Origin: Gemmatimonadaceae bacterium
GTDB taxonomy: Bacteria > Gemmatimonadota > Gemmatimonadetes > Gemmatimonadales > Gemmatimonadaceae
Assembly: GCA_030835125.1 (NCBI GenBank)
Contig: JAUQWM010000035.1
Span: forward strand, 1 to 64,000
Reading direction: 5' to 3'
DNA: 64,000 nucleotides
A program made the position numbers and the translations under genes. Shown here piece after piece: positions 1 through 64,000 of this stretch. Numbering within the stretch: position 1 is the stretch's first letter; each line of letters begins with the position of its first letter. Under the pieces are notes generated by a model. The model was not told where the DNA came from and searched no databases. It saw only the letters and a program-made list of their open reading frames with translations.

Positions 1-2
1 TA

Positions 3-36
3 GACGGGAGTGGGCCTGCGCCCCCTCCCGTCTTTT
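3..36 (+). terminator. intrinsic terminator of an upstream gene
   Basis: GACGGGAG (3-10) pairs perfectly with CTCCCGTC (25-32), with an inner GGGC/GCCC extension and a CTGC loop, followed by TTTT (33-36). The T tract lies on the + strand, so it should end a + transcript entering from outside the window. Confidence 0.8.
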
Positions 37-43
37 CGTTCCC

Positions 44-78
44 GAACTCCCAACTCCCAACTCCCAACTCTCAACTTC
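44..78. repeat. heptamer tandem array, CAACTCC type (5 units)
   Basis: Five consecutive 7-bp units: GAACTCC, CAACTCC, CAACTCC, CAACTCT, CAACTTC. The reverse complement reads GGAGTTG, the same family as the array at 41169-41196. It lies just after the terminator at 3-36. The rest of 1-220 shows no gene or clear promoter. Confidence 0.85.
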
Positions 79-220
79 TGTATGAACCCCAAGGCCCAAA
101 GTCCTTTCAATTCATTGATTTCGCGGCCTGCCCCTGCTAAGATGCTTGAGCGTTTCCTCGCTGGTGCGACGCCACAACTGGGGAGGCTCGCGTCTTCCCA
201 CTTTCTCCACAGCGGCAGTC

Positions 221-1519
221 ATGGTTACAGTCGCCCGAGTCCGGCCAGGCACGATTGCCGATGAGCTGGGCATCAAGCCGGGAACCGAACTCCTCGCGGT
301 CAATGGCAAGGACGTCCAGGACTTCCTCGATTGGGAGTTCCTGACCGCTGACGACACGCTGCTCGTTCACGCGCGGCAGCCCGACGGCGAGGAATTCGAG
401 TTCGACATCGAGCGCCCCGAAGGGGAGCCCCTGGGGGTGGAGCTGGTTCCGCCCAGCGTGCGCCGCTGCGCCAATCGCTGCGAGTTCTGCTTCATCGAGG
501 GTCTGCCCAAGGGGCTTCGCAAGAACCTCTACATCCGCGACGACGACTACCGTCTCTCGTTCGCGTACGGGAACTTCGCGACGCTCTCGAACCTGAAGGA
601 GCGCGACGAGCAGCGCATCATCGAGTACCGGCTCTCGCCACTCTACGTCTCGGTGCACGCGACCCCCTGGGAAGCCCGCAAGGTGCTGCTCAACAACCCG
701 CGTGTCCCGAACATCGTGGAGCAGCTGACCAGGCTCGCGACGCACGGCATCCAGTTCCACTGCCAGATGGTCGTCGTGCCCGGCCTCAACGACGGCGCCG
801 TGCTCGAACAGACCCTCACCGACCTCTGGAACCTCGGCGAGGCGGTCATCACCGTCGCGGTCGTTCCCGTGGGGCTCACGCAGTTCAATCACCTGTTCAA
901 GGGCGAATCGATGGGTCCGGAGCGGTCGGCGGTTCTGCTCGATGCGGTCGCACGCTGGGAAGCCCGAGGGTTGGCGGAACGGGGGACACGCTGGGTCTTC
1001 GGCTCGGATGAGCTGTACCTGCAGGCCGGGCTCCCGCTGCCGGACGCGCCGTTCTACGAGGACTTCCCCCAGATCGAGAACGGGGTGGGGTCGGTGGCGT
1101 CGCTCCGCATGGCGCTCGACGAAGGATTGCCGTCGCTGCCGCCGATGCCGGGGCGTCGCATCGGCGTCGTGACCGGCTCGGCGATGGCACCACTGATGCC
1201 TGAGCTGGTCCGGCGCATCGAGGCGCAGACCGGCGCGAGCATCGAGGTCATCCGCGCCGAGAACTCGCTGTTCGGGAGCGGCGTGACGACGGCCGGCTTG
1301 CTGGTTGGAGCGGACATGCGCCGCGTCCTCGCCGGGCGCGAAGACCTGGACCTCGCGCTGATCCCCGCCGAGTCGATCAACGAGGACGGCCTGTTCCTCG
1401 ACGACGACACGTTCGAGGCGCTCCGGGCCGCCGTGCCCGTTCCCGTGCGCGCATCGTACGACTTCGTGGACGTGCTGGCGGGCGAACCGGACCAGGCCAT
1501 GCTGTCGGGGGTCGCATGA
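221..1519 (+). CDS. DUF512 / PDZ-containing radical-SAM-like FeS protein
   Basis: This 432-residue protein starts with a PDZ-like segment (about 1-55). A cysteine motif CX3CX2C follows at C83, C87 and C90, the spacing of a radical-SAM [4Fe-4S] site, and then the DUF512 region. The family (COG1625) is conserved but its reaction is not established. The ATG at 221 is chosen because the PDZ-like sequence begins there; an in-frame TTG at 146 would add 25 unlike residues. Its stop overlaps the der start by ATGA, so the two are probably co-translated, a pairing that hints at a link to ribosome or envelope housekeeping. That functional link is inference only. Confidence 0.85.
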   Translation: MVTVARVRPGTIADELGIKPGTELLAVNGKDVQDFLDWEFLTADDTLLVHARQPDGEEFEFDIERPEGEPLGVELVPPSVRRCANRCEFCFIEGLPKGLRKNLYIRDDDYRLSFAYGNFATLSNLKERDEQRIIEYRLSPLYVSVHATPWEARKVLLNNPRVPNIVEQLTRLATHGIQFHCQMVVVPGLNDGAVLEQTLTDLWNLGEAVITVAVVPVGLTQFNHLFKGESMGPERSAVLLDAVARWEARGLAERGTRWVFGSDELYLQAGLPLPDAPFYEDFPQIENGVGSVASLRMALDEGLPSLPPMPGRRIGVVTGSAMAPLMPELVRRIEAQTGASIEVIRAENSLFGSGVTTAGLLVGADMRRVLAGREDLDLALIPAESINEDGLFLDDDTFEALRAAVPVPVRASYDFVDVLAGEPDQAMLSGVA

Positions 1520-2823
1520 GCACCCCCGTCGTGGCGCTTGTCGGTCGTCCCAACGTCGGGAAGTCGATGCTCTTCAACCGGATCGTCGGCCACGATACGG
1601 CAATCGTGAGCGAGGAGGCGGGCACCACGCGCGACCGCCACTTCGCCCGCGCCGAGTGGCAGGGAAGGGCGTTCTTCCTGGTGGATACCGGTGGCATCAC
1701 CGATGACGCGCGCGCGCCGATGGACAGCGCGATTCGCCGCCAGGTGGAGGTGGCGATCGAGGAGGCCGACCTGCTGCTGATGGTGGTCGACGCCCGGGCC
1801 GGCCTGCATCCCATGGACCACCGGGTGGCGGAGATCCTCCGCCATTCCGGCAAGCCATTCATCGTGGTGGTCAACAAGGTCGACAACCCGGCCGACTCAT
1901 CGTGGTACGAGTTCTTCGAGCTCGGCGCCGGCGACCCGATTCCGGTCTCGGCGATGAACGGCAAGCAGTCCGGCGACCTTCTCGACCTGGTGGTCGCGAA
2001 GATCCCCGAGGCGGCGCCGGAATCGCCGGACACGCTGCGGGTCGCGGTCATCGGCCGGCCGAACGTCGGCAAGTCGTCGTTCGTGAACCGCCTGCTCGGC
2101 GAGGAACGGCTGGTGGTGTCGGAAGTGGCCGGCACGACGCGCGACGCGATCGACTCGACCATGCGGTACCACGGCCGCGAGATCGTCTTCGTCGACACCG
2201 CCGGCCTCCGGCGCCAGTCGCGGGTCGAGGAGGGCATCGAGTTCTACTCCGCGCTGCGCTCGCGCCGCGCCATCGAGCGCGCCGACATCTGCTGCCTCCT
2301 GATCGACGCGACGGAGAAGCTGAACAACCAGGACCTCAAGATCGCCGCGCTGGCCTGGGAAGCGGGGCGCGGGCTGATCGTGATCGTCAACAAGTGGGAC
2401 CTGTTCGAGAAGGACGACAAGAGCGCCCCGCACTTCGAGAAGGAGTGTCGCGAGAAGGCGCCGTTCCTGGGGTTCGTGCCGTTCCTGTTCACGTCGGCGC
2501 TGACGGGCCAGCGCGTCAACCGGGTCCTCGACGTGATCGTGGAGGTCGCCGCCGAGCGCCTGAAGCGGATCAGCACGTCCGAGGTGAACGACCGACTGGA
2601 ACTGCTGGTGGGGCGCCTGCAGCCCCCGCAGGCCTCCGGGCGCGACGTGCGGCTGATGTACGCGACCCAGGTGGACGTGGCCCCCCCGACCTTCGCCGTG
2701 TTCGGCAATCACCCGGACCTCGTCGCCGAGCACTACGTGCGGTACCTGCACAACGGGTTCCGCGAGGCGTGGGGGTTCCGGGGGAACCCGGTGCGGATCC
2801 TGCTCCGTCGCAAGGCCGCATGA
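1516..2823 (+). CDS. der: ribosome biogenesis GTPase Der (EngA)
   Basis: Der is an essential double-Era-like GTPase needed for 50S subunit maturation. The 435-residue protein has the expected tandem G domains. Each has a GRPNVGKS P-loop (first at about 10-17, second near 180), a switch-II motif (DTGG in the first, DTAG in the second) and an NKxD motif (NKVD, NKWD). A C-terminal KH-like domain follows the second G domain. The start is fixed by the ATGA overlap with the upstream DUF512 gene, and its own stop overlaps plsY. Length and motifs are normal for the family. Confidence 0.97.
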   Translation: MSTPVVALVGRPNVGKSMLFNRIVGHDTAIVSEEAGTTRDRHFARAEWQGRAFFLVDTGGITDDARAPMDSAIRRQVEVAIEEADLLLMVVDARAGLHPMDHRVAEILRHSGKPFIVVVNKVDNPADSSWYEFFELGAGDPIPVSAMNGKQSGDLLDLVVAKIPEAAPESPDTLRVAVIGRPNVGKSSFVNRLLGEERLVVSEVAGTTRDAIDSTMRYHGREIVFVDTAGLRRQSRVEEGIEFYSALRSRRAIERADICCLLIDATEKLNNQDLKIAALAWEAGRGLIVIVNKWDLFEKDDKSAPHFEKECREKAPFLGFVPFLFTSALTGQRVNRVLDVIVEVAAERLKRISTSEVNDRLELLVGRLQPPQASGRDVRLMYATQVDVAPPTFAVFGNHPDLVAEHYVRYLHNGFREAWGFRGNPVRILLRRKAA

Positions 2824-3467
2824 AGGTCCTGTTCGCGCTCGCCGGGGCCTACCTGCTGGGCTCCATCCCCTTTGCATACCTCGCGGGGCGGATGAAGGGC
2901 GTGGACCTGCGGACGTTCGGATCGGGCAACCTGGGCACCACCAACGTCCTGCGCTTGTTAGGCGCGCCGGCGGCCATCGCGGTCTACGCGCTCGACGCGG
3001 CCAAGGGATTCCTCCCGGTGCTGTTCTTCCCCGCCGCCTTCGGGTTCCCCGCGCGCGGGGGCTGGGCGGTCCTGTGCGGGCTCTGCGCGATCCTCGGGCA
3101 CGTGCGACCGGTGTTCCTGATGTGGAAGGGAGGCGGGAAGGGTGTCGCCACGGCGTCAGGCGTCTTCTTCGCGCTCACGCCGCTGGCCACGTTCGCGTCG
3201 CTCGTCGGTTTCCTGACGATGCTGGCCGGCACGCGCACGATGTCGATCGCCTCACTGACCGGCGCGGCGATCCTCCCCGTTGGCGTGGCCCTCACGATAG
3301 GCTTCGGCAGCCTGCTGTTCTGGGTCTCGCTGGGCGTGGCCGCCTTCGTTTATTGGATGCACCGGGCCAACATCGGCCGCCTCCGCCGCGGCGAGGAACC
3401 GAAGCTGACGTTCCGCCGCCCGGGCGGCGGCTCGATCGACGGCCTGTCGCGGCAGGGTCGCGCCTGA
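2820..3467 (+). CDS. plsY: acyl-phosphate glycerol-3-phosphate acyltransferase PlsY
   Basis: PlsY is an inner-membrane enzyme that transfers the acyl group of acyl-phosphate (made by PlsX, encoded here at 38894-39916) to glycerol 3-phosphate. The 215-residue product is mostly hydrophobic and keeps the family motifs GSGNLGTTN, AKG and the glycine-rich KGGGKGVAT loop. The start is chosen by the ATGA overlap with der, although the frame stays open far upstream. The stop overlaps gpsA (TGATG), so the acyltransferase and the enzyme supplying its glycerol 3-phosphate are coupled. Confidence 0.95.
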   Translation: MKVLFALAGAYLLGSIPFAYLAGRMKGVDLRTFGSGNLGTTNVLRLLGAPAAIAVYALDAAKGFLPVLFFPAAFGFPARGGWAVLCGLCAILGHVRPVFLMWKGGGKGVATASGVFFALTPLATFASLVGFLTMLAGTRTMSIASLTGAAILPVGVALTIGFGSLLFWVSLGVAAFVYWMHRANIGRLRRGEEPKLTFRRPGGGSIDGLSRQGRA

Positions 3468-4462
3468 TGCGGTGCGCGATCGTCGGCGGTGGTGCCTGGG
3501 GAACCGCCCTGGCGGACCTGCTGGCCGGCGCGGGCCATGAAGTCCTGCTGTGGGCGCGGGAAGCGGACGTGGTCGAGCACATCAACCAGGACCACGCCAA
3601 TCCCCGCTTCCTGTCCGGGGTCACGCTCGATCACCGCGTGAAGGCCACCATGGACCTGGCGCAGGCGGTCCGTGACGCCGACCTCGTGGTCTACGCGGCG
3701 CCATCGCACGTGTTGCGCGAGGTCGTGCGGGCGGCGGCGCCGGCCGTGGCCGCCGGCGCCATCCAGGTGATCGCCACGAAGGGGATCGAGCCCGGTTCGC
3801 TGGCCCTCATGGGCGACGTGGTGGGCGGGGAAGTCCCCGGACGACCGGTGGTCGCGATCTCGGGGCCGAGCTTCGCCGTCGAGGTCGCACGCCGCCAGCC
3901 GACCGCGGTCGTCGCGGCGAGTCGTGATGCCGCCGCCTCGGTGACGGTGCAGCAGGCATTCAGCACGCCGCAGTTTCGCGTGTACACCTCGGACGACCTG
4001 CTCGGCGTCGAGCTGGCCGGGGCGGTGAAGAACGTGATGGCGGTGGCGACGGGGATCGCCGAGGGCCTGGGGCTGGGCCTGAACCCCCGCGCCGCGCTGA
4101 TCACCCGCGGGCTGGCCGAGACGACCCGGCTCGGGGTCGCGTTAGGCGCGCGGCCGGAGACGTTCGCCGGACTGGCCGGCATGGGGGACCTCGTGCTGAC
4201 CTGCACCGGGGTGCTGAGCCGGAACCGCGCCGTCGGGCTGGAGGTCGGGCGGGGACGTGCCCTCGCGGACGTGATGGCCGCCACCGAGACGGTGGCCGAG
4301 GGCGTCCGGAACGCGCGGACCACCGCGGAACTCGCCACGCGCGCCGGCGTGACGATGCCCATCGCGTCGGCCGTGCACCGGGTGCTGTTCGAGGGCCAGC
4401 CGGCCGCCGAGGCGATCGCCGCGCTGATGCAACGGGAACTGCGAGCGGAGCGAGACGAATGA
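3467..4462 (+). CDS. gpsA: NAD(P)-dependent glycerol-3-phosphate dehydrogenase
   Basis: GpsA reduces dihydroxyacetone phosphate to sn-glycerol 3-phosphate for phospholipid synthesis. The 331-residue protein begins directly with the Rossmann motif GGGAWGTALA, carries GPSFAVEVA in the middle, and keeps the catalytic-lysine stretch GAVKNVMAVATGIAEG. The position right after plsY, with overlapping stop and start, links substrate supply to acylation. The next gene starts inside its stop codon (ATGA at 4459). Confidence 0.96.
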   Translation: MRCAIVGGGAWGTALADLLAGAGHEVLLWAREADVVEHINQDHANPRFLSGVTLDHRVKATMDLAQAVRDADLVVYAAPSHVLREVVRAAAPAVAAGAIQVIATKGIEPGSLALMGDVVGGEVPGRPVVAISGPSFAVEVARRQPTAVVAASRDAAASVTVQQAFSTPQFRVYTSDDLLGVELAGAVKNVMAVATGIAEGLGLGLNPRAALITRGLAETTRLGVALGARPETFAGLAGMGDLVLTCTGVLSRNRAVGLEVGRGRALADVMAATETVAEGVRNARTTAELATRAGVTMPIASAVHRVLFEGQPAAEAIAALMQRELRAERDE

Positions 4463-4854
4463 CCGACAAGGCCGTCGTACAGGAGTTCTTCTCGATCGGC
4501 GAGGTCTGCGAACTGACGGGCCTCAAGCAGCACGTCCTGCGCTACTGGGAGAGCCAGTTCCGGTTCCTGAACCCGGCCAAGAACCGCTCGGGGAACCGCG
4601 TCTACCAGCGCAAGGAAATCGAGCTGATCCAGTACGTGAAGCACCTGCTCTACACGGAGAAGTACACGATCGAGGGCGCGCGCCAGAAGATCGACGAGCA
4701 CCGCAAGGACGGGGCGCTGCGGACCGAGGCGCGGGGGGCGCTGGGCGTCGAGACGGTCGCCGACGTGGAACGCCAGGTCGCGGACCTGCTGGCCGTCCTC
4801 GAAGGCAGCGCGCCGGTGCCGCGGCGTGGCGAGGGTGACGAGGAGCGCGAGTGA
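4459..4854 (+). CDS. MerR-family transcriptional regulator
   Basis: This 131-residue protein has an N-terminal MerR winged helix-turn-helix (about 11-75), seen in FSIGEVCELTGL, the LRYWE motif and the NRSGNRVYQRKEIE wing. A short charged helical tail follows. There is no recognisable cysteine metal-binding loop, so it resembles the minimal MerR proteins often found beside gpsA or surE rather than a metal sensor. The ligand and targets cannot be told from sequence. It is translationally coupled to gpsA and to surE. Confidence 0.88.
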   Translation: MTDKAVVQEFFSIGEVCELTGLKQHVLRYWESQFRFLNPAKNRSGNRVYQRKEIELIQYVKHLLYTEKYTIEGARQKIDEHRKDGALRTEARGALGVETVADVERQVADLLAVLEGSAPVPRRGEGDEERE

Positions 4855-5612
4855 GGATCCTCTGCACCAACGATGACGGCATCCTGGCGCACGGCCTCGA
4901 CTGCCTCGTGCGGGCCGCACAGCAGATCGGCGACGTCACCGTGGTCGCCCCGGACCGGGAGCAGAGCGCCACCAGCCACTCGCTGACGCTCCACCACCCG
5001 CTGCGCCCGGTGGCGCGCGGCGAGCGCCGCTACCAGGTGGATGGCACGCCGACCGACTGCGTGATGCTGGCGGTGGAAGCGCTGATGCCGGAGCGGCCGG
5101 ACTTCGTGTTCAGCGGCATCAACCACGGCCAGAACATGGGAGAGGATGTCCTGTACTCGGGCACCGTCGCCGCGGCCATGGAGGGTCTCTCGCTCGGGAT
5201 CCCGTCGATCGCCATTTCCTTCGCCGGCGGCGACCTGCGCGCCGACATCTCCCGCCTCGACGAGCAGGTGGACGTGCTCGTGCCGCTGCTCCGACACCTG
5301 ACCCGGCTGGCGCCGTTCCCGGCGGACACACTGCTCAACATCAACCTCCCGCCCATCCCGCCCGGCGAACAGCAGGGCGTCCGCCTGACGAGGCTGGGCC
5401 GTCGGGTCTACTCCAATTCCATCCAGCCCATGCGCGATCCGTGGGGCCGGGAGATCTACTGGATCGGCGGCGGCGACATCTCGTGGCAGGGGCCGGCGGA
5501 CTCCGACTTCCAGGCGATCAAGGACGGCTGCGTCTCCGTGACGCCGCTGCACCTCGACCTGACCCATCGGGTCATGCTCGACACCGCGGAGGCGTGGTGG
5601 CGAACCCCATGA
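4851..5612 (+). CDS. surE: 5'/3'-nucleotidase SurE
   Basis: SurE is a metal-dependent survival nucleotidase acting on nucleoside monophosphates. The 253-residue protein begins with the ligand motif CTNDDGI and keeps REQSATSHSLT and SGINHGQNMGEDVLYSGTV, which holds the conserved Asn and Ser/Thr of the active site. The start is GTG at 4851, overlapping the upstream stop (GTGA). SurE next to pcm is a classic pairing, and the ATGA overlap at 5609 supports co-expression. Confidence 0.95.
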   Translation: MRILCTNDDGILAHGLDCLVRAAQQIGDVTVVAPDREQSATSHSLTLHHPLRPVARGERRYQVDGTPTDCVMLAVEALMPERPDFVFSGINHGQNMGEDVLYSGTVAAAMEGLSLGIPSIAISFAGGDLRADISRLDEQVDVLVPLLRHLTRLAPFPADTLLNINLPPIPPGEQQGVRLTRLGRRVYSNSIQPMRDPWGREIYWIGGGDISWQGPADSDFQAIKDGCVSVTPLHLDLTHRVMLDTAEAWWRTP

Positions 5613-6253
5613 TGCCCGAGTACCGGGGCGCGCGACGTCGCCTCGTGGAGACGCTGCAGGAGAGCGGGATCTCGGATCTGGCCGTGCTGCACGCGTTCGA
5701 GCAGACGCCACGGCACCTGTTCGTCCCGAGCGGGGTGCGTCACCGCGCATACGAGGACAGCGCGCTGCCGATCGGCAGCGGCCAGACGATCTCGCAGCCA
5801 TCGGTTCACGCGCGGTACCTGCAGCTCCTCCAGCTCAAGGGGCATGAGAAGGTCCTCGAGGTCGGAACCGGGTCGGGCTACCAGACCGTCCTGCTGGCCC
5901 ACCTCGCCGCCCGCGTGTTCTCGATCGAGCTGGTGCCCGAGTTGCTGGAGCGGGCCAGGGACGTCATCGCCGCCTGCGAAGTGCGCAATGTGTCACTGAT
6001 GCTTGGTGATGGAACGCTCGGATGGCGCGAGCACGCCCCATACGACGCGATCCTGGTCAGCGCCGCGGCCCCTGACATCCCCCGGCCGCTCGCCGAACAA
6101 CTCGCCGACGGTGGGCGCATGATCGTGCCCCTGGGCACCCTCGATGAACAGATGCTCGTCATGGTGACGAGGCGCGGGGACGCGTACGAGCGGCGTGACA
6201 TCACACCGGTCCGATTCGTCCCGTTACTGGGGACACACGGGTGGTCGGGATGA
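5609..6253 (+). CDS. pcm: protein-L-isoaspartate O-methyltransferase
   Basis: Pcm methylates isoaspartyl residues of aged proteins using S-adenosylmethionine, the first step in their repair. The 214-residue product has the SAM motif VLEVGTGSGYQTVLLA and the family segments RHLFVP, IGSGQTISQP and a closing RFVPLLG. The ATG at 5609 overlaps the surE stop (ATGA), while a GTG at 5597 would add only four residues. Gene order surE-pcm is widely conserved. Confidence 0.95.
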   Translation: MMPEYRGARRRLVETLQESGISDLAVLHAFEQTPRHLFVPSGVRHRAYEDSALPIGSGQTISQPSVHARYLQLLQLKGHEKVLEVGTGSGYQTVLLAHLAARVFSIELVPELLERARDVIAACEVRNVSLMLGDGTLGWREHAPYDAILVSAAAPDIPRPLAEQLADGGRMIVPLGTLDEQMLVMVTRRGDAYERRDITPVRFVPLLGTHGWSG

Positions 6254-6298
6254 CTCGCTGACCACCGAGCCTGCTGTCCCGGAGCCCGCAACAAAGCC

Positions 6299-6841
6299 AT
6301 GGACAGCACACTCTCCGGACCGCCGCGCCGCCCAGGCACGCGCCCATTCATCGGCGGCCGTCCCGCGATCCAGCCGGGACCGCTCGTCGCAACGACGACC
6401 CTCACGCGGCCATTCCCGGTCGTGAACGACCGCCACCGCGCGCAACCGACCGCGGTCGCCACCGCGCCGTCGTCGCCGCCGGTCAACGCGCCGACCATCA
6501 ACGAAACACCGCAGTGGTCGGTGGCGGTCTACGAGCCGGGACTCGAGCACGTCGGCGATCGCCGTGACTGGATGGTGCCGCCATCGCTCGAGGCGATGCC
6601 GACGGGGATCGAATTGCCTCCTCCCGCGATCGACGACCTGACCGAGGTCAGCCTCGCGCTGGCCGATGCGGTCCACGAGGCCGGCCGCCACGCGGCGAGC
6701 CTTGCCGCCGCGGAAGTCCTCGATGGCGTGGCGCGACGGCTGCGAAGCGGCGAAATTCTGGTCCGCGGCGATGGCCCCACGCAAAGCGACGCCGCCATCG
6801 TCGCGTCGGTGCTGACCGCGCTGCTGGGGGACCGCCGCTAA
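6299..6841 (+). CDS. hypothetical protein, proline-rich with C-terminal helical segment
   Basis: I do not recognise this 180-residue protein. The first 75 residues are rich in Pro, Arg, Thr and Ala and look disordered. The region from about 110 to 178 is Ala/Leu/Val-rich and probably helical. No signal peptide, membrane segment or cysteine motif is visible. It sits in the same direction 45 nt after pcm and 11 nt before acyP, with no other plausible frame, which argues that it is real. It could be a lineage-specific gene. Confidence 0.6.
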   Translation: MDSTLSGPPRRPGTRPFIGGRPAIQPGPLVATTTLTRPFPVVNDRHRAQPTAVATAPSSPPVNAPTINETPQWSVAVYEPGLEHVGDRRDWMVPPSLEAMPTGIELPPPAIDDLTEVSLALADAVHEAGRHAASLAAAEVLDGVARRLRSGEILVRGDGPTQSDAAIVASVLTALLGDRR

Positions 6842-6852
6842 CCCATTCACCG

Positions 6853-7128
6853 ATGCCGATCCTCCACCTCCTCGTCGTTGGCAGGGTCCAGGGGGTGGGA
6901 TTCCGCTGGTTCGTCCGGGAGCAGGCGGACGCCCTCGGGGTGGCCGGGTGGGTGCGGAACGGCGACGCCGGTGAAGTGGAGGTCGCGGCGCGCGGCGCCG
7001 AGTCACAGCTCGACGCGCTGCTCGCGGCCGTGGAACGCGGCCCCTCTGGTGCGCGCGTCACCGGGGTGCACCGGGTCTCGCCACCGCCGGATGTGGAGTA
7101 TCCGGAGCCCTTCACGATCGAGCGATGA
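6853..7128 (+). CDS. acyP: acylphosphatase
   Basis: Acylphosphatase hydrolyses carboxyl-phosphate bonds of small acyl phosphates. The 91-residue protein has the normal length and the signature GRVQGVGFRWFVR with the catalytic Arg18, followed by GWVRN with the catalytic Asn36. It overlaps the apt start by ATGA, so the two are probably one transcript. Confidence 0.93.
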   Translation: MPILHLLVVGRVQGVGFRWFVREQADALGVAGWVRNGDAGEVEVAARGAESQLDALLAAVERGPSGARVTGVHRVSPPPDVEYPEPFTIER

Positions 7129-7691
7129 CGATCACCCGCGTGGGTTCACTCGAGGATCGCCTCCGTGCCCTCATCCGGGATGTTCCGGATTATCCCCGGC
7201 CCGGCATCCTCTTCAAGGACATCACGCCGCTCCTCGGCGACGGACTCGCGTTCCGCGAGGCCTGCGAGGCGATGGCGTCACCGTTCCACGAATACGACGT
7301 CACCCATGTCGCCGCCATCGAGAGCCGGGGATTCCTGTTCGGCGCACCCATCGCGACGCTGCTCGGTGCCGGCGTCGTGCCGGTGAGGAAGCGGGGCAAG
7401 CTGCCGTACGAGTCGCACCTCGAAGAGTACGCGCTCGAGTACGGGACCGACGCGCTGGAGATCCACATCGACGCCGTGCCGCCGGGCGCGCGTGTGCTGG
7501 TGGTCGACGACCTCCTGGCCACGGGTGGGACCGCGGCTGCGGCGTGCCGCCTGGTGGAGCGCCTGGAGGGGAGGGTGGTCGGTTGCTCGTTCCTGATCCG
7601 GCTGGCGTTCCTCGATGGCCTCGGGAAGCTGGAAGGGCATCCGGCAGCGTCGGTCCTGACTTACGGTGACAGCGGGTCGGCGAGTTCCTGA
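7125..7691 (+). CDS. apt: adenine phosphoribosyltransferase
   Basis: Apt salvages adenine to AMP using PRPP. The 188-residue protein has the PDYPRPGILFKDITPLL start typical of the family, the AIESRGFLFG segment and the PRPP-binding loop VLVVDDLLATGGTA (about 124-137). The start is set by the ATGA overlap with acyP. About 70 nt downstream lies a tRNA gene; no clear terminator separates them. Confidence 0.95.
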   Translation: MTITRVGSLEDRLRALIRDVPDYPRPGILFKDITPLLGDGLAFREACEAMASPFHEYDVTHVAAIESRGFLFGAPIATLLGAGVVPVRKRGKLPYESHLEEYALEYGTDALEIHIDAVPPGARVLVVDDLLATGGTAAAACRLVERLEGRVVGCSFLIRLAFLDGLGKLEGHPAASVLTYGDSGSASS

Positions 7692-7761
7692 GCACACCCC
7701 GCCTGAGTAGATTTTCGGCGCGGTCGTCCTGGCGGTGGCACGATAGAGCAGGCGGCGCCAC

Positions 7762-7835
7762 GCCCCTGTAGCTCAGGTGGATAGAGCAGCGGTTTCCTAA
7801 ACCGTTGGCCGCGTGTTCGAGTCACGCCAGGGGCA
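7762..7835 (+). tRNA. tRNA-Arg (anticodon CCT, reads AGG)
   Basis: A full cloverleaf can be drawn. Acceptor GCCCCTG (7762-7768) pairs with CAGGGGC (7828-7834). The D stem is GCTC/GAGC, the anticodon stem GCGGT/ACCGT (one G-U) with loop TTCCTAA, and the T stem GCGTG/CACGC with loop TTCGAGT. The anticodon CCT is at 7796-7798 and the discriminator is A7835. The following bases are CTG, so CCA is not encoded and must be added after transcription. Confidence 0.96.
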
Positions 7836-7902
7836 CTGTTACCGGACGCAACCTCCGGGCGGGGGATCGTCCCGCTCGTCACGTTTTCATCCTGATCCTG
7901 CA

Positions 7903-8559
7903 ATGGCCAAGACAGACGCAGTACCGGCAGACCTCGAGGACCGCACCGAGACCCTCGTGGAGTGGTCGAAGGCGAACGCGAACAAGTTGGCGATCGCCGG
8001 GCTGGGGATCGTGGCGGTCGCGGCCGTGGTGTTCATGTGGCGGGCGTTTGCGGAAAAGAAGGAGACCCGCGCCAGCGCCGCCCTGGGCTCCGCCCAGATG
8101 GTGGTGGCGTCGGGGAATGCCGCCCTGGCGCAGTCGGACCTGCAGTCGCTGATCAGCCGGTATGGGGGCACGAAGGCGGCGATCCAGGCCAGGATGCTCC
8201 TCGCCCAGGTCCATTTTGGCCAGGGAAAGGTCGACGAGGGACTCCGGGAACTGGACGCAATTGGCTCAGCCGGCCCGTACACGGCGTCCGTTCATGCGCT
8301 CAAGGGCGCCGGCCTTGAGCAGTCCGGCAAGGCGGCAGAGGCCGCGGCAGCCTACGTCCAGGCAGCGAACGCGGCAGTAACGGCGGCCTCCAAGGCCGGC
8401 TACAACTCGGACGCCGCCCGGGCCTACGCGGCGGGCGGAGATACCGCGGCAGCCCTCCGGATCTGGGAAGCGATGGCCAGCGACGACGCCAACCCGATGT
8501 CCGGCGAGGCGAAGGTTCGTGTCGGCGAGCTCAAGGTGAAGCCGATCGGTCAGGGTTAG
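7903..8559 (+). CDS. YfgM-like TPR protein with one membrane anchor
   Basis: This 218-residue protein has one hydrophobic segment at about 29-47 preceded by a short charged N-terminus, then Ala-rich helical repeats that look like degenerate TPRs. That layout matches the YfgM / tetratricopeptide family, periplasmic chaperone-network partners anchored in the inner membrane. ATG 7903 is chosen because the segment before it overlaps the tRNA gene. No strong ribosome binding site is visible. An intrinsic terminator follows 28 nt after the stop. This is the last + strand gene before the orientation switch. Confidence 0.8.
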   Translation: MAKTDAVPADLEDRTETLVEWSKANANKLAIAGLGIVAVAAVVFMWRAFAEKKETRASAALGSAQMVVASGNAALAQSDLQSLISRYGGTKAAIQARMLLAQVHFGQGKVDEGLRELDAIGSAGPYTASVHALKGAGLEQSGKAAEAAAAYVQAANAAVTAASKAGYNSDAARAYAAGGDTAAALRIWEAMASDDANPMSGEAKVRVGELKVKPIGQG

Positions 8560-8587
8560 CAGGCAAGTGTCGCGAGGCTGGCGCTGA

Positions 8588-8619
8588 GGGGCCGGACACC
8601 TGTGTGGTCCGGCCCCTTT
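8588..8619 (+). terminator. intrinsic terminator after the YfgM-like gene
   Basis: A perfect 10-bp stem, GGGGCCGGAC (8588-8597) with GTCCGGCCCC (8607-8616), has a 9-nt loop and is followed by TTT. It closes the + strand gene run just before the putative dif site. Confidence 0.85.
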
Positions 8620-8637
8620 GCCTGGCCTGTCTCCAGA

Positions 8638-8665
8638 ACTACCGATAATAGATGTTATGTAAAGT
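8638..8665 (+). other. dif: candidate dif site (XerC/XerD chromosome dimer resolution)
   Basis: The 28 bp read as an 11-nt arm ACTACCGATAA, a 6-nt centre TAGATG and an 11-nt arm TTATGTAAAGT. The right arm differs at one position from the Bacillus subtilis dif XerD-type arm as I recall it (TTATGTAAACT), and overall about 22 of 28 positions agree. It is strikingly AT-rich for this genome. It lies in the convergent gap 8560-8897, exactly where gene orientation flips from all + to nearly all -, as expected at a replication terminus. Apart from the terminator, this site and the palindrome at 8677-8707, I see no gene in that 338-nt gap. Confidence 0.8.
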
Positions 8666-8676
8666 GACGCTGTGGA

Positions 8677-8707
8677 GACCTGTGGAAAACCGGTTCCCCA
8701 CCAGGTC
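8677..8707. repeat. imperfect palindrome beside dif
   Basis: GACCTG-TGG-AA-AACCGGTT-CC-CCA-CCAGGTC forms an inverted repeat centred on AACCGGTT, 11 nt right of the dif candidate. The left half contains TGTGGAAAA, one mismatch from a DnaA box. It may be a protein-binding site or a hairpin; its role is unknown. Confidence 0.5.
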
Positions 8708-8897
8708 CGCCTGCAATACATCTCGTTGGCAGGAAAGATCTTGGCCAGTGCGTAGGATAGTCCACGTTGACCGGCTCGAGACCGCGGCTCCCCGGCGCTG
8801 CCAGTTAGGTGGAATCGTCGCACTGGCACCACGTGAGCTGCGGCCTGACAGTGGGTCAAGGCAAGCTTGGGGCCGCCTCCCGGCAAGCTCCACGAGA

Positions 8898-9713
8898 TCA
8901 AACGCCCAGCTGGATCTCCCTCAGGTGGCCCTGAAATACGAGGCGCCCTTCCCCGGACACGGTTGGTCGCTCGCCATCGAAGTTCACGACCAGTGGGGCC
9001 CCGGAACGGGTGATCAGGCGGATCGGGCCTGTCTCTCCCTTCCACTCGCGGAGCATGGCCGCCGTGGCCACGGAGCCGGACCCACAGGCCAGGGTCTCCT
9101 CCTCGACGCCACGCTCGTAGGTCCGGTAGGTCCAGTCCTGCCCGCGGCGGGACACGAAATTCACATTGGCCCCGGCGGCGAGTTGCGGGTGGTGCCGGAG
9201 CGCCCGTCCGCGCCCTTCCACGTCCACCGCATCGACGTCGCCACAGGCGACCACGAGGTGCGGGACTCCCACCCGGGCGTAACCGATCGCCGATTCGCCG
9301 GGCTCCAGGGGCGCCCCGAAGGTGGCTGCCGCGTCGGCCACGGCAGGCATGCCCACCTGCGCCTGGCCGGCCTCGTATTGCCCCGGGATGGCCCCTGAGG
9401 ACGTCATGAACGTGAAGCGCGAGCCGTTGTCTACCACCCCCAACTCCACCGCCAGGCGGACTGAACACAACGACGCGTTTCCGCAGAACTCAGCGAGGGA
9501 CCCATCGCGGTTGAAATAGCGGATGCCATAGGCATGCACCGGGTCTCGTTCCAGCAGCACCACACCGTCCGCGCCCACGCCGCGCCGTCGGTCGCACAAG
9601 GCCCCGATCACCGCGGCCGACTCGAGCGGCCCCGGGGGCTGGTCTCGAACGTCGAAGAAGACGAAGTCGTTTCCAGACCCCGTCATCTTCCAGAAGGTCT
9701 TGCCGGCAAGCAT
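8898..9713 (-). CDS. dapF: diaminopimelate epimerase
   Basis: DapF converts LL- to meso-diaminopimelate for lysine and peptidoglycan. The 271-residue protein keeps the TGSGNDF start and both catalytic cysteines, C77 in NRDGSLAEFC and C210 in LACGSGSVATA. The first motif reads CGNASLC where the family usually has CGNGxRC, a modest divergence. The start at 9713 is chosen because ATG overlaps the upstream stop (TGATG); upstream in-frame codons do not fit the family. It is the last gene of the operon with the two upstream membrane-glycan genes and ends facing dif. Confidence 0.93.
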   Translation of the reverse strand: MLAGKTFWKMTGSGNDFVFFDVRDQPPGPLESAAVIGALCDRRRGVGADGVVLLERDPVHAYGIRYFNRDGSLAEFCGNASLCSVRLAVELGVVDNGSRFTFMTSSGAIPGQYEAGQAQVGMPAVADAAATFGAPLEPGESAIGYARVGVPHLVVACGDVDAVDVEGRGRALRHHPQLAAGANVNFVSRRGQDWTYRTYERGVEEETLACGSGSVATAAMLREWKGETGPIRLITRSGAPLVVNFDGERPTVSGEGRLVFQGHLREIQLGV

Positions 9714-10435
9714 CAAACCCGTCCCGTCATGGACCACCAGCGGAGCCGCCAGACCATCCAGACCGCTTCCCGCACGATCTTCTTCGACATCTTGCTGCTC
9801 CCCTCCGTGCGATCGACGAACACGATGGGGATCTCGACGATCTTGAATCCCTTCTTCCAGGCCCTGAAGCTCATCTCGATCTGGAACGCGTAACCGTTCG
9901 ACTTGACGTCGTTTAGGTCAATCGCCTCAAGTACTTTCCTGCGAAAGCACTTGTACCCGCCGGTGGCATCGAAGACCTGGAGGCCGGTGACTGCGCGCGC
10001 ATACACGTTCGCGAAGTAGCTGAGCATCAGCCGGCCAATCGGCCAGTTCACGACCGTCACCTTGCGATCCCGATACCTCGATCCAAGGACGAGGTCGGCG
10101 TCCGCGATGCTCGCCAGGAACTGCGGGAGGTGCTGGGGATCGTGCGAGAAGTCGGCATCCATCTCGAACACGAACTCGTAGTCGCGCGTCAGGGCCCACC
10201 TGAACCCGGCGACGTACGCAGTCCCCAACCCCAGCTTCCGCTCGCGATGGATCACGCTCACTCGGCTGTCCACGGCGGCCCGTTCGTCCACCAGGGCTCC
10301 GGTGCCGTCTGGCGAGCCGTCGTCGACCACCAGGACGTCGATGATGGGCGACTGCGCCAGGACCGCTTCGATCAGCTTGAGGATGTTCTCCCGTTCGTTG
10401 TACGTCGGGACGATCACAAGGGCGCGCTCAGGCAC
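9713..10435 (-). CDS. family 2 glycosyltransferase, polyprenol-phosphate mannose synthase type
   Basis: The 240-residue protein has the GT2 layout of dolichol/polyprenol-phosphate mannosyl- or glucosyltransferases: IVPTYNERENI at the start, VVDDGSPDGT, the MDADFSHDPQ acidic metal site and a QIEMSFRAWKKG region. It lacks C-terminal membrane helices. GTG 10435 is chosen since PERALVIVPTYNE follows immediately and it overlaps the upstream stop by 8 nt. Together with the YfhO-like neighbour, which could use a polyprenyl-phosphate sugar, it suggests envelope glycan modification. The sugar is not known. Confidence 0.88.
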   Translation of the reverse strand: MPERALVIVPTYNERENILKLIEAVLAQSPIIDVLVVDDGSPDGTGALVDERAAVDSRVSVIHRERKLGLGTAYVAGFRWALTRDYEFVFEMDADFSHDPQHLPQFLASIADADLVLGSRYRDRKVTVVNWPIGRLMLSYFANVYARAVTGLQVFDATGGYKCFRRKVLEAIDLNDVKSNGYAFQIEMSFRAWKKGFKIVEIPIVFVDRTEGSSKMSKKIVREAVWMVWRLRWWSMTGRV

Positions 10436-12806
10436 GTCTGGCCTTCCCCATGAACGCGGCGCCTCCCCACCAGGCGATGGCCAGCAGCAGCGCAACCAGC
10501 GTCACCTTCTTGCCGGTCTCGTATGGCTGGCTGGAGAACCGAAGCGAGATGCTGCGTGCCCCCGCCGGTAGTTCGACCCCGATCAACGTCATGTCGGTGC
10601 GGCCGATCGTTCCAGGCTTGCCGTCCACCTGCGCTGACCATCCCGGATAGTAGTTCTCGCTGACGACCAGCGCGGAACCGGCGGTGGCGGGCTGGTCGAG
10701 TTCGATGTCGATCGCGCCCGGTTCATACCGGGTGGATCGCGCCTTGATTGGCGATGGATCCGGCATCGTGGTGAGCTGGACCCCGGTCACGGCCGCCGCG
10801 GTGTCGAAGAGCGCGGCACGCCTGACGTCGAAGCGGGGGTCGAGGACCGTGGCGAGGACATCGGGATCGGGCGCCTTCACGATGGCCGGGGCCACCCACG
10901 CCAGCGGATACTCCTCGGGAAGCTGGTGAAGGTAGACGGTGGTGCCGTACGCATTCTGCACCGGGCCGACCACCTTCTTCATCCCCGGCACACCAAGATC
11001 CTCGACGTCGGTGAGGATGTACCGCATGTTCATCAGCTGCCAGAAGTTCGGGTTGACGATGTTCCCCCAACCCGCGGCATGCCCGCCCAGCAACTGGAAG
11101 CGACCCAGTTCGTTGCCATGGTACCCGAGCACGGACCGGATGCCGTGGATCATCAACCCATCCCCTCCAAGGAACGGGTCCCGGCCAACGGCAGGCGACG
11201 CGAACTGGAGAACCCTTCCCGGCTCCGGCTGCGACTTCAGGTAGGTGATCGTCTCGTCGGCGGCGAAGGTCTGCGCCGCTGGCGGGGAGAATTGCCAGTA
11301 GGCACGTTCGACCGACCACAGGTCGACCGCTACGATCCCGGCGAGCAGGTAGCCGCCGGCTTCACGTCCCACGCGACCGGTTGAGAGGAGGAACAGGCAC
11401 GACAGCGCGAGCGCCCCGAAGAGCGTCGCGCGGAGTGCACCCACCCGCAGCGCCGCTTCATTCGCGTAAACGCGGTCGACCTGCTGTGGTTCGGCGAGGC
11501 CAGCGGCGAGGCTGGTGAGCCCGCCGGTCGCCCCGATGACTCCCACGGCGAGCACCGCGATGGACCACCCGATCAGGTACCGCCGCGACACGTTGCGGTG
11601 TACCGCGCGTTCGGCGCCAAAGCCCGCCAGGACCGCCACTCCGAACGAAACCACATACAGCATGGTGCTCGGCGCCCTGAAGAACTTCGTCCCGGGCACG
11701 ATCGCGAAGACGATCCGGTAGAAGGGCGTGTTGCCGCCCAGCGCCCAGAGCAACGCGACGATCGTCACGCCGGCGAAGAACCAGGTCAGTTTCCGGGACA
11801 CCGCGACGCGCCCACTCGCAAACGCCAGCGCCACGAGGAGGATCACCGCGATGCCGAGGTACTCGCTGTGCAGGTGGATGCCGTTGTCACCCCAGTAGCG
11901 ATCCAGGATCCCGGAGAACTGCGGCACCCAGAAGTTGACCATTTCCTCCGGGGGCATGGAGTACGAAGTCGCGGCCTCCCAGGGCTTCCCCAGGGCCCGC
12001 GGCGACCACGGGACGTACTCGCGCACCGGGAGGTACTGCACGGCCCCCATGACGCCCCCCAGGACCACGGCAGCGGCAGCCGTCGCCAGCCGCCTGACGG
12101 CGACCGGCCGCGGGAGGGCGCCGCCGCCGGTGTCGGCGAAGGCCAGGAACAGCCCGAGCGATCCGCTGACCAGCAGCATGTACTGCAGCAGCTGTGGATG
12201 GGGACTGAGGACCCCGAGGCCGACCGTGAGGGCGAGCCCTCCCCAGGCCCAGCCCCGGCCGTCCCGCACGCCGCGCACGACGAGGAACAGGGCCAGGGGC
12301 AGCAGCGCCGAGATGAACAGCTTGCCGTCGTGCCCCGGCGAGACCAGGCCGGCGACGTTCCCGCTCATCATGTACGCCAGGCCCCCGACGAGGGACCCGA
12401 AGAACCCGAGACCTAACGAGCGGAGGAACGTGAAGGTGAAGACACCGGCGAGGAAGACGTGGATGATGAAGCCCCAGGTCATGGCCACGTCCGTCGGCAG
12501 CACCATCCGCAGCAGGAACGTCGGGTAGAAGATGTCCCCGTGCATCGCGGCCACGTACGGCATGCCACCGAACAGGTACGGGTTCCAGAGCGGGAACGAC
12601 CCGGTCGCGCGCAGCGTAGCCGCCGCGAACTCGCGGAAGGCGTAGCCGGCGATGAACTGGTCGCTATGGGGCCGGGCCAGAAACTGGCCGGCGAGCGCCG
12701 GCCAGCCGAGCGACATCGCCGCCAGCGCGTAGGTGGCGACAGCCCAGATGGTGGCCCTCCGCGGCAAGGCGACAGCGGTTTCCGCCGTTTCGATGGTTCG
12801 CGTCAT
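10428..12806 (-). CDS. YfhO-family multi-pass membrane protein
   Basis: This 792-residue protein has roughly a dozen hydrophobic segments, the segment PHSDQFIAGYAFREF after the first membrane helix, and a long C-terminal soluble domain ending in another hydrophobic helix. This is the YfhO (GT-C like) pattern, proposed to transfer sugars to envelope polymers from lipid carriers. ATG 12806 is preferred over an in-frame TTG at 12836 that adds ten Pro/Asp-rich residues. It overlaps the GT2 gene downstream. No promoter is clear in the 120 nt upstream. Confidence 0.82.
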   Translation of the reverse strand: MTRTIETAETAVALPRRATIWAVATYALAAMSLGWPALAGQFLARPHSDQFIAGYAFREFAAATLRATGSFPLWNPYLFGGMPYVAAMHGDIFYPTFLLRMVLPTDVAMTWGFIIHVFLAGVFTFTFLRSLGLGFFGSLVGGLAYMMSGNVAGLVSPGHDGKLFISALLPLALFLVVRGVRDGRGWAWGGLALTVGLGVLSPHPQLLQYMLLVSGSLGLFLAFADTGGGALPRPVAVRRLATAAAAVVLGGVMGAVQYLPVREYVPWSPRALGKPWEAATSYSMPPEEMVNFWVPQFSGILDRYWGDNGIHLHSEYLGIAVILLVALAFASGRVAVSRKLTWFFAGVTIVALLWALGGNTPFYRIVFAIVPGTKFFRAPSTMLYVVSFGVAVLAGFGAERAVHRNVSRRYLIGWSIAVLAVGVIGATGGLTSLAAGLAEPQQVDRVYANEAALRVGALRATLFGALALSCLFLLSTGRVGREAGGYLLAGIVAVDLWSVERAYWQFSPPAAQTFAADETITYLKSQPEPGRVLQFASPAVGRDPFLGGDGLMIHGIRSVLGYHGNELGRFQLLGGHAAGWGNIVNPNFWQLMNMRYILTDVEDLGVPGMKKVVGPVQNAYGTTVYLHQLPEEYPLAWVAPAIVKAPDPDVLATVLDPRFDVRRAALFDTAAAVTGVQLTTMPDPSPIKARSTRYEPGAIDIELDQPATAGSALVVSENYYPGWSAQVDGKPGTIGRTDMTLIGVELPAGARSISLRFSSQPYETGKKVTLVALLLAIAWWGGAAFMGKARRA

Positions 12807-12926
12807 TCCTGGTGCTGGAGGGTCCGGGTCAGCCAATCGCCCAAGATACGTTCCCGGACAGTGGGTGCGCAGGCGGATTCACCAATCAGTCACCGGGCCG
12901 GGGCGGTCTGGTTCCCGGGCTGGGGT

Positions 12927-14093
12927 TCAGCGGGAGTCGGCACCGCTGAGGACGGACTCATACAGCAGGCGGTACCTGCGCGCGACCGACTCGGGTGCGT
13001 AGCGCGCCACTGCCGACTGGCGCCCTGCCCTGCCGACCTCGTGACGCGCCTCACTCGAGAGGACTCGATCAAGCGCGACGGCCAGGGCCGGGGCGTCCCC
13101 GGGTGGAGTGAGGTAACCCGTCACCCCGTCCTCGATGCTGTCGGCCAGGCCGCCTGACGCGAACGCGACCACGGGTGTCTCGCACAGCTGGCCCTCGACC
13201 GCCACGAGCCCGAAGCCCTCCTCCCGCGAGGGCACGACGAGAGCGGCCGCCCCCCGGTAGAACTCGAGCAGCTGCGGTTGAGGCAGGGCGCCATGCCACC
13301 GGATGCGGGACTCCAGGCCCAGCGCACCCGCGCGGTGGCGCAGCGCCTCGGCATCGGTGCCGTCGCCGATCGCGTCGAGCGTCGCGGGCACGCGCATGGC
13401 CGCCATCGCCTCCAGCAGGAGCCCGATTCCCTTTTGGGCGTTCAGGCGGCCGACGAAGAGGAGGCGATCGGGGTGTCGCGTGCCACCCGGCGTGAACAAC
13501 GACGTCGCGACCGGCATGGGGGACACGACCGGGTCGGAGCGCGGCGCCATCGCTTTCACCTGCCCCGCCAGCCAGGTCGACACCGTGGTGACCGCGCTGG
13601 AGTGAGCCAGCGTATGGCGCAGGAGCGTCCGGGCGAGGCTGTTGCCCATCGCCAGGCGGACGTCGGTGCCATGCATCGTGGTCACCATCGGGATCCCGGC
13701 GAGCCCCGACACCCAGGACCCGACCAGCCCACCCGGGAACCACCAGTGCGCGTGCAGGAGCGACGGTTCGAAGTCCCGCCTCACGCGGGTGCCGCTGGCA
13801 AACTCGGACCCCAGGAAGCCGAGGAGGGCCAGCTTGGCGCCCAGGGAACGGGCGACCTCCTCGGCCATCTGGCCCGTGTAGGCGAGGCGCTGGTAGCGGC
13901 GGGGTGCATACCGGAAGCGGTGGACCGGAATGCCGTCGAGTACCTCGTCCGCCGGCAGGTGGTCGCCGGCGGGGGCCACGACGGACACGCGCACGTCCTG
14001 GTCGGCGAGGGCCCGCGCGAGGTGGAGCAGGAAGGCGCCGGGGGCGTCGCCGGCCGTCCTGGGGTACGAATGCGTGAGGAACAGGACGCGCAT
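12927..14093 (-). CDS. family 4 glycosyltransferase (GT-B)
   Basis: The 388-residue protein begins MRVLFLTHSYPR, has a donor-side region with LLFVGRLNAQKGIGLLLEAM, and the E-x7-E type stretch PSREEGFGLVAVEGQLCETPVV typical of GT4 retaining transferases. No signal or membrane helix is seen, so it acts in the cytoplasm, probably on a lipid-linked or LPS-type acceptor. It lies 6 nt downstream of another glycosyltransferase and close to the Kdo/LPS genes. Donor and acceptor are unknown. Confidence 0.88.
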   Translation of the reverse strand: MRVLFLTHSYPRTAGDAPGAFLLHLARALADQDVRVSVVAPAGDHLPADEVLDGIPVHRFRYAPRRYQRLAYTGQMAEEVARSLGAKLALLGFLGSEFASGTRVRRDFEPSLLHAHWWFPGGLVGSWVSGLAGIPMVTTMHGTDVRLAMGNSLARTLLRHTLAHSSAVTTVSTWLAGQVKAMAPRSDPVVSPMPVATSLFTPGGTRHPDRLLFVGRLNAQKGIGLLLEAMAAMRVPATLDAIGDGTDAEALRHRAGALGLESRIRWHGALPQPQLLEFYRGAAALVVPSREEGFGLVAVEGQLCETPVVAFASGGLADSIEDGVTGYLTPPGDAPALAVALDRVLSSEARHEVGRAGRQSAVARYAPESVARRYRLLYESVLSGADSR

Positions 14094-14099
14094 CGACGC

Positions 14100-15161
14100 C
14101 TAACGATCGCGGTCGTCCAGGGTGTCCACCTGGCGGCGCAGCTCGCGCAGCTGCGCCCGGACCCCGGCGATCATCTCCCCCAGCAGGCCGGCGACAAAGA
14201 GCACCGCGCCCAGCAGCAGACCGGTCTGGACGGCCACCCACGCCGCGCGGACGCCCTGCCCCGTGGCGAACAGTACCAGGCCCGTGACGCCGCTGGCGAC
14301 GGTGAGGAGGACCCCGAGCATGCCGAAGAACAGCAGGGGCTTGGGCGCGAAGCGCAGCTCGAACCAGACGGAGAGCATGTCGAGCACGCCGACCGGGATC
14401 CGGGAGACGCCGAACTTCGATCGCCCGGCGTGGCGGGGATAGAGCGGCACCGGGATCTCCCGCACCGAGAATCCCTGCGCCGCCGCGAGCACGATCAGGT
14501 AGCGGTGCCAGTCGGGGCGGACCGGGATGTGCTCCATCACCTCGCGGCGGTAGGCCTTCACGCTGTTCAGGTCCTTGACGCGAATCCCGAACAGCGCCCT
14601 GCTCAGGCCGTTGTAGATACGGGAGACGAAGGCCTTCTCGTAGGTCCCCTGCTTGAAGCCCGTGACCATGTCCGCCTCGCCGGCCAGGATCGGTGCGACC
14701 AGCCGCGGGATGTCCTCGGGAAGGAACTGGAGGTCGGCGGGATAGAACACGAGCACGTCGCCGTGCGAGTGCAGGTACCCGGTGCGGAGTGCATCGGCGA
14801 TCCCGCGACGCGTGCGATGGCGTACGGCGCGCAGGAACGGGTACTCGGCGCGAAGCGCCTTCAGCACGGCCCACGTGTCGTCCACGGACCCGTCGTCGAT
14901 GACGACGACCTCGTACCTGGTGCCGCCGCCAGCCAGCGCAGCCGCCGCCAGTTCCAGGAACTTCGGCAGGTTCTCCGCTTCGTCCTTGGCGGGAACGAGC
15001 ACCGACACGTCGACGTCGGCCTGTCGCGGGGGACGCTCGATGCGCTCGACATCGACGGGGGTGTTCCGGAGCGTTTCGTGACGGGTGACTCGGGACTCGG
15101 GACCCGGGATTGCGCGGGGGGCTTCGTGTCCCCCGTCCCCCGTCTCGCGTCCCGTGGTCAT
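14100..15161 (-). CDS. family 2 glycosyltransferase with C-terminal membrane helices
   Basis: A 353-residue DPM1/GtrB-like glycosyltransferase. The catalytic part starts at about residue 50 with VSVLVPAKDEAENL, followed by VVIDDGSVDDT and YPADLQF. Two hydrophobic helices near 265-330 and a short C-terminal coiled segment follow. The first ~35 residues are low complexity and encoded by two inverted heptamer arrays (15078-15153). ATG 15161 overlaps the rpoN stop (ATGA), which supports this start even though the N-terminus looks inserted. It probably loads sugar onto undecaprenyl phosphate. Confidence 0.87.
   Translation of the reverse strand: MTTGRETGDGGHEAPRAIPGPESRVTRHETLRNTPVDVERIERPPRQADVDVSVLVPAKDEAENLPKFLELAAAALAGGGTRYEVVVIDDGSVDDTWAVLKALRAEYPFLRAVRHRTRRGIADALRTGYLHSHGDVLVFYPADLQFLPEDIPRLVAPILAGEADMVTGFKQGTYEKAFVSRIYNGLSRALFGIRVKDLNSVKAYRREVMEHIPVRPDWHRYLIVLAAAQGFSVREIPVPLYPRHAGRSKFGVSRIPVGVLDMLSVWFELRFAPKPLLFFGMLGVLLTVASGVTGLVLFATGQGVRAAWVAVQTGLLLGAVLFVAGLLGEMIAGVRAQLRELRRQVDTLDDRDR
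15078..15153. repeat. paired inverted heptamer arrays (GGGACNN / NNGTCCC)
   Basis: Units GTGACGG, GTGACTC, GGGACTC, GGGACCC, GGGATTG fill 15078-15112. A 13-bp spacer follows, then GTGTCCC, CCGTCCC, CCGTCTC, GCGTCCC at 15126-15153. The second block is the same family in reverse orientation, so the whole can fold as a hairpin. It lies inside the 5' end of the glycosyltransferase gene. Confidence 0.8.
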
Positions 15162-16648
15162 ACCCGCTTCCTCATGCGGGCCGACAGCACGCCGAGCTGG
15201 TCGCGATACTTCGCCACGGTGCGGCGGGCGATGTTGACGCCCTGGTCCTGCAGGATGGCGACGATGGCCTGGTCGGTGAGCGGGTTCTTCGGGTCCTCGC
15301 CTTCCACCAGCTTCTGGATCTGGTCCTTGATACCGCGTGCCGAGACGTCCTCCCCTCCGGTGGTGCTGAGCCCCGAGGAGAAGAAGAACTTGAGCGGCAG
15401 CACGCCCCGCGGCGTCTGCACGAACTTTTCGTTGGTCACCCGGCTGACCGTGCTCTCGTGCATCCCGATGTGCTCGGCCACCTCGCGCAAGGTCAGCGGT
15501 CGCAGGTACTGCACACCCTTCTCGAAGAAGTCGCGCTGCTTGTCGACGATGTAGTTCGTGACCTTGAGCATGGTCTGGCGGCGCTGCTCAATCGCCTGGA
15601 TCATCCAGTTGGCGGAATTGAGCTTGCTGGAGATGAACTCCTTGTTCTCGCCATCGAACTTCCGGCGGTCGCGCGCGATCTCCTGATACACCTTGCTCAG
15701 TCGCAGGCGCGGCAGGTTGGCGTCGTTGATGAACACCATGTACTTCCCGTCGATCTTGTCGACCACGAGGTCCGGCACGATGTAATTGTCGGTCGCGCTG
15801 CTGTAGCGCAGTCCCGGCTTCGGGTCCAGCTTCGCGACCTCGTCGGCGGCCTGCTGCACTTCGGTCACGCTGACCTGGAAGCGCCGCGAGATCTCGCTCC
15901 AGCGGTGGCTGATGAGCTCGTCGAATGCGTCCCGCACCAGGCGCCCCTCGATGGCTTCCTCGCGACCGGCCTCGCGGACCTGGATCAGCAGGCACTCGCG
16001 CAGGTCACGGGCGCCGACGCCCGGCGGGTCGAGCGACTGGACGATGGCGAGCATCGCCTCGGCCTCTTCCATGGTGTACAGCGGGACATCGTCACCGCGG
16101 CCGGCTTCTTCCGCGACCTGTGCCACGACCTCGTTGATCCCGCTCAGCAGCTCATCGAGCGAACAGGCGAGCCACCCGTTTTCGTCGATGTTGCCGATGA
16201 ACTCCTCGGCAAGCAGGAGCTGGCGCGGGGTGAGCTCGAGCAGGGACACCTGGTCGCGGAGGTGGTCGTCGAGGCCGCGCTGCTCGACCGAGACCGGCTC
16301 GTAGTATTCCTTCTCCTCGTGCTCCTCCCGGTGGCCGGGACTGTCGAAGCCGTCGAGGAGGATCTCCTCCCAGTCGATTTCGTTCTCCTTCGCCGTCTCA
16401 CCTTCGGGCGCCGCCGGCTCCACCATCTCGGTGGACCCGGCCGCCTCCTCCTCGCCGTCCTGGGTGGCATCTTCCTCGTCGTCCTCGGGCTCGATGAGCT
16501 CGAGGAACGGGTTGACGAGAAGCTCCTGCTTCAGGTGCTGCTGGAGGTCCAGCAGCGGCATGTAGAGCAGGTCCATCGCCTGGTAAAGGCGTGGATTGAT
16601 CTTGAGCTCCTGCCGGAGCGAGGCGCTCTGGCTGAGCCCTGTCTTCAC
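15158..16648 (-). CDS. rpoN: RNA polymerase sigma-54 factor
   Basis: RpoN directs RNA polymerase to -24/-12 promoters and needs AAA+ activators. The 496-residue protein has the Gln/Leu-rich activator-interaction region I ([15 protein letters not shown] at the start), an acidic linker at about 50-110, the core-binding and HTH regions, and the RpoN box [13 protein letters not shown] near the C-terminus (about 475-487). The location immediately after lptB is the same as in many diderms (lptA-lptB-rpoN). It overlaps the lptB stop by 4 nt. Confidence 0.96.
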
Positions 16649-17865
16649 TGGCCGTTCCCTTCGGAGGCGAAGCGGTTCCGGAGGCGCGCCGTGAGGGTCG
16701 GCCCGAGGTAGTGCCGGGAGACCTCGTCATCGAAGACCAATTCGCGCACGGTCCCCGACACCTTGACCTGTCCGTCGAACATGATGTAGGCGCGGTCGAC
16801 GATATCCAGCGTCTGCTCCACGTTATGGTCGCTGATCAGCACGCCGATGCCCTTCGTGCGAAGTCCCGCCACGATGGTCTGGATATCGTGGACGGCGATC
16901 GGATCGACTCCGGCGAAAGGCTCATCGAGCATCATGAACTTCGGCTGGGTGACGAGGGCCCGGGTAATCTCCAACCGGCGGCGCTCGCCCCCGGAGAGCG
17001 AGTACGCCTTGTTGCCGCGCAGGTGCTTGATGTTCAACTCGTCCAGCAACTCATCTAACCTCTTGCGACGCTCGGCCTTACCGATTGGCAACGTCTCGAG
17101 GATGGCCAGGATGTTCTCCTCGACGGTGAGCTTCCGGAAGACCGACGGTTCCTGGGAGAGGTAGCCGATCCCGCGACGCGCGCGCTTGTACATCGGCATC
17201 CGCGTGATGTCGGTGCCGTCGAGCCGGATGCGGCCCTCGAGCGGGTCGATCAGGCCGACGATCATGTAGAACGTCGTGGTCTTGCCGGCACCGTTGGGTC
17301 CCAGCAACCCGACGATCTCGCCCTGGCGCAGGTTCACCTCGACGTTGTCCACGACGCGGCGGCGACGATACGCCTTGCTCAGGCCCTCGGCGTGGAGGAC
17401 GCTGCCATGCGCCGTGGTGACGGCGGCGACGGGTGGCGCGACCGGCGCCACGGCGGCCACCTCGCCGGTCTGCCGGAATCGCTCGGCGACTTCCCCGCGC
17501 ATCGCCGCGATCTGCGACCAGACGTCGGGGGTGACGCGCAGGCCAGGCTCTCCACCGCCGGCCGCCGTCACGGGCCACGCGATCACCCGCTGCGCCGTGA
17601 GGCGCGGCAGGACGGAGTTGTCGAGGAATGCGCGCACCTCGTCAAGGCTCAATCGACCTGCCTCACGCGTGGCGTCGTCGCCGCGGGCCCGCAGGGACTC
17701 CAGGAAGTCGTCACGGAACCGGATCGCCACCCGGTTGACCGCGGCGGACCCGGTCTCGTCGGCCTCGGTCACGATCGCATGCAGGGCGAACGCGTTGGAG
17801 CGATCGCCCGCGGCCAGGCGATCGACCAGCGCCCGGACGTCTGCGCCCCGATCCGGAGTGTTCAC
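16645..17865 (-). CDS. lptB: LPS export ABC ATPase LptB with unusual N-terminal extension
   Basis: LptB is the cytoplasmic ATPase that powers LPS extraction by LptFG. Residues 156-406 are a complete LptB with Walker [10 protein letters not shown] (189-197), signature [10 protein letters not shown], Walker [13 protein letters not shown] and the switch histidine in ISDHNVEQ. The usual LptB is about 240 residues. Here about 155 residues precede it: a helical region (1-135), then an Ala/Pro/Val linker (136-152). The extension has no family I recognise. Overlap of the start with the lptA-like stop (17862) supports the long form. Confidence 0.9.
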
Positions 17866-19442
17866 CTGGACCGCCGGTCGAAAGGGTGCGTGCCGTCCCG
17901 CATCGGGGGACGCCGTGCGCCGGGTGCGGGCGCAGGAGGCCGGGCGGGTCGCCGCGGGGTCGCCGCGGAATCCACGGCCACCGGCGCCAGGAAGACGCCG
18001 GAGACCTGGTCCGTCACGGTCACGTTCTGCACTTCGTTGGCCTGGAAGGTCAGCCGGATCACGCGTCCCGTCACGTAGTTGATACCGGGCCGCGAGCGAT
18101 CGCCGCTGTCGGCCGCGATCTGATAGTAGGCGCTCGCCTCGCCGGATGCGAAGAGGTCGCGGATCCGCGGCGTGGTGGTGTCGCTGGCGGCGACCGAGTC
18201 GAACCGCGCAATGAGGGTGTCGCCACGGATCCAGTCGCGCTCGTCGCTCACGATCTTCGTCGAATCGGGGTCGGACTCGGCGAACGCCTTGCCGATGGCC
18301 CGCAGTTCGCGGATGCGCTGTCCGGGCATCACGATGTCGAGTGAATCGGCGACGATATCGCGCTCCTTCGTCGTGGCGAAGGCGCCTGACGGGCCGAACG
18401 CGAACGCGCGGTCGAGCTTCTCCCCCTTCACGCGGAGGTCGATGGTGTCCGAGCGGAGCGTGAACTCCTTGCTGGTCGCGGATGCGGAGTCGATGGCCAT
18501 GACGCGCTCGACCTGCCGTCCGGCGCCATACAGCTCGATCACCCGGCCCTTCAGCGTATACGGCTGTGTGCCCCTGCTCTCGACCACCGGTCCCTTCATC
18601 AGGCGGGAAAAGTGGTGCGCGCCGTCGAGGAGCGCCGAGTCGCCGACGGCGGTGAGGTCGGAGCGCTCCAGCCGGACGTCGCCCATTGCGTGAAAGGTCG
18701 AGTCCCCATCGCCGATGATGGTGTTGGCCAGCACCGTCACCGGCGGCTGGTCGCGACCGGCGGAGTCCTTCTCCACGTACGTCAGGCGCGGGCGCTGCGT
18801 CGCCACGATGCGCTCGCGGTCGCGGATGCCGCGCACCGGCCGGAAGTACTCGAGCTGCACGGCATCGAGCGAAGCGGCTTCCTTCGTCATGACCGCGTGG
18901 ACGTCCTCCTGGAACAGGAGCCGTTCCTCGGCCCGGAAATACGTCACGCGGCGCGCGTCGATGGCGTACCGCGTCTCACGGTACTTCACGTTGCCGATGA
19001 GGATGTGCAGGTCGTTGATCTCGTAGCTCTCGGCGCTGTCCGCTTCGATGGTGATGTCCTGGCCGCGGCACTTGCCCACCAGCCCGCCGCCGACATAGGT
19101 GAAGTGCTTCTTCGTGGTGGGGTCCTGGATTCGCTGGGCGCGCGTGGAGTCCGTGTTCAGCAGGTCGAGGACACAGCGACGTTCCGGCGCCGCGACCGCG
19201 GCGGGAGGCGTCGTGGGCGGTGCCGCGGGCGCGGCAGCCACGGGCGGTGCGACCGGCGCAGCCACCGAGGCCTTGATCGAGTCCTCGCGGGCGCGGTCGG
19301 CGGCCTCGCGAGCGCGCCGCTCGGCGGCGGTGTCGGCGGCCGCCGGTGTGCCGGTCGCCGGTAGCGGGCGTTGCCCCGAGCGCCCGCATGAGCCGAGGGC
19401 GATTGCGCCCACCAGGATCAGGACCGCCATGCGCGAGGTCAT
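17862..19442 (-). CDS. lptA: LptA/OstA-domain lipoprotein (LPS transport)
   Basis: The 526-residue product has a lipoprotein signal with lipobox ALGSC (Cys19), an Ala/Pro-rich linker, and repeated OstA-like beta-strand units such as [22 protein letters not shown]-like and YVTGRVIRL segments. It is longer than Escherichia coli LptA (185 residues) and may contain several OstA repeats, or it could represent an LptD N-terminal-like bridge protein. The position between lptC and lptB strongly favours the periplasmic LPS bridge. It ends in an Arg/Pro-rich tail. Confidence 0.78.
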
Positions 19443-19993
19443 CGCTTGGGGATCTTCACTGGCGTCCCGCTGAGCGAGGCGCCGCGCAGGATGCGCATGT
19501 TGGTCATGTCCGGGTTCGAGACGAACCCGATCCCCTTCGTGACCCGCTCGCCTTCCGTGAGCGTGAACGCGCTGTCGCTGGAGATCTCCTGTCGCGACGG
19601 GTCGTACCTGACGTGGGGGGACTCCATCTGCTGGCCGTCGGTGGACACGATCACGACGTTCCCGCGTGCCTCGAGCGTTCCGAGCCTGTTGTTGTGGACG
19701 CCCTGCAGCGCGGTGAGCACCGCGTCCTGCTCGCCCGTCGGCGTGAAGAAGGTCGCGGTGACCTTGCGCAGTTCCTCGCGCGTGGCGTCGTCGTACACCA
19801 GGAGCGTGTCAGCACGCACCAGGGCGCGACGGACGCCTTCATCGGTGAGGATGAAGTTGATCCCGAATGCCATCTGCTCGGCCGAATCCGGCAGGAGCGC
19901 CTCGGTGGCAACCGGCGGGGCCTGCGACTCCTTGCAGGCCAGTGCGGGGCCGGCAAGCAGGAGGCAGAACGCCAGGCGAGCGGCGCGGGTCAT
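19439..19993 (-). CDS. lptC: LPS export protein LptC
   Basis: LptC joins the LptBFG complex to the periplasmic LptA bridge. This 184-residue protein has a short lipoprotein-like signal with Cys20 (ALAC), then an LptC/YrbK beta-jellyroll pattern: NFILTDEGVRRALVRADTLL, an HNNRLGTLEARGNVVIV core and an MESPHVRYDP strand. Most LptC proteins keep an N-terminal membrane helix, so a lipid anchor would be a variant. Both ends overlap neighbours (kdsD and lptA) by ATGA. Confidence 0.85.
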   Translation of the reverse strand: MTRAARLAFCLLLAGPALACKESQAPPVATEALLPDSAEQMAFGINFILTDEGVRRALVRADTLLVYDDATREELRKVTATFFTPTGEQDAVLTALQGVHNNRLGTLEARGNVVIVSTDGQQMESPHVRYDPSRQEISSDSAFTLTEGERVTKGIGFVSNPDMTNMRILRGASLSGTPVKIPKR

Positions 19994-20955
19994 GCCACCC
20001 CCGCGCGCATGAGGTCATGCAGGTGAACCACGCCAACCAGTTGTTGAGAGTCGTCGACCACCGGCATGGCCATGATGCCGATCTGTTCCATGCGGTACAC
20101 TGCCCCGCTCGCAAGTTCCTCGGCGGTGGCGACCTTGGGCGCGCGGGTCATCACCGATTCCAGGGAGATGCCGAAGATGTCCTGGGTGCGCTCCAGAAGC
20201 CGCGTGAGATCGCCGGCGGTGAAGACGCCAGCCACTCGCCGATCGGGCGACGTGGCGATCACGATTCCCCGGCGCTCGGCGAGCCAGACCACCGCCTCGC
20301 GCATGGTGGCGTCGGGTGTGAGTACGGGGAGCCGCTCACGCTCCATCACGTCGCGGACACGGGTCACCAGTTTCCTGCCGAGCGCTCCACCAGGATGGAT
20401 TCGCGCGAAGTCCTCTCGACGGAAACCCTTCCGCTCGAGCACCGCGACCGCGAGGGCGTCGCCAAGGGCGAGGGCAGCGGTCGTGCTCGTGGTGGGCGCG
20501 AGGTCGTGCGGACACGCTTCCTCCTTCACCCAGGCGTCGAGGACGGCGTCACACTCGCGGCCCAGCGTGGAGCCGGCCGCGCCAGTCAGGGCGATGGTCC
20601 TGGCACCAAACCGGCGCAGGTGCTCGAGCAGGGCCAGCAGTTCGGCGGACTCACCGCTCTTCGAGATGAGGAGCGCGACATCGCCGGCGCCGACCATGCC
20701 GAGGTCTCCGTGGAGCCCTTCCACCGGATGCAGGAACGTGGCTGGCGTCCCCGTGGAGGTGAGGGTCGCTGCGATCTTCCGACCCACGTGCCCGGACTTG
20801 CCGACCCCCGAGACGATGACGCGCCCGGTGGACGTGGCAACGAGATCCACCGCGGTCGCGAAGTGATCGCCAAGGCGACGCTCCACTTCCGCGAGCGCCT
20901 CCGCTTCCATGCGAACGACACGCCGCCCGGCCAGGATCGCATCGGTGGGAATCAT
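19990..20955 (-). CDS. kdsD: D-arabinose-5-phosphate isomerase
   Basis: KdsD makes arabinose 5-phosphate from ribulose 5-phosphate, the first step of Kdo synthesis. The 321-residue protein has an N-terminal SIS domain with SGVGKSGHVGRKIAATL and LHGDLG, and two C-terminal CBS domains (about 205-321). ATG 20955 overlaps the kdsC stop (ATGA), so an upstream in-frame start is rejected. It is part of a four-gene Kdo set in this operon. Confidence 0.95.
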   Translation of the reverse strand: MIPTDAILAGRRVVRMEAEALAEVERRLGDHFATAVDLVATSTGRVIVSGVGKSGHVGRKIAATLTSTGTPATFLHPVEGLHGDLGMVGAGDVALLISKSGESAELLALLEHLRRFGARTIALTGAAGSTLGRECDAVLDAWVKEEACPHDLAPTTSTTAALALGDALAVAVLERKGFRREDFARIHPGGALGRKLVTRVRDVMERERLPVLTPDATMREAVVWLAERRGIVIATSPDRRVAGVFTAGDLTRLLERTQDIFGISLESVMTRAPKVATAEELASGAVYRMEQIGIMAMPVVDDSQQLVGVVHLHDLMRAGVA

Positions 20956-21536
20956 GCGGGCACGTCCTCGGTCGCGCGGGAGCGCATGTACGACTCGACG
21001 AGGCCGTCCCACTCCCCGCGTGCGCGCAACAGCAGCTCGGCGAACTCGCGCACGGCGCCATGGCCACCCGGTCTCGTCAGGCGCACGCGGGCCACGCTGG
21101 CCACCTCGGTCGTGCAGTCGGCTACGGCGACCGGAAGCCCGACGATCCGCAGGACGCCAAGGTCCGGCAGGTCATCGCCGACGAACGCCACGTCGCGTTC
21201 GGCGATGCCCTTCGCCACCAGCAGCCGGCGCAGCGCCGGGACCTTTCGCGCGTGTTCATCCTGCACGACGTCGGTGATGGCGAGTTCGCGAGCGCGCAGC
21301 GCGACCGCGTCGGAGACGCGGCCGGTGATGATCGCCACGTCGATCCCGGCGCGCTGGAGCATCTTGATCCCGAGCCCGTCGCGGATGTCGAAGCGCTTGA
21401 ACTCCAGGCGGCGGCCGTCGACGTCCCCGAGGAAGATCCCACCCTCGGTCAGGACGCCATCGACGTCCAGCCCGACCAGCCGGATCCGGCGGGCGAGTTC
21501 CGGGTCGAGGGCGAGGGTGCGCACGGGTTCCGTCAC
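20952..21536 (-). CDS. kdsC: Kdo-8-phosphate phosphatase
   Basis: KdsC is a HAD-family phosphatase that releases Kdo from Kdo 8-phosphate. The 194-residue protein has the HAD motif I GLDVDGVLT (nucleophile Asp24, Asp26), KRFDIRDGLGIKML, the motif II threonine in AIITGR, and the GDDLPDL metal-binding motif. It overlaps kdsA upstream by 4 nt and kdsD downstream by 4 nt. Length is typical. Confidence 0.95.
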   Translation of the reverse strand: MTEPVRTLALDPELARRIRLVGLDVDGVLTEGGIFLGDVDGRRLEFKRFDIRDGLGIKMLQRAGIDVAIITGRVSDAVALRARELAITDVVQDEHARKVPALRRLLVAKGIAERDVAFVGDDLPDLGVLRIVGLPVAVADCTTEVASVARVRLTRPGGHGAVREFAELLLRARGEWDGLVESYMRSRATEDVPA

Positions 21537-22393
21537 CGCGCCGCCTCACGCACGGCCACCAGGCGCCTGACGAGTGCGTCGAGGTCCCCGAGGGGCAGCA
21601 TGTTGGGGCCGTCGCTGGGGGCGTGGTCGGGATCCGGGTGGGTCTCGAGGAAGACGCCGTCCGCCCCGGCCGCGACCGCCGCGAGCGTGAGCGTCGGGAT
21701 GAACTCCCGTGCGCCACCGCTCGCGCCGCCCTCGCCCAGGCCCGGGCGCTGGACCGAGTGCGTGCCGTCGAAGATCACGGGGCACCCCGTAGCCGTGCGC
21801 AGTCGCGGGATGGCGCGCATGTCCACGACCAGGTCGCCGTAGCCGAAGAAACTCCCTCGCTCGGTGACGGCAATCGCGCGCTCGTGACCCGTGACTCGTG
21901 ACTCGGCGACGCGGTCCTCAGACCTCGGACCTCGGATCTCGGACCTCGCGCCACGCACCTTCTCCACGGCGCCCTTCATGGCTTCCGGCGCCATCCATTG
22001 CCCCTTCTTTACGTTCACGGCCTTGCCCGTGGCGCCCGCCGCCTCGAGGAGGTCGGTCTGGCGGCAGAGGAATGCCGGGATCTGCAGGACGTCGGCGACC
22101 TGCCCGACTGCCTCGCACTGCTCGGGGAGGTGGACATCGGTCAGCACGGGCAGCCCCGTCTTCGCGCGGACGCGCGACAGTTGCTCCAGTCCCTCGTGCA
22201 GGCCTGGGCCGCGATGCGCGCCAGCATTGGAACGGTTGGCCTTGTCGAAGCTGGCCTTGAAGACGATCCCCCCGGGCACGTGCTCGGCGAGGCGAGCGAG
22301 CGCATCGGCCACCCGGAGGTTGAGGGCGTCATCTTCGAGCACGCACGGACCAGCGATGAGGAACAGCGTGTCGCGGGGGAAGCCGCCGAACAT
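21533..22393 (-). CDS. kdsA: Kdo-8-phosphate synthase with repeat-derived insert
   Basis: KdsA condenses phosphoenolpyruvate and arabinose 5-phosphate. The 286-residue protein has IAGPCV, FKASFDKANRS, TDVH, NVKKGQWMAP and IFDGTHSVQRPG, all in the family order. About 21 residues (148-169) are inserted between AVEKVR and the AVTERGSFFGYGDL strand. This insert is encoded by the heptamer array 21881-21957 and is rich in Arg, Ser, Glu and Gly. The insert lies in a surface-loop position in the family, which may explain why it is tolerated. ATG 22393 follows the pyrG stop by 1 nt; upstream frame is shadow. Confidence 0.93.
   Translation of the reverse strand: MFGGFPRDTLFLIAGPCVLEDDALNLRVADALARLAEHVPGGIVFKASFDKANRSNAGAHRGPGLHEGLEQLSRVRAKTGLPVLTDVHLPEQCEAVGQVADVLQIPAFLCRQTDLLEAAGATGKAVNVKKGQWMAPEAMKGAVEKVRGARSEIRGPRSEDRVAESRVTGHERAIAVTERGSFFGYGDLVVDMRAIPRLRTATGCPVIFDGTHSVQRPGLGEGGASGGAREFIPTLTLAAVAAGADGVFLETHPDPDHAPSDGPNMLPLGDLDALVRRLVAVREAAR
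21881..21957. repeat. heptamer array inside kdsA (about 11 units)
   Basis: Period-7 units run CTCGTGA, CCCGTGA, CTCGTGA, CTCGGCG, ACGCGGT, CCTCAGA, CCTCGGA, CCTCGGA, TCTCGGA, CCTCGCG, CCACGCA. The net insert relative to the family is about 63 bp, nine units, which keeps the reading frame. Confidence 0.85.
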
Positions 22394-22394
22394 G

Positions 22395-24892
<2,498 letters not shown>

Positions 24893-24927
24893 GAAATCAA
24901 AGCGCCGCGCGCCAGGCTGAGACCAGC

Positions 24928-26271
24928 CTAGCCGGCCTGACCGGCAACCTCCGCCACGGCGCGCCGGTGCGCGAACAACCCAGCCGCCACGGCCAGGCCG
25001 GCCACGGAGCGGCAGACGACGGTTACGACGAGAAGCGAGAGGCCCACCTTGGCGGGGTCATGAAAGACGTGATCCGTGAGGAGGGCCACCGTGGGTGGCC
25101 CCAGGCCGATGCCGACGAAGTTCAGCAGGAAGACCAGCACCGCCGACGCCTGGCCTCGCATGGCGGCCGGGCTCATCTCCTGCATCGCCGCCGCGGCGGC
25201 GCCGAACGGGGCGGCGGCGACAATATTTGTGATCAGGAGCCCCGTCAACAGTACCCACTCGGTTGGTGGCAGGAAGAGGGGAAACGCCGCGACGACCGAG
25301 ATTGCGGCGGCCAGGATGAGGACGAGGAGGTTGCCATCGCGCCGGCCGCGGGCCTTCAGCCAGTCTGCCAGCCGGCCGCCGGCAAGTACGCCTACCACCC
25401 CGAAGATCGCGGTCGCCCCGCCCATCAGGAGTCCTACCTTGCCCGGGCTCCAGCCATGGGCGCGATAGAAATAGGCGGGGAACCAGAAGGCGGTGCCGTA
25501 GTTCACCATCGAGAAGAGCGAGATGCCGACGGCGAAGGACGCGTAGGCGGCGCCGTGCCGCCGGAACCAGGCCACCACTTCGGTGGTCGAGTAGACGTGC
25601 GCCGGGACGGCATGGGCCGCGCGTCCGCGTCGTGGTTCGCGCACGGTCAGCGCCAGCAGCGAGAGCAGGAAGCCGGGCAGCCCGACCACGATGAAGACCT
25701 TCTGCCAGGGCCGGATTTCACCGAGGATCGGCAGGTTCCACGGTGCCTGTCCGCTGACCGTCTCGATCACGGCGCCACCGATGAAGTACGCCAGGCCGGA
25801 CCCGATGAAGACGCCGCTGGTGAAGAGGCTCATCGCGGTCGCGAGCTTGTGCGGCGGGAAGTAGTCGGCGATGAGCGAGTACCCCGACGGCGAGAGGGTC
25901 GCCTCGCCGACGCCGACACCGACGCGGGCGGCGAAGAGCTGACCATACGTGTTCGCGACCCCGCTGGCGGTGCACATCACGCTCCACAGGGCCACTCCCC
26001 AGGCGATGATGGCGCGGCGACTGCGCCGGTCCGCGAGCCGGCCCACGACGAACGCCGAGAAGGCAAAGGTGATGGCGAAGGCCGGACCGAGCAGGAAGCC
26101 CATCTCGGTTTCGCTCAGCCCGAGGTCCGCCTGTATTGGCGTGACGAGCAGCGCCAGGACCTGGCGGTCGATGAACGACGAGACGTTCAGGATGAGCAGG
26201 ACGGTGACGACCCACCACGCGTATCCCGTGCCGGCGGGGACGCCGGCGCGCTGCTCGTCAGGCACCCGCAT
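24928..26271 (-). CDS. MFS transporter
   Basis: A 447-residue membrane protein with about twelve hydrophobic segments. It has the MFS loop motif GRLADRRSRRAI between helices 2 and 3 and a related GGRLADWLKARGRR loop in the second half, plus a central cytoplasmic loop. It resembles the spinster/hexuronate-type MFS group, but the substrate cannot be read from sequence. It starts inside the trpG 3' end (14-nt overlap). It need not be functionally tied to either neighbour. Confidence 0.87.
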   Translation of the reverse strand: MRVPDEQRAGVPAGTGYAWWVVTVLLILNVSSFIDRQVLALLVTPIQADLGLSETEMGFLLGPAFAITFAFSAFVVGRLADRRSRRAIIAWGVALWSVMCTASGVANTYGQLFAARVGVGVGEATLSPSGYSLIADYFPPHKLATAMSLFTSGVFIGSGLAYFIGGAVIETVSGQAPWNLPILGEIRPWQKVFIVVGLPGFLLSLLALTVREPRRGRAAHAVPAHVYSTTEVVAWFRRHGAAYASFAVGISLFSMVNYGTAFWFPAYFYRAHGWSPGKVGLLMGGATAIFGVVGVLAGGRLADWLKARGRRDGNLLVLILAAAISVVAAFPLFLPPTEWVLLTGLLITNIVAAAPFGAAAAAMQEMSPAAMRGQASAVLVFLLNFVGIGLGPPTVALLTDHVFHDPAKVGLSLLVVTVVCRSVAGLAVAAGLFAHRRAVAEVAGQAG

Positions 26272-26857
26272 GCGATCGGCTCCGCGCCGCGAGCGTGAGG
26301 AAGTTGGCCAGCAGGTCGCGTCCGTGGACAGTCATGACGGACTCGGGGTGGAACTGGACGCCCCACACCGGGTGGGTGCGGTGCTGGACGGCATGGATCT
26401 CTCGCGGGTCGTCCTGCGCCACCGCGGTGACGGCGAGCGCCGGCGGCAGTGACGCCGGTTCGGCGATGAGGGAGTGATAGCGCATGACCTCGAGGGGCGA
26501 CGGCAGTCCCTCGAACAGGCCGGTGCCATCATGGAGCACCCGCGACGTCTTGCCGTGCATGACGCGGCCGGCCCGCACGACCTGCCCCCCGTACGCCTCG
26601 ACGATGGCCTGGTGCCCGAGGCAAACGCCGAGGACCGGGATGGTCGGTCCCCACCGCCTGACGAGTGGGACCGAGATGCCGGCCTCGGACGGGGTGCAGG
26701 GCCCGGGCGATATCACGATGGCGTCCGGGGCGAGTGTGGCGATGTCGTCGACGCCGAGGGCGTCGTTGCGGTGGACGACGGGATCCGCGCCAAGCTCGCC
26801 CAGGTACTGGACGAGGTTGTACGTGAAGGAGTCGTAATTATCCAGGACGAGGATCAT
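26258..26857 (-). CDS. trpG: anthranilate/aminodeoxychorismate synthase glutamine amidotransferase subunit
   Basis: This 199-residue class I amidotransferase starts MILVLDNYDSFTYNLVQYL, with the oxyanion segment SPGPCTPSEAG, nucleophile Cys79 in GVCLGHQ and the catalytic His/Glu in VQFHPES. It supplies ammonia to TrpE or PabB. No trpE or pabB is in the window, so TrpG and PabA cannot be separated and it may serve both. ATG 26857 is the family start; the open frame upstream runs through a repeat element. Confidence 0.9.
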   Translation of the reverse strand: MILVLDNYDSFTYNLVQYLGELGADPVVHRNDALGVDDIATLAPDAIVISPGPCTPSEAGISVPLVRRWGPTIPVLGVCLGHQAIVEAYGGQVVRAGRVMHGKTSRVLHDGTGLFEGLPSPLEVMRYHSLIAEPASLPPALAVTAVAQDDPREIHAVQHRTHPVWGVQFHPESVMTVHGRDLLANFLTLAARSRSHAGA

Positions 26858-26880
26858 GCTGGCAATGCGGGCTGCGTGGT

Positions 26881-27012
26881 GATTGCTGCTTACTGGGGCT
26901 GCAACTGGTTGCTGGGGCGAGGGCTGGAGTTCCCAGTGGGATCCCCAGTGGGAGCCCCCAGTGGGAGCACCCAGTGCGAGCACCCAGCGGCAGCCCCCAG
27001 AAAGCAGCAATC
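26881..27012. repeat. 132-bp element with terminal inverted repeats and 13-bp internal repeats
   Basis: The ends GATTGCTGCT... (26881-26902) and ...AGCAGCAATC (26990-27012) are inverted repeats matching over about 21 of 23 positions. Inside, CAGTGGGA-type units recur at 26934, 26946, 26959, 26972 and 26985 with 12-13 bp spacing. It fills most of the 195-nt gap between trpG and xer. No coding content is apparent; it could be a MITE-like or REP-like element. Confidence 0.7.
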
Positions 27013-27052
27013 AGGACGCAGTTCCCTCGCCTGCCCCCGCAGCCCCGCCCGC

Positions 27053-27973
27053 TCACCCCCGCGGATGGTACTGCTTGTGGACCGTTCGAAGATACTCGCG
27101 GTCCACGTGCGTGTAGACCTGCGTGGTCGACACATCCGCATGCCCGAGCATCTCCTGGACCGCGCGCAGGTCGGCGCCGCCTTCCAGCAGGTGCGTCGCG
27201 AACGAATGACGAAGCGTGTGTGGCGTCACGTTGCGCTCGATCCCGGCTGCGGTCACGTGCTTCCGGAGAATCGTCCACGCGCCCATGCGCGAGAGGGGCG
27301 TGCCCCTCGCATTCAGGAACATCACGCCCTTCCCTGCGCCCCGCTCCAGGCGCGGCCTGAGCTCGCGCAGGTAGATGGCGATCGCTGCCGCCGCCGAGCG
27401 CCCGAACGGCACCAGTCGCTCCTTCCCGCCCTTCCCGAACACCCGGACCAGCCGCTCGTCCAGGTGCACGTCGCGCACTGCCACCGAGATCCACTCCGAC
27501 ACGCGCAGTCCCGCGGCGTATGCCAGTTCGAGCATCGCCTTGTCCCGATAGTACATCGGGTCGTCCTGCCGGGGCGCGGTGAGGAGCCGCTCCACCTCGG
27601 CCTGCGACAGCACCTCCGGCAGCGTCTGCCAGCGCTTCGGCATCTCGAGCCGGTCGCTGGGGTCGCCGGGCAGGACGCCTTCCGCCACGAGGAAACCGAA
27701 CCACGTGCGCAACCCCGCGATCGTCCGCCGGATGGACGATGGCGCGAGCCCCATGTCCTTCAGGTGGTATACGAAGTCGCGGAGCAGCGCCGGGGTCAGG
27801 TCCCGCGGCGTCCGCGCCGCATGCTCGCCGGCGTACGTCGCCAGGCGGATCACGTCGCGCCGGTAGGCCTCCCGGGTGCGGTCGGCGTTGCCCTGCTCCA
27901 GCGCCAGGAAGTCGTCGAAGCGCTCGAGCAGGAAGGCGCGGCGCGCCTCGTCAGGCAGCGGCGTCGCCTGCAT
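27053..27973 (-). CDS. xerD: tyrosine recombinase XerC/XerD
   Basis: Xer recombinases resolve chromosome dimers at dif. The 306-residue protein has the SAM-like N-terminal core-binding domain (about 15-100) and a catalytic domain with the full set Arg157 (GLRVSE), Lys181, His252 and Arg255 (HTLRHSFATHLL), His278 (LGHAD) and Tyr287 (VYTH). ATG 27973 gives the usual length. It could be XerC or XerD; only one copy is in the window. It lies about 19 kb from the candidate dif site. Confidence 0.9.
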   Translation of the reverse strand: MQATPLPDEARRAFLLERFDDFLALEQGNADRTREAYRRDVIRLATYAGEHAARTPRDLTPALLRDFVYHLKDMGLAPSSIRRTIAGLRTWFGFLVAEGVLPGDPSDRLEMPKRWQTLPEVLSQAEVERLLTAPRQDDPMYYRDKAMLELAYAAGLRVSEWISVAVRDVHLDERLVRVFGKGGKERLVPFGRSAAAAIAIYLRELRPRLERGAGKGVMFLNARGTPLSRMGAWTILRKHVTAAGIERNVTPHTLRHSFATHLLEGGADLRAVQEMLGHADVSTTQVYTHVDREYLRTVHKQYHPRG

Positions 27974-28580
27974 GCTTCTTCCGGCGATGCCGGTACCACG
28001 CAATGCCGATCCCGGTCACCAGCACGGTGGCGACCACCCCGGTCACCGTGCCCATCCGCCCCACGGTCCGCACGAGCTGGTCCCAGTTGGACCCGGCACG
28101 GAAGGCGGCCCAGGTGACGAGCCCGTACCACGTGCCGGACGCGAGGGTGATCGCGGCCATCGTGCCGAACCACGACGCGCGCAACGCGCCGGCGAACGGT
28201 GCCACGATCGCGCGCACCCCCGGGATGAACCGGCCGACGGCCAGCGCCAGCAACCCGTAGCGCTCGTACATCCGGCTGAGCGACGTGTCGGCGGATTCCC
28301 GGTGCTTCAGGTGGAACTTCTTCTCCGTCCACTCGGCGCCGAAGCGCCGGCCCACGGCGTACATCACCATGGCCCCGGCCACGTTGCCGAACAGGATCAG
28401 CAGGAACGCCGGCATCGGCGACTGGTCCGACCGGGCCGCGATGAACGCGCCCAGGGCGATCAGCACGTCAGCCGGGATCGGCGGGAAGATGTTCTCCGCG
28501 GCCGCCAGCAACGCCATCGCGGGAAGCAGCGTCGAGGGCGGGAGCGTCAACAGCCAATCGATGATCGCCTGGAGGTTCAC
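27951..28580 (-). CDS. DedA-family (VTT/SNARE-associated) membrane protein
   Basis: The 209-residue protein has the DedA pattern: NIFPPIPADVLIALGAF near the N-terminus with membrane-embedded prolines, FGNVAGAMVMYAVGRRFG, the amphipathic GRFIPGVRAIVAPFAG motif with conserved Arg, and a C-terminal membrane helix followed by a basic tail. Family members act as undecaprenyl-phosphate or phospholipid transporters. GTG 28580 overlaps ispF (GTGA). Its 3' end overlaps the xerD start by 23 nt. Confidence 0.9.
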   Translation of the reverse strand: MNLQAIIDWLLTLPPSTLLPAMALLAAAENIFPPIPADVLIALGAFIAARSDQSPMPAFLLILFGNVAGAMVMYAVGRRFGAEWTEKKFHLKHRESADTSLSRMYERYGLLALAVGRFIPGVRAIVAPFAGALRASWFGTMAAITLASGTWYGLVTWAAFRAGSNWDQLVRTVGRMGTVTGVVATVLVTGIGIAWYRHRRKKHAGDAAA

Positions 28581-29089
28581 GCGCCCGCGCGCCTGGCGAG
28601 GATGGCCGTGGCCATGCAGGCGAGCCCCTCGCCCCGGCCGATCCAGCCCATGCGCTCGTTGCTCTTGCCCTTCACGTTCACGTCGGCCATGCCCACGCCT
28701 AACGCCTCGGCCAGCGCCGCCCGCATCGCGTCGCGATAGGGGCCGATGCGCGGCGTCTCCGTGACGACAACGACATCGGCGTTCACGACGGCAAAGCCGG
28801 CCCCCTGCGCGCGCGCCACCGCCGCGCGCAGCATCTCCATCGAGTCGGCGCCGCGCAGCGAGGGATCGGTATCCGGGAACATCTCCCCGATGTCGCCCAA
28901 CCCGGCGGCACCGAGCACGGCGTCGGTGACGGCATGGGCCACCGCGTCCCCGTCGGAATGGCCGGCCAGCGAGAACTCCACCGGGATCCTGGTCCCCCCA
29001 AGGACCAGCGGGCCGCCGGGGGAGAATCGGTGGGAGTCGTAGCCGATCCCCACTCGTGATTCGTGACTGGTGACTCGTGACTCGCTCAT
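28577..29089 (-). CDS. ispF: 2-C-methyl-D-erythritol 2,4-cyclodiphosphate synthase
   Basis: IspF catalyses the cyclodiphosphate step of the MEP isoprenoid pathway, relevant here to polyprenyl carriers and menaquinone tails. The protein has the zinc ligands in GYDSHRF and HSDGDAVAHAVTDA, and the IGEMFPDTDP loop. The first 13 residues are encoded by the heptamer array 29052-29086; the family core begins at the VGIGYD strand. Start may be ATG 29089 (170 residues) or GTG 29053. Confidence 0.92.
   Translation of the reverse strand: MSESRVTSHESRVGIGYDSHRFSPGGPLVLGGTRIPVEFSLAGHSDGDAVAHAVTDAVLGAAGLGDIGEMFPDTDPSLRGADSMEMLRAAVARAQGAGFAVVNADVVVVTETPRIGPYRDAMRAALAEALGVGMADVNVKGKSNERMGWIGRGEGLACMATAILARRAGA
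29052..29086. repeat. heptamer array, ACTCGTG type (5 units)
   Basis: ACTCGTG, ATTCGTG, ACTGGTG, ACTCGTG, ACTCGCT. It overlaps the 5' end of ispF and is inverted relative to the array at 29154-29181. Confidence 0.85.
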
Positions 29090-29153
29090 CGTGGCCGCTT
29101 CTCGTGCGGGAGGGTCAGTCGGCGCGCATCATCGTGATGGACCAGGGGGGACG

Positions 29154-29181
29154 CGTCACGAGTCACGAGTCACGAGTCACG
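29154..29181. repeat. heptamer array, AGTCACG type (4 units)
   Basis: CGTCACG followed by three AGTCACG units, ending 4 nt before the mqnC stop codon. With 29052-29086 it makes an inverted pair around a 67-bp spacer that fills the mqnC-ispF gap. Confidence 0.85.
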
Positions 29182-29185
29182 CCGG

Positions 29186-30220
29186 TCATGCGGCCGCCGT
29201 CGCCGGCTCCCGGATGATCGAGTAGTCCTGCCGCCGGCGGGCGGGGGTGAATCCCGCGTCGGTGATCAGTCGTTCCAGTTCGCCCGTGGTGGTCCGATGG
29301 GTCGTGCCCGCCGCCGACACCACGTTCTCCTCGATCATCAGCGACCCGAAGTCATTGCAGCCGAAGCGCAGGGCCAGCTGGCCGACCTTCATGCCCATCG
29401 TGACCCAGCTCGACTGCAGGTTGGGCACGTTGTCGAGCACCATGCGCGCAACGGCGACGGTGCGGAGATACTCCGTCGCGCCGGTCTTCGGCATGTGCGA
29501 CATCGTCGGGGTATTCTCCGGCTGCAGGGGCCAGGTGATGAACGCCGTGAAGCCGCCGGTGCGTGCCTGCAGCTCCCGGACCCGTTCCAGGTGCTCGATG
29601 CGCTCGGCCAGCGTCTCGCCGATGCCGTACATCATGGTCACCGAGGTCTTCATGCCCTCACCGTGGGCCAGCTCCATGATCTCCAGCCAGCGGTCGGCGC
29701 CGGCCTTCTTGGGAGCGACGATGTCGCGGACGCGCTGGACCAGGATTTCGCCGCCACCGCCGGGGATGGAATCCAGGCCGGCCGACTTCAGTTCACGGAT
29801 GACCTCGACCGCCTCCATGCGGAAGACGGTGCTGAAGAAGTCGACCTCGCTGGGCGAGAACCCGTGGATGTGGATCGGGTGATTGCGCTTGATGTAGCGC
29901 ATGAGGTCCAGGTACCACTCGAACGGGATGTACGGGTTGTGCCCGCCCTGGATCAGGATCTGGACGCCGCCCAGCGCCTTCGTCTCGTCGATCTTGGCAC
30001 CGATCTGCTCGAAGGAGAGCGTGTACCCTTCCCCATGCTTCGGTCGCCGGTAGAACGCGCAGAAGCCGCAGTCGGCCACGCAGACGTTCGTGTAGTTGAT
30101 GTTGCGGTCGACGATGTACGTGACCACGCCGTCAGGGTGACGGGCAGCCCGGACCCGGTCAGCCTCGAGGCCGAGTTCCAGCAGGGGGGCGTTCGTGTAG
30201 AAGTCGAGTATTGAGGACAC
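29186..30220 (-). CDS. mqnC: cyclic dehypoxanthinyl futalosine synthase
   Basis: MqnC is a radical-SAM enzyme that cyclises dehypoxanthine futalosine in the futalosine route to menaquinone. The 344-residue protein has the cluster motif C47, C51, C54 (CX3CX2C) within INYTNVCVADCGFCAFYR, then IQGGHNP, GFSPSEV and IPGGGGEIL, all typical of MqnC. It ends with SIIREP and an Ala-rich tail. It is separated from mqnA and mqnE by two genes on the other strand. Confidence 0.92.
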   Translation of the reverse strand: MSSILDFYTNAPLLELGLEADRVRAARHPDGVVTYIVDRNINYTNVCVADCGFCAFYRRPKHGEGYTLSFEQIGAKIDETKALGGVQILIQGGHNPYIPFEWYLDLMRYIKRNHPIHIHGFSPSEVDFFSTVFRMEAVEVIRELKSAGLDSIPGGGGEILVQRVRDIVAPKKAGADRWLEIMELAHGEGMKTSVTMMYGIGETLAERIEHLERVRELQARTGGFTAFITWPLQPENTPTMSHMPKTGATEYLRTVAVARMVLDNVPNLQSSWVTMGMKVGQLALRFGCNDFGSLMIEENVVSAAGTTHRTTTGELERLITDAGFTPARRRQDYSIIREPATAAA

Positions 30221-30418
30221 TGTGCAGAGGGTGTTGGCCCCTGCAAGCTCGCAGGTTCAACGGATTCGGCGCCAGTCCCGGAGCGACCTTCGTCAGGATC
30301 CGCCCTCGGTTACGGTGGCCTGCATGCTCGCGGCCGTGGAACAGGTCGGCCGGTGCCTCAGGGCGCGCTGCGGAACGCGCTGGACGGCGGGCCTTCCGCA
30401 GTGCAGGTTGCGCGCCGA

Positions 30419-31528
30419 ATGGAAGCGTCCTCGAGGCTCGCGGCCGGGCCATGCCAGCGACGGCGGAAGAGCCGAACCCGGCCCCTCAGGCACGGCTTAC
30501 GCCGTGCCGCCCTGCTGGTCCTGGTTGCGGCAGCGTGTGGGCGAACAGACGCCGCGGCCGCGCGCGCCGTCGTGACCGACTTCTACGCCGCCGTCAGGTC
30601 GACGGGCATCAGCGGCGCACCCGACTCCGCGCAGGCGGCCGCCATCGCGCCATTCGTGAGCGACGAACTGGCGGACCTGCTGCGCAAGGCGCGCGCCCTC
30701 CGCGACACCGACCTGGCGCGAGCCCCGGATGAAAAGCCGGCCTTTGCCGAGGGCGACCTGTTCACGAGTCTCTTCGAGGGGCACACGTCGCTGGAGATCG
30801 TGAGCGACTCGTCCGTCGATGCCACGCGCCGGATTGCCATCCGGTTCACGTACGACCGAACGCCACCGCCCGTCTCCTGGACCGACCTCGTCATCGTGCG
30901 GACAGAGAGAGGTCGAACGGTGGTCGCGGACGTCGTGTACGGCGGCGACTGGGCTTTCGCGAGCCAGGGAAGCCTGGTCGCATCGTTGAAGGCGTCGCTG
31001 GAGCCTGATCCAGCCGAGCCTGCGCCGGCCAGCACCCGCGATGGGCTGGCCCTCGTGCTCCAGCTCACGGACTCGACGGTCCGGCTGCTCGACGACACCA
31101 CGTCGGGCGACTCGTACGTGCGCCACCAGTACGCCGGGCGGGTCGTGGGCACGGACTTCCACCTCATCCACCTCAGCTTTGTCGAGGGGCAGTCGTACCG
31201 ACTCATCCACGCAACCACTGGCCGCCAGGTCGCGGTGGACGCCCCTCCGGTCTGGTCCCCCGACAAGACTCGCATGGTCACCACCTCCATGGATCTCGTG
31301 GCCACGTTCGACCCGACGCGCATCGCGGTCCTGCGCATCGAGGGGGACACCGCCCACGTGGAATGGCAGCTGGAACCGGAGCTCTGGGGCCCCGCGGCCG
31401 CGCACTGGGTTGGCAATGACACCATTCGCTTCACGGCCAATCACGTCACCAGCGCGCCCGGTACGTACCGCGAGAGCGAAGGCCTGCTCGTTCGCACGGC
31501 CAAGGGGTGGGCACTCCAACAGCCATGA
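30419..31528 (+). CDS. putative lipoprotein, unknown function
   Basis: From ATG 30419 the product is 369 residues. It has a basic, rather long N-region, a hydrophobic stretch and a lipobox-like AAAC (Cys40). A mixed alpha/beta domain beginning AVVTDFYAAV follows, which resembles DUF3828-type segments, and then a second beta-rich half with repeated Thr-Asp strands. The start is uncertain; an open frame reaches back to 30353. It opens a two-gene + strand unit, coupled to the next gene by ATGA. Function is not recognised; an envelope role is inferred only from the signal. Confidence 0.65.
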   Translation: MEASSRLAAGPCQRRRKSRTRPLRHGLRRAALLVLVAAACGRTDAAAARAVVTDFYAAVRSTGISGAPDSAQAAAIAPFVSDELADLLRKARALRDTDLARAPDEKPAFAEGDLFTSLFEGHTSLEIVSDSSVDATRRIAIRFTYDRTPPPVSWTDLVIVRTERGRTVVADVVYGGDWAFASQGSLVASLKASLEPDPAEPAPASTRDGLALVLQLTDSTVRLLDDTTSGDSYVRHQYAGRVVGTDFHLIHLSFVEGQSYRLIHATTGRQVAVDAPPVWSPDKTRMVTTSMDLVATFDPTRIAVLRIEGDTAHVEWQLEPELWGPAAAHWVGNDTIRFTANHVTSAPGTYRESEGLLVRTAKGWALQQP

Positions 31529-32601
31529 GAATCCCGCTGCTGCTGGTCGCGCTCTCTCTTCTCAACTCCTGCACGATGTTCCCGTTTCGATCGTCTCGAC
31601 TGAAGGAGCGGGCCATGGGTGACCTCGCCGTGGTGCGGGTCCCGGGCGACCTCGACCCGCGGAGCCCGGAGACGACGTGGCTGGGCACGTCCCTGACGCT
31701 GGGACGGGCGATCAACTCGTTCAGCGCCATGGGTTCGAACACACCCTATCATGCGCTGCTGGTGGTAACACAGGTCGAGCCCCGCCAGATGGCGAGGCTT
31801 GGCGCAGACGTCGTCCGCCATCTCTACAGCGCGTTCGAGCACGTTCAGGATCCCGCCTGGGAACCGCCGCAGGCGCGAGGGGCGTGGACGCTTCAGATGG
31901 CCGAGGGTCGCTATACGCCGAACAATCTGGACGAACCGTCCTGGCTCGCGCGCGCACTCGACCAGTCGCGAAGCCTGGGCGTCACCTACCGGGTGACGCA
32001 GTCGAAGGCGACTCGCGAGGACGTGGCGTCGCTCATGGACTCGGTGATGTCGTCCTACCGCCTGACGAGTGACCTGGCGGCGCACTTCGCGAGCGTCCCG
32101 CGTGAGCTCGGCGCCGGCATCAACATCGCGTTCCCGATCGAGCTGACGGATCCGTTCCCGTGGGAGAAGGACTCGAGCGGCGTGTGGTCCATGTTCTTCC
32201 GCCGTTCGCGGGAGTGGGCGGCCGACACGGCGATGCTGGAACAGACCGTGGCCGTGGCGACGTTCTTCCGCCCCGGAGACGCGGCGCAGGAGCAGGCGGC
32301 GCGCGACATCCTGGTTCGCCTAGCGGCCGCCGGCATCGACGAGGCCACCGTGTCGTCGGCGATACGTGGGGCGACGACGACCGTATCGGTCACGGAGGTC
32401 GAGCACCGGTTCGACGGACGCGTCGAGCCGTCGTGGCTCGCGGCAGCGGTCGATCCCGCCACGGGTGTCGGGGTCACGCACCGGGTCTGGGAGCGCGACG
32501 CCGATCGGGACGCGGCGATCGCGCTCGTCGAGGGTGCCATGCGGTCGTACCGGTTCAGCGGCGACGCCGGGTTCTTCGCCCCCGCCCGCGCTGTTCGTTG
32601 A
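31525..32601 (+). CDS. putative lipoprotein, unknown function
   Basis: This 358-residue protein has a good lipoprotein signal, MRIPLLLVALSLL then NSC (Cys16). Two similar segments seem present, WLARALDQSRSLGVTYRVTQSKATREDV and WLAAAVDPATGVGVTHRVWERDADRD, so it may contain an internal duplication. Each is followed by a short helix and SYR. No known family comes to mind. ATGA overlap with the preceding lipoprotein implies joint expression. The gene ends 53 nt from the convergent mqnA. Confidence 0.7.
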   Translation: MRIPLLLVALSLLNSCTMFPFRSSRLKERAMGDLAVVRVPGDLDPRSPETTWLGTSLTLGRAINSFSAMGSNTPYHALLVVTQVEPRQMARLGADVVRHLYSAFEHVQDPAWEPPQARGAWTLQMAEGRYTPNNLDEPSWLARALDQSRSLGVTYRVTQSKATREDVASLMDSVMSSYRLTSDLAAHFASVPRELGAGINIAFPIELTDPFPWEKDSSGVWSMFFRRSREWAADTAMLEQTVAVATFFRPGDAAQEQAARDILVRLAAAGIDEATVSSAIRGATTTVSVTEVEHRFDGRVEPSWLAAAVDPATGVGVTHRVWERDADRDAAIALVEGAMRSYRFSGDAGFFAPARAVR

Positions 32602-32654
32602 GCGCGACCGGTTCCTTCCCGAACCTGGTTGGATCGATCGAGACCCGATCGATC

Positions 32655-33500
32655 CTACTTGCCGCCGAGGAAGGACAGTTCCCCGTCTGGAACGCGACCC
32701 ACGGCCACGAGCCGCCGAAAGAACTCGGTGAGTCCCGCCAGGTGCGGGTACGAGAGGCCGTAGTCGAGACCGCTCAGGTATTCGCGGCAGGCGCCAATGT
32801 CCACGCCTGACGCTTCGGCAGCGCGCTCGGCCAGGCGGTCGAGGTGCTGGAGGCCCCAGGAACGAGACTCAATGAGGGTCGCGTGCACGGCCAGGGCTCG
32901 ATCCACGGAGGTGCTTCGCTGCGCGACCCAGACGGCGAACACAAATGGAAGTCCGGTCCAGCGCTTCCATTCGGTCCCGAGGTCATACGTGAACGGGTAC
33001 GGCGTTCGATTTCCGATTCCCGATTCCCGATTCCCCAGCACCAACGCCGCGTCCCCGATGACGAGCCTGGCCTCATGCGGCTCCTCCGCGAACTTCGCCA
33101 CGTCGTTCAACTCCGCATCGCCGGGCGCGAAATCGGGTCGGGTATGCCAGATGTTGTCGAACAGCAGCTCGAGCAAGGCCACGCTGGTCATGGAGCTGCG
33201 ACTGAGCACGACGCGCTGCCCACCCAGCTCCGGGGCCGGCACCTTCGACAGGAGCAGCACGCTCCGAACGGGTCCGTCGCAGGAGATCGCGAGGTCGGGC
33301 AGCAGGACGTAGCGCTCGGATGCGCGCGCGTACTCGATCGCCGAGACCACGCTGACGTCGAGCTGGCCACGCGCCATCATGGCGTTGAGTGCGGACGGCA
33401 CGCCGGTCACCAGTTCCGCATCGAGCCTGACGACGCCGGCATCGATGGCGCCGTACACCGGATAGCAGTTGATGTACGGGATCCGGCCGACCCGTAGCAT
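32655..33500 (-). CDS. mqnA: chorismate dehydratase MqnA with repeat-derived insert
   Basis: MqnA converts chorismate to 3-enolpyruvyl-benzoate, the first step of the futalosine pathway. The 281-residue periplasmic-binding-protein-like enzyme has IPYINCYPVY at the start, SRSSMTSVALLELL, LVIGDAAL and YDLGTEWKRWTGLPFVFAVW. Between IGDAALVL and YPFTYDLG lie about ten residues, GNRESGIGNR, encoded by the heptamer array 33007-33034. The start overlaps the mqnE stop (TGATG). The gene converges with the + strand lipoprotein pair. Confidence 0.93.
   Translation of the reverse strand: MLRVGRIPYINCYPVYGAIDAGVVRLDAELVTGVPSALNAMMARGQLDVSVVSAIEYARASERYVLLPDLAISCDGPVRSVLLLSKVPAPELGGQRVVLSRSSMTSVALLELLFDNIWHTRPDFAPGDAELNDVAKFAEEPHEARLVIGDAALVLGNRESGIGNRTPYPFTYDLGTEWKRWTGLPFVFAVWVAQRSTSVDRALAVHATLIESRSWGLQHLDRLAERAAEASGVDIGACREYLSGLDYGLSYPHLAGLTEFFRRLVAVGRVPDGELSFLGGK
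33007..33034. repeat. heptamer array inside mqnA (CGATTCC, 4 units)
   Basis: CGATTTC, CGATTCC, CGATTCC, CGATTCC. It encodes part of a loop of MqnA and belongs to the same GGGAATC family as the arrays at 58136-58228. Confidence 0.88.
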
Positions 33501-34678
33501 CAGGTGGGAGATGGGAGATTCGAGATGGGAGAGGCCGCATCCTCGAACGTCCGAAGGATGCGATAGAAGCTGTCGCGCTCCGCGGGCACCTTCCCTGCCT
33601 CGCGAATCAGCTTGAGGATGTCGTCGAGGGTCATGGCCTGGGGCGTGGTCGCCCCGACCGCGTGGTAGATCTTCTCCCGAACCACCGTCCCTTCCATGTC
33701 GTTCACGCCGAAGTGCAGCGCCGTCTGTGACAGGAACGGGGACACCATGATCCAGTGCGTCTTGATGTGCGCGATGTTGTCGAGGAAGAGCCGCGCGACC
33801 GCCAGGTTGCGCAGGTCGTCGTAGCCCGTCGTCGCACGCCCCTGGATGCCAAGCCGTCGCCCGAGCTCATTGTCGTCGGGGTGGTACGCCAGGGGGATGT
33901 AAGCAAGGAATCCCCCGGTCTCGTCCTGCAGGTCGCGCAGCATGGACAGGTGCGCCGCGCGGTCCTCCATGGTCTCGACGTGACCGTAGAGCATCGTGCA
34001 GTTCGTGCGAATGCCCAGCGCGTGCGCGGCGCGGTGGACGCCGATGTAATCGGCGCCGCCCAGCTTCCTGTCCGCGATCTGCTCGCGCACCGCCAGGCTG
34101 AACGTCTCCGCGCCGCCGCCGGGCATGGTGTCCAGCCCCGCCTCCCGGAGCGCGACCAGCACGTCCTCCCACGACATCTTCTCGATGCGCGCGAGATGCG
34201 CGATCTCCACCGCGGTGAGCGCCTTGATGTGCACCTGCGGGAACTCGCGCTTGAGCGCGCGGAACATCTGCGTGTAGTAGTCCAGCCCTGCCTGCATGTC
34301 GAGACCGCCGACGATGTGGAACTCCCTCGTCAGGCCGTCGCGCGCGGACTCCGCCTCGGCCAGCACCTGCTCCAGCGAATAGCGATACGCCCCCTCTTCC
34401 TTCGGGAGCCGCGCATAGCCGCAGAACACACACGTCTTGCGGAGGATGCAGACGTTGGTCGGGTTGATGTGCTGGTTGGCGGCGAAGGTGACGACATCAC
34501 CGTGGCGGGCGCGGTTCACGGCATCGGCCAGGGCACCAACGCCGAGCAGGTCCGCCGAATTGAAGAGCGTGACGGCGTCGGCGGTGGACAGGCGTTCACC
34601 GGCGGCGACGCGGTCGGCGATCGGGAAGAGCGCCGGGTCCCTGATCGCGCCCTGGCGGCTCGTCGCGCGAACGACCAT
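33500..34678 (-). CDS. mqnE: aminodeoxyfutalosine synthase
   Basis: MqnE is the radical-SAM enzyme adding a SAM-derived adenosyl group to 3-enolpyruvyl-benzoate. The 392-residue protein has HINPTNVC, EFHIVGGLD, IKALTAVEI and MPGGGAETF, which match MqnE better than MqnC. The cluster cysteines are C77, C83 and C86, so the motif is CX5CX2C rather than the usual CX3CX2C. The last ten residues (SPISNLPSPT) come from the heptamer array 33503-33530. It is coupled to mqnA. Confidence 0.9.
   Translation of the reverse strand: MVVRATSRQGAIRDPALFPIADRVAAGERLSTADAVTLFNSADLLGVGALADAVNRARHGDVVTFAANQHINPTNVCILRKTCVFCGYARLPKEEGAYRYSLEQVLAEAESARDGLTREFHIVGGLDMQAGLDYYTQMFRALKREFPQVHIKALTAVEIAHLARIEKMSWEDVLVALREAGLDTMPGGGAETFSLAVREQIADRKLGGADYIGVHRAAHALGIRTNCTMLYGHVETMEDRAAHLSMLRDLQDETGGFLAYIPLAYHPDDNELGRRLGIQGRATTGYDDLRNLAVARLFLDNIAHIKTHWIMVSPFLSQTALHFGVNDMEGTVVREKIYHAVGATTPQAMTLDDILKLIREAGKVPAERDSFYRILRTFEDAASPISNLPSPT
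33503..33530. repeat. heptamer array at the mqnE 3' end (GATGGGA, 4 units)
   Basis: GGTGGGA, GATGGGA, GATTCGA, GATGGGA. It encodes the C-terminal tail of MqnE without destroying the TGATG overlap with mqnA. Confidence 0.82.
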
Positions 34679-34680
34679 GG

Positions 34681-35922
34681 CTACTCCCGGAACCGTCGGA
34701 CGGCGAGCGTGCAGTTGTGCCCGCCAAACCCGAAACTGTTGCTGATGGCCACGTCCACGTCGCGCCGCACGGCCACGTTGGGGACGTAGTTGAGGTCACA
34801 CTCTGGGTCGGGCGTCCGGTAGTTGATCGTTGGCGGGATCATCCCGTCCCGAACGGCCAGGGCGCAGAACGCGAACTCGATCCCGCCCGCAGCGCCGAGG
34901 GTGTGCCCGGTGGCCGACTTGGTGGAGCTCACGTGAAGGGCGTGGGCGTGCTCGCCGAAGACGGCCTTGATGGCCTTCGTCTCGTTCAGGTCGTTGTATG
35001 GCGTCGACGTGCCGTGGGCGTTGATGTACTGGACATCGGCCGGTCCGATGCCGGCATCCTTCAGCGCGCGACGCATCGAACGCTGCGCCCCTTCCCCCTC
35101 GGGAGCCGGCTGCGTGATGTGAAACGCATCGCCGGTCGCGCCATAGCCTGCGACTTCGGCGTAGATGCGCGCCCCCCGTCGTCTCGCGTGCTCGAGTTCC
35201 TCCAGGATCACGATCCCGGCGCCCTCGCCCATGACGAAGCCGTCGCGCTCCCTGTCGAACGGCCGGGACGCGTGCTGCCAGTCGTCGTTGTTCAGGGAGA
35301 GTGCCTGCATGTTGGCGAACCCGCCCATCGACATCGGGGTGATGGCCGCCTCGGTGCCGCCGGTGATCATCACGTCGGCGTCCCCGTACTGGATGATGCG
35401 GTAGGCGTCGCCGATCGCGTGTGCGGACGTCGCACAGGCAGACACGGTGGCGTAGTTCGGTCCCTTGGCGTTGTACCGGATGGACACGATCCCGGCCGCC
35501 ATGTCCGGGATGAACATCGGGATGAAGAAAGGGGAGATCTTCCCCGGTCCGCGCTCCCGGTAGACATCGTGCTGCGCCTCGAAGACCTTGAGGCCGCCGA
35601 TGCCCGACCCGATGATGACGCCAGTGTTCTCCGGATCATACCCGCCCTCGGCGAACCCGGCATCGACCATGGCCTGGACCGAGGCGGCCAGCGCCATCTG
35701 CGTGAAGACGTCGGTCCGTTTGGCTTCCTTCCGGTCCATGTACTGGAGCGGATCGAACCCCTTCAGCTCGCAGCCGAACTTGACCGGGAAGTTGGTCGTG
35801 TCGAACTGGGTAATCGGGCCGACGCCGTTGGCGCCGTCGAGGAGCGCGCGCCACGTGCTCGCCACGTCGTTGCCGACCGGCGAGAGCAGGCCGAGGCCCG
35901 TGACGACGACCCTCCGCTTCAC
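34681..35922 (-). CDS. fabF: beta-ketoacyl-ACP synthase II
   Basis: FabF elongates acyl-ACP by condensation with malonyl-ACP. The 413-residue protein has the catalytic triad Cys163 (VSACATS), His303 ([11 protein letters not shown]) and His340 ([13 protein letters not shown]), plus the GFGGHN-containing C-terminus. Its start overlaps the acpP stop by one nucleotide. It is the last gene of the yceD-rpmF-plsX-fabH-fabD-fabG-acpP-fabF cluster. Confidence 0.97.
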
Positions 35923-36161
35923 TACGCGCCGACCTTCTCGTTGAGGTACTTGAGCGCGTCACCGACGGTGCGGAGCTTCTCGGCATCCTCATCGGGGATG
36001 TCGATGTTGAACTCCTTCTCGAACTCCATGACGAGTTCGACGATGTCGAGGCTGTCCGCCCCGAGATCCTCGATGAAACTCGCCTCGTTCGTGAGCTTCT
36101 CGCGCTCGACGCCGAGTTCCTTCTCGATGATGTCCTTTACCTTGTCGGTGTTGTCAGACAT
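35922..36161 (-). CDS. acpP: acyl carrier protein
   Basis: A 79-residue acidic protein with the phosphopantetheine site Ser37 in [12 protein letters not shown]. It carries growing acyl chains for the Fab enzymes around it. The 61-nt gap upstream to fabG contains a TAGATT (complement of 36197-36202) that could be a -10 element for an extra acpP promoter, but no convincing -35 lies at the right distance. Confidence 0.97.
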
Positions 36162-36222
36162 ACCTTGCCTCTGGGGTTGGGAACGGGGACCGGAACAATC
36201 TAAGGTAAGCGCTGTCGATCCG

Positions 36223-36960
36223 TTACATCACCAGGCCGCCGTCGACGACGATGACCTGGCCGGTGATATAGCCGGCATGCTCGGACGCCAGGAACGCCAC
36301 GACATTCGCCACGTCGCGCGGGTCGCCCAGCCGTTCGAGCGGGATCTGCGAACTCATGGCCGCCTGCGCTTCCGGTGTCATGGCCTGGGTCATCTCGGTC
36401 ACGATGTATCCGGGGGCGATCACGTTCGCCAGGATGTTGCGTGAGGCGAACTCCTTCGCCACCGACTTGGTCAGGCCGATCAACCCGGCCTTGCTGGCGG
36501 CGTAGTTTGCCTGGCCCTTGTTGCCGACCAGCCCGACGACAGACGAGATGTTGATGATCCGGCCCCACCGCCGCTTCATCATGCCGCGGGTCGCGGCGCG
36601 GATGGTCGCGAAGGCGCCGCGGAGGTTGGCGTCGATGACGGTGTCCCAGTCGTCATCCTTGAGGCGGAGCAGGATGTTGTCGCGCGTCAGGCCGGCGTTG
36701 TTCACCAGGATGTCGATGGAGCCGAAGGCGGTCTCGACACTCTCGACGAGCGCGTTCACCTGGGCCGTGTCGCTGATGTCGCACGCAAATCCCTGCGCGC
36801 CGCCGCCGATGCTCGCGGCGGCGATGCGAGCCTTCTCGAGGTCCCGACCCACGACGGCCACGCGAGCACCGCAGTCGGCGAGCGTGCCCGCAATGGCGCG
36901 CCCGATGCCGCGCGTGCTGCCGGTGACCAGGGCCGTGCGTCCGGTCAGGTCGATCTTCAT
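36223..36960 (-). CDS. fabG: 3-oxoacyl-ACP reductase
   Basis: FabG reduces beta-ketoacyl-ACP with NADPH. The 245-residue short-chain dehydrogenase has the cofactor motif [21 protein letters not shown], the catalytic Ser in NISSVVG and YAASKAG with the Tyr/Lys pair. ATG 36960 is chosen for the ATGA overlap with fabD and normal length; an upstream in-frame start is shadow of fabD. Confidence 0.96.
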
Positions 36961-37904
36961 GCCGATACCCGCGCCACCAGCGCGTCGACGTCGGCCGGCG
37001 TGCCACACGACACGCACTGTGCCGACGGGTCGATCTTCTTCAGCAGGCCGGCCAGGACGGTCCCCGGCCCCAGTTCGATGAAGAGCGCACCCGGGAAGTC
37101 CCGCACCATGCGCTCCATCACCTGGATCCAGCGCACGGGAGCGGTGAGTTGCTCCAGCAGCAGCCGGCGCGCGTCGGCGGACCTCCGGACCGGCTCCGCG
37201 GTGACGTTGGCGTAGACGGGCACGGTGGGATCGGACAGGCTCGTTCCCTCGAGCGCCGAGCCGAACGCATCGCGCGCCGGCGACATGAGCGGTGAGTGGA
37301 ATGCCCCGGACACCGGGAGCCGCACGGCGCGCTTCGCGCCGGCCTGCTTCGCCAGCTCCATGGCGCGCTCGACGCCCGACACCTCGCCCGAGATGACCAC
37401 CTGTCCCGGCGAGTTGTAGTTCGCGGGCACCACCAGCCCGCCTTCGGGCGATGCCGCGGCCTCGGCGCAGAGGTCGTCGATCGACCGGTTGGTGTCGCCC
37501 AGGACGGCCGCCATCGCACCGGGGCGTGCCAGGCCCGCCTCGTACATCACGGTGCCCCGGCGCCTGACGAGTCTCACCGCATCGGGGAGCGCGATGGCGT
37601 CGACGGCGGCGTAGGCGGTGAACTCGCCCAGCGAGTGCCCGGCCGCGGCGCGCACGTCGCTGCCGATGGCGTCGCGGACCACCGCCCAGGCGGCGAGGCC
37701 ATGGGTGAGGAGCGCCGGCTGGGCATTGTGGGTCAGCGTGAGCGTGTCCGCCGGCCCCTCGAAGCAGAGCGCGGAGAGCGGCTCACCCAGCGCCGCGTCG
37801 GCCTCGGCGAAGACCGACGCCGCCGCGGGAAACGACGCGGCGAGGTCCTTTCCCATGCCGGGCTTCTGCGATCCCTGACCCGGAAACAACAGGACGACGT
37901 CCAT
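36957..37904 (-). CDS. fabD: malonyl-CoA:ACP transacylase
   Basis: FabD loads malonyl groups onto ACP. The 315-residue protein begins with the LLFPGQGSQKPGMG motif, has the nucleophile Ser91 in GHSLGE, and the catalytic His in SGAFHSPLM. It lies 3 nt after the fabH stop and overlaps fabG. Confidence 0.96.
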   Translation of the reverse strand: MDVVLLFPGQGSQKPGMGKDLAASFPAAASVFAEADAALGEPLSALCFEGPADTLTLTHNAQPALLTHGLAAWAVVRDAIGSDVRAAAGHSLGEFTAYAAVDAIALPDAVRLVRRRGTVMYEAGLARPGAMAAVLGDTNRSIDDLCAEAAASPEGGLVVPANYNSPGQVVISGEVSGVERAMELAKQAGAKRAVRLPVSGAFHSPLMSPARDAFGSALEGTSLSDPTVPVYANVTAEPVRRSADARRLLLEQLTAPVRWIQVMERMVRDFPGALFIELGPGTVLAGLLKKIDPSAQCVSCGTPADVDALVARVSA

Positions 37905-37907
37905 GAG

Positions 37908-38897
37908 CTAGAAGCGCACCACGAGAGACGCCCACGTGAACCCGGCGCCGAACGCCACCAGCAGCACCGTCGAGCCGTCGGTGACGCGCCCCGAGGCCAT
38001 GGCCTCCTCGAGCGCCATGGGTACGGAGGCCGACGACGTGTTGCCGTACCGATCGACGTTCACGAAGACCTTCTCCATCGGGATGCCGGCGTGCTTCGCG
38101 GTCGCCTCGATGATCCGGATGTTCGCCTGGTGCGGGATGAGCAGGTCGATGTCGGCGCCGGTGAGCTTGGCGCCATCGAGGGCGCGATCGCAGGCGTCGG
38201 CCATCGAACGTACCGCGTGCTTGAAGACCTCCCGTCCTTCCATCTCGATGTAGAACGACCGGTCGGCCAGGGCGGCTGCGTCGAACGGTTGCGCCGCGCC
38301 ACCCGCGCGACGATGGAGCAGCTGCGCCAGGTTGCCGTCCGACCGGAAGTAGGTCGAGAGGATGCCCTTCCCGTGCTTCGAGCGCTTGAGCACCGCCGCA
38401 CCGGAGCCGTCGCCGAACAATACGGCCGTCGACCGATCCCTCCAGTCCACGATCGCGCTCAGCTTCTCCGTCCCCACCACCAGCGCCGTCTCGGCGTTCC
38501 CGCTCATCATCAGGCCCTCGGCGACGATGAGCCCATAGAGCCAGCTCGAGCAGGCGGCACTGATGTCGAATGCCGCGGCGCGCGAGGCGCCCAGTTCCGC
38601 CTGGATCTCGACCGCGGTCGAGGGCAGCAGATGGTCGGGGGACGCAGTGCCGAGGACGATGAGATCCAGCTCGCCCGCGTGCACCCCGGCGCGCTCCATC
38701 GCGACGCGCGAGGCAGCGGCGGACATGCTGGTGTTCGTCTCGCTCGGCCCGGCGATGTGCCGCTCGCGGATTCCGGTCCGCTGCACGATCCACTCGTCGC
38801 TGGTCTCGAGGCCCAGCGCCGCAAACTCGCTGTTGTGCAGGATGCGCTCGGGCGCGCACCGGCCGACGCCGGCAAGGTAGGCAAACGGACGCTTCAC
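37908..38897 (-). CDS. fabH: beta-ketoacyl-ACP synthase III
   Basis: FabH starts fatty acid synthesis by condensing an acyl-CoA primer with malonyl-ACP. The 329-residue protein has Cys116 in ISAACSSWLYG, the His in IPHQANIRI and the Asn in YGNTSSASVP. It overlaps plsX by 4 nt, a very common gene order. Confidence 0.96.
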   Translation of the reverse strand: MKRPFAYLAGVGRCAPERILHNSEFAALGLETSDEWIVQRTGIRERHIAGPSETNTSMSAAASRVAMERAGVHAGELDLIVLGTASPDHLLPSTAVEIQAELGASRAAAFDISAACSSWLYGLIVAEGLMMSGNAETALVVGTEKLSAIVDWRDRSTAVLFGDGSGAAVLKRSKHGKGILSTYFRSDGNLAQLLHRRAGGAAQPFDAAALADRSFYIEMEGREVFKHAVRSMADACDRALDGAKLTGADIDLLIPHQANIRIIEATAKHAGIPMEKVFVNVDRYGNTSSASVPMALEEAMASGRVTDGSTVLLVAFGAGFTWASLVVRF

Positions 38898-39916
38898 GCC
38901 ACGGCCTCCGGACCGGCATGCTCACCCAGGCGTTCGGCGATGTGCGCATCGAGGCGCGACACCGCGGCCTGGGCGGCGACCTTCACCGCGTTCTTGAGCG
39001 CGCGCGCCGACGACTTGCCGTGCGCGATGATGCTGATGCCATTCACGCCCAGGAGCGGGGCGCCACCGTAGGCGGTGTAGTCGAGGTGGCCGAACGCGGC
39101 GCCGATGAGCGTGTCGTCGGCCCCGTGCTTCCGGAGCAGGCCGATCATCATCGGGGCCACCGCCTCGTAGAACTTGAGGACGACGTTGCCGGTGAACCCA
39201 TCGCACACCACGACGTCGAACGGTCCGCGATCGGACGATCCCCTCGGCAGGTCGCGGCCCTCGATATTGCCCTGGAAGTTGAGGCCCGAGGCGACGAGCG
39301 CCTGATGCGCTTCCTTCACCGCCGCGTTGCCCTTTTCCGGCTCCTCACCGATGCTGAGCAGGCCGATGCACGCATTCGGCCTGCCCAGGACCGCCTCGGC
39401 GTACGCGGTGCCAAGGCGCGCGAACTGGACGAGTTCCGCGGCACTGCAGTCCACGTTGGCGCCCGAATCGACCACGACGATCGGCTGGAGTGCGGTCGGG
39501 AACACGGTGGCGATGGCTGGACGCGCGACGCCCTGGTGCAGTCGCAGGACCACGGTGGAGATGGCCATCTGGGCGCCCGTATTGCCCGCGGAGACAAACG
39601 CGTCGGAGCCGCCCTGGGCCTGAAGCCTCAGGCCGACGTGCATCGAGGAATTCGGCTTTCCGCGGAGCGCCGCGGACGGCCGGTCCGCCATGTCGATGAC
39701 GTCCGCCGCGTCGATGATGTCGAGGCGATCGGCAACGGCCGCGAGTGTGGCGAATTCGCCACCCAGGTGGGCGCGCAACTGGTCGTGCAGGATGGCCACG
39801 CGCCCGATGAGTTGAACGCGATGCTCCCGATCCAGTTCGTTGAGGGCCAGCAATGCGCCGGCGACGGGCGCCGCGGGGGCGAAGTCGCCCCCCATTCCAT
39901 CGAGCGCGACGCGCGC
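38894..39916 (-). CDS. plsX: phosphate acyltransferase PlsX
   Basis: PlsX converts acyl-ACP to acyl-phosphate, the substrate of PlsY. The protein (340 residues) starts with the VALDGMGGDFAP motif and has SAGNTGA, DSGANVDC, GDVVV-like CDGFTGNV and YGGAPLLGV. The start is taken as TTG 39916: it lies 5 nt after the rpmF stop, with GGAAGG six nucleotides before it. The in-frame GTG/ATG codons further up overlap rpmF and add unlike residues. Confidence 0.92.
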   Translation of the reverse strand, partial: ARVALDGMGGDFAPAAPVAGALLALNELDREHRVQLIGRVAILHDQLRAHLGGEFATLAAVADRLDIIDAADVIDMADRPSAALRGKPNSSMHVGLRLQAQGGSDAFVSAGNTGAQMAISTVVLRLHQGVARPAIATVFPTALQPIVVVDSGANVDCSAAELVQFARLGTAYAEAVLGRPNACIGLLSIGEEPEKGNAAVKEAHQALVASGLNFQGNIEGRDLPRGSSDRGPFDVVVCDGFTGNVVLKFYEAVAPMMIGLLRKHGADDTLIGAAFGHLDYTAYGGAPLLGVNGISIIAHGKSSARALKNAVKVAAQAAVSRLDAHIAERLGEHAGPEAVA

Positions 39917-39921
39917 CAAGG

Positions 39922-40104
39922 TCAGCCTTCCCGGGCCGCGACCCGCTGCTTGCCAGCGTAGTAGCCGCACTCACCACAGACGCGGTGCGGGCGCTTGGGT
40001 GCCTGGCAACGCGGGCACACCTGGATCGCGATCGCGGGTGCCTTCTTGTGCGTGTTGCGCGCGCGCTTCTTGCGCTTCGAGGTTCTTCGCTTGGGGACGG
40101 CCAT
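39922..40104 (-). CDS. rpmF: 50S ribosomal protein L32
   Basis: A 60-residue basic protein, MAVPKRRTSKRKKRARN at the front, with a zinc ribbon of two cysteine pairs (CPRC and CGEC). L32 between yceD and plsX is a conserved arrangement that ties ribosome supply to lipid synthesis. Confidence 0.97.
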   Translation of the reverse strand: MAVPKRRTSKRKKRARNTHKKAPAIAIQVCPRCQAPKRPHRVCGECGYYAGKQRVAAREG

Positions 40105-40132
40105 TGGCTTGTCGTGTCAATCGGATTGTGAA

Positions 40133-40633
40133 TCAACCATCAGTGCGCTGAAGCGCCGCCCAACGCGGATCGACCTCGGGAGGGCATCCGCAGGGTCCGA
40201 GGTTGAGGTCGGCCCCGCAGCGCGGACACAGGCCCTTGCAGTCTTCTCGGCACAGGGCAAAGCCCGGGGCCGCGAGCAACCACTGTTCCCGCAGGGCCGG
40301 ACGGAGATCCACCGTCATGGCTCGCGGATCCAGCACGTACACGTCCGACTCGTCCGACTCTTCGTCGCCCTCGTCGGCAAACAGCAGCTGCAGTTCCTCG
40401 CTGACCTTGACCCGGGTGGGGGTCAGGCAACGACGACACTCCCCCGCTACCTCGCCGGACATCTGTCCGCTGAAGTAGAACTTGTCATCGCCTGCCGCGG
40501 AGAGCCGGCCCGTGACGATCAAGTCTCCAACCGGCCGTGGATCATCCTCCAGCCAGACTGGATCGTCAGACGCCAACTTTCCGTCGACGCGAACGGCCTT
40601 CGTCTCGAGGGACGATCGGTCGAAGGAGAGCAT
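40133..40633 (-). CDS. yceD: YceD family (DUF177) protein
   Basis: The 166-residue protein has the DUF177 signature CRRCL in the middle and the C-terminal cysteine cluster CREDCKGLCPRCGADLN then CGC, probably metal-binding. DUF177 proteins are linked to 23S rRNA or L32 homeostasis and are almost always encoded before rpmF, as here. A strong promoter starts only about five nucleotides before the ATG, so the mRNA is probably leaderless or nearly so. Confidence 0.93.
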   Translation of the reverse strand: MLSFDRSSLETKAVRVDGKLASDDPVWLEDDPRPVGDLIVTGRLSAAGDDKFYFSGQMSGEVAGECRRCLTPTRVKVSEELQLLFADEGDEESDESDVYVLDPRAMTVDLRPALREQWLLAAPGFALCREDCKGLCPRCGADLNLGPCGCPPEVDPRWAALQRTDG

Positions 40634-40644
40634 GGGAGCCCCAC

Positions 40645-40673
40645 AATCTAGGCGACTCGCCCAAGTGGGTCAA
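40645..40673 (-). promoter_or_regulatory. sigma-70-type promoter of the yceD-rpmF-plsX-fab cluster
   Basis: On the - strand TTGACC (complement of 40668-40673) is separated by 17 nt from TAGATT (complement of 40645-40650). Transcription would start near 40638, about five nucleotides before the yceD ATG at 40633, leaving no room for a ribosome binding site. Confidence 0.75.
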
Positions 40674-40742
40674 GTCGCTATGACAACACCACTTAGGCTT
40701 AAGATAGCCCGCAGGCCAACGCCCGGAGTCCAAGGAACGGCC

Positions 40743-41165
40743 TCAAGCGTTCGCGATCAGCTCCGTCTCGGCGAAAAAGAACCGCGACTCGCGAGCCGCG
40801 TTGTCGTCGGAGTCCGAGGCATGGATTGCGTTTCGCTCCTTGGACTCGGCGTAGAGCCGTCGAACGGTGCCTTCTTCCGCCTGGGCGGGGTCCGTCGCGC
40901 CAATCACCCGGCGCAACTCGGCGACGGCGTCGGCGCGTTCCAGGACCATCGGCATGCACTGGCCGGAGGTCATGAAGGAAACCAGCGACCCGTAGAAGGG
41001 GCGCTCACGATGGACGCCGTAGAACTCCTGCGCCTGGGAAGTCGTCAGGTGCATGACCCGCGCGGCGACGACGCGAAACCCGGCGCCCTCGAGGTGGGCG
41101 ATGATCCTGCCGGCCTTGCCCGATCCAAAGGCGTCGGGCTTGATGATGGTCAGTGTGCGGTTCAT
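40743..41165 (-). CDS. ndk: nucleoside diphosphate kinase
   Basis: Ndk equilibrates nucleoside di- and triphosphates through a phosphohistidine. The 140-residue protein has TLTIIKPDAF at the start and the active His115 in RNAIHASDS. Length is normal. It follows sucD with a 52-nt gap that holds a heptamer array. Confidence 0.96.
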   Translation of the reverse strand: MNRTLTIIKPDAFGSGKAGRIIAHLEGAGFRVVAARVMHLTTSQAQEFYGVHRERPFYGSLVSFMTSGQCMPMVLERADAVAELRRVIGATDPAQAEEGTVRRLYAESKERNAIHASDSDDNAARESRFFFAETELIANA

Positions 41166-41168
41166 GGA

Positions 41169-41196
41169 GTCAGTGGGGAGTTGGGAGTTGGGAGAT
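41169..41196. repeat. heptamer array between sucD and ndk (GGGAGTT)
   Basis: A partial unit then GGGAGTT, GGGAGTT, GGGAGAT. It is the same family, in reverse, as the array at 44-78. It lies just upstream of the ndk start and may displace its ribosome binding site. Confidence 0.75.
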
Positions 41197-41217
41197 GCGC
41201 GCGCGCGTTCCCGGATC

Positions 41218-42087
41218 TCACATGCGTTCCTTGACGAGATCCACGAACTCCACCGGCCGCTTCGCCACGGCGATCCCCGCAGCCTCGAAGGCCGCGATCT
41301 TCTCCGCCGCCGTGCCTGACGAGCCGCTGATGATCGCGCCGGCGTGGCCCATCCGGCGTCCGGGAGGAGCCGTCTGCCCGGCGATGAACCCGACGACCGG
41401 CTTCTTCATCCGCTCCTTCACGAAGCGTGCCGCGTCCTGCTCATCGGTGCCGCCGATCTCGCCCATCATGCAGACGACCTTCGTGTCCGGGTCGGCCTCG
41501 AACGCGACCAGGCAATCGATGAAGCTGGTGCCGTTGATCGGGTCACCCCCGATGCCGACACAGGTCGTCTGGCCGAGTCCCGCGCGCGTGAGCTGGTAGA
41601 CGATCTCGTAGGTGAGCGTCCCGGAGCGCGACACCACCCCCACGGGTCCCGGGGTGCAGATGCGGCCGGGGATGATCCCGACCTTTGACTGTCCGGGCGA
41701 GATGAGCCCGGGGCAATTGGGTCCGATCAATCGCGCGCCCTTCTCCTTCACGAACGGCCAGGCGCGCGTCATGTCGAGCACGGGCACACCCTCGGTAATC
41801 GCGACGATGAGGCTGACGCCCGCGTCAGCCGCCTCCATGATTGCATCGGCGGCGAACATCGGCGGCACGTAGATCACCGACGTATTGGCGCCGGTCGCAT
41901 TCACCGCGTCGGCAACAGTATTGAAGACCGGCACCGTGCCCTCGAACGTCTGGCCGCCCTTCCCCGGCGTGACGCCGGCGACGACCTGGGTGCCGTACTC
42001 CATCATCTGCTTCGTGTGGAACGAGCCGTCGCGCCCCGTGATGCCCTGCACCACCAGCTTTGTGTCCCTGTCGATGAAGATGCTCAC
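41218..42087 (-). CDS. sucD: succinyl-CoA synthetase alpha subunit
   Basis: SucD carries the phosphohistidine of succinyl-CoA synthetase in the TCA cycle. The 289-residue protein has the CoA-binding [10 protein letters not shown] segment, GPNCPG and the active His248 in [12 protein letters not shown]. It overlaps sucC by ATGA-type coupling. Confidence 0.97.
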
Positions 42088-43229
42088 GCGGCCTTCCCTC
42101 CCGTCGCCAGCTCGACCGCGCGGCGGACGGCTTCATCCATGTCGGACGACGCCGAGAAGCCGTTTTCGGTGAGGATCTTCATCGCGATCTCCTCGTTGGT
42201 TCCCGTCAGGCGGATCACGATCGGTACCTTGAGTGGGTTCTGCTTCGTCGCCGCGACGATGCCGTTGGCCACGTCGTCGGTCCGCGTGATGCCGCCAAAG
42301 ATGTTGAACAGGATCGCCTTCACGCTCGGGTCCGCCGTGATGATCCTGAGCGCCGCGATGACCTTTTCCGGCGACGACGAACCGCCGATGTCGAGGAAGT
42401 TCGCCGGCTCGCCGCCGTAGTACTTCACCAGGTCCATCGTCGCCATGGCGAGGCCGGCGCCGTTCACGCAGCAGCCGACGTTGCCGTCGAGCTTGATGAA
42501 GGTGAGGCTCGCGTTGCGCGCCTCGACCTCGCTCGGCGCCTCCGCCGAGACATCGCGCAGCGCCGCGACGGCGGGACGGCGATCGAGTTCATTGTCGTCG
42601 ATCACCATCTTCGCATCGACCGCGATCACCTCACCCTTCGGCGTGACCACCAGCGGGTTGATCTCCGCCAGCGAGCACCCGCTCTGGATGAACGCCGTGT
42701 AGAGCTGCTGCATGATCTTCGATGCCGCCCGCGCCTTCGCGAGGTCGTCGTACAGGAAGAAGCCCAGGCGCATCGCCTGGTAGGGTTGCAGTCCGTAACG
42801 CGTATCCACCGGTACCTTGAGGATCTTCTCCGGCGTCTTCGCCGCGACCTCCTCGATGTCGATGCCACCGGCGGGGCTCACCATGAAGACCGGCTTGCGG
42901 CTCGCTCGGTCCATGATGATGCCGACGTACGCCTCGCTGGCGATGTCGGCGGCCTCGGTGACGAGGACCTTCTCCACCGTCAGGCCCTTGATCTGCATGC
43001 CGAGGATGGCCCTGGCCTTGTCGCGCGCCTCAGCCGCGTCCTTGGCCAGCTTCACTCCGCCGGCCTTGCCGCGTCCGCCGGCGTGCACCTGAGCCTTCAC
43101 GACCACGGTCTTCCCGATTCGCGAGGCGATGGCCTGCGCCTCGGCGTCCGTTCCCGTGACTTCGCCGGGCGGGATGGGCACGCCAAGCGCGCGGAGGATT
43201 TCCTTCGCCTGGTACTCGTGGATATTCAC
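42084..43229 (-). CDS. sucC: succinyl-CoA synthetase beta subunit
   Basis: The 381-residue ATP-grasp subunit starts with [13 protein letters not shown] and has [23 protein letters not shown] and [13 protein letters not shown]. It binds nucleotide and succinate. Start is GTG 43229. A promoter about 140 nt upstream probably drives sucC-sucD(-ndk). Confidence 0.97.
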
Positions 43230-43372
43230 GCGTTCTCCACTGGGTCTGGTGCCAGCCCGCGGGCCGAGGGGCAGGCCCGGACGCGCCTGGCGTCCTGGCG
43301 CGCGGGTGACAACGGGATTGAAGTGCGGCGCACTCGACTTTCCCTCGTGTCAGTCGTCGCGCACGGGGGCGC

Positions 43373-43401
43373 AAGCTACCCGGTCACGACAGGTCGATCA
43401 A
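43373..43401 (-). promoter_or_regulatory. sigma-70-type promoter of sucCD
   Basis: TTGATC (complement of 43396-43401) and TAGCTT (complement of 43373-43378) are 17 nt apart. The -35 overlaps the stop codon of the upstream UPF0182 gene. Start would be near 43366, giving a leader of about 137 nt in which I see no clear riboswitch. Confidence 0.6.
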
Positions 43402-45866
43402 GGTTGGCGCGCCGCGCGCAACAGGCGTCCCAGCGCCTCCCAGGCGGTGCCCAAGCCCGACCAGTCACCGCGCCGCATCGCTTCCCGCATCGACTCGTAG
43501 AGCGCGTTCACGCGCTGCCGGAATGCCTCGGGCGTCAGCGGTACGTCGGTCACGACCGGATCCGGCAGGCCGGCCGCGTCGATGAGGGTGCGCCCGGACC
43601 TGACGCCGTCCGCGCCGCGCAGGGTGGCGAGCAGCACCTGGGGCGCTCCATCCGGACGGATCACATAGCTCGTCTGGACGGCGACGATCCCGCCATCGGT
43701 CGGCATGACCCTGATCGCGCCGCTCACGGGGCGCGTCACCCGCGCTGCCGTCCCCGCCGAGTCGGCGACGCCGCGCAACTCCGAGTCGACCCGGGTCCAG
43801 CGCGGACCCGGTCGGGCGCCGCGAGCCCACTGCAGGCGGAAGGCACCACCTCCCCGCGCGATCACGAGGCCGCGCACATCCTCGGTGGGATCGAGCAGCG
43901 GGATCACCCGCGACACGTCGCCCGTCACCCGGTTGAGCCATGGCGCCGGATCCATCGGGGAATACGCCGAATCGCTGGCGGGCGTCGGCAGGTGAGCCCG
44001 GGTCTCGAACTCGCCACGCAGCCCCGCGAGGGCGAGCGCGTGCGCCACGACGAGCGCGCCGTCACCCGGCGGTGGAAGCCGCGACAGCAATCCCGGGTCG
44101 ATCGTGGACGCATCCTTGAACAGCTCGGGGAAGCGTGCCGTCCACGACTCGGCCAGGGGGCCGGCATTGGGGGCGGCGATCGTCGTGACGCGCCCGGTGT
44201 GGCCGTTGACGATCGCCACCGCCGCGTGCGCCGCATAACGAACCGGCTCCGTCCCGAGATGCTGCGGGGCGCTGAGCGGGTACCACCCGGAGGTGGCGTA
44301 CAGGTGCACCGCCCAGTACACGGTGTCGCGGACGACCACCGGCGTTATGCGCGAGCCCTGCGACAGGAACGGATACAGGTGGCCGACCCGGTCGCGGACG
44401 TCGCGGCGCAGCAGCAGCCGCGCCGGCGCGGTCCGGCGGTCCCGGCGCAGGAGCGACGGGTTCTGCAGGTGCCACGCGTGCGCCAGGCGCGACACGAACG
44501 AGTCGAGCGACCGGCCCAGCACGCGGTGGCCGCTGTCCGAGAGGACGAAGTAGGTGGTGGCGGAATCGTGGACCAGGATGCCGCGCAGCGCCTCGCCCGC
44601 GGATGCGGGATCCTCGCGCGGGACCGGCGACCCACGGTCGTCGGTCACGTCCGCCGCGACCCGCGTCAGGCGCCAGGTGGGCAGCGCATCCGCCGACTCG
44701 GGCCCGAACGGCTGCTCCACGACGAAGGCCACCAGCCGGCCATCCTGCGCCTCCCAGCCGATCGACCCGTTAGGCCGGGAGCCCTGCCGCGGCGCCGCCA
44801 GCAGCCGCCGCATCGCGTCCTCGTCCCACAACGAGGCGCCGCGCAGGGCCTCCCCGAGGTCCGGTGCCCCCTCCCCCAGCGCGACCCGCTCGAGGGCATC
44901 GACCGCATAGGCCCGTCGCGTGTAGGCGTTCCGGATCTCCCGGTACGACTGCTCCTGCGCATCCGGGTCCTCACTGGTCACGAACCGTCCGCCAACTGCC
45001 GGGACCACCTGTCGCACCGCCAGCGCCGCCAGCAGCATCACCGTGATGGTGACGAACGCCACCCGCGTCTGCCCGATCCAGCCCGTCCAGGCGACCAGCA
45101 TCGCCGACACGAGCGCGAGGACGGCGAGGCCCAGGTTCGAGGGAATGCCGATGCGGTGATCGACCGCCGAGATGCCGCCCAGCGACCCCGTGCCTTCGTG
45201 CAACAACCCGAAGGCGTCGAGGCGATAGCTCCAGGCGAGCAACACCAGCAATACCGCCGCCAGGGCGAACAGGTGGCGTCGCACATGGGCGCTGACGTGC
45301 AGCTGCCCGGACTCCCAGCGCAGGCTCGGCGTGAGGGCGTACAGGAAGACCACGAGCAGCGACACCGCGGACAGCCCGATGATGGACCAGGCGTGGAGGC
45401 CCGATTCGAGCGGCAGGCGATAGAGCCACTGGCCCAGGTCCAGCCGGAAGTACGGATCGGTCTCGCCGAACGGCAGGCCGTGGCGGATCAGCTCGACGGA
45501 CATCCAGTCATCGTGTGGCAGGGCCAGCGCGAGGCCAATCACCACCGAAAGCACGAACACCGAGCTGTTCAGGATACGCGCCGAGACTTCCTCGCTGAAC
45601 TCGAGGTTGGCGACGCGGCGCGGCAGGCGGAGCGACTTCACCGACAGGCGCACGGAAAACAGGTTCACGAACGCGAACGCCGTGGCGAGGGCGAAGGCCG
45701 AGCCCCGCAGGATGAAGTCATCCATCGCGCGTGCCCTCCACAACCGGGTCGCGCCGTGCAAGGCGTACCACTCGTAGTCCACGTACCAGCCGGACAGGAC
45801 CCGCCCCAGCAGCAGCAGGACCGCGATCGTGACGATCGCCGAGACCAGCCAGCGACGCGACGTCAC
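43398..45866 (-). CDS. UPF0182-like large membrane protein
   Basis: An 822-residue protein with about seven hydrophobic segments in the first 300 residues, then a long soluble domain. The first helix is followed by GWYVDYEWYALHGATRLWRAR, and SEDPDAQEQSYREIRNAYTRRAYAVD follows the last helix. This layout and these segments match UPF0182 (COG1615), a family of unknown function seen in actinobacteria, cyanobacteria and others. GTG start lies 1 nt after the phosphohexomutase stop, so the two may be one operon. Confidence 0.8.
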   Translation of the reverse strand: MTSRRWLVSAIVTIAVLLLLGRVLSGWYVDYEWYALHGATRLWRARAMDDFILRGSAFALATAFAFVNLFSVRLSVKSLRLPRRVANLEFSEEVSARILNSSVFVLSVVIGLALALPHDDWMSVELIRHGLPFGETDPYFRLDLGQWLYRLPLESGLHAWSIIGLSAVSLLVVFLYALTPSLRWESGQLHVSAHVRRHLFALAAVLLVLLAWSYRLDAFGLLHEGTGSLGGISAVDHRIGIPSNLGLAVLALVSAMLVAWTGWIGQTRVAFVTITVMLLAALAVRQVVPAVGGRFVTSEDPDAQEQSYREIRNAYTRRAYAVDALERVALGEGAPDLGEALRGASLWDEDAMRRLLAAPRQGSRPNGSIGWEAQDGRLVAFVVEQPFGPESADALPTWRLTRVAADVTDDRGSPVPREDPASAGEALRGILVHDSATTYFVLSDSGHRVLGRSLDSFVSRLAHAWHLQNPSLLRRDRRTAPARLLLRRDVRDRVGHLYPFLSQGSRITPVVVRDTVYWAVHLYATSGWYPLSAPQHLGTEPVRYAAHAAVAIVNGHTGRVTTIAAPNAGPLAESWTARFPELFKDASTIDPGLLSRLPPPGDGALVVAHALALAGLRGEFETRAHLPTPASDSAYSPMDPAPWLNRVTGDVSRVIPLLDPTEDVRGLVIARGGGAFRLQWARGARPGPRWTRVDSELRGVADSAGTAARVTRPVSGAIRVMPTDGGIVAVQTSYVIRPDGAPQVLLATLRGADGVRSGRTLIDAAGLPDPVVTDVPLTPEAFRQRVNALYESMREAMRRGDWSGLGTAWEALGRLLRAARQP

Positions 45867-45867
45867 G

Positions 45868-47235
45868 TCAGGGCGTGACTCCCTGCGCCCGGAGCCAGCC
45901 TTCCATCTCGCCGCGGATCACCGCCAGGCGTTCCGGCGTCCGCGCCTCGTAGCGCGTCACCAGCACCGGCTGCGTGTTCGACGCGCGGATCAGTCCCCAG
46001 CCGTCGCCGAACAACACCCGCACGCCATCGACGTCGATGACGTCGTGGGTGGAACGAAAGTGCTGCACGGCGCGATCGACGATGGCGAACTTGAGCTCGT
46101 CCGCGCACTCGACACGGATCTCCGGGGTGGTGACGAACTTGGGGACGTCGGAGAGCATCTCGTCCACCCCCTTCCCCGCCGCCGCCACGATACGCAGGAG
46201 GCGGGCCGCGCCATAGAGCGCGTCGTCGTGGCCGTAGAAGCCCTCGGTGAAGAACATGTGTCCCGACATCTCGCCGGCGATCGGCGCTTTCAACTGCTTC
46301 ATCTTGTCCTTGATGAGCGAGTGCCCCGTCTTCCACATGACCGGCTTCCCGCCGGCGGCCTCGATGGCCGTGGGCAATGCCTGCGAGCACTTCACGTCGA
46401 AGATGATCGGCTGTCCCCGGCCGGTGCGCGCGAGCACGTCGCGGGCGTAGAGGATCAGGATATGGTCGCCCCACACGATCCCGCCCCGGTCGTCGATGAC
46501 GCCGATGCGGTCCGCGTCGCCATCGAACGCGATGCCGATGTCGGCCTGCCGGGCCTTCACCTCGCGGATGAGGTCCTGGAGGTTCTCGACGACGGTGGGA
46601 TCCGGGTGGTGGTTGGGGAACGTGCCGTCGCTCTCGCAGAACAGGTACGTGGCGTCCACGCCGAGCCGCGTGAACAGCTGCTTCGAGAGCAGCGCCCCGA
46701 CGCCGTTGCCGCAGTCGACCACCACCTTCAACCGGCGCGCGAGGGGACCGGTGCGGGCGATCACGTCGTCGACGTAGCGATCGATGATGGCTTCGTGGCG
46801 GACCGAGCCGGCGCCGCGGGTGAACATCCCGCGGTCGATGATCTGGCGGAGGGCGCCGATGCCGTCGCCGTGGAGCGACTCGTGCCCGATACAGAGCTTG
46901 AAGCCGTTGTATTCGGGCGGGTTGTGGGACCCCGTGATCTGGATGCTCCCGATCACGGGGAGGTTGTGCAGGCTCCAGTAGGTCAGCGGGGTCGGCACCA
47001 CCCCGACGTCGACCACGTCGAGCCCGGCACTCGTCAGGCCGCCGACCAGCGCATCGCGCAGGCTCTCCCCGCTCGGCCGGTTGTCGCGGCCCACGGCAAC
47101 CGCGCCGTGCAGTCCGCGCTCCGAGAGCATCGTGGCGAAGGCGCGACCGATGCTGGTCGCGGCCGCGGTCGTCAGGTCCTTCTCGACGATCCCGCGGATG
47201 TCGTACTGCCGGAAAATGCCTGGGGAGATGGCCAT
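45868..47235 (-). CDS. phosphomannomutase/phosphoglucomutase
   Basis: The 455-residue alpha-D-phosphohexomutase has the phosphoserine loop TGSHNPPEYNGFK (Ser103), the metal loop FDGDADRIG and a sugar-binding GEMSGH motif. It interconverts hexose 1- and 6-phosphates, feeding nucleotide sugars for LPS or polysaccharide. The IFRQYDIRG start is typical of the ManB/AlgC group. A GC-rich hairpin lies in the 81-nt gap downstream of nuoN, upstream of this gene. Confidence 0.94.
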   Translation of the reverse strand: MAISPGIFRQYDIRGIVEKDLTTAAATSIGRAFATMLSERGLHGAVAVGRDNRPSGESLRDALVGGLTSAGLDVVDVGVVPTPLTYWSLHNLPVIGSIQITGSHNPPEYNGFKLCIGHESLHGDGIGALRQIIDRGMFTRGAGSVRHEAIIDRYVDDVIARTGPLARRLKVVVDCGNGVGALLSKQLFTRLGVDATYLFCESDGTFPNHHPDPTVVENLQDLIREVKARQADIGIAFDGDADRIGVIDDRGGIVWGDHILILYARDVLARTGRGQPIIFDVKCSQALPTAIEAAGGKPVMWKTGHSLIKDKMKQLKAPIAGEMSGHMFFTEGFYGHDDALYGAARLLRIVAAAGKGVDEMLSDVPKFVTTPEIRVECADELKFAIVDRAVQHFRSTHDVIDVDGVRVLFGDGWGLIRASNTQPVLVTRYEARTPERLAVIRGEMEGWLRAQGVTP

Positions 47236-47282
47236 GGCGGGGTCAGGGGCGCGACGAAACTGCCGACTGCAGGATACTCCAA

Positions 47283-47316
47283 CCCCGGGCCGGCCGGAAC
47301 GCCGCCTTGCCCGGGG
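47283..47316 (-). terminator. hairpin after nuoN, possible terminator
   Basis: CCCCGGGC (47283-47290) pairs perfectly with GCCCGGGG (47309-47316) right at the nuoN stop. No T tract follows on the - strand, so it is a weak terminator at best, or a 3' stability element of the nuo transcript. Confidence 0.35.
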
Positions 47317-48885
47317 CTACCGACCGAGCGGGACCGGGAGCGCGGCCGCGGGCGGCATCGCCGGACGGAGTTCGGTGCCGTTCCGCGACCAGCGCACGAC
47401 CGGGTCCGGGAAGACACCGAAGGCGAGCAGCACCACCACGGCCGCGTAGATGACGGCCCGCGACATCACGCCAACGACCGGCAGCGGAGTTGCCTGCTCG
47501 GGCCGCGGCTTCATGAACATCACCATGACCACGTACAGGTAATAGCCCGCGGAGATCGTCGTGGCGAGCACCAGCATGATGGCCAGCCGGAACTGTGGCG
47601 CCGCGGCGTCCAGCGCCGCCTGCAGCACGTACCACTTGGCGAAGAAGCCCATGCCGCCGAAGACCGGGAAGCCGAGCATCGCCAGCATGAACACCGCCAT
47701 GGCGATCGCGATGCCGGGCTTCTCGGTCCACAGGCCATGATAGTCCTCGACCCGCTCCCTCGGGTGTTCACCCGTGCCGAGCGCGATGATGACCGCGAAC
47801 GCGCCCATCGTGGCCAGCGTGTACGCGAGCAGGTAGAAGAGGAACGCGCCGGCGACCTGCGAAGTGGCCGCGGTGGCGGCGACCAGGAGGAAGCCGGTGT
47901 GCCCGATGCTCGAATAGGCGAGCATCCGCTTGAGGTTCCGCTGCTGGAGGGCGATCAGGTTGCCGGCGAACATGGTCAGCGCCGCCAGCCACCACATCGC
48001 GGCATGCCAGGACTCGTACAGGTGGCCGAAGGCCTCGATGAAGACCCGCAGGAATGCGGCGAATGCCGCCGCCTTCACCGCCGCCGCCATGTACGCCGTG
48101 ATGGGTGTCGGGGCGCCCTCGTACACGTCGGGCGCCCACATGTGGAACGGCGCGGCGGCGAGCTTGAACGCAAAGCCCACCAGCAGCAGCGCGATCCCGA
48201 CCAGGAGCATCGGGCTGTCGCCCATCGACAGCGCCCCGATCCGGCCGCCGATCACCGACAGGTTCGTCGAACCCGTGGCGCCGAACACCAGCGCGATGCC
48301 GTACAGCAGGAACGCGGTGGAGAACGCGCCTAACAGGAAGTACTTCAGCGCGCCTTCCGCCGACCGCGCCGACCGGCGGTTCATGCCGACCAGCACGTAG
48401 ACCGCCACCGACATCGTCTCGATGCCCAGGAACAGCACCATCAGGTCCCGCGCCCCCGCCATGACCATCATCCCGACCGTGGCCAGGAGGACGAGCACGT
48501 GCGATTCGGGCGCGTTGATCCCCTCGCGCGTGTTGTAGTCCATCGAGAGCCCGATCGCGATCACGGTCGCAAGCAGGAACACCACGTCGGAGGACCAGCG
48601 GAACCCGTCCACGGCGATCGGGCCCGGCCCGGCGGCATGGCCCTGCCACTGCATGAACAGCACCGCGACCAGGCTGAGCAGCGCGACGACCATCGAGCCG
48701 AGCGCGACCCGGCGGGAGTGCGCCGCACCTTCCGGCCTCCAGGCCGCGACCAGGAGCATGACCATCGCGCCCGCGCACAGCACCAGCTCGGGCATGATCG
48801 CGAAGGACAGGCTGGCCGGGTCGGACAGGTCCAGGGTGCGGCCTGCTTCCACCTGCGCGAATCCTGCCAGGGCGAGGAGCCTCAT
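47317..48885 (-). CDS. nuoN: NADH-quinone oxidoreductase subunit N
   Basis: NuoN is one of three antiporter-like proton-pumping subunits of complex I. The 522-residue protein is hydrophobic throughout, about 14 helices, with the conserved Glu/Lys helices (FLGIETMSVAVYVLVG, GFAFKLAAAPFHMWAPDVYEG). It is the last gene of the operon, 1 nt after nuoM. Confidence 0.96.
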   Translation of the reverse strand: MRLLALAGFAQVEAGRTLDLSDPASLSFAIMPELVLCAGAMVMLLVAAWRPEGAAHSRRVALGSMVVALLSLVAVLFMQWQGHAAGPGPIAVDGFRWSSDVVFLLATVIAIGLSMDYNTREGINAPESHVLVLLATVGMMVMAGARDLMVLFLGIETMSVAVYVLVGMNRRSARSAEGALKYFLLGAFSTAFLLYGIALVFGATGSTNLSVIGGRIGALSMGDSPMLLVGIALLLVGFAFKLAAAPFHMWAPDVYEGAPTPITAYMAAAVKAAAFAAFLRVFIEAFGHLYESWHAAMWWLAALTMFAGNLIALQQRNLKRMLAYSSIGHTGFLLVAATAATSQVAGAFLFYLLAYTLATMGAFAVIIALGTGEHPRERVEDYHGLWTEKPGIAIAMAVFMLAMLGFPVFGGMGFFAKWYVLQAALDAAAPQFRLAIMLVLATTISAGYYLYVVMVMFMKPRPEQATPLPVVGVMSRAVIYAAVVVLLAFGVFPDPVVRWSRNGTELRPAMPPAAALPVPLGR

Positions 48886-48886
48886 G

Positions 48887-50461
48887 TCAGCGGCCCCCCA
48901 TCATCATCGATGCCTGCTGCCGCTCGGCATTGCGGGTGACGTCGGTGACCAGCTTGCGCGCCGACGCCTCCATCCGGTTGAGGACCGGCTGCGGGTACAC
49001 GCCCATCCACAGGATGCCGGCGAGGATCGGCACCAGCAACCCGAGCTCGCGCCAGTTGAGGTCCCTGAGCGCGGCGTTCTGTGGCTTGTCGAGCTTGTTG
49101 TAGATCATGCGCTGCAGCGCCCACAGCATGTAGGCCGCGGCCAGGATCACGCCGGTCGCCGACACGAAGGTCATCATCGGGTACGTCCGGAACGAGCCGA
49201 TCATGACCAGGAACTCGGCGACGAACCCGTTGGTGCCCGGCAGGCCGATGCTGCTCAGCGCGACCACCGTCAGGATGGTGGCGAACAGGGGCACCACCTT
49301 CGCGATCCCGCCATAGGCATCGATCAGCCGGGTGTGGGTGCGCTCGTAGATGATGCCGACGAGCAGGAAGAGCGCGCCGGTGGACAGGCCGTGGCCGATC
49401 ATCACCATCAGCGCGCCCTGCACGCTTTCCACGGTCAGCGCGAAAATGCCGAGCATCACGAACCCGAGGTGCGCCACCGACGAATAGGCCACGAGCTTCT
49501 TGATATCGGGTTGCACCAGCGCCACCAGCGACCCATAGACAACGCCAATCACCGCCAGGGCGATGATGGCCGTGCGCACCGCCGGATACATCGCCACCCC
49601 GGGGAAGAACGGCAGCGCGATGCGGAGGAACCCGTAGGTGCCGAGCTTGAGCAGGATGCCGGCCAGGATGACCGAGCCCGCCGTGGGCGCCTCGACGTGC
49701 GCGTCCGGCAGCCACGTGTGGAACGGGAACATCGGCACCTTCACCGCGAACGCGAGGAAGAACGCGCCGAAGAGCCAGAAGGTCGCGGCCGGGGGGAGGT
49801 TGAGCGCGAGGATCGCGTCGTAGTCGAACGTGGGACGGCCGAGCGGCTCGCCCGCCATGATGCCCAGGTAGACGATCGCCACCAGCATCAGCAGCGAGGC
49901 GGCCATCGTGTAGATGAAGAACTTGAGGCTGGCGTAGATGCGCCGTTCCCCGCCCCAGATCCCGATGATGAAGTACATCGGGATGAGCATGACCTCCCAC
50001 ATCACGTAGAAGAGGAACAGGTCCTTCGCCACGAAGACGCCGAGCATGCCCGTCGTGAGGAGGAGCATCAGGGCGTGGTAGGCATGGACCTTCGCCTTCA
50101 CGCTCGTCCACCCGCCCAGGATGGCGAGCGGCATGAGGAACGTCGTGAGCAGGACCATCATGACCGAGAGGCCGTCGACGCCGAGCGCGAACCGCGTGCC
50201 CCACGCCTCGATCCATGGTGCGTCGAACACCGCCTGCCAGTCCGCCGACTGCTGGTCGAGCGACCACCAGAGCCCGATGGACAGCACGAACTCGAGGACG
50301 AAGGTGGCCAGCGTCAGGCGGCGCGCGGTCATCGACGCCGCTTCCCCTTGTCCGGCGACCGCGCCATGCGCCCACACCAGCACCGCGCCGATGGTGGGGA
50401 TGAGCAGCAGGACCGGGAGGATCCAGGCGTTGTAGTGGATTCCAGCGAGGAAGGCGGCCAT
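48887..50461 (-). CDS. nuoM: NADH-quinone oxidoreductase subunit M
   Basis: NuoM is an antiporter-like membrane-arm subunit. The 524-residue product has FYVMWEVMLIPMYFIIGIWGG with the key Glu, KVPMFPFHTWLPDAHVEAPT and AYSSVAHLGFVMLG. It lies 3 nt after nuoL and 1 nt before nuoN. Confidence 0.97.
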   Translation of the reverse strand: MAAFLAGIHYNAWILPVLLLIPTIGAVLVWAHGAVAGQGEAASMTARRLTLATFVLEFVLSIGLWWSLDQQSADWQAVFDAPWIEAWGTRFALGVDGLSVMMVLLTTFLMPLAILGGWTSVKAKVHAYHALMLLLTTGMLGVFVAKDLFLFYVMWEVMLIPMYFIIGIWGGERRIYASLKFFIYTMAASLLMLVAIVYLGIMAGEPLGRPTFDYDAILALNLPPAATFWLFGAFFLAFAVKVPMFPFHTWLPDAHVEAPTAGSVILAGILLKLGTYGFLRIALPFFPGVAMYPAVRTAIIALAVIGVVYGSLVALVQPDIKKLVAYSSVAHLGFVMLGIFALTVESVQGALMVMIGHGLSTGALFLLVGIIYERTHTRLIDAYGGIAKVVPLFATILTVVALSSIGLPGTNGFVAEFLVMIGSFRTYPMMTFVSATGVILAAAYMLWALQRMIYNKLDKPQNAALRDLNWRELGLLVPILAGILWMGVYPQPVLNRMEASARKLVTDVTRNAERQQASMMMGGR

Positions 50462-50464
50462 CGG

Positions 50465-52639
50465 TCAGCTGAGGGAGAAAGCGCCAAGGACGGCGAGCAC
50501 GCCGATGACAAGCACCCACGCATACGTTCCGACCTGTCCAGACTGCAGCCGGGCGCCCATCCAGCCCAGGCTGCGCATGAAATACGCGCTGCCGTTCACG
50601 AACAGGCCGTCGATCAGCCCGGTATCCATGCCCCGCCACAGTACGCGCCGCGACAGGGCCACCACCGGCCGGACGATGGTCCGGTCGTAGATCTCGTCGA
50701 CGTAGTACTTGTGTTCGAGCACCCGCTCGATGCCGTGTGCCGCGGGCGACTGATCCTTCGGTACCAGCGCGGCCGGCTTGAGCCTCGCGTAGGCGTAGGC
50801 CATGCCCGCCACCGCGATCGCGACCGCGAGGGCGATGAGCGCCATTTCCGTACCGAGGGCGAGGTGGGCCTCTTCGCCATGTGTGATGTGCATCGACGCC
50901 GCGCCGGTCACGGGCTCGAGCCAGTGGTGGAGCTTCTGCGCCGGCGCGCCGAGGAATGCCGGCAGGTTGATCAGTCCCCCGGTCGCGCTCAGGACGCCCA
51001 GCACGGCCAGCGGAATCGTCATGATCCACGGTGCCTCGGCCAGGTGCGAACGCTCGGCGTCGCCGGACCGGTTGGGACCGTGGAAGGTGTACAGCATCAT
51101 CCGCGTCATGTAGACGGCCGTCAGCAACGCCGCCGCGAGCCCCAGAACGTAGATGAGCATCAGCAGGGCCGAGCCCGGGATGCCGGCCCACGACGCCTCA
51201 GCCAGGGTCGAGTGCGATGTCCGCGCGAACACCGATGCCAGGATCTCGTCCTTCGAGAAGAACCCGGACAGGGGCGGGATGCCGGCAATCGCCAGCGTGG
51301 CGATCCACATCAGCCCGAACGTCCACGGCATGAACCGCCGCAGCCCGCCCATGTTGCGCATGTCCTGGGCGTCGGCATGCGACCCGGTGTGGTGAAACGC
51401 GCGGTGCATCGCGAAGATCACCGAGCCGGAGCCGAGGAAGAGCAGCGCCTTGAAGAAGGCGTGGGTGACCAGGTGGAACACGCCCGCGGAGTACGCGCCC
51501 ACGCCCACGCCGATGAACATGTAGCCGAGCTGCGAGACGGTGGAGTACGCGAGGACCTTCTTGATGTCCCACTGCTTGAGGCCGATGGTCGCCGCGAAGA
51601 GCGCCGTGATCGCGCCAACGAGCGCGACCGTCAGGCTGGCCACGGGGGTCAGCGAAAAGATCGCGGCGCTGCGGGCAACCAGGTACACGCCGGCCGTCAC
51701 CATCGTGGCGGCATGGATGAGGGCCGACACCGGGGTCGGGCCCGCCATCGCGTCAGGCAGCCAGGTGTAGAGCGGGATCTGCGCGCTCTTCCCGGCGCAG
51801 CCGAGGAAGAAGAACAGCCCGATCGCCGTGATCACGGCGCCGCCCTCGCCCAGTTCAGCGGCGCGACCCGACACGGCGGCGAAGTCGAGCGTCCCCAGGT
51901 TCGCGAACAGCAGGAACATCGCGACCAGGAACCCGAAGTCGCCGATGCGGTTCATGACGAACGCCTTCTTCCCGGCGTCGGCGTTGGCCTTGTCGGTGAA
52001 CCAGAACCCGATCAGGAGATAGGAGCAGAGGCCTACGCCTTCCCAGCCGACGAACATCACCGGGTAGCTGGCCCCGAGGACCAGCACCAGCATGAAGAAC
52101 ACGAAGAGGTTCAGGTACGCGAAGTAGCGCGGGTACCCGGGGTCGTCCTGCATGTACCCCACGCTGAACACGTGGATCAGGAACCCAACCCCCGTCACCA
52201 CCATCGTCATGACGATGGACAACTGGTCCACCTGCAGCGCGGCGTTGAGCGTGAGGTCGCCGGTGACGATCCAGGGGAACAGCGTGCGCACGAACGGGGC
52301 CTCGGCGTGAGCGCCGAGCATCCCGATGAAAATCGCGGCCGTGAGCGCAAAGGCGAGGCCGAGGACGGCGGGTCCCACCAGGCTCACGATCCCCGCGTTC
52401 CGGTGTCGCGTCACGTGGTGATGATCGTCGTGCGCGCCGCGGTCCTCGTGTCCCGCCTGCCCGTGTTCGTGACCCGCGGCCGACGGGTCGGCGGGACCGA
52501 GATGGGTCGCCGGCACCAGCGATAGCAGCCCGTTCACGACGAAGCCGAGGAACGGCAACGCCGGGACGAGCCAGATCCATTCCGCGAGAGTGCCCGAGAG
52601 TGGGTGTGCCGCGCCGGCGGCTTCCTGGAGCAGCATCAC
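50465..52639 (-). CDS. nuoL: NADH-quinone oxidoreductase subunit L with His-rich insert
   Basis: NuoL is the distal antiporter-like subunit with the long lateral helix. The 724-residue protein has [49 protein letters not shown] and a C-terminal extra helix. It is about 100 residues longer than Escherichia coli NuoL. Part of that is a His/Asp/Gly-rich insert at about 49-81 between helices 1 and 2, with eight histidines between 57 and 79. Overlaps nuoK by 4 nt. Confidence 0.96.
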
Positions 52640-52929
52640 CCTTTCAGGAGGTTGATGTTCTTGAGGTTCACGGTCTGGCCGTGACGGAAGATCGCGATGA
52701 TGATCGCGAGGCCGACCGCCGCCTCGGCGGCCGCCACCGTCATCACGAACACGACGAAGACCTGCCCGGTCACGCCGTACAGCTTCGACAGCGCGACGAA
52801 CGTCAGGTTGACGGCGTTGAGCATCAGCTCAACGCACATGAAGATCAGGATCGCGTTCCGGCGCGTGAGCACGCCGATCGCGCCGATGGTGAACAGGACC
52901 GCCGACAGCGCGAGGGCTTCAGGTATCAT
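52636..52929 (-). CDS. nuoK: NADH-quinone oxidoreductase subunit K
   Basis: A 97-residue three-helix subunit with the conserved membrane glutamates in [13 protein letters not shown] and [12 protein letters not shown]. It overlaps nuoJ by 11 nt and nuoL by 4 nt. Confidence 0.96.
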
Positions 52930-53470
52930 TGGCGCCCTTTCGTTTGCCGACCGCGACCGCGCCGACGATGGCGGTCAGCAGCAGGATGCTGGTGAGCTCG
53001 AACGCGAGCAGGTGCTCGGTGAACAGCGGCTGGGCCACGGTGCCGATGGCCCCGCGATCGGGTGGACCGCCGAAGACCGGGTTGGTCGGCGGCTGCAGCA
53101 CGGAGAGGAAGCGCGTGCGGGACATCGCCATGATCTGGGCCAGCAGCGCCAGCCCGACCGCGCCGGCCGCAATGCGCCCCCACGTCCCGCGAATGTCCGA
53201 CAGTTCATCGGCATGCCCGAGGTTGAGCAGCATGACGACGAACAGGAAGACCACCATGATCGCGCCCGCATACACCAGGACCTGGATCGCGCCGACGAAG
53301 TGCGCGTCCATCATCACGTACAGTGCCGCCAGGTTGAACATCACCGACACGAGCCAGAGCGCGGCCGCGATGGGACTCTTGCGCGTCACGAACGCCAGCG
53401 CCGAGGCGATGGCCAGCAGCCCGAACAGGTAGAAGTGCACCTGGTAGAACAGCCCGGGAGACGGAGGCAT
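52919..53470 (-). CDS. nuoJ: NADH-quinone oxidoreductase subunit J
   Basis: The 183-residue membrane-arm subunit has five hydrophobic helices and the [24 protein letters not shown]-type conserved third helix with a pi-bulge glycine. It starts 3 nt after nuoI and overlaps nuoK. Confidence 0.94.
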
Positions 53471-53473
53471 CGA

Positions 53474-53971
53474 CTATTCGCCGCGCGGGTCAGCGGGATC
53501 CCACATCTCGCACACCGGGTGCGTCTGGGCGGTCAGCCGCTCGAGGTCGTAGACGAATCCGTCGCGGCTGTACTCGGAGTTCTCGTAGTGCCGGCCGACG
53601 TGAATGGCCTCCTCCGGGCACACTTCCTGGCAGTAGCCGCAGAAGATGCAGCGGAACTCGTCGATCTCGAACACCAGCGGGTAGCGGTTGCCCTGCTCGT
53701 CCTCCCCGGGCACCAGCTTGATGCAGTTCGCCGGGCACACCGTGGGGCACAGGCCGCAGGCCACGCACTTGGCCTTGCCGTCCTCCGTGGTGAGCATGCG
53801 ATGCGTGCCGCGCCAGCGGCGCGAGAGCGGCTCCCGCTCCTCCGGATACTGCGTCGTCACCTTGTGCGGCCGCACGAGGTGGCGCAGCGTGTTTCCCATG
53901 CCCGAGAGCGTCGCGCGGACGTAGCTCGTCTCCTCGATCGGGCGTTCGACCACCTTCACCCCAATGGCCAT
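53474..53971 (-). CDS. nuoI: NADH-quinone oxidoreductase subunit I
   Basis: NuoI holds clusters N6a and N6b. The 165-residue protein has two 4Fe-4S motifs, CVACGLCPTVCPANC and CIFCGYCQEVCPEEA, near 70-120. The N-terminal amphipathic helix region is kept. The start shares a nucleotide with the nuoH stop. Confidence 0.96.
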   Translation of the reverse strand: MAIGVKVVERPIEETSYVRATLSGMGNTLRHLVRPHKVTTQYPEEREPLSRRWRGTHRMLTTEDGKAKCVACGLCPTVCPANCIKLVPGEDEQGNRYPLVFEIDEFRCIFCGYCQEVCPEEAIHVGRHYENSEYSRDGFVYDLERLTAQTHPVCEMWDPADPRGE

Positions 53972-55257
53972 CAGCGCGGTTCCACGGCAGAGAGTCGGGC
54001 GCGCGCGGCCGCCAGCTGCCGGAGGCGCGCAAGGCGGGCACCGACCACCGGCACCGACGCCGGGCTGACGATGCGGCCGCGATCGAGAAGCACGAACAGG
54101 ATCACCAGCAGCACGGCGTTGACACCGAACAGGATCAGTCCGTAGACCAGCCCGCGCTCGATCCCGGCGGCGTCGAGCGCCAGGACCATCGCCGCGATGA
54201 TCACGATGTACGCCAGCGAGACCGGCAGGAAGATCTTCCAGCCCAGCGACATCAGCTGGTCATACCGGAAGCGCGGCAGCGTCCAGCGGATCCAGATGAA
54301 CAGGAAGAGGAAGAACGCCACCTTGAGCGCGAAGATCAGCATCGAGAGCAGGACGACCGGGAAGGCCACCGCCCCGGTGTTGTCGGCCTGGGTGAACGGG
54401 ACGTCCCAGCCGCCGAAGAACAGCGTCGCGATCATCGCGCTCGCCGTGATCATGTTCGCGTACTCCGCGATGAAGAAGAGCGAGAACTTCATCGCGCTGT
54501 ACTCGGTGTGGTAGCCGGTGATCAGTTCCGACTCCGCTTCCGGCAGGTCGAACGGCAGGCGGTTGGTCTCGGCGAAGGCGGCGGCGATGAAGACGAAGCA
54601 GGCCACCCCCAGCGAGAGCGCGTTCCACACGTGCAGCGAGGCCTGGGAATTCACGACCTCGGACAGCGTCACGTTCCCGGACAGCAGGAGCACGGGGATC
54701 AGCGACAGGCCCATCGAGATCTCGTACGAGACCATCTGGGCGCTGGACCGCAGCCCGCCGAGGAGCGCGTACTTGTTGTTCGAGGCCCAGCCGGCGAGCA
54801 CGATGCCGTATACGCCCAGCGACGTGATCGCGAGGACGAACAGGAACCCGATCGGCAGGTCGGCGAAGACCATGTCGATGCGCCCCCAGCGCGATGCCCA
54901 GGACGCCCCGAAGGGGATGACCGCCCACGCCATCATGGCCGGCGCGAACGACATCATCGGCGCCAGGAAGAAGATCGCACGGTTGGCGTACGGCGGGAGC
55001 GTCTCCTCCTTCATGATGTTCTTGACGCCGTCGGCAATCGGCTGGAGGAGCCCGTGCGGCCCGACCCGGTTTGGGCCGCGGCGATCCTGGATCCACGCCG
55101 AGACCCGGCGCTCGGCCAGCGTCATGTAGGCGACGCCCACCATCCAGACCGAGAACAGCCCGATCATCTTGATGAGCGTGGCGAGGAACCAGGGGCCGAA
55201 CGCGGGATCGCCCTGCGGGTCGGCCACCTGCACGAGGGACAGGAAGGCAGGGATCAC
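53971..55257 (-). CDS. nuoH: NADH-quinone oxidoreductase subunit H
   Basis: NuoH forms the quinone cavity with NuoB and NuoD. The 428-residue protein has RRGPNRVGPHGLLQPIADGVKN-type first loop, AETNRLPFDLPEAESELI and GYHTEYSAMKF, all hallmark segments. The C-terminus is extended by an Arg/Ala-rich tail of about 35 residues. Overlaps nuoG by 4 nt. Confidence 0.97.
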   Translation of the reverse strand: MIPAFLSLVQVADPQGDPAFGPWFLATLIKMIGLFSVWMVGVAYMTLAERRVSAWIQDRRGPNRVGPHGLLQPIADGVKNIMKEETLPPYANRAIFFLAPMMSFAPAMMAWAVIPFGASWASRWGRIDMVFADLPIGFLFVLAITSLGVYGIVLAGWASNNKYALLGGLRSSAQMVSYEISMGLSLIPVLLLSGNVTLSEVVNSQASLHVWNALSLGVACFVFIAAAFAETNRLPFDLPEAESELITGYHTEYSAMKFSLFFIAEYANMITASAMIATLFFGGWDVPFTQADNTGAVAFPVVLLSMLIFALKVAFFLFLFIWIRWTLPRFRYDQLMSLGWKIFLPVSLAYIVIIAAMVLALDAAGIERGLVYGLILFGVNAVLLVILFVLLDRGRIVSPASVPVVGARLARLRQLAAARARLSAVEPR

Positions 55258-56819
55258 GAGGTGGCCCCCGCGGTCGCACCCGCCACCGGCCGCCCGCGCA
55301 GGCCAAGCGCCTCGTGGCTCAGGCCCGCAAAATCGGGGTGCGAGGACGCCAGCAGGGCGAACACCTGCCCCGCCGTCAGCACGTCCATCCGCTCGCCTAA
55401 CGCGTTGGCGAGGTCGGCGAGGACGAACCAGCTCGGCCGGGCCATGCCGGGGGCGGCCCTGGCCTGGAGGAAGCGCTGCACGTGCCCACGAAGGTTCGTC
55501 AGCGTTCCCTCTTCCTCGAGGTAGTTGCAGATCGGGAGGACCACGTCGGCCCGTGGCAGCCCGGCGGGCATGACGGTCGAGACCAGCACCACCGCCGAGG
55601 CCTTCGCCAGGAGCGCGGCGTCGTCCGGCGTGATGTCGTGGTCGGCCACGATCACCGCGTCTCCCTGGGCGAGCCCGGACAGCGGGGCGTCGCTGCGGGT
55701 GAACCCGAGGAGCTCCGCGCCACGACCATTGGCGGTGCGGTCCGCGCGCAGGGCGAGGTCCTCGACCCCCGGGAGCGGGGCCTCCACGCCTGTCACCATC
55801 CGGGATGCGCCGGCGCCGCCGGACGCCTTCGCGATCCGCGACAACACGAACATCGCCTCATTCGACAGGTTCGACGACGCCAGGACGAGGATCCGCTTGC
55901 CCTTCAGGACCCGCGCCGCGCCCGCGAGGGCGACGTCCCAGTCCACGACCTGCTGGCCGGCGGCGCCGAGGATCGACGGCGACTCGAGCCGGTCGCCGCG
56001 GTTCATCCACCGGTAGTTGAGGCGGCCGTGGTCGCACATGAAGAACTCGTTCACCGCTGCATTGGAGCGGGGCCGGAGGCGGACCACGGTATTATCGCGC
56101 GTCTCGACGATGATGTTGCACCCCTGGCTGCAACCGGTGCAGACCGAGGCCGTGCGGTCGAGTTCCCAGGACCGCGCCTTGTTGAGGAAGTCCTTCGAGA
56201 GGAGCGCGCCGACCGGACAGAGGTCGACGACGTTGCCGGCCCACGCGTGGGTGAGGTCCTTCCCCTCGAACTTGCCGATGAGGGCGCGATCGCCGCGCTC
56301 GCTGACATTCAGCACCGCGTCGTGGGCGACATCCTCCATGAACCGCACGCACCGGGTGCAGAGGATGCAGCGGTTCGGGACGTACATGACATCGCCGCCG
56401 AAGTCCTCCACCGGGTTGAAGCGCTTGGGCTCGCGGTACCGCGAATCCGCCCGCCCTTCCTGGTAGGTGTAGTCCTGGAGCTCGCACTCGCCGGCCTGGT
56501 CGCAGATCGGGCAGTCCAGCGGGTGGTTGATCAGGAGCATCTCGAGGACGCCCTTGCGCGCCTCGCGGGCCTTCTCGTCGTGCACGTGCACGACCTGGCC
56601 CTCGGCGACGGCGGTGGCGCAGGCGGGAGCGAGCTTGGGCGCCTTCTCGACGTCGACAAGGCACATCCGGCAGACGCCCGCCACCGGGAGGCCCGGGTGG
56701 TAGCAGTAATGCGGGATGAGCACGCCGACGGTCTTGGCGGCTTCGAGGATCGAGGTGCCCGCCGGTACCGAGACCGGGCGTCCCTCGATGGTCAGGTTGA
56801 CGAGCGGCGTGTCAGCCAT
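55254..56819 (-). CDS. nuoG: NADH-quinone oxidoreductase subunit G
   Basis: NuoG carries the 2Fe-2S (Cys39, 50, 53, 67) and several 4Fe-4S clusters, seen in HPLDCPICDQAGEC, CILCTRC and CTGCSQGC, followed by a molybdopterin-oxidoreductase-like domain. At 521 residues it is much shorter than the 908-residue Escherichia coli protein, so the C-terminal part is reduced. ATG 56819 is inside the nuoF stop (TGATG); the open frame upstream is shadow. Confidence 0.95.
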   Translation of the reverse strand: MADTPLVNLTIEGRPVSVPAGTSILEAAKTVGVLIPHYCYHPGLPVAGVCRMCLVDVEKAPKLAPACATAVAEGQVVHVHDEKAREARKGVLEMLLINHPLDCPICDQAGECELQDYTYQEGRADSRYREPKRFNPVEDFGGDVMYVPNRCILCTRCVRFMEDVAHDAVLNVSERGDRALIGKFEGKDLTHAWAGNVVDLCPVGALLSKDFLNKARSWELDRTASVCTGCSQGCNIIVETRDNTVVRLRPRSNAAVNEFFMCDHGRLNYRWMNRGDRLESPSILGAAGQQVVDWDVALAGAARVLKGKRILVLASSNLSNEAMFVLSRIAKASGGAGASRMVTGVEAPLPGVEDLALRADRTANGRGAELLGFTRSDAPLSGLAQGDAVIVADHDITPDDAALLAKASAVVLVSTVMPAGLPRADVVLPICNYLEEEGTLTNLRGHVQRFLQARAAPGMARPSWFVLADLANALGERMDVLTAGQVFALLASSHPDFAGLSHEALGLRGRPVAGATAGATS

Positions 56820-58135
56820 CAGGCAACGATCGCGGGGACGGTGTGCACGGTCTTGCGGGTGATGAGCGCCTTGAACTCGTCGGGAAACTTCTGCAGGCCC
56901 GAGACCACCGGTGCCGCGCAGGAGTCGCTGAGCACGCAGATCGTCTTGCCGGTCATGTTGTCGGCGAGATCGAGGAGCGTGTCGAGGTCCTCCGCCGTGC
57001 CGTCGCCGGCGACGATGCGCTCGAGGATCTTCGTCGTCCACGCCGTGCCCTCGCGGCACTGCGTGCACTGCGCGCAGCTCTCGTGCGCGTAGAAGCGTGC
57101 CAGGCGCGCGACCTGCCGCGGGATGCTCTGGGCATCGTCCATCACGATGCAGCCGGCGGAGCCGAGCATCGTGCCGACGGCCACCATTCCCTCATAGTCC
57201 ATGAAGGCCGCCTCGGCCTCGGCGATCGTGATGATCGGCACCGACGAGCCACCGGGGATGACCGCCTTGAACGTGCGGCCGCGAGGCGGGCCGCCGCAGA
57301 GGTCGTACAGGAACTCCCGGAACGGGAATCCCATCTGGACCTCATAGTTGCCGGGGCGCGAGACGTTACCGCACACCGACCAGAGCTTCGTACCTGTGCT
57401 CTTCGGGTTGTCGGCGCGCGCCATGTTCTTGTACCACGCGCCCCCGTTCACGAGGATGTGCGGGACGGCCGCCAGTGTCTCGACGTTGTTGATCGTCGTG
57501 GGCATGCCGAAGAGGCCCGCGGCCGCCGGGAACGGCGGCTTGATGCGCGGGTTGCCGCGCTTGCCCTCGAGGGAGTTCATCAGGGCGGTCTCCTCGCCGC
57601 AGATGTACGCGCCCGCCCCCTTGTGGACCCAGACATCGACGCGCTTGCCCGACCCCATCGCGTTCGGCCCGATGACGCCCGCGTTCCGCGCCTCGGCCAC
57701 CGCGCGCTCCATGACCTCGAGGGGCTCGGTGAACTCGCCGCGGATGTAGATGTAGGCCGTCTCGGCGCCGATGGCGTGGGCCGCGATCGCGCAGCCCTCG
57801 ATCAGCGCGTGAGGCGTCCACCGCATGATCTCGCGGTCCTTGAACGTCCCGGGCTCCGACTCGTCGGCGTTGCAGCAGAGGTAGTGCGGCTTGCCGTCGC
57901 CCAGCTTCATGAAGGACCACTTGAGTCCCGTGGGGAACCCTGCCCCGCCACGGCCGCGGAGGCCGGACTCCTTCACGATGTTCTGGATCGCGACCGGGTC
58001 CATCCCCAGCGCCTGCTCGAGCGCCCGGTAGCCGCCGCGGACCTTCCAGCCGTCGAGCGTCCGCGCCTCGGCCTCGCCGAAGTGCTTCGACAGGACTGTT
58101 GACTCGCGGGGATGTGGTTTGAAGGGGAAGCCCAT
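56819..58135 (-). CDS. nuoF: NADH-quinone oxidoreductase subunit F
   Basis: NuoF binds NADH and FMN and holds cluster N3. The 438-residue protein has GLRGRGGAGFPTGLKW, NADESEPGTFKDR, GAGAYICGEETAL and the cluster motif ESCAQCTQCREGT. It begins 87 nt after nuoE; that gap is filled by paired heptamer arrays. Confidence 0.97.
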   Translation of the reverse strand: MGFPFKPHPRESTVLSKHFGEAEARTLDGWKVRGGYRALEQALGMDPVAIQNIVKESGLRGRGGAGFPTGLKWSFMKLGDGKPHYLCCNADESEPGTFKDREIMRWTPHALIEGCAIAAHAIGAETAYIYIRGEFTEPLEVMERAVAEARNAGVIGPNAMGSGKRVDVWVHKGAGAYICGEETALMNSLEGKRGNPRIKPPFPAAAGLFGMPTTINNVETLAAVPHILVNGGAWYKNMARADNPKSTGTKLWSVCGNVSRPGNYEVQMGFPFREFLYDLCGGPPRGRTFKAVIPGGSSVPIITIAEAEAAFMDYEGMVAVGTMLGSAGCIVMDDAQSIPRQVARLARFYAHESCAQCTQCREGTAWTTKILERIVAGDGTAEDLDTLLDLADNMTGKTICVLSDSCAAPVVSGLQKFPDEFKALITRKTVHTVPAIVA

Positions 58136-58228
58136 GTCGGGAATCGGGAATGGGGAATCGGGAATGGGGGAACCGGTGGCGGAATCGACGAGCGATTCCC
58201 GCGTCCCGATTCCCGAATCCCGCTACCC
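58136..58228. repeat. paired inverted heptamer arrays between nuoE and nuoF
   Basis: Array one (58136-58170): GTCGGGA, ATCGGGA, ATGGGGA, ATCGGGA, ATGGGGG. After a 23-bp spacer, array two (58194-58228): GATTCCC, GCGTCCC, GATTCCC, GAATCCC, GCTACCC. The two are the same GGGAATC family in opposite directions, so the RNA can form a long hairpin. The nuoE stop codon lies inside array two. Confidence 0.88.
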
Positions 58229-58771
58229 GTATCTCTTGAGTACGTCCGGAACCTTCTCGGGCGTGACCGACTCGATGAAATCGGAGTTGACCATGACCGG
58301 TGTCGCAAACCCGCAGGCGCCGAGGCATTCCACCTCGATCACCGTGTACTTGCCGTCGGCCGACGTCACGCCCAGCTCACCGCAGCCGGTGTGCTGCAGG
58401 AACGCCTTGACCACGTCCTCCGCGCCGCACACGTGGCACGGCGTGGTCGTGCAGACCTGGATGAAGTGCGTTCCCACCGGGTGCTGGTGGTACATGGTAT
58501 AGAACGTCACCACGCCCTTCACATATGCCGCCGTGAGCCCCAGCAGGCCGGCCACTTCGGCCATCGCCTCCGGGCTCACCCAGCCGCGCGCCTCCTGGAC
58601 CATCCAGAGCGCCGGCAGGAGCGTCGCCATCCTGGTCGGGTAGCGCTCCATGAGCGCGTCGAGCCTGGCCTTCGTCTCACCGGTGAAGACCGGGACGTAG
58701 GGCTCGCTCTGATGACCGTGCGGCGTGGTGGAGATGGCCGCCCCGCCAGCCGCGGATGGACCATGACTCAT
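58223..58771 (-). CDS. nuoE: NADH-quinone oxidoreductase subunit E
   Basis: NuoE holds the 2Fe-2S cluster N1a. The 182-residue thioredoxin-like protein has the four cysteine ligands in CTTTPCHVCG (first pair) and CLGACG. ATG 58771 is chosen; a TTG at 58822 would translate through the heptamer array 58784-58811. The stop lies in the next array. Confidence 0.95.
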   Translation of the reverse strand: MSHGPSAAGGAAISTTPHGHQSEPYVPVFTGETKARLDALMERYPTRMATLLPALWMVQEARGWVSPEAMAEVAGLLGLTAAYVKGVVTFYTMYHQHPVGTHFIQVCTTTPCHVCGAEDVVKAFLQHTGCGELGVTSADGKYTVIEVECLGACGFATPVMVNSDFIESVTPEKVPDVLKRYG

Positions 58772-58783
58772 GATGCACGCCCC

Positions 58784-58811
58784 TTTGCGCCTTGCGCGTT
58801 GCGCGTTGTGC
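58784..58811. repeat. heptamer array between nuoD and nuoE (TTGCGC type, 4 units)
   Basis: TTTGCGC, CTTGCGC, GTTGCGC, GTTGTGC. It occupies most of the 40-nt gap. Its reverse complement GCGCAAN is the same family as the array at 61921-61948. Confidence 0.85.
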
Positions 58812-60128
58812 TCATCGGTCAATCTCGCCCATCACGATGTCGATGCTGGCGTTGATCGCGATGACGTCGGACAGCAGGTGACCCTCGACCATCTGCGGGA
58901 TGGCCGAGAGGTTGACGTAGGACGGCGGGCGGATGCGCCACCGCACCGGCTTCGCGGTGCCGTCGGAGACGAAGTAATAGCCCTTCTCCCCCTTCGGGCT
59001 CTCGACGGCGACGTACGTCTCGCCAACCGGCGGGCGCGGCCCTTCCATCACCTGCTTGAAGTGATGGATCATCGACTCCATCTCGCTCGTCGCCTTGCTC
59101 TTGGGCGGCAGGATCAGGCGCGCGTCGTCCACGTTGACGGGTCCGTCGGGCAGTCGGGCGGCGGCCTGCTCGAGGATGCGCACCGATTGCCGCAATTCCT
59201 CCATGCGGACCAGGAACCGGTCGTAGACGTCGCCGGTCGTGCCGACCGGGACCTCGAAGTCGTACGTCTCGTAATCGAGGTACGGGAAGTCCTTCCGGAC
59301 GTCGTAGTCGACACCGGACGCGCGCAGCAGCGGACCCGAGAGGCCGGCGTTGATGGCATCGTCGGCGCTCATCGCACCGATGCCGATCGTGCGGCCCACC
59401 CAGATCCCGTTGCGCGTCACCATGCGGTCGACTTCGGCGATCGTCTTGGGGAAGGTGCGGATGAAGTCGCGCAGGCCGTCCATCCAGCCCTCGGGAATGT
59501 CGGCACCCATGCCGCCCACCCGGGTCAGCGTCGTCGTCAGGCGCGCCCCGATCCACTGCTCGATGAGGGTGTAGATCCGCTCGCGCTCCTGGAATGACCA
59601 CAGGAACGGCGTGAACGCGCCGATGTCGATGCAGGTCGTGCCAAGCCAGACCAGGTGCGACATGATCCGCGACAGTTCCATCGCGATCACGCGCAGGACG
59701 GTGCACCGAGGCGTGATCTCGACGCCGAAGAGGCGCTCCGCGCCGAGCGCGAAGGCGACGTTGTTGCCCGGCGAGTTGAGGTAGTCCTCGCGGTCCGTCC
59801 ACGGGATGATCTGGTTGTACTGCCGGTACTCCCCGATCTTCTCGAACCCGCAGTGGAGGTAGCCGACGTGCGGGATGCAGCGCACGACCGTCTCGCCATC
59901 CAGCTCGAGCACGAGGCGGAGCACCCCGTGCGTGGCAGGGTGCTGCGGCCCGATGTTGATGAGCATGTGCTCGCCCTCGAGCTCCGGCTCCATCGTGAGC
60001 GGCGGCTCGAGGGTGGTGACGCGGCCCCCGTCATCGACGACGAGCGGGGTGCGCTGGGGCCGGCCTGCGGCGTCCAGGCCCGAGGTGGAGAGCGAGACTT
60101 CGACGGTGCGCTTGTCGGCCACGGTCAC
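58812..60128 (-). CDS. nuoD: NADH-quinone oxidoreductase subunit D
   Basis: NuoD is the 49-kDa quinone-site subunit. The 438-residue protein has [25 protein letters not shown] and the closing VMGEIDR, with a 55-residue variable front. GTG 60128 overlaps the nuoC stop (GTGA); GTG 60122 is possible too. NuoC and NuoD are separate genes here, unlike the fused form in Escherichia coli. Confidence 0.95.
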
Positions 60129-60820
60129 TCTCCCGTCTTCTCGCCGCCGGCCAGGCGCTGCCGCATGTCGAGCGGCAGGTCCTCGAAGGCGTCGGCGATC
60201 GTGAGTTCCGTCATGGAGTACCGGCTCTCGGGCTGCGCGGCCAGCGCCTGGCGGAGCTGTTCCGAGCGCGAGAAGCGGCCGCGCAGGGGGAAGTCCTTTC
60301 GCAGCGGGAATCCCTCCTGGTACTGCTCCCACATCAGGATTCGACGCAGGTCCGGATGGCCGATGAACCGGATGCCGAACATGTCGAAGCACTCCCGCTC
60401 CAGCCAGTCCGCGCCCTTGTACACCGGGTAGACGCTGGGCACCTGCATCGGCGCCCCCTTCGGCAGTTCCGCCTTCAACCGGAGGAACCGGCGAAACGGA
60501 ATCGACCGCAGGTGCCACACGACCTGCATCGGCAGCTCGAGGTCGCGGTACTCGACCGCGGTCACGTCCGAGAGGTAGTCGTACCGTTCCGCGGCGTCGT
60601 CGTGCAGGTAGCGCACGATGTCGAGGACGGTCTCCGGTCGCACGTACACCGTGGTCTCGCCCCAGACGACCTCGGCGCGGACGAACGCGGCCGCGAACTT
60701 CGCGCGGATCCGTTCGGCGGACGGGTTCATCGCCCCGCCGCGGTGGGGCACGTTGTGCGGCGTCGCGGGGACCGTCGAGGGGTCCGCGCTCCCGGCCACG
60801 ACCTGCGCCGCGCCGCTCAC
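60125..60820 (-). CDS. nuoC: NADH-quinone oxidoreductase subunit C
   Basis: NuoC is the 30-kDa peripheral-arm subunit. The 231-residue protein has [31 protein letters not shown] and [25 protein letters not shown], which are family signatures. GTG 60820 overlaps the nuoB stop; ATG 60730 would be the start without a 30-residue unconserved front. Confidence 0.94.
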
Positions 60821-61443
60821 AGTCCCGAACGCGTCTGGTGGACCGAGTTGCCGAACGGCTCGGACAGCTCGTCGATCGTCGACGGCGGGATGTACAGCTT
60901 GCTCGTCGGGTCGGGTTCCATCTCGTCGCGCAGGCGCTCATCGGACATGCGTTCCCGCTTGACCTTCTCCTGCAGCATCATGATCCCGTAGATCAGGCCC
61001 TCAGGGCGCGGCGGGCACCCCGGGACATACACGTCCACCGGGATGATCGTGTCGATGCCCTGCACCACGGCGTAGTTGTCGAACATGCCGCCTGACGAGG
61101 CGCAGGCTCCCATGGAGATGCACCACTTGGGCTGCAGCATCTGCTGCCAGATGCGGCGGAGCACCGGCGCCAGCTTGAAGGGCACCCGCCCGGCGCAGAT
61201 GAGGACATCCGCCTGCCGGGGCGAGAAGGACATCCGTTCCATGCCGAACCGCGCCAGGTCGTACTTGCTCGCGGCCGACGCCATGAACTCGATGGCACAG
61301 CAGGCGGTGCCGAACGGCATCGGCCAGAGCGAGTTGGCGCGGCCCCAGTTGACCAGGAAGTCGAGGCGAGTCGCCACCCAGCCTTCCTGCGCGGCCGGGG
61401 AAATGGTCACCTGCTGCCGGTCCGGGTTCACGGTCAATCCCAC
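60817..61443 (-). CDS. nuoB: NADH-quinone oxidoreductase subunit B
   Basis: NuoB holds cluster N2. The 208-residue protein has the cluster cysteines in [29 protein letters not shown] and [10 protein letters not shown]. Its tail of about 35 residues is longer than usual. Overlaps nuoA and nuoC. Confidence 0.97.
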
Positions 61444-61838
61444 TGAAGCGCCCCCTTCTTCCAGACATAGAGGAAGCCGACCAGGAGGATGATCATGAAC
61501 ACCATCATCTCACCCAGCCCGAAGAACGAAATGGCGCCGGCCGGGCAGGACCCGCCGACGAGCGCCGTCGTGCAGGACAGTTCCCGATAATACGCGCCCC
61601 AGGGAATCATGAAGACGGTCTCGATGTCGAAGATGATGAAAAGCATCGCGACCATGTAGAACTTGACGGAAAAACGCTCCCGCGCGTCGCCAAGCGGCGG
61701 GATACCGGACTCATACGGAGTGTCCTTTACCGGGGTCGGCCGGAGGCGCATGGTCAGGTGAGAGAGCGCGATCATCCCGATCGCGTTCACCAGGACAAAC
61801 CCCAGCAGGAGCAGTATCGGCAGGTACGTGCGATCCAT
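61434..61838 (-). CDS. nuoA: NADH-quinone oxidoreductase subunit A
   Basis: The first gene of the nuo operon encodes a 134-residue three-helix subunit. It has [21 protein letters not shown] and the [15 protein letters not shown] helix with conserved acidic residues. Upstream lie a promoter and a palindromic leader. Confidence 0.96.
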
Positions 61839-61841
61839 CGG

Positions 61842-61881
61842 GTTCCGACTTCGTGAAAAAATTCACTTGCTCGGTCGGAAC
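61842..61881 (-). promoter_or_regulatory. palindromic leader of the nuo operon
   Basis: GTTCCGAC (61842-61849) and GTCGGAAC (61874-61881) are perfect inverted repeats around an inner GTGAA/TTCAC pair (61853-61866). The palindrome lies between the -10 element and the nuoA ATG, so it is either an RNA hairpin in the leader or an operator. Confidence 0.65.
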
Positions 61882-61882
61882 G

Positions 61883-61911
61883 AAATTATCCTGCGTTCGG
61901 GAAGGGTGCAA
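61883..61911 (-). promoter_or_regulatory. sigma-70-type promoter of the nuo operon
   Basis: TTGCAC (complement of 61906-61911) and TAATTT (complement of 61883-61888) are 17 nt apart. An overlapping GATAAT (complement of 61885-61890) gives 15-nt spacing. Start would be near 61876, about 40 nt before nuoA. Confidence 0.6.
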
Positions 61912-61920
61912 CGAGGGAAC

Positions 61921-61948
61921 GCGCAAAGCGCAAACCGCAACGCGCCGC
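61921..61948. repeat. heptamer array upstream of the nuo promoter (GCGCAAA, 4 units)
   Basis: GCGCAAA, GCGCAAA, CCGCAAC, GCGCCGC. It starts ten nucleotides upstream of the -35 element of the nuo promoter. From here to about 62290 I see only GC-rich sequence without a convincing gene; several short open frames there are weak. Confidence 0.75.
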
Positions 61949-62379
61949 GTGGGTTGTGGGCGATCTCGCGCCCGCGTCACTCGTACCGGGCGGCTTTGGG
62001 TTTGCTCGAGTCGACGTCCTCACCCGATGCCGAGGATCCAGGCCCTTCGAGGTGCTCAAGTCCGAGTTCCTGACAGGAGGTCACGCCGCGCCTCCAGCCG
62101 GTTTGCCCGCCCCGCCCGACGCGTCAGCCTGGATTCCCCGGCGTATGGAGGCACGCGGCGTCATTCCGGGGCACGGACGCCCGGCGCCGGCAGCCAGCAG
62201 GCGTTGGGCTCCGGGGGTCTGACCCCTTACCGGGTGGAATCGTGCTCCCGGGGAATGGGGTGACCCGCGGCGGGAGGGCCACTGCTGACTTCCCTGTTGC
62301 GCAGCGCGTGGTGGCCACACACTTTATGGCGCGTGTCCGGGGTGCCCGGCACCGATCCTGTTTCGGAGTCGAACGACGT

Positions 62380-62407
62380 CGAGGCCCGCGACGGGGCCTC
62401 GGGTTTT
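62380..62407 (+). terminator. terminator-like hairpin in the leader of the outer-membrane gene
   Basis: CGAGGCCC (62380-62387) pairs with GGGCCTCG (62394-62401), followed by GG and TTTT (62404-62407). It lies 65 nt before the ATG of the + strand gene with no other + gene upstream. It could be an attenuator or the end of a small RNA. A second hairpin (62417-62440) follows. Confidence 0.6.
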
Positions 62408-62471
62408 CCAAACATCGCTGGACGGGCCGGTCCGCCCAGCGAATGACGACAGACCCTTCTTGGAGGTGCAC

Positions 62472-63050
62472 ATGAAGCGTGTTCTTGCGTGCAGTGCGGT
62501 GGCCCTTCTGTTCCTCGTTCCGGGTGTGGAAGCCGGTGCTCAGGGCAAGCTCTCCGGGTTCCTGGCCGTCGGCCCGACCACCACGACCGGTGACCTGAAG
62601 GATGCCGACAGCACCAAGTCCGGCTTTGCGGTCCAGGGTGGGTTCGAGTACAAGCTGACCGCTCCCCTCTGGCTGCGTATCGATGCCTCCATGGGCTGGA
62701 ACGACCGCCTGACGAACTACGCCGAGGACGCCTACATCTGGACGTTCGCCGGCCGTCTCGAGTACTGGCTGCCCATGGGCAGCGACAAGATCCGCCCCTA
62801 CGTGGTGGGTGGCGCCGGCTTCATGCTCTACAAGCGCAACCCGGGTGAGACGGGCCTCGAGGACACCGAGGAGTACATGACGAAGAACCGCATGATGGTG
62901 AGCGGTGGCGCGGGTCTCGACTGGCAGATCGGCGGGACCAGCATCTTCGTCGAAGGCCGCTACGACATGGCCATGAAGAAGAGCGACGAAACGGGCTCCG
63001 CCCGTTCGATGATCCCGATCATGGTCGGTGCCCGCTGGGGCGCCCGGTAG
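62472..63050 (+). CDS. outer membrane beta-barrel protein
   Basis: The 192-residue protein has a Sec signal (basic MKRVLA, then a hydrophobic core, cleavage near VEAGAQG). Alternating-hydrophobicity strands follow, such as GGFEYKLTAPLWLRIDASMGW, YVVGGAGFMLY and IFVEGRYDM, closing with an aromatic/Gly-rich last strand. This is an eight-strand OmpA/OmpW-like barrel pattern. Substrate unknown. ATG 62472 has an excellent GGAGG site. It stands alone on + between nuo and sdh and ends with a strong terminator. Confidence 0.82.
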   Translation: MKRVLACSAVALLFLVPGVEAGAQGKLSGFLAVGPTTTTGDLKDADSTKSGFAVQGGFEYKLTAPLWLRIDASMGWNDRLTNYAEDAYIWTFAGRLEYWLPMGSDKIRPYVVGGAGFMLYKRNPGETGLEDTEEYMTKNRMMVSGGAGLDWQIGGTSIFVEGRYDMAMKKSDETGSARSMIPIMVGARWGAR

Positions 63051-63071
63051 TCCACGATCGACGTCAAATGA

Positions 63072-63106
63072 GAAGGCCCCGCCATCCGGCGGGGCCTTCG
63101 CTTTTT
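63072..63106 (+). terminator. intrinsic terminator of the outer-membrane gene
   Basis: A perfect 12-bp stem, GAAGGCCCCGCC (63072-63083) with GGCGGGGCCTTC (63088-63099), has an ATCC loop and is followed by GCTTTTT. Confidence 0.92.
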
Positions 63107-63126
63107 CGTCCCCTGCCCCGGCAGCC

Positions 63127-63915
63127 CTAAGCGTCGCCGCCGGTCGCGACGCCCTCGCGCTCGAACAGCGTCGCCATCCAGTAGTCGCGGTTCATGCGCG
63201 CGATCACGTCGATCGAAATCGCCTTCGGGCACGCCACCTGGCACTCCCCGAAGAGCGTGCAGCCGCCGAAGTGCTCCAGGTCCATCTGGGTAACCATGGA
63301 GAGCGCCCGGCGGCCGCGCTCCGGTTGGCCCTGCGGCAGTTCCCCGAGGTGCGCGATCTTCGCGCCCGTGAACAGGGACGCCGACCCGTTCGGGCAGGCC
63401 GCCACGCACGCACCACACCCGATACACGCGGCAGCGTCCATTGCTGCGTCGGCGGCGGTCTTCGCGATCGGGATCGCGTTGCCGTCGCGCGCACTCCCGG
63501 TATTGACCGACACGAAGCCGCCCGCCTGCACGATGCGATCGAGCGCGCCGCGATCCACGCACAGGTCGCGAATCACGGGAAAGGCCTGGGCCCGCCAGGG
63601 CTCGAGCGTGATGGTGTCGCCGTCCCGGAAGCTGCGCATGTGCAGCTGGCACGTGGTCGTCGCCTGCATCGGTCCGTGTGCCACGCCGTTGATCATCATC
63701 CCGCAGGCGCCACAGATCCCCTCGCGACAATCATGATCGAACGCGATCGGGGACTCGCCGCGCTCGGTGAGTCCCTCGTTCACCACGTCGAGCATCTCGA
63801 GGAACGACATGTCGGGGCTGACGTCGCTGGCCGTGTAGGTCGCGAATCGCCCGGCCTGGCCCGGTCCCGCTTGCCGCCAGACCTTCAGCGTGACCCGCAT
63901 CGTCGACTCGCTCAC
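63127..63915 (-). CDS. sdhB: succinate dehydrogenase/fumarate reductase iron-sulfur subunit
   Basis: The 262-residue protein has a 2Fe-2S ferredoxin region with [12 protein letters not shown] and a later Cys in ATTTC, a 4Fe-4S motif [12 protein letters not shown] and a 3Fe-4S motif [12 protein letters not shown]. It passes electrons from the flavoprotein to menaquinone. GTG 63915 overlaps the sdhA stop (GTGA); ATG 63900 is an alternative. The FAD of the partner lies just upstream. Confidence 0.95.
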
Positions 63916-64000
63916 TTGTAGCTCCTGGTGGCGAGTTGCACAGTCTCGAACACCAGTGGCTCGCGATGCAGCACCGGCGGGGTGTTGCTGCCGGTGTGCT
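63912..64000 (-). CDS. sdhA: succinate dehydrogenase flavoprotein subunit, 3' end only
   Basis: The window ends inside this gene. The last 28 residues read ...[17 protein letters not shown], matching the conserved LA-RSYK end of SdhA. The stop overlaps the sdhB start. The FAD-binding and catalytic parts lie outside. Confidence 0.85.

Follow-up and report, generated by a model that had tools for sequence, protein, structure and literature searches.

The 28-bp sequence at positions 8638-8665 is almost certainly the single chromosomal dif of this bacterium, a canonical XerCD/dif site for dimer resolution via XerC/XerD and FtsK. Such a site is the place near the end of replication where XerC and XerD separate joined sister chromosomes, a routine piece of bacterial housekeeping. 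An earlier note had put the sequence forward as a candidate dif, and we now assign it to the canonical class because the site is unique, its conservation is confined to the 28 bp, the genome encodes XerD, a best-match XerC and an FtsK with a gamma domain, the GC skew of relatives peaks at the orthologous site, and KOPS polarity switches there. Positions throughout are those of the window, the whole 64,000-nucleotide stretch of DNA that was analyzed.

A unique site in a convergent gap

As read from the sequence, the 28-mer consists of an 11-bp arm, a 6-bp centre and a second 11-bp arm (Table 1); the two-arm layout, coordinates and letters given in the earlier note were exact. It is low in GC, non-coding and present in one copy, as members of the XerCD/dif class are, in an assembly that is 99% complete and consists of 73 contigs. 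When the window was searched with a dif-like pattern allowing up to 3 mismatches, 8638-8665 alone was returned, and 100 shuffles gave 0 matches. It is also the sole match in the whole 4.48-Mb assembly, where the reversed-pattern control gave 0. The earlier note had suggested looking for a second copy and had named a better dif match in another intergenic region as a finding that would speak against it; the assembly contains neither.

The site is held in a gap of 338 bp (8560-8897) between the convergent TPR-protein gene and dapF. To its left (8.6 kb), 9/9 genes are on the plus strand, and to its right the minus strand accounts for 41 of the window's 44 genes and for 73 of 83 along the contig (117 kb), the directions being our own codon-model calls and not curated annotation. 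Both the convergent gap and the pattern of plus-strand genes to the left and nearly all minus-strand genes to the right had been described from the letters of the window, and both hold.

Table 1. Features at and around the dif site, with window coordinates.
Feature	Coordinates	Strand	Basis
dif site, 28 bp, ACTACCGATAA-TAGATG-TTATGTAAAGT	8638..8665	+	Unique in the genome; all 28 bp conserved exactly at the orthologous position in relatives
Left arm ACTACCGATAA, putative XerC-binding half-site	8638..8648	+	Homologous to dif of E. coli and B. subtilis
Central hexamer TAGATG, crossover region	8649..8654	+	Unconstrained in the search pattern
Right arm TTATGTAAAGT, putative XerD-binding half-site	8655..8665	+	Matches the known XerD arm
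TPR_21-family protein, left neighbour, converges on dif	7813..8559	+	Pfam PF09976, E 5.4e-14; ortholog left of dif in most relatives
Intrinsic-terminator-like hairpin GGGGCCGGACAC...GTCCGGCCCC-TTT, ends the TPR gene	8588..8619	+	Sequence and fold of 8566-8640
dapF (diaminopimelate epimerase), right neighbour, converges on dif	8898..9737	-	Pfam PF01678, E 7.5e-34; relatives have an ortholog to the right of dif
xerD (tyrosine recombinase), on the XerD-arm side at a distance of 18.4 kb, reads toward dif	27053..28003	-	NCBIfam TIGR02225, 344.5 bits vs cut-off 329.6

Four tyrosine recombinases are found in the assembly. In addition to xerD, there is a XerC candidate on contig 52, for which TIGR02224 is the best match at 312.9, below the equivalog cut-off of 335.15. 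Its gene lies in the order trmFO-xerC-hslV-hslU (neighbours named from their sequences), and with this context in support of XerC the genome encodes two recombinases, XerC and XerD. The FtsK from contig 34 comprises an alpha, a motor and a gamma domain, the last of which (PF09397) scores 84.7 bits.

Sites and gene order in relatives

A match to the dif pattern with up to 3 mismatches was detected in 168 of 298 genomes of the phylum, almost always as a single copy, and the reversed control pattern gave zero in most of the 298. A relaxed core pattern, whose matches include a few chance ones, especially in AT-richer genomes, matched 64 of the 70 genomes that were re-tested, among them 32 of 33 chosen for being without a match under the stricter pattern. 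A scan of genome contigs based on dapF returned a single distant locus and no named relative carrying dif. Using a pattern with the left arm shifted by one base, a 28-mer common to G148 and G279 was also picked up; we read it as a coincidence of related coding sequence and not as dif, because both copies adjoin a leucine-rich-repeat reading frame.

Some genomes carry more than one site. Two identical dif copies are present in each of four drafts (G282, G178, G038 and G168), with at least one of the two about 700 bp or less from the start of a contig; these could be due to assembly breaks at dif, a strain mixture, or elements integrated at dif. On a single contig of G157 (C1), two dif-like sites in opposite orientation lie 2.95 Mb apart, at 777056 and 3732205. 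The latter is the likelier chromosomal dif because xerD is 21 kb away.

The TPR-dif-dapF order and the polarity of dif are conserved across the order and are kept in families f1 and f2. In these families the block to the left is der-merR-surE-apt, and the block to the right holds a YfhO-like gene, glycosyltransferase-like genes and rpoN. In f5, the right block is partly retained and dapF was not detected. The position of xerD is similarly regular: among 115 genomes with a dif candidate and xerD on one contig (pairs compiled by hand), 108 have the gene on the side of the XerD arm and oriented toward dif, at a distance of 16.0-45.7 kb (median 20.5 kb). This pattern is not followed by G284, G198, G069, G075, G125, G129 and G165; for G129 and G165, the site taken as dif is probably a wrong one. 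In five genomes of f11, the most distant family sampled and related at the level of the phylum only, the two loci fall on separate contigs. No linkage of xerC to dif was found in the finished genomes examined.

GC skew and KOPS polarity

On its own contig (contig 10), GC skew is +0.021 to the left of dif and -0.008 to the right; the signs are the expected ones but the values are weak and close to zero, a point against the dif reading, and the assembly is in 73 contigs. The best finished relative is G019, a member of the same family with a single 4.64-Mb contig (4,636,964 bp). Its sampled skew is mostly positive before dif and mostly negative beyond, and its cumulative skew peaks in the 20-kb sample containing dif, 41.6% of the way round the circle from dnaA. 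The fitted skew change falls at 1.85-1.97 Mb, with dif at 1.930 Mb, and 0/200 permutations were as good. Since dnaA is at 449 bp, the turn coincides with dif and not with the midpoint at 2.32 Mb, which is 0.39 Mb off. In G073 the skew fit is also strong (1/200 permutations), with the change placed 90-250 kb beyond dif and the cumulative peak in the sample immediately before it. The change is placed at dif in G058 as well, where the signal is weak and not significant (77/200 permutations). No skew turn at dif was seen in the single contig of G198 (permutation 111/200). With only 26% of the circle between its dif and dnaA, this record may be mis-ordered. Over the 10 kb on either side of dif, skew is higher to the left than to the right in 16 of 20 genomes.

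The earlier note had also read the site as marking the replication terminus. For the terminus region this stands: dif is roughly opposite dnaA in relatives, at 42-50% of the circle in nine finished or nearly finished genomes, some with rounded sizes (G019, G039, G074, G073, G058, G017, G080, G069 and G070). It does not extend to the exact point at which the forks meet. dif is the point of FtsK/Xer convergence in the terminus region, the place at which FtsK-directed segregation finishes and dimers are resolved, and replication need not finish exactly there (PMC3025954, PMC6199493, PMC13342612). As a separate observation, G019, G039, G073, G074, G129, G198, G069 and G075 have, besides the normal dnaA, a reading frame of some 590-770 aa in which the DnaA ATPase domain is matched twice; in the first four of these genomes its distance to dif is 0.2-0.3 Mb.

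KOPS polarity switches at dif. An unbiased ranking of 26,634 eight-letter words, each allowed at most one free base, was made by their orientation toward versus away from dif within 10 kb of the 21 sites of 20 relatives and the source genome. The most polarized 8-mer was GGGNAGGG, which is the E. coli KOPS, with 110 copies toward dif and 9 away (110/119; relatedness among the genomes inflates the P-values for the pooled loci). On the site's own contig, the toward:away counts are 22:6 to the right of dif and 3:0 to the left. Within the genes of this contig they are 19:1, as compared with 11.4:6.6 after synonymous shuffling, a shift of about 2.5 standard deviations for each count. Moreover, in G173 the called genes run in the same direction on both sides of dif, yet 4/4 copies of GGGNAGGG point at it, indicating that the polarity does not merely follow gene direction.

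These data bear on whether the 28-mer might instead be a dif-like attachment site that a mobile element, such as a Xer-exploiting integrative element or a plasmid pdif, carries or has left behind. Elements of this sort do use Xer sites, and in some relatives two dif copies are found near contig ends. However, the source genome has one copy, the genes flanking it are housekeeping genes whose order is kept across the order, and skew and KOPS both switch at the orthologous site, making a mobile origin very unlikely.

Conservation confined to 28 bp

When 19 loci were aligned on dif without gaps, conservation was high within the 28 bp and at background beyond both edges. In the left arm of the relatives' sites, position 5 (C, 100%) and positions 8-11 (ATAA) are invariant, and in the right arm TTATGT is invariant. 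The second base of the central hexamer (position 13) is A in 91% and the fifth (position 16) is T in 94%. Position 5 and both central positions were left free in the search pattern, so their near-fixed bases constitute independent evidence. The polarity of the site at L052 matches that of the other loci.

Conservation confined in this way is the footprint of a site for two recombinases and not that of a gene, RNA or terminator. A role as a conserved transcription terminator or as an RNA element between convergent genes, with Xer not involved, would fit the convergent gap and the terminator hairpin that ends 18 bp to the left of the 28-mer. Yet this hairpin is separate and is not conserved in the aligned columns, whereas what is conserved has two arms and a 6-bp centre and matches known dif arms. 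We consider this explanation even less probable than a mobile element.

A weight matrix built from the sites of 78 relatives, which is partly circular because those sites came from a pattern modelled on the 28-mer, gives 8638-8665 a score of 49.6 bits. The best score in the rest of the 125.8-kb contig is -12.3, aside from the 28-mer read backwards (1.0). A chance AT-rich sequence, a reading favoured by the shortness of the site and nothing more, is essentially inconceivable and already refuted, as 20 Mb of GC-matched random sequence reaches a maximum of 7.4 bits and orthologous copies are present in relatives.

Discussion

The identification of 8638-8665 as dif points to the following mechanism. 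Recombination between sister chromosomes would generate a dimer. Septum-bound FtsK would then track GGGNAGGG (KOPS), pointing at dif from both sides, join two dif copies and activate XerD. With XerC bound to the left arm and XerD to the right, strand exchange across the 6-bp centre would convert the dimer to monomers. We infer the arm assignment, XerC/XerD binding, FtsK activation and recombination from sequence.

The site shares with the XerCD/dif systems of E. coli and B. subtilis its 28-bp length, the 11-6-11 layout, the right arm TTATGT.AA., a single intergenic copy of low GC, the position at the skew peak (here at the orthologous site of relatives), and two recombinases together with FtsK-gamma. 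The KOPS motif is that of E. coli (PMC2680272). Thus, the kind of site is already known, and dif was predicted in this phylum in 2011. In that study, Kono et al. predicted it in 1/1 Gemmatimonadetes genome (PMC3025954); the present prediction is of the same type in the same phylum, but covers hundreds of genomes and adds synteny, xerD linkage and KOPS.

The arrangement of the recombinase genes is where this system departs from canonical XerCD/dif. Here a distance of about 20 kb separates xerD from dif and xerC is elsewhere, whereas the trend in a general survey is the opposite: overall, xerC is the closer of the two to dif and xerD the closer to the origin (PMC3025954). Going by that survey, the dif-xerD linkage is mildly unusual for a two-recombinase system. 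The conserved TPR-dif-dapF order and dif polarity are mildly unusual as well, and in most of the phylum the surroundings of the site and of xerD have stayed the same. A xer gene linked to its dif is likewise found in the XerS/difSL and XerH/difH systems, but these have one recombinase, an atypical site and an adjacent gene (PMC2731167); the two recombinases and canonical site found here, with the gene about 20 kb off, rule out a system of that type. The simplest reading is that the xerD linkage and the TPR-dif-dapF arrangement are inherited gene order. A stronger proposal, which we regard as unlikely, is that evolution has fixed the terminus in the phylum's main class, with dif and its polarity, TPR-dif-dapF and xerD about 20 kb off being held together, possibly by selection, in a two-recombinase system. 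Such selection might act, for example, through late replication or low dosage of xerD, or through a locked dif/KOPS geometry.

About a quarter of proteobacterial dif sites adjoin mobility genes (PMC2731167), and the stable terminus neighbourhood described here stands in contrast to this. The terminus of the draft genome has now been placed. With the dif model, the KOPS motif and the landmark formed by TPR-dif-dapF with xerD 20 kb off, the terminus is placeable in most genomes of a little-studied phylum, and the same landmark is useful for ordering draft contigs.
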